From the NCBI RefSeq assembly GCF_001276715.1, contig NZ_LIUQ01000058.1, forward strand, positions 1 through 41,126: 41,126 nt of DNA, written 5' to 3'. The position numbers and the translations under genes were made by a program. The stretch's first letter is position 1, and each line of letters starts with the position of its first letter. Under the pieces are notes generated by a model, which did no database searches, was not told where the DNA came from, and saw nothing but the letters and a program-made list of their open reading frames with translations. Below are positions 1 through 41,126 of this stretch, piece by piece. The stretch comes from Planktothricoides sp. SR001 (lineage in GTDB: Bacteria > Cyanobacteriota > Cyanobacteriia > Cyanobacteriales > Laspinemataceae).

Positions 1-2
1 AC

Positions 3-386
3 AAATTAATCTTTTTGCCGACGTTTGAAACCTCCAACATGGTTTCACGCCAAAAAAGAAAGATTCGTTCAAGAACGGCGAGAAATTTTCTGACTTGGAG
101 TCATTATAAATTTGCTGAAAATTTAAAACAGATGGCGGCTAGAAATGGAGTAATTGTAGTTCGCTGCAATGAATCATTCACCTCCAAAACTTGCCCGAAA
201 TGTGGTCAAATCCACGAAAAACTGGGAGCCAACAAAAAATTTCAATGTCCTAAGTGTGGATATATAGCACCAAGAGATTGGAATGGCGCTCGCAATATCA
301 TGTTACGAGCTTTGCAGGCAACTGCCTTCACCATTGTTGGTGATGTCATACTATTCTCAGAGATGTTCAGTGATGAACAGGTTTGA
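3..386 (+). pseudogene. tnpB: TnpB (IS605/IS607-type) C-terminal part, cut by the window edge
   Basis: The frame is open from the first bases of the window, so the gene begins upstream and only about 127 C-terminal residues are visible. The visible part carries the TnpB zinc ribbon (CPKCG, then CPKCG 18 residues later). The RuvC-III motif follows directly in RDWNGARNI, whose Asp is the third catalytic acid of this nuclease family. TnpB is an RNA-guided DNA endonuclease encoded by IS200/IS605 and IS607 elements. The zinc ribbon is intact here, unlike the second tnpB at 3498. No transposon end or tnpA is visible after the stop. Whether the whole gene is intact cannot be judged, so the pseudogene label only means partial. 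Confidence 0.85.
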
Positions 387-466
387 GAAGGTTAAATGTT
401 GCACTACATACCTAAGAACTTGTAAAATATTCCTGACTTGAGAAATTTGTTCTTCTTCTAGTGGCA

Positions 467-949
467 ATGGCAAATCTAATCACCGTCAATTCTGAGTGCT
501 TCGGTTCTTTAGATATATCTGGGGCTGAAAAAGTGATTAAACCCTGGCAACAAGATGCTATGGCCGCTTGTTCAGCCGAGTTAAAGTTTCAAATCGATTA
601 TCCCCGGGAACCGACCGATCCTCGCGAACTGTCGGAAATCCCAGAAATTCGGATGTGGTTTATTCGCTTGGATGCCTGCTATCCTTGGTTGCCGGTTTGT
701 CTGGACTGGAAGTCCGGAGAACTGGCTCGATATACGGCGATGCTGGTGCCCCATCAGTTTCATCGGACGGAAGGAATTCAGTACAATCCAGAAGCCTTGG
801 AAATTTTCTTGATGCATAAAATTTTTGCGATCGCCCAATGGTTAAAATCCCAAGGTCTACCGAGCAAATCTAAACTCATGTCGATGGCCAATTTATTGGG
901 TTACGACTTAGATGAGTCCTTGTTTGATTTTCTCGAAACTGACGCCTAA
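467..949 (+). CDS. crr6: CRR6-family protein (DUF1817), NDH-1 assembly factor
   Basis: About 160 residues. The conserved core reads DYPREPTDPRELSEIPEIR, then WFIRLDACYPWLP, LDWKSGELARY and LVPHQFHRTEGIQYNPEALEIF. I recognise this as the cyanobacterial/plastid chlororespiratory reduction 6 family, required to build the NDH-1 (NAD(P)H dehydrogenase-like) complex in thylakoids. It has no membrane segment and is expected to be soluble. The frame opens at a GTG (461), but ATG at 467 is the more likely start; neither has a clear ribosome binding site. It is followed by a gene linked to photosystem I, 125 bases downstream on the same strand. The family call rests on remembered motif similarity, not a search. 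Confidence 0.75.
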   Translation: MANLITVNSECFGSLDISGAEKVIKPWQQDAMAACSAELKFQIDYPREPTDPRELSEIPEIRMWFIRLDACYPWLPVCLDWKSGELARYTAMLVPHQFHRTEGIQYNPEALEIFLMHKIFAIAQWLKSQGLPSKSKLMSMANLLGYDLDESLFDFLETDA

Positions 950-1074
950 GTCTGCCGAAATTTATTTCGTTGTCTTAGGCTCATCGTAGCATTTTATCGG
1001 GGAGATTTTTGCTCGATCTTCAACGGTATCCAGCTTGGCTGTAAATTTCCCGTCAAATTTTAAGTTTCAGTTCT

Positions 1075-1701
1075 ATGATTTTTGCTCAAATTTTTTCTCG
1101 TTGCCGTGGTGGGTTCAACTTCATTCCCCTGAGTGAGGACAAACCTCGTCGATTAATTGCCGGTTTTTTGCTGACCCTGTTGATGACTTTCACTTTTCTG
1201 GTGTTTAGTCAAATGCCCGAGGCGATCGCCGGGATCAAAGACGATCATTTTGATGGCAATATCTATGCCCTCTATGGCGGTAATGGCTCTTTAGTGCCGC
1301 CCAAAATTACTTTAGAACAAGCCCTGCAAAATCAAGACAAAGGCATTCTCCTTGTTTTTTATGTGGATGACAGCCAAGATTCTAAGCAGTATGCCAGTGT
1401 CGTCTCGCAATTGCAGTCATTCTATGGTCGCTCCACAGATATTTTGCCGATCATGGTCGATTCTATTCCGGTCAAAGACACTTATCAGCCAACCGAACCG
1501 GGCTATTACTATCAAGGAGTGGTGCCCCAAACAATCATTTTAGATCAATCTGGCCAAGTTGTCTTTAATGCCAAAGGACAAGTTCCCTTTATCCAGGTAG
1601 ATAACGCTTTTCGGAAAATCTATAACCTGCCCCTTCGGTCTGAAGATCAAGACTTGAAGCAACGAACCGTGAATGAATTTAATACAGAATTAGCCTATTA
1701 A
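1075..1701 (+). CDS. Thylakoid PSI accumulation factor, thioredoxin-like without CxxC
   Basis: 208 residues. A positively charged start is followed by one hydrophobic segment (about residues 27-50, ending near AIA), consistent with a signal or anchor sequence. The rest has a thioredoxin-like layout: a strand GILLVFYVDD where thioredoxins place the active site, then VVPQTIILDQSGQVVFNAKG, which matches the cis-Pro loop and the following strand. The redox CxxC motif is missing; the only Cys is in the N-terminal tail. This pattern fits the cyanobacterial family annotated as thylakoid membrane photosystem I accumulation factor. It follows the CRR6 gene, so both upstream genes concern thylakoid complexes. 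A role in PSI build-up is inferred from the family. Confidence 0.65.
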   Translation: MIFAQIFSRCRGGFNFIPLSEDKPRRLIAGFLLTLLMTFTFLVFSQMPEAIAGIKDDHFDGNIYALYGGNGSLVPPKITLEQALQNQDKGILLVFYVDDSQDSKQYASVVSQLQSFYGRSTDILPIMVDSIPVKDTYQPTEPGYYYQGVVPQTIILDQSGQVVFNAKGQVPFIQVDNAFRKIYNLPLRSEDQDLKQRTVNEFNTELAY

Positions 1702-1797
1702 ATTAGCCTACGGGTTGACCTTTATTGACTGATTCTCCGAACATCCTTCGCCGGTGAACGCTAAAAAAATAGGGCTTTCTCTGGGCAATCTATATTA

Positions 1798-1860
1798 GAT
1801 CGGGAGGTTGGGCTAAATGTTTACCCGCCTCCCGATCCAGTGAGTTAGATTAATTTTTTT
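1798..1860 (+). terminator. Candidate terminator hairpin after the PSI accumulation factor
   Basis: GATCGGGAGG (1798-1807) pairs with CCTCCCGATC (1828-1837) across a 20-base loop. A run of T follows at 1854-1860. The gap between stem and T run is longer than ideal, so it may be only a stable 3' hairpin. The rest of the 1702-2074 spacer shows no gene; it is AT-rich and leads into the next gene. Confidence 0.4.
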
Positions 1861-2074
1861 GGCTTCCTTAAATATGTTTAAATGCCAATTTTGGTTGGCC
1901 AAAAAACCAGGTTTTGGTGATTAAGCCATATTGTTGGGGCTAAGTATGCCAGTGGATGAAGAGACTATTGTTCATCATTAAGATTTAATGACAGAACACC
2001 GATCCATTGTTTGATTTTCATTTAGGTAAACCGGAAGAAAAGGTTAGACTATCGAAAAAAGCTCGGAGTCTTCT

Positions 2075-2686
2075 ATGGAAAAGGTTTACACCACACAAGA
2101 ACTGATTAAAATCTTAGAATCGGAGCGCCAAGCCTGCCTCAACGGTAAGCGTCGAAATCTGAGTGCGACTATTTCCGATCTCAATCCAGTGATTGACAAA
2201 ATTATCAAACCCGACGCAGTTCAAAAGTTCACCGCTTATCAAGATTTTCAAGTCACGATCCACCGATATCAGATAGAACATCAGGTATCCGGTCTGGTCT
2301 GGCATCATCTGACTATTCACGGCAAGACCCTTAAGTATCCTGTGGTGGATGAACGGCTGATCGCCATTCCCCACGATATGAGGATTCTCAGGGAATTCAA
2401 GAGTTCGGCGATCGATTTTTGGCAACAAGTCACCGAGGGGATGGATTTATATCTGATGGTGAATTATGGTAAAGACTATCGAAAAATTCTGCCAACGGAG
2501 GTGAAGGCGATCGCCCAGACCACAGAATGGGCTAGTCTTTGCAAATGGGAGAAATCGGATTTTTTGGAAATTATCTTACAACTAGGTTGGGGTCAACCGG
2601 CACACGCTGCCGATCGCCGAGGCTGGCCTCATGCTGGCAGTGAGTATATTCATGCCGTGAAACCCAATCGGCGGCCTATTTGTTAA
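2075..2686 (+). CDS. Unrecognised 203-residue protein
   Basis: ATG at 2075 has a GGAG-like site 10-14 bases upstream (CTCGGAGTC). The protein is soluble-looking and mixed in composition, with no signal peptide or membrane segment. The first half contains TTQELIKILESERQACLNGKRR, and the middle has HRYQIEHQVSGLVWHHLTIHG. The C-terminus is rich in Gly, His, Arg and Trp (GWGQPAHAADRRGWPHAGSEY), which could be a binding tail. HIP1-type sites inside the frame and normal codon use for the window suggest a native gene rather than a recent import. I do not recognise the family. Neighbours are an unrelated photosystem gene upstream and gene-poor DNA downstream. Confidence 0.6.
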   Translation: MEKVYTTQELIKILESERQACLNGKRRNLSATISDLNPVIDKIIKPDAVQKFTAYQDFQVTIHRYQIEHQVSGLVWHHLTIHGKTLKYPVVDERLIAIPHDMRILREFKSSAIDFWQQVTEGMDLYLMVNYGKDYRKILPTEVKAIAQTTEWASLCKWEKSDFLEIILQLGWGQPAHAADRRGWPHAGSEYIHAVKPNRRPIC

Positions 2687-3497
2687 ATGGGGAAATTTTT
2701 ACGGGTGAAATGTTAAATTTTAGTAACACATCCTCTGAAGATGATGGGCTTTGATGTTGAGAAATAGGCATTGTCATTACCCCGATCAGGGTGTACGATT
2801 AGTGCAAATTCTTGAGCGATCAAGGATCAAGTTGGGGTAAACTGAATGAAAGTAGAAAATTCAATTCTCGGCTGGCTTTTAGGGAACAGGTCTGGAAGGG
2901 AAACAGTACAAGAGCCTGGGGAAGAGTCTTTCTCCAAATATAAGTGTATCCTCAAAGCGATTCCGCTTTCCCAGGGAAGCGATCGCGCATCGCACTGATG
3001 ATGATTTATTTTTCCAGCAGATAAATATCTCGGCATTAAGATGCTGAAAGATGCTGAATCACCAGGATTTTTTCTTGATATCCACAACGAAATCTCCATC
3101 ATACCTAGATTTGGCGCGGGGCGACTCCTTTAAAGTTCAAGTCACACGGATCTGAATATTCCCAAGTCGGAGGAGAGGAAAGTATTAGATATCTGGGGAT
3201 CCGAAACTGAGTTTTGATTTTTTCGTTAATCCGCCAACAGCGAATGGTAAAAAACTGATTACCTGCGTGTACACTGGTGGAGAGTCGATCGGGGCTAATA
3301 GCAGCACCCCTAAATCCTGGTAAAAAAGCATAAAGTTGCATAAAATCGTTAGTCATCTGTTAAATTGGAAACAATCATAATGAACACTCTGATGGCAAAC
3401 AAGACAACCATATTTAGAGTTACCAGAACCGATTTCGGGCTAAGGGATGGGCTTTTTTATCAGCACCCATTCGCTCATTAGTGGGAGAGGACGATAG
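2687..3497. other. Gene-poor spacer of 811 bases
   Basis: No convincing intact gene. It holds the interrupted frame at 2846-3133, described separately. It also holds a minus-strand open frame at 3105-3356 that resembles no family I know and overlaps the end of that broken frame. The part from 3357 leads into the tnpB at 3498. GCGATCGC-type sites occur near 2980. Confidence 0.5.
2846..3133 (+). pseudogene. Possible decayed gene with three consecutive in-frame TGA codons
   Basis: From ATG 2846 the frame reads MKVENSILGWLLGN and continues for 50 codons. It then meets TGA TGA TGA (2996-3004) and stays open in the same frame to TAA at 3131. The second half reads FIFPADKYLGIKMLKDAES and then PGFFLDIHNEISIIPRFGAG, which has the look of real protein. 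I do not recognise the family. A decayed gene is the simplest reading; chance open frames cannot be excluded. Confidence 0.3.
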
Positions 3498-4743
3498 ATG
3501 CGATTAGTCCAGAAACATCTGATTAACAAAAACCACCCTTATTGGTCTTACTTTGACCAGCAAGCGTTTTTGTCTAAGAATTTATTTAATCTGGCCAATT
3601 ATCACATTAGGCAGCACTTCTTTAACACAAGGACGGTGTTGTCTTTCACTTCTCTTTATCATCTAGTATCCAAGACGGATGCTTATGGGGCATTACCTAA
3701 TACCAAAGTTGCCAAGCAAATTATTAGGCGTGTCCATAAAGCATGGATTGGATATAAACAGGCGCATAAAGATTGGCAGCGTCATCCAGAAAAATACCTT
3801 GGGGAACCTAAAATCCCGAAGTATAAATACAAGCAGAATGGAAGATATATCGTTGTCTTCCCCGATGAAACTGTCTCTAAACCAGCTTTGAGAAAAGGTG
3901 TGGTGAAACTGACCCCATGCCCGATAGAGTTTAATTCTGGATTGCGACAGGTCAATGAAGTTCGAGTCATCCCCAGATCTGGTTGCTATGTGGTGGAAAT
4001 TGTTTATGAACAAGATCGAGTAGCATCAACCACAGGGGATGCAACTGCTGGGGTAGATATTGGATTAGTCAACCTCGTTACTCTAACAACAAATCAGTCA
4101 GGCGTTAAGCCTTTACTGATCAAGGGAGGGGCGTTAAAGGCGATTAATACCTACTACAACAAGCAAAAAGCTAAAATCCAATCTGAATTGGCAACCAAGT
4201 ACCAGCGTAAATCCAGTAGAAGACTAGAATCTCTCACTTTCAAAAGAAACTGCCGTGTAGACAATTACTTGCACACAGTTAGCCTTTATAGTGATTGATT
4301 GGTGTCTTGCTAACGGGATTAACCAGTTAATTATTGGCCACAATGATGGATGGAAGAACGGAATTGAGTTGGTCAAACAGACCAACCAACAATTCGTCAG
4401 TATTCCTCACAATAAGCTGATTTCGCAACTCGTCTATAAGGCTCAAATTGTCGGGATAGATGTTGTCATAACTGAAGAAAGTTACACCAGCCAAGCATCT
4501 TTTCTCCATGGCGATCCGTTGTCTAAATACGGAGACAAAGCCCCCAAATTTAGCGGAAAGAGAACCAGTCGTGGACTATATAAATCTGACAAAGGGATTC
4601 TCAATGCCGACATCAATGGGAGCCTCAATATTATTCGTAAGGTAAAGTCAAATGCTTTTGATGGCTATGACTTAAAGGCATTGCCGTTTATGCCTTTAGT
4701 GCTTGACCCACTAAGAACTCACGATTTTCTCCAAGTTGTGTGA
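3498..4743 (+). pseudogene. tnpB: Stand-alone TnpB, split by a frameshift near 4284
   Basis: Two open frames, 3498-4298 and 4291-4743, together make one TnpB of about 415 residues. The first holds the N-terminal RNA-binding part and the RuvC-I motif AGVDIGLVNLV. The second holds RuvC-II (TEESYTSQASF) and RuvC-III (NADINGSLNIIRK). Skipping one base near 4284 joins ...LHTVS to FIVIDWCLANGI, the expected helix, so a single inserted base (or two lost) breaks the gene. There is no zinc ribbon between RuvC-II and RuvC-III; the spacer is GDPLSKYGDKAPKFSGKRTS. This matches a known TnpB branch that lost the ribbon. No tnpA lies nearby, as in IS1341-type elements. The guide RNA would be expected to overlap the 3' end, but I cannot define it. 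Confidence 0.85.
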
Positions 4744-4834
4744 ACGGTATATCTATATAAGAAACACAGATAAGTTCACCAAAACTATCGGCACATAAGC
4801 TCACCGATGAGCGTTTCGTGCATCTAGAAAGGCA

Positions 4835-6262
4835 ATGTCTAAACAACAGCTTGATATACGCGCTCCGATTATTACCACCCTAACTCGCGGGACTGGCATC
4901 GGCTGGTTACGGGTGGCAGTTGTCGTCCTCTTGGATAGCTTGATGATCAGTGGTGCCTGGATTTTGGCAGATCAACTGGGAAATACTACCGAAACCTTTA
5001 ATCTGCTAGGGGGTTCTGACTCACAGCCAGCATTTTTGCTACCCATCTTGGTGATTACTCTAGGAATTTGTGCATCATCAGGAATCTACGGCACTGATGA
5101 TAAACAGCGTAACTATTTAAACTTGCTCAAATCCCTGACAATGGCTCAGGTTGTCTTATTAATGATCGGTTATCTTTATGAGCCTGAGGCGGTGATTGCC
5201 CGATCTACCTTTTTGTTGTCCTGGTTTTTTACCATGACTTTGGTGGTGGTCGAGCGGTTATTTTTGCAATTAGCCATTGTGTCTTTACGTTACAAAGGCT
5301 TGATTCGCCAACGCATTGGTTTAGTGGGTACACCAAAAGATATCTATCAGGCACAAAAATTTCTTCAGAAAGCGCACCAGTTTAAAATTTGCGATCGCCA
5401 AGAAATTTTTGCCAAACAAAGACAACATGATTGGTCGGCCATGATTCAACGTCTAAACCAAAAAGAAGTGAATGAAGTCTTTATTTGCTCGCAATTATCT
5501 GTCACCGATCAAATTTTTCTTTACTGGGAACTGAAATCGGCGGGGATTCATTTGCGAATCCTGCCTGTGGGTCTGGAATTACCGATTCAATGGTCGGAAA
5601 TCAAAATGGTCAATGGCATCCCGACGATGCGGTTTAGTTCTCCACCGATTATTGGGGGTGATTATTGGCTCAAACGCTGGTTTGACTTGATCGCAGGCAG
5701 CATTATTCTGATGTGCCTGAGTCCGATTCTCTTAGCGATCGCTGTTGGCATTAAATTTGACTCACCGGGTCCAATCTTATACAAACAAACCCGGGTCGGA
5801 CTGAAAGGGCGTCACTTCAAAGTTTGGAAGTTTCGCACAATGGTAGCAAATGCCGAAAAGCTACAGCAACAACTCGAAGCCCAAAACGAAATGCAAGGAG
5901 GGGTGATGTTTAAAATGAAAGATGACCCTAGAGTCACCCGCGTGGGTAAATTTTTGCGTCGTTATAGCTTGGATGAACTGCCGCAAATTTTTAATGTTTT
6001 GCGGGGAGAAATGAGTTTAGTTGGCCCGCGTCCCTTTCCCCTGCGAGACGTGGAACGCTTTTCTGCCCATCACTTTATTCGCCAAGAAGTTTTGCCCGGA
6101 ATTACCGGATTGTGGCAAGTGTCTGGACGATCTGATGTGGTGGATTTTGATGATGTATTTCGTCTAGACCTAACTTATATTCAGAATTGGTCGATCGCCT
6201 TAGATTTTCGGATTCTGTTTCAGACCATTAAAGTAGTCGTTGCCAAAGAAGGAGCCTATTAA
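4835..6262 (+). CDS. Exopolysaccharide polyprenyl-phosphate sugar transferase (WcaJ/CpsE type)
   Basis: 475 residues. It transfers a sugar-1-phosphate from a nucleotide sugar to undecaprenyl phosphate at the inner membrane, the first step of exopolysaccharide repeat synthesis. The N-terminal third has four or five hydrophobic segments. A CoA-binding-like Rossmann region follows (RQRIGLVGTPKDIYQ to LRILPVGLELP). The catalytic bacterial sugar transferase domain starts at KRWFDLIAGSIIL (about residue 285). It shows SPGPILYKQTRVGL, FKVWKFRTM, the SLDELPQIFNVLRGEMSLVGPRP block and LPGITGLWQVSGR. Length and order match the full family. It stands alone; no other polysaccharide genes are adjacent, although a cyanoexosortase/HpsJ locus lies 16 kb away. 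The specific sugar cannot be told. Confidence 0.92.
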   Translation: MSKQQLDIRAPIITTLTRGTGIGWLRVAVVVLLDSLMISGAWILADQLGNTTETFNLLGGSDSQPAFLLPILVITLGICASSGIYGTDDKQRNYLNLLKSLTMAQVVLLMIGYLYEPEAVIARSTFLLSWFFTMTLVVVERLFLQLAIVSLRYKGLIRQRIGLVGTPKDIYQAQKFLQKAHQFKICDRQEIFAKQRQHDWSAMIQRLNQKEVNEVFICSQLSVTDQIFLYWELKSAGIHLRILPVGLELPIQWSEIKMVNGIPTMRFSSPPIIGGDYWLKRWFDLIAGSIILMCLSPILLAIAVGIKFDSPGPILYKQTRVGLKGRHFKVWKFRTMVANAEKLQQQLEAQNEMQGGVMFKMKDDPRVTRVGKFLRRYSLDELPQIFNVLRGEMSLVGPRPFPLRDVERFSAHHFIRQEVLPGITGLWQVSGRSDVVDFDDVFRLDLTYIQNWSIALDFRILFQTIKVVVAKEGAY

Positions 6263-6267
6263 TCAGA

Positions 6268-6345
6268 CCGCGTAGGGGTTAAGCATTCGCGAATTAACTC
6301 TTGGTACTACAATTAACATTGCCCGAATGCTTAACCCCTACGCGG
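6268..6345. repeat. Perfect 22-bp inverted repeat (CGTAGGGGTTAAGC family)
   Basis: The arm at 6268-6289 is the exact reverse complement of 6324-6345, with 34 bases between. It lies just after the sugar transferase stop and could end its transcript. Shorter relatives with GTAGGGG...CCCCTAC arms occur at 13798 and 30525, so it appears to belong to a dispersed repeat family. Confidence 0.85.
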
Positions 6346-6469
6346 ATCTGTCAGGCGATCCTCTCACCGTGGCAGTTCCGCCCCGGCATACAACACCGAT
6401 CGCCGAAAAATTGTTACGATTTATCATAATGACAAGTTTTTTGTTGTAGGCCAATCTTTGGGGAGAGTT

Positions 6470-7171
6470 ATGACCTCTTTTACGACCACAAAAGCGGATA
6501 TGAATGAACTACGGCGGTTAAAAGGCTTATTACCGCCCGAATTGCAAAGCTGGGTCATGGTGGAAAAAAGTGTAGAAGTTAATCCACCCCTGATCCGCAC
6601 CGAAGAAATTGGCAGCGACCAGGTAGAAATCCAAGTGGATCTGGTGCGCTGGGAAAATTTAGCGATGGATCAGCGTAATTTGTTGCTCTGGCATGAAGTG
6701 GCGCGGATTCAAAACGATACGATTCCTAGAGAAGGCTGGGAAATGGCCGCCCTGGCAATTGGTTTGGGCGGGGCTGTTGGTGAACTTTGGGTTCAAGATG
6801 GTTTGTTGCTCTTGTTGGCTTTGGCATTATGTGGAGTTTCTGGCTATCGTCTATATCAGAAAAATAACGGTGAGAAGACTTTAAAAGAAGCCATTGAAGC
6901 CGACGAACGGGCGATCGCCATTGCTACTCGCTTTGGCTATTCTCTGCCCAATGCTTACAAGAGTCTGGGCAGTGCGCTGAAAACTTTAATCGAACAAACC
7001 CCGAAAAAACGACTCCGGGCTAAATATGAAGCCCGCTTACAAGCCCTCAAACGCAGTGCGGCTAAAGCTAAAGCCAAGTCCAAATCGACTCAGGATAGTT
7101 CCAGAGCCGATTATCTCTATGATCGCCCAGCCCCGGAAACTGAAACCTCTCGCTACGATAAACTTTATTAA
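6470..7171 (+). CDS. DUF3318 domain membrane protein
   Basis: 233 residues from ATG 6470, which follows a strong GGGGAGAG site; an upstream TTG at 6458 is in frame but poorly placed. Conserved cyanobacterial blocks are LRRLKGLLPPELQSWVMVE, NPPLIRTEEIG, NLLLWHEVARIQND and GWEMAALAIGLGGAVGELWVQDG. A hydrophobic region (about residues 100-130) should anchor the protein in a membrane. HEVAR sits in a helix and looks a little like an HExxH-type motif, but the second His is missing, so no peptidase claim is made. The C-terminus is Lys/Ala-rich and then polar. Function is unknown. It converges on the gene at 7240. Confidence 0.8.
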   Translation: MTSFTTTKADMNELRRLKGLLPPELQSWVMVEKSVEVNPPLIRTEEIGSDQVEIQVDLVRWENLAMDQRNLLLWHEVARIQNDTIPREGWEMAALAIGLGGAVGELWVQDGLLLLLALALCGVSGYRLYQKNNGEKTLKEAIEADERAIAIATRFGYSLPNAYKSLGSALKTLIEQTPKKRLRAKYEARLQALKRSAAKAKAKSKSTQDSSRADYLYDRPAPETETSRYDKLY

Positions 7172-7175
7172 AAAG

Positions 7176-7235
7176 GTTATTTGTTATTTGCTATTTGTTG
7201 TTTATCCTAATAACAAATAACAAATAACAAATAAC
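7176..7235. repeat. Heptamer (TTATTTG)n inverted repeat between convergent genes
   Basis: Left arm 7176-7199 and right arm 7212-7235 are 24-base reverse complements with one mismatch. Each is built from TTATTTG-type heptamers. It fills the short space between two convergent genes and could act as a two-way terminator. Similar heptamers recur at 13840-14060 and 35945-35990, like the STRR repeats known in cyanobacteria. Confidence 0.8.
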
Positions 7236-7239
7236 AAAA

Positions 7240-7944
7240 CTATCTAGAAGATTGCTTTTCTTCTAATCGTTTGAGGGTAAATCTTAAAGTTGCGTACAAT
7301 ACTAGGGTTTCTCCCAACAGTTCCCCCAGTTCTTCAATGGCTACGCGAAATTTTTCGAGCAACAAGGGTAAGACAGGATGGCTTTGTAATCCAGGGGAAT
7401 TCGCTAATAAAGGTGACAATACATAACTTTTAAATAGTTCTCCACCAAACCCAGCCAAGGCAAAAATAATGATGCCAGTCAGTCCGATTAAGGTTTCGCG
7501 GCGATAGGATTGCCAAAAGGCTTTAAAGTCTCGATAAAATAAGACCGGAAGTAGACAAATTAATGAGGCATAGATGGCAATCCAATATTTAGTTCCTACA
7601 ATCGGCAATAGGTTATGAAAACCAAGATGGAGTTTGAAGATTTCATCTAATCCGGCATAAAAGAGTAAGCCGGTTAAGAAGAAGGAAAATTGCCGAGAAG
7701 GATAGGGAAAATTGGGTTGATAGGTGATGGCTAACCCCAGGGTGATCGCGCCAATGACCAAAATTTGTATGGCTTGTAACCAAGAAGGAATATTTCTCGC
7801 TCCATCCATATTTACACTCATCGGGGATGCCCCGGTGAAGAAAATATAGCTCAAATAAATGATCGCGATCGCCAGTTCCAATAAAATTAATCCCACAATC
7901 AAATAATTGAGTCCCTGTCGCCACGGTTTTACATTGAAGTTCAT
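7240..7944 (-). CDS. Multi-pass membrane protein of unknown function, overlapping uvrC
   Basis: 234 residues with about six hydrophobic segments: [81 protein letters not shown], and a last helix near [12 protein letters not shown] polar stretch around [13 protein letters not shown] lies after segment 3. The ATG overlaps the uvrC stop in an ATGA arrangement, so the two genes should be translationally coupled. I do not recognise the family. The link to DNA repair rests on position only. Confidence 0.75.
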
Positions 7945-17753: not shown

Positions 17754-18051
17754 TTATTCCATGAATTTGAAACTAAGTTAAATATCTCTTCCCTTTCTCT
17801 CCTGCCTTCCCCTGAGAATATCCCCTGTCAAGGCTTTAGCCGCAGAGTCAGAATCGCTTTCTTTGGCTAAATGGCGAGACATACTCCCCATTTTGCCGGT
17901 TAATCTTCCTGATGCCATGCTATCTTTAATCCGTCGTTCTTTGATTACCAAAGAATCAGCACAGAAAATCACTCGGTTTACCCTTCAACTCGTAATGCGG
18001 CAGTATCTTAATCGTCCATGTAGCCAACGGCGTTTGGTTAGCCAAACCGTA

Positions 18052-18103
18052 AAGCATATTAGCGAAGCATATTGGCGAAGCATATTGGCGAAGCATATTG
18101 GCG
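18052..18103 (+). repeat. 13-bp tandem repeat AAGCATATTGGCG, four copies
   Basis: Four head-to-tail units cover 52 bases. The first has one change (TTAGCG), and the array runs into GATCGC, a HIP1 site. The period is not a multiple of three, arguing against a coding role. Confidence 0.85.
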
Positions 18104-18166
18104 ATCGCTTCAGGTAAAAATGATCGAAAGCCAGAGGTCTATTCTATAAATAATTGAACGATTAAA

Positions 18167-18251
18167 AAAGCGTTGCTGATTTCTGGCATGATGGCGGGAC
18201 AAGGATAATGTTTTTTATCGTCTAATGAACGCCAGCAATCAGCAACGCTTT
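18167..18251. repeat. 85-bp MITE-like element with AAAGCGTTGCTGATT ends
   Basis: The 15-base arm at 18167-18181 is the exact reverse complement of 18237-18251. CTGGC (18183) pairs with GCCAG (18231) just inside. It lies directly after the end of the DUF3172 gene on the minus strand and may serve as its terminator. Confidence 0.75.
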
Positions 18252-18258
18252 GGCCGAT

Positions 18259-18765
18259 CTAATCGCCAGGAGATAACATACTTAATTGGTTTTTAAACAA
18301 GTTCTCATTATCATCATTCTGATAAATACAGTTAATCGTTGGCGTCTGATTCAGATCCCCTGTGTAACCAAAAGTATTCATCCTATTTTTGCAATTTCGC
18401 ACCTGATCGGGGCGAACTAAATTTCTTTGTTCCAAAATCGTCCAGTTATTAGTACGCAACACGCAACCCGGTTCCATTTTCGGTTGCGATATATAAACAT
18501 GGAAAGGATTGTAAGTGACAAACATCCGAGTATCCATGACCACAGCGCTGGCGCCATACTGGATACAAAGTTCTGGATTTGGGGCATTCCGGTCAATGAA
18601 CTCACGGGAGGCGACATTTTCGCTATTAAAGTTTGCCGTCGAACTAAAAGCGATGCCGATGCCAATTCCCAAAATAAACACCCCAGCTAAGATCGCTAGA
18701 GAAGTGTAGTTAAGTAGAGAATTCGAGGAAGACGATCCGTATTCTGAGCGATATCTACGTGCCAT
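18259..18765 (-). CDS. DUF3172 domain membrane protein
   Basis: 168 residues. A short Arg/Ser-rich tail is followed by one membrane helix (about residues 20-41, YTSLAILAGVFILGIGIGIAF). The conserved domain then reads EFIDRNAPNPELCIQYGASAVVMDTRMFVTYNPFHVYISQP. PGCVLRTNNWTILEQRNLV, RNCKNRMNTFGYTG and INCIYQND follow. Four Cys residues lie in the outer domain (IQYGA-, PGC-, NCK-, NCIYQ- regions) and could form disulfides. This fits the cyanobacterial DUF3172 family, of unknown function. It is a single gene with no clear operon partner. Confidence 0.88.
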   Translation of the reverse strand: MARRYRSEYGSSSSNSLLNYTSLAILAGVFILGIGIGIAFSSTANFNSENVASREFIDRNAPNPELCIQYGASAVVMDTRMFVTYNPFHVYISQPKMEPGCVLRTNNWTILEQRNLVRPDQVRNCKNRMNTFGYTGDLNQTPTINCIYQNDDNENLFKNQLSMLSPGD

Positions 18766-18858
18766 TATGTTTTACGTTACTCCCGCATTGAGTGATTAGG
18801 AAGAGCGATTAGGAATTATCTTCCCAGACTCTTTGTTTTGCTACGTTCTATTATGACG

Positions 18859-18894
18859 AATCTGAGGCCATAATGACCGCTTGCTCCTCAGATT
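18859..18894. repeat. Short hairpin AATCTGAGG/CCTCAGATT
   Basis: A 9-bp perfect stem with an 18-base loop, upstream of the DUF3172 start. A regulatory role is possible but not supported further. Confidence 0.4.
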
Positions 18895-19055
18895 TCCCGA
18901 AATTTGGCGGGTTCAACTCGGATCGAAGCCCTCGAATTCGCGCCGATCGCGAGATGTCAATTCAGTATTTTTAACTGATTCATCCCAAGCTTGCTCCCGG
19001 TTTGCCTAACTTTAGGTGTTGGCAGTGTATGGAGTTGAGGTTGGGGAAATAAACC

Positions 19056-19259
19056 TTAATTAATCAGCTTCCAGCCAGTTCTGAGTAAAGCGAGAAATGT
19101 GGCATATCCTGGATTATTTCCCGCTAAATCCGGTTTAGCATATTGGGGAAATTCTTCGTAATGTCGCCAAGGTTCGTGAGGGTTGCCCCGTAAATATAAA
19201 ACTCTGTGAATCGTTCCCTCTGATTTCCAAGTCATTTGACCGCGTTGTAAATTATTCAT
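19056..19259 (-). CDS. Small conserved-looking protein of unknown function
   Basis: 67 residues (or 59 from the second Met). The sequence MTWKSEGTIHRVLYLRGNPHEPWRHYEEFPQYAKPDLAGNN, then PGYATFLALLRTGWKLIN, is rich in aromatic and charged residues and looks like a folded small protein rather than a random frame. No signal peptide or membrane helix is present. I do not recognise a family. It points away from the CHAT-cyclase gene and shares the upstream spacer with it. Confidence 0.5.
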   Translation of the reverse strand: MNNLQRGQMTWKSEGTIHRVLYLRGNPHEPWRHYEEFPQYAKPDLAGNNPGYATFLALLRTGWKLIN

Positions 19260-19755
19260 GGTAATTTTGTCAGAGATTTTTGGCTATTTTGCAACCTTTA
19301 ATTCACTAATCACTGATAGGTTAGTGGTACATCCGGTAAATTTTAGGCCGGTAAATTTTAGGATTGATTCTGGGATAATTGGCATCATTTTGTCAGAACA
19401 GCCCAGATTTTTTGTGGTATTGGTTACGAAATAAAGATGTTTGATTAATTTCTGACCCAGAAAATTTTCATAAATATCATGGTTTCTGGATGAACATCGA
19501 GTCTGGGGATTGGGGATTATGGTTAGGGGATCTACACGATCAATTTTTGTGATTTTTAAGGTTGAAGTTCCCAAGGACAGCGCGATCGCCTAGAAATGCC
19601 TGACCAGATGGGAAATCTTCGCCTAAACCGAGTGATATCCTGGTAGGCGATCGGCCAATTGTAAAAATTTTGTCACATTATCTCGCCGATTCTGGCTGGC
19701 TGTTTATGATAAAAAGAGACTCTCGCGTCGGCGATCGCTCCCCGAAGCCAAGTTT
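19260..19755. other. Spacer upstream of the CHAT-cyclase gene
   Basis: No gene supported. It contains a perfect 15-base tandem duplication (CCGGTAAATTTTAGG) at 19333-19362 and HIP1 sites near 19580 and 19730. The promoter of the 19756 gene must lie here; I could not place boxes with good spacing. Confidence 0.5.
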
Positions 19756-22209
19756 ATGACTCGTGATTACCTAACAAAAATTCTGATCGTGGCCGCTAAT
19801 CCCAAAAATACCGAAAAACTCCGACTAGATGAGGAAGTCCGGGAAATTCAAACAGGGCTGGAACGCTCGAAAAGTCGCCACCAGTTTCAGATTATCTCGC
19901 GAACCGCTGTGCGTCCCGATGACCTGCGCCGTGCTTTGTTGGATTATGAACCGCAAATTGTCCATTTTTCTGGACATGGGGTGGGGACTCAAGGGTTAGT
20001 CTTGCTCGATGACGCATCAGAAGCTAAGTTAGTCAGTGCCGTGGCATTGGCGAGGTTATTTAAATTATTTGCCAAACAAGTTAAATGTGTGTTGCTGAAT
20101 GCCTGCTATTCCCAAGTGCAAGCCGAGGCAATTTGTCAATATATTGATTATGTGATTGGCATGGATCGAGAAATTGGCGATCGCGCAGCAATTAAATTTG
20201 CCGTAGGGTTTTATGATGCGATCGCTGCCGGTCGTTCCATTGAAGATGCGTATGAATTTGGCTGTAGTGCGATCGCCTTAGAAGGGCTTTCCGAAGCGTT
20301 AGCCCCAGTCCTGAAGAAAAAAGGAGAATCCTCTCACGATGGGTTACACTATCGGGCTGATTTTCTCGCTGAACTGAATCAAAATAGTCAGGATAGTCTG
20401 GAAAAAAACGTTGAAGAAGTTTATAGAAAAATTAATAAACCTATTGACGAAATGATTCCTGTAACCAGAAAATTTCCGCATAAAAATATCATCAATCACC
20501 CTGCCAATAGTCCCGAAAATTATTTTTCACTCAAATTATCAAAGCCCCTATCCTTAGAACAACCAGAAGGTCAGGTGCCTTTAGATTCTTTATTTTATAT
20601 AGATCGTCCGCCCATTGAACAAGACTGTTATGAGACGATTCGTAAACCGGGGGCATTGATCCGCATCAAAGCGCCCCGCCAAATGGGCAAAAGTTCTTTG
20701 ATGTCTCGGATTCTGCACCAAGTAAAACAGGAAGGTTATCAAACTGTCGAGTTAAATTTCCAATCCGCTGATGCTGACTTACTATCTAATTTAGATTTAT
20801 TTTTACAGTGGTTTTGTGTTAGTATTAGCGAAGAATTAAATTTACCCGATCGCCTTGATAATTATTGGAAAGGCCCCCTGGGAAGTAAAAATAAATGTAC
20901 AAAATACTTTCAAAAATATCTATTAACCGAAATTGCTGAACCCCTGGTCTTGGGTTTAGATGAAGTGGATCAGATTTTCCAACATCCCGAAATTGCCACG
21001 GATTTTTTTGGCTTACTCAGGGCTTGGCATGAACGAGGCAAAAATGAGGCACTGTGGAAAAATTTACGGTTAGCGATCGCGCATTCTAAAGAAGTGTATA
21101 TCCCCCTGAATATTAATCAATCTCCGTTTAATGTGGGATTACCGATTTCTTTGCCCGAATTGACCCCCGCACAAGTAACAGACTTAGTGCAGCGTCACCA
21201 ACTGAATTGGTCTGACAGTCAAATTCAGGATTTGATGACAATGGTGGGGGGACATCCTTATCTAGTCAGGGTTGCCCTTTATCAAATTGCCAAAGGACGC
21301 ATGACTTTAGGGGAATTTCTCCAAATTGCCCCCACGGAAGCAGGCCCATACTATGACCATTTACGCCGTCATTTATTAAACTTAGAAAAAGATCCAGATT
21401 TAGTCGCCGCGACTAAACAGGTGATGGGATGCGATCGGGCGATCGAGATTAATGCTGCGGAAGCGTTTAAGTTACGCAGTATGGGCTTAGTCAAATTTCA
21501 AGGCAATGCGGTGATGCCTTTGGGGGAACTATACCGCCAATATTTCAGCGATCGCCTCCAAGGAGGTTTCGGCAGCATTCCTCCAGAGAACATCCCGGAA
21601 AAAACTTGCCCACTGGATCCGGTTTCCGGCACAAATCAAATTTCAGCAATAGCTGAGAATATGCCTCCCACCGCCCCTTTTTCTGTCGGGTCTTTGGTAG
21701 AAAGCAGTACCTTAGCGGCGATCGTTTTTACCGATGTGGTCAACTCCACCGCTCACATGGTCGCCAACCAACAGCAAATGCTCGAATTATTGAAGCGAGA
21801 CTTTGAATTAATTCGAGAAATTTGTCAACGATATGGTGGACGAGTCCTCAAATCAACCGGCGATGGCTGGTTAATTTACTTTGACAGCGCCGTCAAAGCG
21901 GTGGCTTGTTCTCAACAAATTCAAAAAACCTTGAGTAAAAATGCCGCAAGTTTACCCCCTGATTTAGTGTTAGAACATCGGATTGGGGTTCATCTCGGTG
22001 ATGTATTTTTCAGTGGCGATGATGTTTTTGGGGCTGGAGTGAATCTAGCCGCCCGTCTGCAAAGTCAAGCTAACCCTGGGGGAATTTGTATTTCTGATAC
22101 GGTCTATGAAGTGATTAAAAATCATTTATCGATCCATGTCACCTATATCGGGCCACAGCAACTCAAAGGAATTCCTGAACCCGTGCGCTTGTATCAAATT
22201 AATCCTTAG
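19756..22209 (+). CDS. CHAT protease / AAA-like ATPase / class III nucleotide cyclase fusion
   Basis: 817 residues, three domains in one chain. (1) Residues 1-190 form a CHAT (caspase-like) domain starting KILIVAANPKNTEKLRLDEE; His74 in VHFSGHG and Cys117 in VLLNACYS are the catalytic pair. (2) About 270-600 form an AAA-like (AAA_35-type) domain with YIDRPPIEQDCYE, Walker A APRQMGKSS (306-314), Walker B LVLGLDEVD (397-405) and MVGGHPYLVRVALYQ. (3) 651-817 form a class III cyclase with metal Asp660 (IVFTDVVNST) and Asp703 (STGDGW), Lys699, and Asn763/Arg767 in GVNLAARL. No membrane helix, so it should be cytosolic. All catalytic residues are present. Protein substrate, nucleotide product and trigger are unknown. 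Transcribed alone. Confidence 0.9.
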   Translation: MTRDYLTKILIVAANPKNTEKLRLDEEVREIQTGLERSKSRHQFQIISRTAVRPDDLRRALLDYEPQIVHFSGHGVGTQGLVLLDDASEAKLVSAVALARLFKLFAKQVKCVLLNACYSQVQAEAICQYIDYVIGMDREIGDRAAIKFAVGFYDAIAAGRSIEDAYEFGCSAIALEGLSEALAPVLKKKGESSHDGLHYRADFLAELNQNSQDSLEKNVEEVYRKINKPIDEMIPVTRKFPHKNIINHPANSPENYFSLKLSKPLSLEQPEGQVPLDSLFYIDRPPIEQDCYETIRKPGALIRIKAPRQMGKSSLMSRILHQVKQEGYQTVELNFQSADADLLSNLDLFLQWFCVSISEELNLPDRLDNYWKGPLGSKNKCTKYFQKYLLTEIAEPLVLGLDEVDQIFQHPEIATDFFGLLRAWHERGKNEALWKNLRLAIAHSKEVYIPLNINQSPFNVGLPISLPELTPAQVTDLVQRHQLNWSDSQIQDLMTMVGGHPYLVRVALYQIAKGRMTLGEFLQIAPTEAGPYYDHLRRHLLNLEKDPDLVAATKQVMGCDRAIEINAAEAFKLRSMGLVKFQGNAVMPLGELYRQYFSDRLQGGFGSIPPENIPEKTCPLDPVSGTNQISAIAENMPPTAPFSVGSLVESSTLAAIVFTDVVNSTAHMVANQQQMLELLKRDFELIREICQRYGGRVLKSTGDGWLIYFDSAVKAVACSQQIQKTLSKNAASLPPDLVLEHRIGVHLGDVFFSGDDVFGAGVNLAARLQSQANPGGICISDTVYEVIKNHLSIHVTYIGPQQLKGIPEPVRLYQINP

Positions 22210-22503
22210 AGATGCTTTGACAACGGCCAGGAAAGTCAATTTTTAAAGATATGATGAAGATTCGGGAGAATTTATTGACAAATCAGCAATGCTAACTGTT
22301 ATATTAGTGAAACAAAAACCTGAGTAAAAGAAAACATAAAATTTCATCTACCAAAAATCATTGATAAAATATCAGATTTTTGGCAAGTTTTTATAGGAAT
22401 ACAAATTCACAAATACACAATTTTTTATATAAACTGGGTGCTAACGTTAACTTCGAGATTGTTCTAGAAATTGATGAGGTCATATCTAAAATGGGAGGTT
22501 TTA

Positions 22504-23403
22504 ATGAATAAGAGCGAACTTGCTCCAGTGCAAATGCTGAAAGAGCCATCCGCTTGGTTAGGTGCGATCGCTATAGGATTAATCATCGTTAACCTAGCAA
22601 TTCTCTGGAAAATTGACGATCAAGCCCACTTAGGCATGAGTGTTTTATTTTGGCTACCTGTGGGTTCACTGATTTGGGAAAAACGCCAAGAGTTAAATCT
22701 CAAAAGCGATCCAATTGGCAGTTTTATTGGTGCTGTACTGATTGGTTTCTTTTTATTCACAATCATGTCAATGCCCGCCAAACTTTCCGGTCAATTAAGT
22801 ACCTACGATCCAATGTTGCGTCTGATGCCATTTTTATCTGGGCTTGGGGTAGCTTTAATCGCATCAGGCATCAAAGGCTTAAAACAGTACAAATCAGAGC
22901 TAATAATTCTCTTTTTTCTGGGAATTCCTGGGGTCATTATTACAGATTTACTCAAAATTGATATCTCGCCATTTACGGCCAAAATCTCAGCTTTTATGCT
23001 GTGGTACACTGGCCATGAACTGGTCTTAGAAGATGTTTTTATTTATTTACCGGGGGGGTCGATCAAAGTCTATGGTGGCTGTTCAGGGATGGAATCCATG
23101 ACTTATCTGTTGGGACTATCGGCGGTTTGTTTAATCATGTTTCCTTTAGAACGGTTTAATCAAAAGCTTCATAAATTTTTGATCGCCAGCTTTGCCTTAA
23201 CCACTGGATTTATCGTCAATGCGGTTCGGGTTGCCCTGATGGCAATTTTGGCGGCTTCCTCAAACCCAGACGCTTTTGATTACTGGCATGAAGGAGATGG
23301 TTCCCTGATCTTTGGTATGATTGCTGTCGGGATTTTCGGGCTGTTCTATATGTTCCTCCTGAAACAGGATGAACTTAAGCCACAGGATCCTGTAGAGTCA
23401 TAA
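22504..23403 (+). CDS. crtA: Cyanoexosortase A
   Basis: 299 residues from ATG 22504, which follows the strong site GGGAGGTTTTA; an upstream TTG at 22471 is in frame but unlikely. Eight or so membrane helices are seen. The exosortase catalytic residues are Cys193 (VYGGCSGMES), Arg242 (VNAVRVALMA) and His262 (DYWHEGDGS), all in the expected order. The enzyme cleaves and transfers proteins that carry a PEP-CTERM-like sorting tail, linked in cyanobacteria to surface polysaccharide and filament behaviour. It is followed at once by an exosortase-associated fragment and an HpsJ-like gene. No PEP-CTERM substrate gene was seen in this window. Confidence 0.92.
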   Translation: MNKSELAPVQMLKEPSAWLGAIAIGLIIVNLAILWKIDDQAHLGMSVLFWLPVGSLIWEKRQELNLKSDPIGSFIGAVLIGFFLFTIMSMPAKLSGQLSTYDPMLRLMPFLSGLGVALIASGIKGLKQYKSELIILFFLGIPGVIITDLLKIDISPFTAKISAFMLWYTGHELVLEDVFIYLPGGSIKVYGGCSGMESMTYLLGLSAVCLIMFPLERFNQKLHKFLIASFALTTGFIVNAVRVALMAILAASSNPDAFDYWHEGDGSLIFGMIAVGIFGLFYMFLLKQDELKPQDPVES

Positions 23404-23417
23404 CCGGGAGTAGTATT

Positions 23418-23612
23418 TTGAATAACTTACGCATTCCTTTTTTGGCGGTCGTTCTGGCTGGTATCTTGGTGGTGGCAATCAAAATCTTACTCGCTCCGGA
23501 AATCGAACCGCCAAAAAAAGAAGAGGAAACCCCCGGAGCCCTTTATCTACCACCGCTAAAAAATTATTCTTTTCCAGTTTTTTCGACAGAAAATGCTAGA
23601 ATCTCAGCTTAG
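23418..23612 (+). CDS. Truncated cyanoexosortase A-associated protein
   Basis: 64 residues from a TTG with CGGGAG upstream, 14 bases after the exosortase gene. It has one N-terminal membrane helix (IPFLAVVLAGILVVAIKILL) and a Pro/Glu-rich stretch (APEIEPPKKEEETPGALYLPP), then stops at TAG (23610). Exosortase-associated proteins in this position usually run to about 200 residues, so this one seems shortened. After the TAG the same frame stays open (ELLKNQNLPVNNIVTN) straight into the next gene. It could be a remnant or a small accessory protein. The family call rests on position and the N-terminal layout. Confidence 0.5.
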   Translation: MNNLRIPFLAVVLAGILVVAIKILLAPEIEPPKKEEETPGALYLPPLKNYSFPVFSTENARISA

Positions 23613-23660
23613 GAACTCCTGAAAAATCAAAATCTACCTGTAAACAATATAGTGACAAAT

Positions 23661-24401
23661 ATGAGTGACTCAAACATCAATCAATTACAAGAGTCGGTAG
23701 AAGATATTCGCCAGTTTGGTTTTAGCTTACTAAGGTCGGCAACGCTGTTTCGTTGGATTGGCTATGGTTTATTGATTTTCTCCTTGTTTGATACCATTGC
23801 CATTTTTATTCCCCCCTCTTTATTAGATCCCGTTTGGGAATTTCAGACTATTGGGCAATTAGTGGAAAGAGTTCCGGTTCCCTTGATTGGGATGGTTTTG
23901 GTATTTTACGGAGAAAAACTGGGTCGGAAAAAGTGGGAAATTACCCTGGTGAAGTTGTTGTCCTGGCTAACCGTGCTATTCGCGGTGATCTTTTTCCTTT
24001 TAGCCCCCTTGGGAATTGTGAATACTGTGCGGTTGAATAACCGCAGCAATGCTCAGATTGATACGGAAATGAAGCAGCGCACCGAACAAATTGCCCAGGT
24101 GAAAGATTTACTGGCTAAGGCAAGCAGTCCAGCGGAAATGCGAGAATTGATTAGCCGTCTAGATACCCAAGGTCGAGCTCCTAATATTACAGATTCGCAG
24201 CAATTGGATGAGATTAAAAAACAAGTCTCTGAGGTGATCGATCAAGCAGAAACGACGATGCAAACCCAAGCTCAGGAGGCTAAATCCAATCGCCAAATGA
24301 ATTTATTCAAGAATTCCGTGAAATGGAACCTGGGGGCTTTAGTGGCTGGGGCTTTATTTGTGTTCCTGTTTACCGGAACAGCCTGGGCAAGAAAAATGTA
24401 G
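23661..24401 (+). CDS. HpsJ-like protein, cyanoexosortase A-associated
   Basis: About 246 residues from ATG 23661 (GTG 23652 is also possible). Two membrane helices come early (about 30-50, FRWIGYGLLIFSLFDTIAIF; and 95-120, LLSWLTVLFAVIFFLLAPLG), with a shorter hydrophobic stretch between. A long charged, coiled-coil-like helix (about 130-215) follows, and a last helix (WNLGALVAGALFVFLFTG) ends with the WARKM tail. This matches the HpsJ-like family that accompanies cyanoexosortase A; HpsJ was described in the hormogonium polysaccharide system of filamentous cyanobacteria. It lies in the same frame as the truncated gene upstream, separated by one TAG. Confidence 0.78.
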   Translation: MSDSNINQLQESVEDIRQFGFSLLRSATLFRWIGYGLLIFSLFDTIAIFIPPSLLDPVWEFQTIGQLVERVPVPLIGMVLVFYGEKLGRKKWEITLVKLLSWLTVLFAVIFFLLAPLGIVNTVRLNNRSNAQIDTEMKQRTEQIAQVKDLLAKASSPAEMRELISRLDTQGRAPNITDSQQLDEIKKQVSEVIDQAETTMQTQAQEAKSNRQMNLFKNSVKWNLGALVAGALFVFLFTGTAWARKM

Positions 24402-25009
24402 TTTTGGGCTAATTCTTAGTTCAGTTCTAAATCAATAGCTGGTTGATTTCGTTTTCATATATAAGAGCGCATCATTAGAGAAAGATCCCCCCAGCCCTCT
24501 CAAACAGGGGGCTTAAACCGGGGGGATTTTTACAATTTTGTCAGACCTTTGCCGGTCGTTGACCCCTACAGATCCGATCGCCAGAACTTTTTTGCTTCTG
24601 TGAAGGGGAAGGCGAACTGAACTTCTCGGTCTCCCCGTAATTGCCCAACGTCCGACCTTCCCCTCTTGCCGCCACGGATTACAATTGAGGATAAGAAAGA
24701 ACATACTAGATTACACATTAAGGACTCATTGCCCCTAAGCCCTACCTGGGATAAATTCGCCTGCGGCGATCGCACCCCCCGGTAAACCACCCCGAAAAAG
24801 CTTTTTCTTGATCCAGGGTGCGCCGAGATCGGGAAACTGTAAATCCTGGAGGAAGTTTTGGATTGTGTATTCTACGGTTTTTTCTTTGACGACAACTCCA
24901 ATGAAGACCCAAGCACAGGTTCGTTTATCTATATCTGAATATAGGTAGGGGGAAACCTGCCGTGTTGGATCCGATTTGGGGAGTGGGTCAATCCTCTGAA
25001 TATTAAATA
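24402..25009. other. Spacer of about 600 bases before the helicase
   Basis: No gene supported; minus-strand frames at 24513-24790 look random. It holds the hairpin at 24484-24531, a half-copy of the GTTGACCCCTACAG repeat near 24556, and GGAAGG/CCTTCC-rich DNA near 24605-24665. The last 170 bases should include the helicase promoter. Confidence 0.5.
24484..24531 (+). terminator. Hairpin GATCCCCCC...GGGGGGAT with T run
   Basis: GATCCCCCCAGCC pairs with a CCGGGGGGAT arm, and an internal CCCTC...GGGGG pairing is also possible. TTTTTAC follows directly. Good terminator form for the exosortase-HpsJ cluster. Its interior resembles the 15861 repeat. Confidence 0.55.
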
Positions 25010-27724
25010 TTGATTAAAGTGAACTGGAATTGCGTGAGTGTTCCCCTTAATTTGTCAGAAAATCTCAAAAATCTATTTCCCTTTGAATTAGATGATTTCC
25101 AAAAACAGGCGATCGCCGCTTTGAATGCCGGTCAATCCGTCGTGGTCTGTGCGCCTACAGGTTCAGGGAAAACCCTAATTGGTGAATATGTGATTCACCG
25201 AGCCTTATCCAGAGGGGGGCGAGTCTTTTATACCACCCCCCTCAAAGCCCTTTCTAACCAAAAACTGCGGGATTTTCGCCACCAATTTGGCGTAGAGAAA
25301 GTAGGACTTTTAACCGGCGATTTATCCCTGAATCGCGATGCCCAGATTCTGGTGATGACCACCGAAATCTTTCGGAATATGCTCTATGGCACGGAAATTG
25401 GTGCGGTGGGCACTTCCCTCGACGGGGTGGAAGCGGTGGTGCTCGATGAGTGCCACTATATGAACGATCGCCAACGCGGGACCGTGTGGGAAGAATCCGT
25501 GATCTATTGTCCGCCGGAAATCCAACTGGTAGCACTTTCGGCGACAGTGGCTAATAGTCAGCAGCTTACGGATTGGATTTGCCAAGTCCACGGGCCGACA
25601 CAACTGATTTACTCCGATTTTCGCCCGGTTCCCCTGCAATTTCATTTTTGTACCACTAAAGGTCTGGTGCCTCTCCTCGACGGCAAACGAGAAAAAATCA
25701 ACCCCAAGCTAAAACCCAGAGGCAGAAGCGGTAGCATCCGCCGCCAAGAACCCTCCTTACCGTTTGTCCTGTCCCAACTTTGGGAACGAGATATGCTCCC
25801 GGCGATTTATTTTATCTTTAGCCGCCGGGGGTGCGATCGCGCCGTGGAAGCGATCGGCGATCTGACCTTAGTCAACCCACAAGAAGCCAGGGAGTTAAAA
25901 CAACGAGTAGAAGAGTTTTTAAGCCGCAATCCTGAAAGTAACCGAACCCATCAGTTAAGGCCGCTGTTACGCGGGGTGGCGTCTCATCACGCCGGTCTAT
26001 TACCCACCTGGAAGAGCTTAGTAGAAGAACTGTTTCAAGCGGGATTAATTAAAGTCGTCTTTGCCACCGAAACCCTGGCTGCCGGAATTAATATGCCCGC
26101 CCGCACCACCTTAATTTCCAGCCTATCCAAGCGGACTGACGAAGGACATCGACTGCTGACGGCTTCAGAATTCCTGCAAATGTCCGGTCGGGCTGGTCGC
26201 CGAGGCATGGATGCCCAAGGCTATGTGGTGACATTGCAAACCCGATTTGAAGGGGCGAAAGAAGCGGCCATTTTAGCCACTAAAGGCGCGGATCCCTTGG
26301 TCAGTCAGTTTACCCCGACATATGGCATGGTACTGAATTTGCTGCAAACTCATCCCCTGGAAGTCGCCAAAGAATTAGTCGAATCCAGCTTTGGTCAGTA
26401 TTTAGCTTCTCAGCGGGCAAAACCAGAACTCGCAGACATTGAAGCCCTGAAAACCCAACTAAAATTGCTCAAATCCCAAGTGGGGGAAATCGATGAAGCG
26501 CTTTACAAAGGGTATCAAAAATTGCGTGAACGCTTGAAAGTTGAGCAAAGATTGCTGAAAATTCTAGAAGAACAAGCGGATGAAACTCAAAGAGCGATCG
26601 CTGCTTTAGCCCTACAAAGCGCAAAACCCGGAAACCTTCTCAGCCTCAAAGGGCGTCACGTCAACACCAAGCATCCCATCCTCTCCTTATGGATTTCAGA
26701 AATACCTGGTGCCGGAAAATCACCCAATCTGATTTGCCTGAGTCAAGATAACCGCTGGTATGTGGTGACCAGTGCTGACGTGGTAGCGGTGCATGAAGAA
26801 AAAATTCCGTTTAATCCACAATGGGACTTATTCATTCCCAGCGCCATGATGCTCAAACCCGGAGAATCACGAAAAGGAGATGAACAGACTGCCTCCATTG
26901 CGGCACAAATTGTGGCGCAGACGAAACCCGTCATCGCCCCAGAAGTCTATGCCCAACAGCAACTAATCGCCGCATTAGAAGCCCAGTTATCCACTCATCC
27001 TCTAAATCAATTCGGTCTTCCGAGTACCTTACTCAAACGCCAAAACCGAGTCCAAGAGTTAGAAAAGGAAATCCGGCGTCAAGAACAAGAACTCCAAAAA
27101 GACCTGGGTTGTAACTGGCAAGAATTTCTGAAACTAATTGATATCTTGGTGGAAATGGAATGCTTGCTGCCAACTTACCGAGAAGAGGATGACGGCGAGG
27201 ATAATTTTGCTTATGAAGTCACTCTCGTGGGAGAAAGTGCGGCGGCCATTCGTGGTGACAATGAACTGTGGTTAGGATTAGCCTTAAACTCTGGCTTTTT
27301 AGATGACCTTGACCCCCATCATTTAGCGGCAGCTTGTGCCGCTTTAGTCACGGAAGTTTCTCGTCCAGATACTTGGACAAAATATCAGCTTTCCCCAGAA
27401 GTGGAAAGAGTCTTAGGTCTGCTGCAACAAAACTGCCGACGCAACCTGTTTAAAGTCCAGCGACAGCATGGGGTGGCAGTCCCGGTGTGGCTAGAACGGG
27501 ACTTAGTAGCCTTGGTGGAACAGTGGGCGTTAGGGGTGCAATGGTCTGAGCTTTATGCCCATACCAGTTTGGACGAAGGAGATATTGTCCGCATTTTACG
27601 GCGCACTTTAGATTTCTTATCCCAAATTCCTCATGTACCCCATCTTTCTGAGAGTTTGCGAGATAATGCTCGCCGTGCAATGGTCTTGATTGACCGTTTC
27701 CCGGTGAATGAGATGATTAATTGA
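25010..27724 (+). CDS. Ski2/Dob1-like DEAD/DEAH-box RNA helicase
   Basis: 904 residues. It unwinds RNA using ATP, and the family acts in RNA turnover. Motifs in order: Q-like region PFELDDFQKQAIAAL, Walker A APTGSGKT (48-55), TTPLKALSNQKL, DECHYMND (motif II), LSATVAN (III), FATETLAAGINMPART and QMSGRAGRRGMD (VI). A coiled-coil stretch (about 470-530) follows. A DSHCT-like C-terminal domain ends the protein (LDPHHLAAACAALVTEV to VRILRRTLDFLSQI). No ATG is near the start; TTG 25010, GTG 25019 and GTG 25034 are all possible, and the conserved part begins only at NLFPFELDDFQ. Full length for the family. It stands alone. Confidence 0.93.
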   Translation: MIKVNWNCVSVPLNLSENLKNLFPFELDDFQKQAIAALNAGQSVVVCAPTGSGKTLIGEYVIHRALSRGGRVFYTTPLKALSNQKLRDFRHQFGVEKVGLLTGDLSLNRDAQILVMTTEIFRNMLYGTEIGAVGTSLDGVEAVVLDECHYMNDRQRGTVWEESVIYCPPEIQLVALSATVANSQQLTDWICQVHGPTQLIYSDFRPVPLQFHFCTTKGLVPLLDGKREKINPKLKPRGRSGSIRRQEPSLPFVLSQLWERDMLPAIYFIFSRRGCDRAVEAIGDLTLVNPQEARELKQRVEEFLSRNPESNRTHQLRPLLRGVASHHAGLLPTWKSLVEELFQAGLIKVVFATETLAAGINMPARTTLISSLSKRTDEGHRLLTASEFLQMSGRAGRRGMDAQGYVVTLQTRFEGAKEAAILATKGADPLVSQFTPTYGMVLNLLQTHPLEVAKELVESSFGQYLASQRAKPELADIEALKTQLKLLKSQVGEIDEALYKGYQKLRERLKVEQRLLKILEEQADETQRAIAALALQSAKPGNLLSLKGRHVNTKHPILSLWISEIPGAGKSPNLICLSQDNRWYVVTSADVVAVHEEKIPFNPQWDLFIPSAMMLKPGESRKGDEQTASIAAQIVAQTKPVIAPEVYAQQQLIAALEAQLSTHPLNQFGLPSTLLKRQNRVQELEKEIRRQEQELQKDLGCNWQEFLKLIDILVEMECLLPTYREEDDGEDNFAYEVTLVGESAAAIRGDNELWLGLALNSGFLDDLDPHHLAAACAALVTEVSRPDTWTKYQLSPEVERVLGLLQQNCRRNLFKVQRQHGVAVPVWLERDLVALVEQWALGVQWSELYAHTSLDEGDIVRILRRTLDFLSQIPHVPHLSESLRDNARRAMVLIDRFPVNEMIN

Positions 27725-27861
27725 TGATTAATTAAAGTGCGAATGACTTAAACGGTTCAGAATTCAGGGCGGCGTTGCATTCGCGGATCTATCTTCACTC
27801 TTAAGCGAAAAATTATCGCCGCGAGTGCTTCCCCCCTACCAAGTTATTAAATAATTAAATA

Positions 27862-27930
27862 ATTCAATAAATAATTCAATAAATCATTCAATAAATCATT
27901 CAATAAATGATTCAATAAATCATTCAATTA
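27862..27930 (+). repeat. 12-bp tandem repeat ATTCAATAAATC
   Basis: Five full 12-base units (27862-27921) plus a 9-base partial copy (27922-27930). Units differ only in the last base (A, C, C, G, C). It sits exactly at the broken end of the transposase relic that follows. Confidence 0.9.
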
Positions 27931-28838
27931 ACGATTGGACGGATATGAGGTTGTGTTAAACTGACAATTCGATGTTCTATACTGTTCTCCTCATTCGACC
28001 ACATCCACTCCTGCTGACGGGTAATTTCACTGGCTACCAATAAATTCCTTGCCTTCTGCTCAACTCATATTCGCTCGCTCCTGAATCAATTAATTTATCT
28101 ATTTGTCTCAAGTTTCGTTTAACATATTGTAGTTGTTGCTTAACTGCGTTTCTCCTTTCTTTTTGAGATGGCTTTTTCTTTTTGGCAAATTTCAAATAGT
28201 CTTTTCGGGCTTTTTGTCGGTAGGTTCTTGGTTTTTTCTTGAGTCTAACTCTCAATAATTTATATAAGATGTCTAGGGTCAGTTCGGTCGTTTTCCTAGC
28301 TTGATTTAATAGCTCTACATCCGTGGGGTATTTGACATCCGCCAGTGCTACCGTCGCCTCAATTAATAGCTGATCTCTATTTTTTACTTCGCTTTCTTCT
28401 GACTTTTTTGGGCAAGTTTCCACCGGCTTAAATCCTCGACCTCTTTGCACAATTTTTCGATTGATTTTTTGCAGCAGCAGGCCACTTATTATTTGCCGAA
28501 AATAAACCATCATTGAGGGGTCGAATGGGGCTTCCTGGCTATACCCTTTTTCGCCGATAAAATACTGTAAGTAAGGGAAATCGCTTGATTTGTTGCACTG
28601 TTTCTCGGTTACATATGCCCAATTTTTATTTGATGATTAAGGCTCATAGTGCCATGGGAAAAGGTTTCGCTGGTGTTCCCATTTCATCGGAGAAATTTTG
28701 GGAATATTCTGCCTCAAATTCTGACCAAGGAATCAGGTTTGCCAGAATTAACCAACGATTTTCTTGAGATAATTAGCCTTCAAAGGTCAGTTCTAAGGCT
28801 TCTTCTGGTTCGGAGGATTTTGGTAGTTTTCGATACAT
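27924..28838 (-). pseudogene. IS5/IS1182-type transposase relic with stops and frameshifts
   Basis: Reading the minus strand from ATG 28838 gives MYRKLPKSSEPEEALELTFEG, a TAA, then LSQENRWLILANLIPWSEF and EAEYSQNFSDEMGTPAKPFPMAL. A TGA follows, then ALIIK, TAA, KLGICNRETVQQIKR, and a frameshift near 28590. The longest intact piece (28034-28513) has NRDQLLIEATVALADVKYPTD, the first catalytic-region block, and KPRTYRQKARKDYL. A further shift near 28040 leads to NLLVASEITRQQEW... and QPHIRPIVN, where homology stops. About half of the enzyme, with its last catalytic residue, is missing. The parts fit the DDE transposases annotated as IS5/IS1182. The 12-bp tandem abuts the lost end. Confidence 0.8.
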
Positions 28839-29256
28839 TTTTCCCAAGGAGATGCACGATAATTGCCCATTTTACCTCTTTTTCCTGTCTTTTTTCGGGG
28901 CTTTAGACTTCTCTGAGGCTTGTCTAGTCAGCTTTTCGCTTCTTTTCAGCAAGCCCTAGTTAGGAAAAATTAAGTCTCTGTAGGCATTGGCTTTGTCTGA
29001 GATGCTCCCTTTTAAATTGGTATTAAAAGTAGAGATTTCTTACGTTCAAAATTATGCCACTAAAGTATGGGATTGATCTGAAAATGTAATTGGTCGTAAA
29101 CCATACATTTAATATTGATAGGACTTACGCACTCACTCTATATATGGGGCAATTACCAACGGTAAAGCCCCTAGAAAACTATAAATATCAATACCGTGCG
29201 TAAGTCCTAATTGATGGGTAACTCCGATAAAACAGCGGTGCTGCTGGCAGCAACCC
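28839..29256. other. Spacer with a MITE-like repeat
   Basis: No gene supported. The only clear structure is the AGGACTTACGCAC inverted repeat at 29119-29209; the rest is AT-rich. Part of it may be flanking sequence of the dead transposase. Confidence 0.5.
29119..29209. repeat. 91-bp MITE-like element with TAGGACTTACGCAC ends
   Basis: TAGGACTTACGCAC (29119-29132) is the exact reverse complement of 29196-29209. Ends of this type are common on small mobile repeats in cyanobacteria (recalled, not searched). A related half-site, TAGGACTTACGTT, is found at about 35094. Confidence 0.75.
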
Positions 29257-30375
29257 TTATCGACTCTTCACAAATGCTTCATTGCAGACACAACCTAACG
29301 GCGCAACCTTGGGAAATTCAAGCCGTTTCTGGTTGGATACATCTCCATTGCCACGATGACCAGAAATCGGACCTAAATTATTAGGGGTTGCTTGGCCTGC
29401 GGTCATGCCCTTCGTATTTTGCGGATAATTCCACAAATTCAAATCAAATCGATAAGCACCATGCCATCCTCGGGTAAAGTTCATCGTGATCACATTGCTT
29501 TTATCCATGACACCCACAACCGGGTCATAGTACCAAAAGCTTAAGATTTGATTGGCTGTACCTCCCGCCACAGTGCCATAGTTGTACTGAATATCTACAC
29601 CTTCAGCCGGTCCCTGATATGTAAAACAACCCTTGCCAAACTCTGTACCATCTGCATTCAGGACACGAAACACATAAGCAGTTTCATTGACTGGCGGCGG
29701 CGGTGGCGGCGGCGGTGGTGGCGGTGGTGGTGGCGGCGGTGGCGGCGGTGGTGGCGGCGGTGGTGGCGGTGGCGGCGTTGGCGTTGGAGAAACATTCACC
29801 GGCACTAATTCCCATTGTTGATTGCTGGGATTTTCTGACAATTTGGCTGTGGTGACAGGGCTATAGTCCTCACTGCCAAAAAGTTCTAAAACCCGAGCAT
29901 CAACTTTACTCTTAATGAACAGGCCTTCCACCGACCACTTTTGATTCAGGTTGCTGCTATCTGGGGGCTTTACCACTGTGGCACGATAGAGCGGTTGAGT
30001 GGGATCAAACCCTAACCACTGGGCATACTGTGCCTGCATGAACATAAGCCCTTCGAGATCATGTAATCGGCTTAAAATCTGCTGGCGTTCTGTCTCTGTC
30101 TTGGGGTTTTGCAACTTAAAGTGCAAACATTTGATCACGGCGGGCAAAATGTCTTCTTGCCCGATTTCCAGCACCCAACCATTGACTTTACTTTTGATGT
30201 ACCCTTCTGGGGTAATCGTCCATTGTTGATGGTCTTTCCGAGCATCTTGGTGGGTCGCTATCACCCATAAAGGCTGAGAGATATCTCGAAAGTGAGTGCC
30301 ATATACATTGTCTAGATCAATTTGGAGAACTAATCCATCGATCTTACGCTTAATCAGATAGTATTGCTCGGTCAT
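29257..30375 (-). CDS. Ricin-B-like (QxW) protein with a polyproline linker
   Basis: 372 residues in three parts. Residues 1-195 carry repeats typical of a beta-trefoil lectin fold: YYLIKRKIDGLVLQIDLDN, HQQWTITPEGYIKSKVNGWVLEIG, NQKWSVEGLFIKSKVDARVLELFG and NQQWELVPV, with QxW motifs at each turn. A linker of almost 30 prolines follows, encoded by GGC/GGT-complement codons (29696-29780). A C-terminal domain of about 145 residues (AYVFRVLNADGTEFGKGCFTYQG...) has no family I know. No signal peptide is seen. A damaged paralogue lies directly upstream in the same direction. Sugar binding is inferred only from the fold. The polyproline tract is prone to length change. Confidence 0.7.
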   Translation of the reverse strand: MTEQYYLIKRKIDGLVLQIDLDNVYGTHFRDISQPLWVIATHQDARKDHQQWTITPEGYIKSKVNGWVLEIGQEDILPAVIKCLHFKLQNPKTETERQQILSRLHDLEGLMFMQAQYAQWLGFDPTQPLYRATVVKPPDSSNLNQKWSVEGLFIKSKVDARVLELFGSEDYSPVTTAKLSENPSNQQWELVPVNVSPTPTPPPPPPPPPPPPPPPPPPPPPPPPPPPPVNETAYVFRVLNADGTEFGKGCFTYQGPAEGVDIQYNYGTVAGGTANQILSFWYYDPVVGVMDKSNVITMNFTRGWHGAYRFDLNLWNYPQNTKGMTAGQATPNNLGPISGHRGNGDVSNQKRLEFPKVAPLGCVCNEAFVKSR

Positions 30376-30524
30376 ATTTGTTCACCGAATATCCTATGTT
30401 TGAAGATAATTAGCCAAGGATTATTTTCCTTGTTATTCTCCAAGTCTGAACCTAGCATATTTTGGGATTTTGTTCCGAAAAATTATTGTTTCTTAATATA
30501 TATAGCAGTCTTAAATCATTCCTG

Positions 30525-30552
30525 TAGGGGCAATTGATGAATTGCGCCCCTA
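30525..30552. repeat. TAGGGGCAATT hairpin, GTAGGGG family
   Basis: TAGGGGCAATT (30525-30535) pairs with AATTGCGCCCCTA (30540-30552) with a 2-base bulge. It lies between the two lectin-like genes and is a third member of the dispersed GTAGGGG hairpins. Confidence 0.55.
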
Positions 30553-30652
30553 TTGTCCAGTCCGATAGCAGACTCCCGCCACAAATTCTAAAAGAAACCG
30601 GGTAACTTCGGGGAAACCCGGTTTCTCTTTCCGGCACCGGATAACCATCACA
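30553..30652 (-). pseudogene. Fragment of a DUF2126 gene, broken by a hairpin repeat
   Basis: On the minus strand this reads CDGYPVP, then an inserted hairpin, then LEFVAGVCYRTGQ and a stop. The intact gene at 31816-34977 has CNGYPVPLQSTGVQGEFVGG then VRYRARQ at 32110-32193, so the two match closely at DNA level except for the insert. The hairpin has arms AGAAACCGGG (30593-30602) and CCCGGTTTCT (30617-30626). The fragment is joined to the 3' part of the broken lectin paralogue. Confidence 0.75.
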
Positions 30653-31494
30653 AAAGCTCATCGTAATGACATTGCTTTGATCCATGACAACCACCACAGG
30701 CTTACATAGTACCAGAAGTTAAAGATTTGATTGGCTGTATATCTGGCGACAGTGCCATAGTTGTAATGAATATCCAGACCTTCAGCCAGTACCAGATAGA
30801 TAAAACAAGCTTGGCCAAATTCTGTACCAGATACATTCCAGACACGAAACACATGGGCAGTTTCATTGACTGACTGCGGGGCTGACTGCGGTTGGGAAGG
30901 CGGTGGGGAAATATTCACCGGCACTAATTCCCATTCTTGATTGCAGGGATTTTCTGAGAGTTTTGCTGTGGTGACCGGGCTATAGTCCTCACTGCCAAAA
31001 AGTTCTAAAACGCGCTCGTCAACTTTACTCTTAATGAACGGGCCTTCAACGGACCACTTTTGATTCAGGTTGCTGCTATCTGGTGGCTTCACCACTGTGG
31101 CACGATAGAGCGGTTGAGTGGGATCAAACCCTAACCACTGGGCATACTGTGCCTGCATGGTAACCAACCATTCGAGATCCCTTAATCGACTTAAAATCTG
31201 CTGCCGTTCTTCCTCTGTCTTGGGGTTTTGTAACTTAACCTTCAACGCTTTGATGATTGCGGGCAAAATGTCTTCTTGCCCGATGTCCAGTACCCAACCA
31301 TTGACTTTAATTTTGATGTAGCCTTCTGGGGTAATCGTCCATTGTTGATGGTCTTTCTGAGCATCTTGTTGGGTCGCTATCACCCATAAAGGCTGAGAGA
31401 TATCTCGAAAGTTAGTGCCATATACATTGTCTAGATCAATTTGGAGAACTAATCCATCGATCTTGCGTTTAATCAGATAGTATTGCTCGGCCAT
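30653..31494 (-). pseudogene. Second ricin-B-like gene, frameshifted and chimeric at its end
   Basis: The first about 195 residues are nearly identical to the gene at 29257 (MAEQYYLIKRKIDGLVLQID, HQQWTI, NQKWSV, NQEWELV). The polyproline linker is replaced by a short PPPSQPQSAPQS. The C-terminal domain matches up to ANQIFNFWYY. Then one lost base near 30700 moves the frame, giving a false end SLWWLSWIKAMSLR at 30658; the true homology goes on in another frame as VVVMDQSNVITMSF to about 30653. Beyond that it meets a DUF2126 fragment. A shortened protein of 278 residues could still be made. Confidence 0.75.
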
Positions 31495-31815
31495 AGTTTT
31501 TTACCGAATATCCTAGGTTTGAGGATAGTTAGCCAAGGATGATTTTCCTTGTTAGTCTCCAAGCCTGAACCTAGCATATTTTATGATTTTATTCCCAAAA
31601 ATTATTGTTTCTTAATATAGAGACTCTCCGTTTCGTTCAGAAGTGCTAGGGGCGGCATCCCTGCCTTTGTAGGGGCGAAGTATGATCCGTAGATAATTTT
31701 TTAGTTTTAGTAGAGATTTATCCGCGAATTCATCACCCCTACGGCGATATTTACAGGCATCATTTACAGGCATCGGAATGCTGCCAGTGTTAGGACAGGT
31801 GGGCTGAAGTCTTGG
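31495..31815. other. Spacer between the lectin-like and transglutaminase genes
   Basis: No gene. It holds an imperfect GTAGGGGCGAA...CACCCCTAC repeat (about 31670-31733), a direct repeat ATTTACAGGCATC near 31750-31775, and a nested hairpin (GTCTTGGCTAAGAC) near 31811 that could end the transglutaminase transcript. Confidence 0.5.
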
Positions 31816-34800
31816 CTAAGACAAAAGCCCTAAACCAACTCGACGCAAATCTAAATTACAAGGAAATTCTGGACTGATTTGCACTGGGGGGACTTTGATG
31901 TGATTTGGCGTATGACCATGAGGGACAAACCGACTGGTTAAACGTCCTTGGGCTTCCCGATCATTGATCGGAAAATTTGTCCAGAGTGTGCCATTGGGAT
32001 CGTGACAATAAAGCATACAACCACCAATAGAACGTTCTACCCAAGTATCCACAATGTCAAAAACTAAGGGCCAATGAGGTGCGATCGCGGGATGTAAACT
32101 CGAACCAAGTTGTCGAGCCCGATATCGGACTCCGCCCACAAATTCTCCCTGCACTCCTGTGGACTGTAATGGCACTGGATAACCATTACAAATGACAAGA
32201 TGCCGTCCTTGTGTTGCCCCAGTTAATAATACTTGAATTCGTTCCATTGACGAATCCACATATCGCGCTGTTCGGCCATTATTTACCTCTTCTCCTAACA
32301 CCGGCCAAAGTTCCAAAGCATGACGCAACTCTAACTGAATCCCGTCTTGATTAATTTCCCCATACCGAGGAAAGCGAAACTCAAAAAATGGTTCATACCA
32401 GGCAAATTCAAATGGATAGCCTGCCTGTTGTAATTGACTAATGACATCTTTAAAATCCTGGGCAATATAATGGGGCAGAAAAAACTTATCATGGAGCATT
32501 GTCCCCCAACGAACCAAACGGTTTTTATAAGGATGCTGCCAAAACTCAGCCACCAATGCCCGAATTAATAAATTCACCGCTAAACTCATCTGGGGATGGG
32601 GCGACATGGTGATACTGCGAAACTCCAATAATCCTAACTGAAGTCGAGGATTTTCTACGGGATATAATTTGTCAATACAAAAGGCGGAACGATGGGTGTT
32701 GCCACTAATATCAATCAGGAAATTCCGCAGGAGGCGATCGACTAACAAAGGTTCAATATTTTCACTTTGTTCTAGCTGGGTAAAAGCAATTTCTAACTCA
32801 TATAAAGTATCGTTACGGGCTTCATCCACTCGCGGCGATTGACTGGTAGGTCCGACAAATTCCCCGGAAAATAAATAAGACAGACTGGGATGATTTTGCC
32901 AGAAACTAATCAAACTTTTCAGCAAATCTGGCCGACGCAATAACGGACTTTCGCTGGGGGTCGCCCCGCCTATGGTAATATGAGAACCACCCCCCGTGCT
33001 CACGGTTCGGCCATCGAAGGTATATTTTTCGGTTCCTAAGCGAGTCAGTCTGGCTTCTTCATAAAGAATGTTGGTAATATTCACCAATTCTGACCAATTT
33101 TGGGCCGGATGAATATTCACTTCAATCACCCCTGGGTCTGGGGTAATTTGAAATCCCTGTAAGCGGCGATCGCACGGGGGAGTATATCCTTCTATTTTCA
33201 CTTTTAACTCAAGTTCTACCGCCGTATTTTCCACACAAGCGATTAAATCCAGATAATTTTCGGCGGCACTAATGGGCGGAATAAAGATATAAACTATCCC
33301 TTGGCGAACTTCTACCCCTAGGGCGACTTTAATACTATTCGGTTTTGCCGAAACTGTCGATTGTTTTTCGGCATATCGCCCTGTGACACGGGCAAAAATA
33401 TCCCCCAAAGGTTGACTTTGTTGCTCAGGTTTCACCAACACTTCCCACTGGATATCTTCTGGATCTGCCCACTGAATTGATTGGAAGGGCAACCGTAATC
33501 CCGCTGGAGACTCTCCGCCGATTAAAGTAAACTTAGGCTCGACTTGCCACGGGCAACTAATCCATTGTTCTTCCCCCTCTTTCTCGCCCCATAATAACGG
33601 TAAAATATAAGCCTGTAACTCACCATTTCCGTCATAAGCTGGGGTAATATTCTGTGAACTCACTCCCAAATATTTAACTAAATGATGAATAAATTTTTCC
33701 GCCTCTTGGATGCCATAGCCATAATCCTGATTATCCGCCGCGCATAACTCAAAATTTCGCCAAATCGGCATTCGATCGCACCGCCAATAACAACCTAATG
33801 CCCAACGGGGTAAGGCTTCTCCCGGATACCATTTACCCATGCCATAATAAAGTAGTCCGCCCGTAGAAAAGCGATCGCGCAATCGTTGGAGCAAAATTCC
33901 TGCCAGACGGCGTTTTTCTTCCCCCAAAGCCCCGACTTGCCATTCCGTTGAATGATAGTCATCAATGGAAATAAATGTGGGTTCTCCTCCCATTGTTAAG
34001 CCCACATTTGCAAAAGTGAGTTGTTGCTCGACGGCCTCTCCTAAATTCGCGATCGCTGACCATTGTTCCTGGGTATAAGGTTTAGTCATTCTCGGCGTTT
34101 CTTTAATCCGAGAAACCGCGATCGAAAAATCCAATTGACTCTCGCAAGGTTCAATCGTACCCGCGATCGGTGCCGCCATTGCCGGAGTAGCAGAACAAGC
34201 CAGAGGAATATGCCCCTCAGCCGCCAACATTCCCGAAGTCGGGTCTAAACCGATCCAACCAGCCCCAGGGAGGTAAACTTCCGCCCAAGCGTGTAAATCC
34301 GCCATATCATTTTCTGGACCTGCTGGACCATCCAAAGGTTTTTGATCTGCCGCCAATTGGATCAAATAACCGGACACAAATCGAGCCGCTAACCCTAAAT
34401 GACGGAAAACTTGCACTAACAACCAGGCGGTATCCCGACAAGACCCGGTTTTTTTCTTTAACGTAGTCTTACAGGATTGAATCCCTTCTTCTAAGCGCAC
34501 GGCATAAGTAATTTCTTCGTGGATTTTCTGGGCAATGGATAAAATAAAATTGGTGGTAAACTGGGGTGATTTATCCAGTTTATTAATCCACTCCATCAAT
34601 AAACGGCTACGTTCTTCGATGGGTAAATAAGCTCGTAATTCTCGGCGTAATTTCTTGGTATAGTTAAACGGATACTCCACGGCGTAATCATCAATCAAAA
34701 AATCAAAAGGATTGAGAGTTTTCAGTTCAAGTATCAAATCTACTTCAATTTTAAAAATATCAGTTTTATTAGGAAAGTTTAACTTAGAAATCAGATTATA

Positions 34801-34977
34801 ATTAACATCTCTCCGCCAGTGAATCGAATAATCTTCGGGAGTAATTTTTAATGCATAACTTTGAATTTGAGTCCGCCCGTAGGGTATGGGGTGTAGGCGA
34901 AGAATATGCGGCCCTAAGATAATCGGACGTTCAAATCTGTATAATTTTTGATGATTGAGAGCAACTTGAATTGACAT
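31816..34977 (-). CDS. Transglutaminase-like / DUF2126 protein
   Basis: About 1053 residues from ATG 34977, which has AGGAAA upstream; a GTG at 34998 would add 7. The N-terminal bacterial transglutaminase domain (IQVALNHQKLYRFERPIILGPHILRLHP) is followed by a transglutaminase core. The catalytic triad is Cys in KKKTGSCRDTAWLL, His in ADLHAWAEVYLPG and Asp in IGLDPTSG (about residues 180-260). The long C-terminal DUF2126 region contains LTMGGEPTFISIDD, YYGMGKWYPGEALPRWAL, TVSTGGGSHITIGG and LVICNGYPVP. No signal peptide. In other bacteria such genes neighbour circularly permuted ATP-grasp (DUF404/407) and alpha-E genes and are thought to build peptides; none of these partners is here. Confidence 0.9.
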   Translation of the reverse strand: MSIQVALNHQKLYRFERPIILGPHILRLHPIPYGRTQIQSYALKITPEDYSIHWRRDVNYNLISKLNFPNKTDIFKIEVDLILELKTLNPFDFLIDDYAVEYPFNYTKKLRRELRAYLPIEERSRLLMEWINKLDKSPQFTTNFILSIAQKIHEEITYAVRLEEGIQSCKTTLKKKTGSCRDTAWLLVQVFRHLGLAARFVSGYLIQLAADQKPLDGPAGPENDMADLHAWAEVYLPGAGWIGLDPTSGMLAAEGHIPLACSATPAMAAPIAGTIEPCESQLDFSIAVSRIKETPRMTKPYTQEQWSAIANLGEAVEQQLTFANVGLTMGGEPTFISIDDYHSTEWQVGALGEEKRRLAGILLQRLRDRFSTGGLLYYGMGKWYPGEALPRWALGCYWRCDRMPIWRNFELCAADNQDYGYGIQEAEKFIHHLVKYLGVSSQNITPAYDGNGELQAYILPLLWGEKEGEEQWISCPWQVEPKFTLIGGESPAGLRLPFQSIQWADPEDIQWEVLVKPEQQSQPLGDIFARVTGRYAEKQSTVSAKPNSIKVALGVEVRQGIVYIFIPPISAAENYLDLIACVENTAVELELKVKIEGYTPPCDRRLQGFQITPDPGVIEVNIHPAQNWSELVNITNILYEEARLTRLGTEKYTFDGRTVSTGGGSHITIGGATPSESPLLRRPDLLKSLISFWQNHPSLSYLFSGEFVGPTSQSPRVDEARNDTLYELEIAFTQLEQSENIEPLLVDRLLRNFLIDISGNTHRSAFCIDKLYPVENPRLQLGLLEFRSITMSPHPQMSLAVNLLIRALVAEFWQHPYKNRLVRWGTMLHDKFFLPHYIAQDFKDVISQLQQAGYPFEFAWYEPFFEFRFPRYGEINQDGIQLELRHALELWPVLGEEVNNGRTARYVDSSMERIQVLLTGATQGRHLVICNGYPVPLQSTGVQGEFVGGVRYRARQLGSSLHPAIAPHWPLVFDIVDTWVERSIGGCMLYCHDPNGTLWTNFPINDREAQGRLTSRFVPHGHTPNHIKVPPVQISPEFPCNLDLRRVGLGLLS

Positions 34978-35167
34978 GGTGATTTCCTGATTTTTCACTC
35001 AATGGTTAACCGTTTATGTTTAAAGGTTATTCTTAAAAATTCAGGATTATGCTCAATCGGGTGGGTATCGCCCAGTAAAATCATCCAAGATACTAGGACT
35101 TACGTTACAAATTAAGTTCCAAAAAAATATCAAATTATGTAAGTGTTATGTGAAGTTTTTAACCACC

Positions 35168-35202
35168 GAAAAACCCGATTCCTGCAAGAAACCGGGTTAT
35201 TT
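35168..35202. repeat. AAACCCG/GAAACCGGGTT hairpin
   Basis: AAAAACCCGATTCC and AGAAACCGGGTTATT form an imperfect hairpin. It is related to the AGAAACCGGG/CCCGGTTTCT repeat inserted in the DUF2126 fragment at 30593. Just upstream at about 35094 is a half-copy of the TAGGACTTACG repeat. Confidence 0.5.
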
Positions 35203-35218
35203 GGTTACACAATCCGTG

Positions 35219-35827
35219 TCACACCAAACGATTTCCACAACTGGCACAGAAGCGATCGCTCGGTTGTACCGGATTCCCACATTGGGTACAAAAATGCCGA
35301 CCGGATCCGGATGATAAATCAGAAGATTTACCCATACTCATTTCCATGTTCCCCATCCGCATTTGCATAGGGTTCATAGACATTTCCATATCCCCCATTT
35401 TCATCGGCTGCATGGGCTGCATAGGCTGCATAGGCTGCATAGGCTGCATGGGCTGCATGGGCTGCATGGGCTGCATAGGCTGCATGGGCTGCATAGGCTG
35501 CATGGGCTGCTGACCGGATACCGAAGAAGATGTTTGCTGAACTTGTAGCTGTTGAGCGTTGGACAGAGAAGGACTCTGACTCATCACGCCCATACTACTG
35601 CCTTGAAGTTGGACAAAATGTTGCCCCGTTTCAGTATTAATCCGCAGAATTACGGCATTGTCCTTGCGGAACACCGTTGGCGGTTCAGTCCACGGACCTG
35701 TGGAGAAACCACTACTCGCTTGCTGTTGTTGACCGGGCCCACCACTCATAATTGTGACGATGGTTTGTGTTCCTTGATTTTCCAGATAAACCTGTTGCCC
35801 GGTTCCCAGGTTGCATAAATAAGCCAT
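35219..35827 (-). CDS. (PMQ)n repeat protein with C-terminal zinc ribbon
   Basis: 202 residues. The N-terminal 70 residues ([22 protein letters not shown]... [26 protein letters not shown]) look like a small beta domain. A Gln/Ser linker leads to eleven exact PMQ triplets, then a Met-rich stretch ([19 protein letters not shown]). The C-terminus is a zinc ribbon with two CxxC pairs ([25 protein letters not shown]). The DNA under the triplets is a 9-bp tandem repeat, so copy number may vary between strains. No signal peptide, so probably cytosolic. Similar zinc-ribbon proteins with Met-rich linkers exist in cyanobacteria; the function is unknown. Confidence 0.8.
35408..35506 (-). repeat. 9-bp coding tandem repeat, 11 units
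   Basis: On the plus strand CTGCATGGG/CTGCATAGG is repeated 11 times without interruption. Only the Pro codon wobble differs. It encodes (PMQ)11 in the minus-strand gene. Confidence 0.95.
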
Positions 35828-36280
35828 TTTAAATGCCTCACGGCAATTTCACCCAGGGTTTAATTTTACTCCAATCCTTTGAGAACTTAGGGCGATTTTT
35901 TCTCTTTTTTAAGAAAATTCAGAATCTTTTAATTATTCAAAATATTTGTTATTTGTTATTTGTTTATGGTTATCTGTTATTTGTTATTTTAGCCGATCGC
36001 TAATCGGGAATGCTGTTGGCAGAGCCAAAAATTACCAAAAATTAATTACAAGGGTTATCGTTGCGGATTTAGTCCGTCAATATTACATCATTACATCAAT
36101 ATCAAGAGAAGGAAAGCCGGTCTTATCTGCCCCGACGCTAAAAAGCTTCTAGGGGATAAAGTCTTACGAAAGAAATTCTCAAGGATATTTGTGGGACGAT
36201 CCGGGCGTCGAAGTAGGATTAAAAAATCATCATACTTCGACTGATTTTAAACAACTTTTAGACAACAAATTATCAAGCAG
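35828..36280. other. Spacer with heptamers and a coding-looking fragment
   Basis: TTATTTG-type heptamers lie at 35945-35990. From 36153 a plus-strand frame without a start reads GIKSYERNSQGYLWDDPGVE and VGLKNHHTSTDFKQLL to a stop at 36282-36284, touching the end of the DUF4278 gene. It looks like the tail of a lost gene; the family is unknown. Confidence 0.45.
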
Positions 36281-36727
36281 TTAAAATAAGGCACAAGCCA
36301 AATCTTGACATTCTTGTTGCAGCAGAACCATGAGTTTTTGATCTCCTTTGGCTTGAGCGATATTCATCCGTCGTTCTAGACTCCGGCAAATATTAGCCCG
36401 GTGAATCTTCTCCATATCCTGCAAGATCGTTGCTATGTCGCGTTGGTCGTATTTGCGGTTCGACAAAACACCTGTTTTTTTTACGGTTGTGACGACGGTG
36501 GGAACCGTTGCGGGTGTGGCCTCGACTACTTTGGTTTCTGTCGGGCTATGACTCACATAAGCTAGGCCGCGATACTTGAGTAAGTTACTCGGTTGAGTCA
36601 CCGGAACATGGCGAGGATAGCGAACTTGCCACTGGCAACCCCGATATAAACCTCCGGAATCTTCTATCATATCAATGCTTGGAGGATCGTCATTACTGTA
36701 ATTCAGGCCACGATAGCTAAGTTTCAT
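36281..36727 (-). CDS. DUF4278 domain protein
   Basis: 148 residues. It starts MKLSYRGLNYSNDDPPSIDMIE, with GGLYRGCQWQVRYPRHVPVTQP and LKYRGLAYVS, the paired YRG motifs typical of the cyanobacterial DUF4278 family. A Thr/Val-rich linker leads to a helical C-terminus (YDQRDIATILQDMEKIHRANICRSLERRMNIAQAKGDQKLM), which may bind another protein. No signal peptide. Function is unknown. It is a single gene. Confidence 0.85.
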   Translation of the reverse strand: MKLSYRGLNYSNDDPPSIDMIEDSGGLYRGCQWQVRYPRHVPVTQPSNLLKYRGLAYVSHSPTETKVVEATPATVPTVVTTVKKTGVLSNRKYDQRDIATILQDMEKIHRANICRSLERRMNIAQAKGDQKLMVLLQQECQDLACALF

Positions 36728-37132
36728 TTTCTTTGATCCTGATTTAAATCTAGTTACTTAAGTGATTTATGGTATTGATGACAAAAAAATTTTATGTCTG
36801 TATTGTATTATACAGTTACTTTGGCAAAATGTCAAAGAATCCATATATTTTGGGGGCGACTTGGGAGCGACTTGGGAGCGACTTGGGAGCGACTTGGGAT
36901 CGACTTGGGATCAACCGTTGGCAGGGATTCGATCGCCGCAATTTCCAACTTCCCTCATTTTTAGCCTTTAGTCACCAGAAAAACTGGCTGGAAAAAAGCC
37001 GATCGCTGCCAAAGGTAAAGTTTTGTAGCAAATTGACCAAATTAGCAATATATAAGCCCGACGAAATCGAGAGTATCCCTTGATTTTGGTAATCTTCGAG
37101 CTATCTTGTAATAAAGAGTTTTGGAACTGGTC
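36728..37132. other. Spacer before the lipoprotein gene
   Basis: Apart from the 11-bp tandem at 36856 nothing gene-like is seen. The open frames across it exist because the repeat has no stop in any frame. Confidence 0.5.
36856..36910 (+). repeat. 11-bp tandem repeat GCGACTTGGGA, five copies
   Basis: Five head-to-tail units; the last begins with T instead of G. The period is not a multiple of three, so it is unlikely to be coding. It ends near a GATCGCC site. Confidence 0.9.
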
Positions 37133-38311
37133 ATGCGTTCATCTTCATTAACGGCATCTACAGCCATAATGATTCTTTTATTGACTGCTTGTGGGGGAGA
37201 AACCGAACCACCGGCAGCAACTACTCCTACGGATTCAAGTACACAAGCTCCAGCCACCACTGCTGCACCAGAAGCGGCCAAGGATCCAGCGGCTCAAAAG
37301 CCACCTGAAGCGCCACCCGGTGCAGATTTTAAGAGTCCGATGGTGCCCGGAAACGATCCGACGGCGATCGGGAATTTGCTTCAGCCGACCAGCCCTGAAC
37401 AGAGGCTGGCACAAATTGAAAGAGAAAGAAACCAAAATCGGTCAAATCCTTTTGGGGCGCCAGGATTGAAAATACAGCCAGTCGAGCAGATGCGATTATC
37501 GCCTCCTGAACAACTGGAACAAGCGGTTAAAAACCTACAACCTCTAGCTGTCCCAGATTTGCCGGAGTTACCTTTGCTCTCACAAACAACAGTCCCAGGT
37601 GCGCCTCCCCAGGAGCCTCGATCTGTCCCTGCGTTGCCCGGTTTGCCCTTGATCTCACGAACAACAGGCGCAGGTGCGCCTCCCCAGGAGCCTCGATCTG
37701 TCCGTGCGTTGCCCGGTTTACCCTTGATCTCACGAACAACAGGCCCGGGGACACCTCCCCAGGAGCCTCGATCTGTCCCTGCGTTGCCCGGTTTACCCTT
37801 GATCTCACTAGCACCTTCCGCAACCCAAACACCTCTAGGTGTCTCTGGGGGAAATGGGACGACTCCAGGGAGCAATCAAGGGCAGCCACAGGGCGAAGGC
37901 AACGGTCAACCGATCGCCCAAATTCCGCCTTCGGCTCAAGCACCGCGAGGAGTTCCTGATTTACCGAAGTTACCCACGCCAATTGGCCCCAAGCTGCCTC
38001 CGGATCCGGTTGCACAGGCACCTCAAGCCCCGCCTTCTCCACCACCCCCACCAGATACTAAACTGGCTGATGCCACAGAAGTGACTGGGGTGATCGAAGT
38101 GGGTAATCAAATTCAAATTATTGCCAAGGCTCCCAATGAACCCAGCAGTCGATATATTAAAGTGGGGCAAAAAATTGCCAATGGTCAGGTGACTGTAAAA
38201 AGGGTGGAAAAAGAAGACGGTGAACCCATCGTTATTTTGGAACAAAATGGCGTTGAAGTCAGAAAACCCATTGGGCAAGCAGTCGCGATCGCCACTGATG
38301 ATAAAAAATAG
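37133..38311 (+). CDS. Proline-rich lipoprotein with three 25-residue repeats
   Basis: About 392 residues from ATG 37133 (a TTG at 37121 is less likely). A lipoprotein signal ends in LLLTAC, with lipidation expected at Cys (about residue 20). The central part is rich in Pro, Ala and Gln. It has three nearly identical 25-residue units (PPQEPRSVPALPGLPLISR) at 37586, 37661 and 37736, each 75 bp. The C-terminal domain (VTGVIEVGNQIQIIAKAP, YIKVGQKIANGQVTVKRVE, PIVILEQNGVEVRKPIGQ) is a small beta fold that loosely resembles PilP-type or pilus accessory domains; this is a guess. It should be anchored to a membrane with a flexible stalk. Confidence 0.78.
   Translation: MRSSSLTASTAIMILLLTACGGETEPPAATTPTDSSTQAPATTAAPEAAKDPAAQKPPEAPPGADFKSPMVPGNDPTAIGNLLQPTSPEQRLAQIERERNQNRSNPFGAPGLKIQPVEQMRLSPPEQLEQAVKNLQPLAVPDLPELPLLSQTTVPGAPPQEPRSVPALPGLPLISRTTGAGAPPQEPRSVRALPGLPLISRTTGPGTPPQEPRSVPALPGLPLISLAPSATQTPLGVSGGNGTTPGSNQGQPQGEGNGQPIAQIPPSAQAPRGVPDLPKLPTPIGPKLPPDPVAQAPQAPPSPPPPPDTKLADATEVTGVIEVGNQIQIIAKAPNEPSSRYIKVGQKIANGQVTVKRVEKEDGEPIVILEQNGVEVRKPIGQAVAIATDDKK
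37586..37810 (+). repeat. 75-bp coding tandem repeat, three copies
   Basis: Units at 37586-37660, 37661-37735 and 37736-37810 differ by a few bases. They encode the PPQEPRSVPALPGLPLISR units of the lipoprotein stalk and probably arose by recent duplication. Confidence 0.9.
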
Positions 38312-38341
38312 TTGCCACTTGTTTATCACCCAGTTGATTTT

Positions 38342-38375
38342 ACCAATAATATTTAATTTCCTGAAGATTATTGGT
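38342..38375. terminator. Hairpin ACCAATAAT/ATTATTGGT after the lipoprotein gene
   Basis: A perfect 9-bp stem (38342-38350 and 38367-38375) with a 16-base loop, 30 bases after the stop. No T run follows, so termination is uncertain. Confidence 0.35.
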
Positions 38376-38559
38376 GTAGTCAAAACAAATAATTAGTGGT
38401 TCATCATCGAGTAATGAATAAAATTTATGCTGGGAATTAGTGATGATAAATTATCATAAATTTTCTATAAATAGTTGCATATTTTTGCCTATTTTGAGGA
38501 TGGGTTAGATGATGAATCACTGATTTAAATTTGATGAGAGAATAGGAGATGTTGTAACT

Positions 38560-39294
38560 ATGAAAAAGTCAATCGCCCAACTAGGAAGCACAATTTTACT
38601 AGCTTTGGTTTGGGAATTTATGGCTTATGGAATTAATCCTTTACCTAGTGGTTCTCAAGAGCAGTCCAGACCGCCAATTTGTGAACCGAGAATCACCACA
38701 GGTCGAGCCAAATGTAATTATGAAGGTGGGGATAACTATGAAGGCAATTTAGTCAATGGCATTCCCAATGGTCAAGGCATTTATGTCTATGGCAATGGCG
38801 ATCGCTATGAGGGACAGTTTAGAAATGGTCGTCCCAATGGTCAAGGAGTTTTCATATTTGCCACTGATGCCCGCTTTGAAGGCACTTTTCAAGATGGGGT
38901 GATCATCCGTGGTCGAGTGATATATGAAACTGGGGAAATCTACGAGGGACAGTTTGGTATTGTCGAACAAGTTCAAAGTGGGGAGATCAGTAGCCAACCC
39001 GATGGCCGAGGAAGATTTACTTATCCTAATGGCGATTACTATGAAGGAGAATTCTTTGCCGGTTCTCCTTTTGGCCAAGGAGTATTTGTGCGAGCCGATG
39101 GCAGCCGTTGTCAAGGACAATTTTTCAATCAAGAACTAGATGCCAGAGGCAGTTGTAGCTTTGCCAATGGGATCCGCTATGAAGGGGAGTTACGCGGCGG
39201 AGTTCCCCACGGAAAGGGGACGCTTATTTATACCGATGGCCGACGAGTTGCCGGACAGTTTCGGGAAGGTAGACCTTTTGATCCCAAAAAATAA
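38560..39294 (+). CDS. MORN-repeat protein with signal sequence
   Basis: 244 residues. ATG 38560 follows an AGGAGAT site. An N-terminal hydrophobic segment (KSIAQLGSTILLALVWEFMAYG) suggests export or anchoring. From about residue 55 to the end there are seven or eight MORN repeats: NYEGNLVNGIPNGQGIYVYG, RYEGQFRNGRPNGQGVFIFA, YYEGEFFAGSPFGQGVFVRA and RYEGELRGGVPHGKGTLIY. MORN sheets often bind lipids or other proteins. One repeat (RVIYETGEIYEGQFGIVEQVQSG) is stretched. Five Cys residues lie between repeats. It is followed by a good terminator. Confidence 0.9.
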   Translation: MKKSIAQLGSTILLALVWEFMAYGINPLPSGSQEQSRPPICEPRITTGRAKCNYEGGDNYEGNLVNGIPNGQGIYVYGNGDRYEGQFRNGRPNGQGVFIFATDARFEGTFQDGVIIRGRVIYETGEIYEGQFGIVEQVQSGEISSQPDGRGRFTYPNGDYYEGEFFAGSPFGQGVFVRADGSRCQGQFFNQELDARGSCSFANGIRYEGELRGGVPHGKGTLIYTDGRRVAGQFREGRPFDPKK

Positions 39295-39364
39295 CCCACA
39301 AAATTCCTCAAAAATGACTAAATTACCCAGCGGATAGATAAGCTGTTCAATGATTACTTTGGTT

Positions 39365-39396
39365 TTTAGCAAAATAGGTTTTTTGCTAAATTTTTT
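39365..39396 (+). terminator. Rho-independent terminator after the MORN gene
   Basis: TTTAGCAAAA (39365-39374) pairs with TTTTGCTAAA (39381-39390) across a 6-base loop, and a T6 run follows. Clear intrinsic terminator form, though the stem is AT-rich. Confidence 0.6.
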
Positions 39397-39564
39397 ATGG
39401 GGCAAAAAATCAGCTAAATCATCCAACATTCATCAGCGCAAAACCCTATCTGATGGGTAAAATAATCAGCCCTAATTAGTTCGGCGATCGCCTTTATATC
39501 GCCTTGATGACGGAAAATATTGATAATGAATTGATAATGATAATTGTTGGAGGCGCCTAATTTT

Positions 39565-40206
39565 ATGACGAACTCCCCTGGATCTTCCTCTGTGGGCAGC
39601 CAGTCTCCCTTTGATTTTGTCCCTTATCCGACCCAGGACTCCGATCTGCTCAAGCAACTTGAGTTTATCCCTGGCTTAAAAGAAATCTTGATGTTGCGTC
39701 AAGTTCATGCCCTAGAACACGCAACAGTGTGGGTATTGAGTGAATCCGATCCCCGCAACTTTACCGGGGGTTCAACGGCTTCAGCACGGGATAACCAAGG
39801 CCTCGGCGGGATGTCCACGGATCAAGGATTTTATCTCTATGGTCAAGTTAGTACACAACAACTGGAACGAGCGGCCAAAATTGCCCAGACTCGTCTGACT
39901 AGCGGGGAATGGGATTTAGCGGTACATCCCCGTTGCGGGACAAATTTGTCCGTGGGAATGCTTCTAACTGCGGGTTTTGCCCTGGGGGTTCATTTGCTGT
40001 GGCCCCGTGGCCCGATTGAGCAACTGATTGGTTTGGGGGTGGCCGCTACTACTGCCGCTACCCTGGCGCCAGATTTGGGCAGCGTCGCCCAAAAATATCT
40101 CACAACTTCGATTCCGTTTAATCTGGCAATTGAAAATATCCAGGCTACACAAGACTTGTGGGGCAGGCAGGCGCACTTTGTGCGGGTCAGTTGGCGAGAA
40201 TCTTAA
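39565..40206 (+). CDS. DUF6391 domain membrane protein
   Basis: 213 residues from ATG 39565 with GGAGG upstream; a TTG at 39544 is in frame but lacks support. The conserved core is FIPGLKEILMLRQVHALEHATVWVLSE, with a Gly-rich stretch (GLGGMSTDQGFYLYGQV) and LAVHPRCGTNLSVGMLL. Two hydrophobic segments follow (about 130-150 and 160-180). HALEHATVW recalls metal-site motifs of membrane enzymes, but no known catalytic set is complete. I recognise this as the cyanobacterial DUF6391 family, of unknown function. It lies 100 bases before psaE on the same strand. Confidence 0.75.
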   Translation: MTNSPGSSSVGSQSPFDFVPYPTQDSDLLKQLEFIPGLKEILMLRQVHALEHATVWVLSESDPRNFTGGSTASARDNQGLGGMSTDQGFYLYGQVSTQQLERAAKIAQTRLTSGEWDLAVHPRCGTNLSVGMLLTAGFALGVHLLWPRGPIEQLIGLGVAATTAATLAPDLGSVAQKYLTTSIPFNLAIENIQATQDLWGRQAHFVRVSWRES

Positions 40207-40307
40207 TAAAACTTAAAGGGTAGAACTGACCCAGAATCCCAAGAGCATAGTACCCTGAGAAAAAATCAACCCATAAAACATAATTCACTTAAGGGGATAA
40301 AGCACTT

Positions 40308-40544
40308 ATGGTTCAACGTGGTTCTAAGGTTCGGATTCTGCGTAAAGAGTCTTACTGGTATCAAGATGTTGGCACTGTGGCCTCTGTCGATCAAAGCGGT
40401 ATCCTCTATCCAGTGGTTGTTCGCTTTGACAAAGTGAATTACAACGGGTTTAGTGGCAGTGCTGGTGGCGTGAACACCAATAACTTCGCTTTGAATGAAT
40501 TGGTTGAGGTGGAAGCCCCAGCCAAGAAGCCCGCGAAGAAGTAG
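40308..40544 (+). CDS. psaE: Photosystem I reaction centre subunit IV (PsaE)
   Basis: 78 residues. PsaE sits on the stromal side of PSI and helps ferredoxin docking and cyclic electron flow. The family pattern is clear from start to end: [58 protein letters not shown]. It has an SH3-like fold. The Lys/Ala/Pro-rich tail ([10 protein letters not shown]) is a common variable end. A purine-rich AAGGGGATAAAG lies upstream of the ATG. CTGAGA and CATAAT, spaced 18 bases, lie near 40256 and 40280 and may be the promoter, but this is weak. Confidence 0.98.
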
Positions 40545-40559
40545 GATCTCAGGAAAACG

Positions 40560-40640
40560 ATCGGGCGAAAGCGATTTGCCAGTAATTTTCCTTCATGGTT
40601 GGTAAAACGGTAAAACATAGTCAAAGCGCCCGATTTTTTT
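40560..40640 (+). terminator. Candidate psaE terminator with T7 run
   Basis: ATCGGGCG (40560-40567) pairs with CGCCCGAT (40627-40634), followed by T7. The loop is about 59 bases, which is long, so an attenuator-like structure in front of mutM is also possible. Confidence 0.4.
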
Positions 40641-40657
40641 CAGGAGGACCTGATTCT

Positions 40658-40678
40658 ATGACCCTTTTTGGTTTCTAG
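40658..40678 (+). other. Six-codon leader ORF with strong ribosome site before mutM
   Basis: CAGGAGG (40641-40647) is well placed for ATG 40658, which reads MTLFGF and stops at TAG 40676. The mutM ATG follows 5 bases later and has no ribosome site of its own. It could couple translation of mutM to that of the leader. Confidence 0.4.
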
Positions 40679-40683
40679 GCGAT

Positions 40684-41126
40684 ATGCCAGAACTGCCAGA
40701 AGTGGAAACGGTGCGTCAGGGTTTAAATCATAAAACCCTGGCGCAAGAAATTGTGGGGGGAGATGTGTTGCTGGCTCGCACCATTGCCCCCCCGATTTCT
40801 CCTACGGATTTTTTAGCTCACCTCCAGGGTGTCAAGATTCATCTCTGGCATCGTCAAGGGAAATATTTACTCGCTGAATTACACACGACGGCAAATCCGC
40901 CCCAGTCTGCCGGTTGGTTAGGGGTTCATTTACGGATGACAGGCCAGCTTTTGTGGGTTAAACCGGAAACTCCGTTACAAAAACACACCCGCGTCCGCTT
41001 GTTTTTTGCAGGACATTCCCCAGAGGGCGATTCCGCGAAAGCGGTGCGAGAGTTGCGGTTTGTGGATCAGCGCACCTTCGGGCGGATGTGGTGGGTGCCT
41101 CCCGAAACCGATGTAGCCAAAGTTGT
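40684..41126 (+). CDS. mutM: Formamidopyrimidine-DNA glycosylase MutM (partial, runs off the window)
   Basis: The N-terminal 147 residues are visible. The protein begins MPELPEVETVRQGL; after Met removal Pro2 is the catalytic nucleophile and Glu3 the acid. Lys in WHRQGKYLLAEL is the conserved beta-hairpin lysine. HLRMTGQLLW and HTRVRLFF are also typical, as is RELRFVDQRTFGRMWWV. The enzyme removes 8-oxoguanine and other oxidised purines in base excision repair. A small insert (HSPEGDSAKAVRE) lies before LRFVDQRTFG, encoded by GC-rich repeat-like DNA. The C-terminal zinc finger lies beyond the window. Confidence 0.95.
   Translation, partial: MPELPEVETVRQGLNHKTLAQEIVGGDVLLARTIAPPISPTDFLAHLQGVKIHLWHRQGKYLLAELHTTANPPQSAGWLGVHLRMTGQLLWVKPETPLQKHTRVRLFFAGHSPEGDSAKAVRELRFVDQRTFGRMWWVPPETDVAKV

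What the first reader, a model, noticed from the sequence alone, without database searches (positions are those of the whole stretch)
19756..22209. CHAT protease, AAA-like ATPase and nucleotide cyclase fused in one protein
One 817-residue chain holds an intact caspase-like CHAT dyad (His74, Cys117), an AAA_35-like ATPase with Walker A and B, and a class III cyclase with both metal Asp residues. CHAT proteases and NTPase switches are both known in bacterial defence and programmed cell death systems, and cyclic nucleotides act as messengers in several defence systems. Having sensor/switch, protease and messenger maker in one polypeptide suggests a self-contained signalling or suicide module. The order protease-switch-cyclase could mean that proteolysis releases or controls the cyclase, or that the cyclase reports protease activation. 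This is inference; no classic defence genes flank it.
Basis: partly seen in the sequence, partly recalled or inferred. Interest (0 to 1): 0.78.

Follow-up and report, generated by a model that had tools for sequence, protein, structure and literature searches.

The report
Protease–switch–cyclase signalling protein in cyanobacteria
A cyanobacterial gene encodes one protein that joins a caspase-like protease, an immune-receptor-like ATP switch and an enzyme that probably makes cyclic AMP; it appears to be the output half of a two-protein receptor family that swaps sensors and outputs.

Summary
ORF 19756-22209 (+), 817 aa, has CHAT (11-165), AAA_35 (270-598) and class III cyclase (654-816) domains, all above Pfam cut-offs. 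The second metal Asp is D703. The same order occurs in at least 11 of 388 order-level genomes (loci read). CHAT His74/Cys117 and cyclase D660, K699, D703, N763, R767 are invariant in 11 of 11.

The "self-contained suicide module" reading is only partly supported. The protein belongs to a modular cyanobacterial family. "A" genes fuse AAA_35 to CHAT, TIR, kinase, class III cyclase or GGDEF; many sit upstream of a "B" gene with a divergent AAA_35 plus a sensor-like tail such as WD40, GUN4 or CHASE2. In 13 chosen genomes 54 of 76 A genes have B within 3.2 kb downstream. The window copy has no adjacent B. The AAA_35 model resembles STAND-like ATPases including Avs3/Avs4, at low TM-score. No defence operon was recognised.

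Best reading: sensor-driven, NTP-dependent co-assembly switches on a paired cyclase and a proximity-activated protease. Mechanism and role are inferred.

The parts
19756..22209 (+). Whole gene: CHAT-AAA_35-class III cyclase, 817 aa (A-type, output subunit)
   Evidence: full-length relatives
19786..20250 (+). CHAT (caspase-like) protease domain, residues 11-165; His74 codon 19975-19977, Cys117 codon 20104-20106
   Evidence: Pfam PF12770 E 1.4e-10; PADLOC chat model E 3.9e-22; PDB relative 8tl0 E 1.1e-13; dyad invariant 11 of 11
20251..20562 (+). Poorly conserved, gappy linker between CHAT and AAA_35
   Evidence: alignment
20563..21549 (+). AAA_35 STAND-like NTPase switch, residues 270-598; Walker A GKSS codons 20686-20697; Walker B-like LGLDEVD; GGHP motif
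   Evidence: Pfam PF14516 E 4.5e-147; motif conservation in 94 ORFs, fragments included; fold search
21550..21714 (+). Variable linker between AAA_35 and cyclase
   Evidence: alignment
21715..22203 (+). Class III nucleotide cyclase domain, residues 654-816; D660 codon 21733-21735, K699 21850-21852, D703 21862-21864, N763 22042-22044, R767 22054-22056; Ala760 in place of the canonical Asp
   Evidence: Pfam PF00211 E 1.1e-17; PDB relatives 3mr7, Ma1120, lipJ 1ybt; residues invariant 11 of 11
22471..23403 (+). Context only: cyanoexosortase A (CrtA), next gene downstream, where 7 of 11 genomes with the architecture have the B gene
   Evidence: NCBIfam TIGR03763 above cut-off; Pfam Exosortase_EpsH

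Best explanation
The protein is the output subunit of a split, STAND/NLR-like two-protein signalling family of cyanobacteria. A partner B protein (divergent AAA_35 plus a sensor-like tail: WD40, GUN4, CHASE2 and others) detects a cue. The AAA_35 switches of A and B then bind nucleotide and co-assemble. Assembly brings cyclase domains together as the dimer that class III cyclases need, making cyclic nucleotide (probably cAMP), and brings CHAT domains together so that proximity activates proteolysis. One event thus gives a diffusible messenger and a proteolytic output. Shown here: the domains, invariant catalytic residues, the A-B gene pairing in relatives, and the swapping of outputs and sensor tails. 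Inferred: physical A-B assembly, the order of events, cAMP as product, the protease substrate, and that the window protein, which has no adjacent B, uses a B encoded elsewhere.
For: Domains. Invariant CHAT and cyclase residues in 11 of 11, and in a wider set of AAA_35-fused cyclases: D660, K699, D703 in 20 of 20; N763, R767 in 19 of 20 with 1 gap. B gene next downstream in 7 of 11 three-domain genomes. 54 of 76 A genes have B within 3.2 kb downstream in 13 genomes (7 A and 6 B fragments dropped first), plus 5 head-to-head pairs that I read from the positions. In the fetched loci 62 of 80 distinct A ORFs with enough flank have B (9 more were cut short). Interchangeable outputs (tally of 108 distinct A ORFs, a hit-biased sample). 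Interchangeable tails on B: WD40, GUN4-Macro and CHAT, CHASE2. AAA_35 model resembles STAND-like ATPases including Avs3/Avs4. Conserved Lys699 is the adenylyl-cyclase-type residue (PMC4215837 passages).
Against: The window gene and 3 of the other 10 three-domain genes (G407, G523, G449) have no adjacent B, and 18 of 80 A ORFs with enough flank have none. No activity, binding or structure is shown. The AAA_35 model is of moderate quality (pLDDT 74, pTM 0.48) with TM-scores of 0.38 or less, and ORC/RuvB-type AAA+ proteins match too. A profile search found no solved AAA_35 relative. The full-length model was too poor to use. The second base-specifying residue is not canonical, so ATP specificity is a prediction. 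The best candidate partner in trans is not kept by the same-genus genome G523.
Confidence: 0.55

Rival explanations
1. Anti-phage abortive-infection receptor (Avs/NLR-like): a phage cue triggers CHAT proteolysis and a cyclic nucleotide alarm, leading to dormancy or death of the infected cell.
For: Output set CHAT, TIR, kinase, cyclase resembles conflict-system effectors described in PMC7159879 and PMC8195603 (passages). Fold matches to Avs3/Avs4. Patchy distribution of the three-domain order. PADLOC models do match single proteins nearby: PycC to the window's CHASE2-cyclase (E 5e-26) and HamB to its helicase (E 1.7e-30); PD-T4-6 to a kinase near the G606 copy (E 3.6e-36) and PycTIR to a Crp-like protein near the G396 copy (E 1.2e-15).
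Against: Those PADLOC matches are to widespread domains (cyclase, helicase, kinase, cyclic-nucleotide-binding), my judgement, and no defence operon was recognised among 10 window neighbours or 10 proteins of three relatives' loci. No relative found in viral contigs by a scan that reaches close relatives only. Family sensor tails include GUN4 and CHASE2.
Confidence: 0.22
2. Internal protease-to-cyclase relay: CHAT cuts the variable linker before residue 654 and so releases or activates the cyclase.
For: The AAA_35-cyclase linker is variable and gappy in length and could hold a cleavage site; CHAT dyad intact.
Against: Cyclase tails occur on AAA_35 proteins with no recognised protease (AAA-CYC 4, TIR-AAA-CYC 1 of 108 A ORFs; the N-terminal stretch of the AAA-CYC ones is unassigned), and CHAT-AAA occurs without cyclase (22 of 108, some cut by locus ends), so neither domain needs the other. 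I saw no conserved site in the linker of the 11 sequences.
Confidence: 0.1
3. Ordinary environmental cAMP signalling protein (light, redox, tetrapyrrole status); CHAT serves as a binding or assembly domain more than as a protease.
For: B partners can carry GUN4 and CHASE2; paralogues in the same genome carry GGDEF; neighbours look non-defence (several labels are my reading).
Against: CHAT His/Cys dyad is invariant in 11 of 11 and present in nearly all AAA_35-fused CHATs (H 35 of 38, C 37 of 38, the rest gaps), which argues for catalysis.
Confidence: 0.13

Closest known systems
Antiviral STAND proteins Avs3/Avs4 and NLRs (STAND NTPases)
   Same: NTPase switch with effector domain(s) and a repeat or sensor arm; Foldseek matches of the AAA_35 model to 8dgc, 8dgf and plant NLRs
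   Different: Effector and sensor tail sit on two proteins, each with its own AAA_35; a cyclase tail follows the switch; no defence context recognised
VMAP/iSTAND/iSTAND2 vWA-MoxR ternary conflict systems and the EACC1-caspase two-gene system (Kaur et al. 2020, 2021)
   Same: Logic of constant NTPase or adaptor parts with interchangeable caspase, TIR, cyclase, GGDEF and kinase domains (PMC7159879, PMC8195603 passages)
   Different: Different core: no vWA or MoxR among the 10 window neighbours scanned; an AAA_35 pair instead. No mention of this pair in the passages seen
TRADD-N proteins of Gemmata with nucleotide cyclase and caspase in one chain (PMC8195603)
   Same: Precedent for a caspase-like protease and a cyclase in one polypeptide
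   Different: Joined through TRADD-N/FGS, not through an NTPase switch; planctomycete
Pycsar (PycC cyclase systems)
   Same: Class III-type cyclase; weak PycC profile matches, best E 7.8e-8
   Different: No cognate effector gene recognised next to it; cyclase fused to protease and switch

Membership tests
CHAT protease | Caspase-like fold profile with His-Cys dyad | tested here: met
   PF12770 over cut-off; H74 and C117 invariant 11 of 11. Activity not tested
Class III nucleotide cyclase | Two metal Asp, base-binding Lys, Asn-Arg transition-state pair | tested here: met
   D660, D703, K699, N763, R767 invariant 11 of 11
Adenylyl (not guanylyl) cyclase | Lys plus Asp (or sometimes Thr) at the two base-specifying sites | tested here: inconclusive
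   Lys699 present; second site Ala760 (Ala or Thr in relatives); residue rules from PMC4215837 passages
STAND NTPase / NLR | P-loop, D[DE] Walker B, N-terminal R-x-x-x-E-like motif, GxP-like motif (motif list recalled) | tested here: met
   R284, E288, GKS/T, DE402-403, GGHP498-501 conserved in most of 94 ORFs
STAND NTPase / NLR | STAND-type fold | tested here: inconclusive
   Foldseek E 4.6e-8 to 2qen, 2.9e-5 to Avs3, but TM-scores 0.38 or less; ORC proteins match as well
STAND NTPase / NLR | Sensor or repeat arm on the same chain | tested here: not met
   No repeat family in the 817 aa protein; WD40 arm is on the B gene in scanned relatives
STAND NTPase / NLR | Nucleotide-dependent oligomerisation | not testable with these tools
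   needs purified protein
Pycsar | PycC cyclase with an adjacent cyclic-nucleotide-responsive effector gene | tested here: not met
   Only weak PycC matches; no such effector among the 10 window neighbours scanned
vWA-MoxR ternary (VMAP/iSTAND) system | vWA and MoxR genes in the operon | tested here: not met
   None among the 10 neighbours scanned with Pfam
A-B AAA_35 pair (defined here) | B gene (divergent AAA_35 plus sensor-like tail) adjacent | tested here: not met
   Absent beside the window gene; present in 7 of 11 genomes with the same architecture

The most novel reading that the evidence does not exclude
Cyanobacteria carry a large family of split NLR-like receptors, undescribed in the papers searched, in which the output (A) and sensor (B) halves are separate proteins that mate through paired AAA_35 switches, with interchangeable outputs at both ends of A. 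The window's CHAT-AAA_35-cyclase A works in trans with the lone intact B gene of its genome, AAA_35-GUN4-Macro, which lies beside hemN, bchE and psbA genes, and so couples tetrapyrrole or low-oxygen state to cAMP and regulated proteolysis.
Probability: 0.2. Interest if true: 0.8.

Novelty: new variant of a known kind. Interest (0 to 1): 0.56.

Why it matters
It links in one chain three parts of immunity and cell-death signalling (caspase-like protease, STAND-like switch, messenger synthase), and shows that this chain belongs to a modular, mostly two-gene receptor-like family in cyanobacteria. If A and B co-assemble, the family offers a bacterial version of paired NLRs with swappable outputs. 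Paired operons such as those of G442 or G277 make it directly testable, and it bears on what CHAT proteases and cAMP do in stress or death of filamentous cyanobacteria.

Tried and rejected
PDB profile search with AAA_35: nothing. Viral contigs: no relative. Plasmids: 614 records match, none with one place over 80% of the query, so the full architecture was not seen there. Promoter scan around the gene: no more sites than in shuffles; terminator-like sites 8 against 4.5 (sd 2.2) expected; not used.

Literature: searches (open-licence PMC papers only) turned up no description of this architecture or of the A-B pair in what I saw. One search was badly posed: it asked for the stem 'cyanobacteri' as a whole word, which cannot match. 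Two papers listed (PMC6722718, PMC7522525) and the HetF paper listed (PMC8406250) were seen only as listings. The one AAA_35 passage read concerns sigma factors (PMC11119718).

Trans-partner idea: the lone intact B of the window genome (C102, AAA_35-GUN4-Macro) groups with the paired B of G548 and a lone B of G449, but support is modest (92/85 and 92/58). The same-species genome G407 keeps it (93%), the same-genus genome G523 has the A protein but no GUN4-Macro B. Lone B genes also occur in genomes whose three-domain A is paired. Kept only as a lead.

Single origin of CHAT-AAA_35-cyclase: neither shown nor rejected (support 30).

Full report
WHAT IS THERE. The ORF 19756-22209 (+) encodes 817 aa. 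Pfam finds CHAT at 11-165 (E 1.4e-10), AAA_35 at 270-598 (E 4.5e-147) and Guanylate_cyc at 654-816 (E 1.1e-17), all above the curated cut-offs. PADLOC's chat model matches residues 7-176 at E 3.9e-22; its PycC models match the cyclase part only weakly, best E 7.8e-8. By sequence the closest solved structures are class III cyclases (3mr7, Ma1120, lipJ 1ybt) and one CHAT protein (8tl0). Motif positions: GHG His74, NAC Cys117, Walker A GKSS 311-314, LGLDEVD, FTD Asp660, Lys699, GDG Asp703, Asn763, Arg767.

RELATIVES. A scan of genome contigs gave one full-length relative, L011 (86% best segment, MAG Oscillatoriales S07.Bin090). In 388 genomes of the class, 252 match the whole protein at E <= 1e-60, in the listed rows mostly through AAA_35 alone; 139 of 388 match the CHAT part at 1e-25 and 118 of 388 the cyclase part at 1e-15. 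In 388 genomes of the order and the loci from it I found the full three-domain order in 11: the window genome, G407 (same species, 98%), G523 (same genus, 87%), G442, G396, G428, G277, G606, G616, G548 and G449. This is a lower bound: at most two candidates per genome were scored, and not every hit was fetched. Alignment of the 11 shows H74, C117, D660, K699, D703, N763 and R767 identical in all. Position 760, Asp in most adenylyl cyclases, is Ala in 5 and Thr in 6. The linkers on both sides of AAA_35 vary. In G449 the cyclase carries a short internal repeat.

A WIDER FAMILY. Reading the ORFs of the fetched loci and scanning examples with Pfam shows a modular family. An A gene carries AAA_35 with outputs before and/or after it. 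The tally of 108 distinct A ORFs (biased to close hits, duplicates of the core removed, some ORFs cut by locus ends) is: kinase-AAA 40, CHAT-AAA 22, AAA with no seed-detected partner 15 (at least one of these, L045, has a C-terminal TIR by Pfam), CHAT-AAA-cyclase 10, CHAT-TIR-AAA 7, cyclase-TIR-AAA 4, AAA-cyclase 4, TIR-AAA 2, AAA-GGDEF 2, TIR-AAA-cyclase 1, and one double AAA_35 with cyclase. A B gene carries a more distant AAA_35 (E 7e-33 in L034), in the examples scanned followed by a sensor-like tail: WD40 repeats in L016, L171, L174 and L149 and L153; GUN4-Macro in L158 and full CHAT in L174; CHASE2 in L155.

PAIRING. In 13 genomes, chosen as the 11 above plus two of the window's family, I placed the A and B matches on their contigs. 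After dropping 7 of 83 A and 6 of 85 B matches as short fragments, 54 of 76 A genes have a B within 3.2 kb downstream on the same strand (in some genomes, such as the window's, two tandem A genes share one B), and 58 of 79 B genes are in such units. With about 6 B genes per 7 Mb, chance would give roughly 0.1-0.2% per A gene (my arithmetic). Five further A-B pairs stand head to head, 3.4-5.1 kb apart between the AAA segments (my reading of the positions). In the fetched loci, 62 of 80 distinct A ORFs with enough flank have B and 18 have none, among them all three N-terminal-cyclase ORFs then in hand; 9 were cut short. Of the 11 three-domain A genes 7 have B next downstream (G442, G396, G428, G277, G606, G616, G548) and 4 do not (window, G407, G523, G449). 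G548 and G449 both have a Ycf3-like gene upstream; in G548 B follows A at once, whereas in G449 a 404-aa ORF and then transposase-like ORFs follow (Ycf3 of G548 identified, the other labels are my reading). So loss or separation of the B gene seems to happen.

THE SWITCH. An AlphaFold2 model of the AAA_35 part (21 sequences; pLDDT 74, pTM 0.48) matches in Foldseek 2qen (E 4.6e-8), ORC2 1w5t, 2fna, Avs3 8dgc (2.9e-5), the NRC1 NB-ARC domain 8bv0 (8.8e-5), Avs4 8dgf (3.0e-4), and further down RPP1 and Roq1. TM-scores are 0.38 or less and ORC/RuvB-type AAA+ proteins match too, so 'STAND-like' is a reasonable but not settled call. Conserved sequence features are R284/E288, Walker A, Walker B-like DE and GGHP.

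EVOLUTION. In the AAA_35 tree of 82 A rows the 11 three-domain rows form one side of a branch with support 30 (not shown, not rejected). Forcing them together with the five AAA-cyclase rows is rejected (lnL loss 137, p-AU 2e-48). Limits: a quick tree with long branches, and I named the group after seeing the tree. The cyclase tail was therefore added to AAA_35 more than once, or lost repeatedly; the cyclase also appears at the N-terminus (CYC-TIR-AAA).

CONTEXT. Ten window neighbours were scanned: CHASE2-cyclase 10441-12435, DUF928, TPR, YbjQ, a short IS1 transposase ORF, DUF3172, cyanoexosortase A, HpsJ-like A, DSHCT helicase, and one unknown. PADLOC matches among them are PycC to the CHASE2-cyclase (E 5e-26), HamB and other helicase models to the helicase (E 1.7e-30), and PrimPol to the TPR protein (1.4e-7). 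Ten proteins from three relatives' loci gave PycTIR to a Crp-like regulator (1.2e-15), PD-T4-6 to a kinase (3.6e-36) and a HEAT/ARM model to the B-WD40 protein. I judge these to be shared domains, not defence operons.

HOW IT PROBABLY WORKS. Class III cyclases act as dimers (recalled) and CHAT/caspase proteases are commonly activated by proximity (recalled). A nucleotide-driven assembly through AAA_35 could therefore switch both on at once. The pairing with B suggests that the cue is read by B. The steps of assembly, product identity, protease target and physiological cue are all inference. Lys699 favours ATP as substrate (residue rules in PMC4215837, passages read), and Ala/Thr760 leaves doubt.

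COMPARISON WITH WHAT IS KNOWN. Passages of Kaur et al. 2020 (PMC7159879) and 2021 (PMC8195603) describe conflict systems with the same effector vocabulary, and one Gemmata protein with cyclase and caspase on TRADD-N. Passages of three other papers on cyanobacterial or multicellular-bacterial effectors (PMC10907252, PMC7517822, PMC8283722) mention CHAT, TIR, WD40 or orthocaspase combinations but, in what I saw, not this one. In the passages read and in the searches listed under Tried and rejected I saw no description of CHAT-AAA_35-cyclase or of paired AAA_35 genes; most subscription literature was not searchable. Several of the best plasmid records name such proteins 'AAA-like domain-containing protein'. 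I rate it a new variant of a known kind (effector plus NTPase switch plus sensor), with an unusual split layout.

Noticed in passing
L158:7999-10491 (G000 contig C102): Lone B-type gene AAA_35-GUN4-Macro, downstream of hemN, bchE and psbA genes; present in G407 (93%), not found in G523. Possible tetrapyrrole or low-oxygen sensor.
   Followed up: partly
L155:4948-11937 (G000 contig C6): Two tandem AAA_35-GGDEF genes followed by a B gene with a CHASE2 domain: a diguanylate-cyclase version of the same layout in the window's own genome.
   Followed up: partly
window 10441-12435: A second class III cyclase, with a CHASE2 domain, 7 kb upstream.
   Followed up: no
L172:366-1055: A Crp-like cyclic-nucleotide regulator (matches below the NCBIfam cut-offs) lies about 5 kb upstream of the three-domain A gene in G396, with the same start sequence in L171 (G442); a possible cAMP reader, or coincidence.
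   Followed up: no
L175 (G449): A 404-aa ORF and then transposase-like ORFs (my reading) lie downstream of A, where G548 has B, and a short stretch inside the cyclase is duplicated: this copy may be decaying.
   Followed up: no
L174:9224-12052 (G548): A third gene, divergent AAA_35 fused to a full-length CHAT domain, follows the A-B pair.
   Followed up: no
L189-L195: Kinase-AAA_35 proteins of 901-955 aa with about 275-305 residues between kinase and AAA_35 that my seeds do not assign.
   Followed up: no
G000, whole genome: 46 CHAT matches in one 7.07 Mb cyanobacterial genome, some of them fragments.
   Followed up: no
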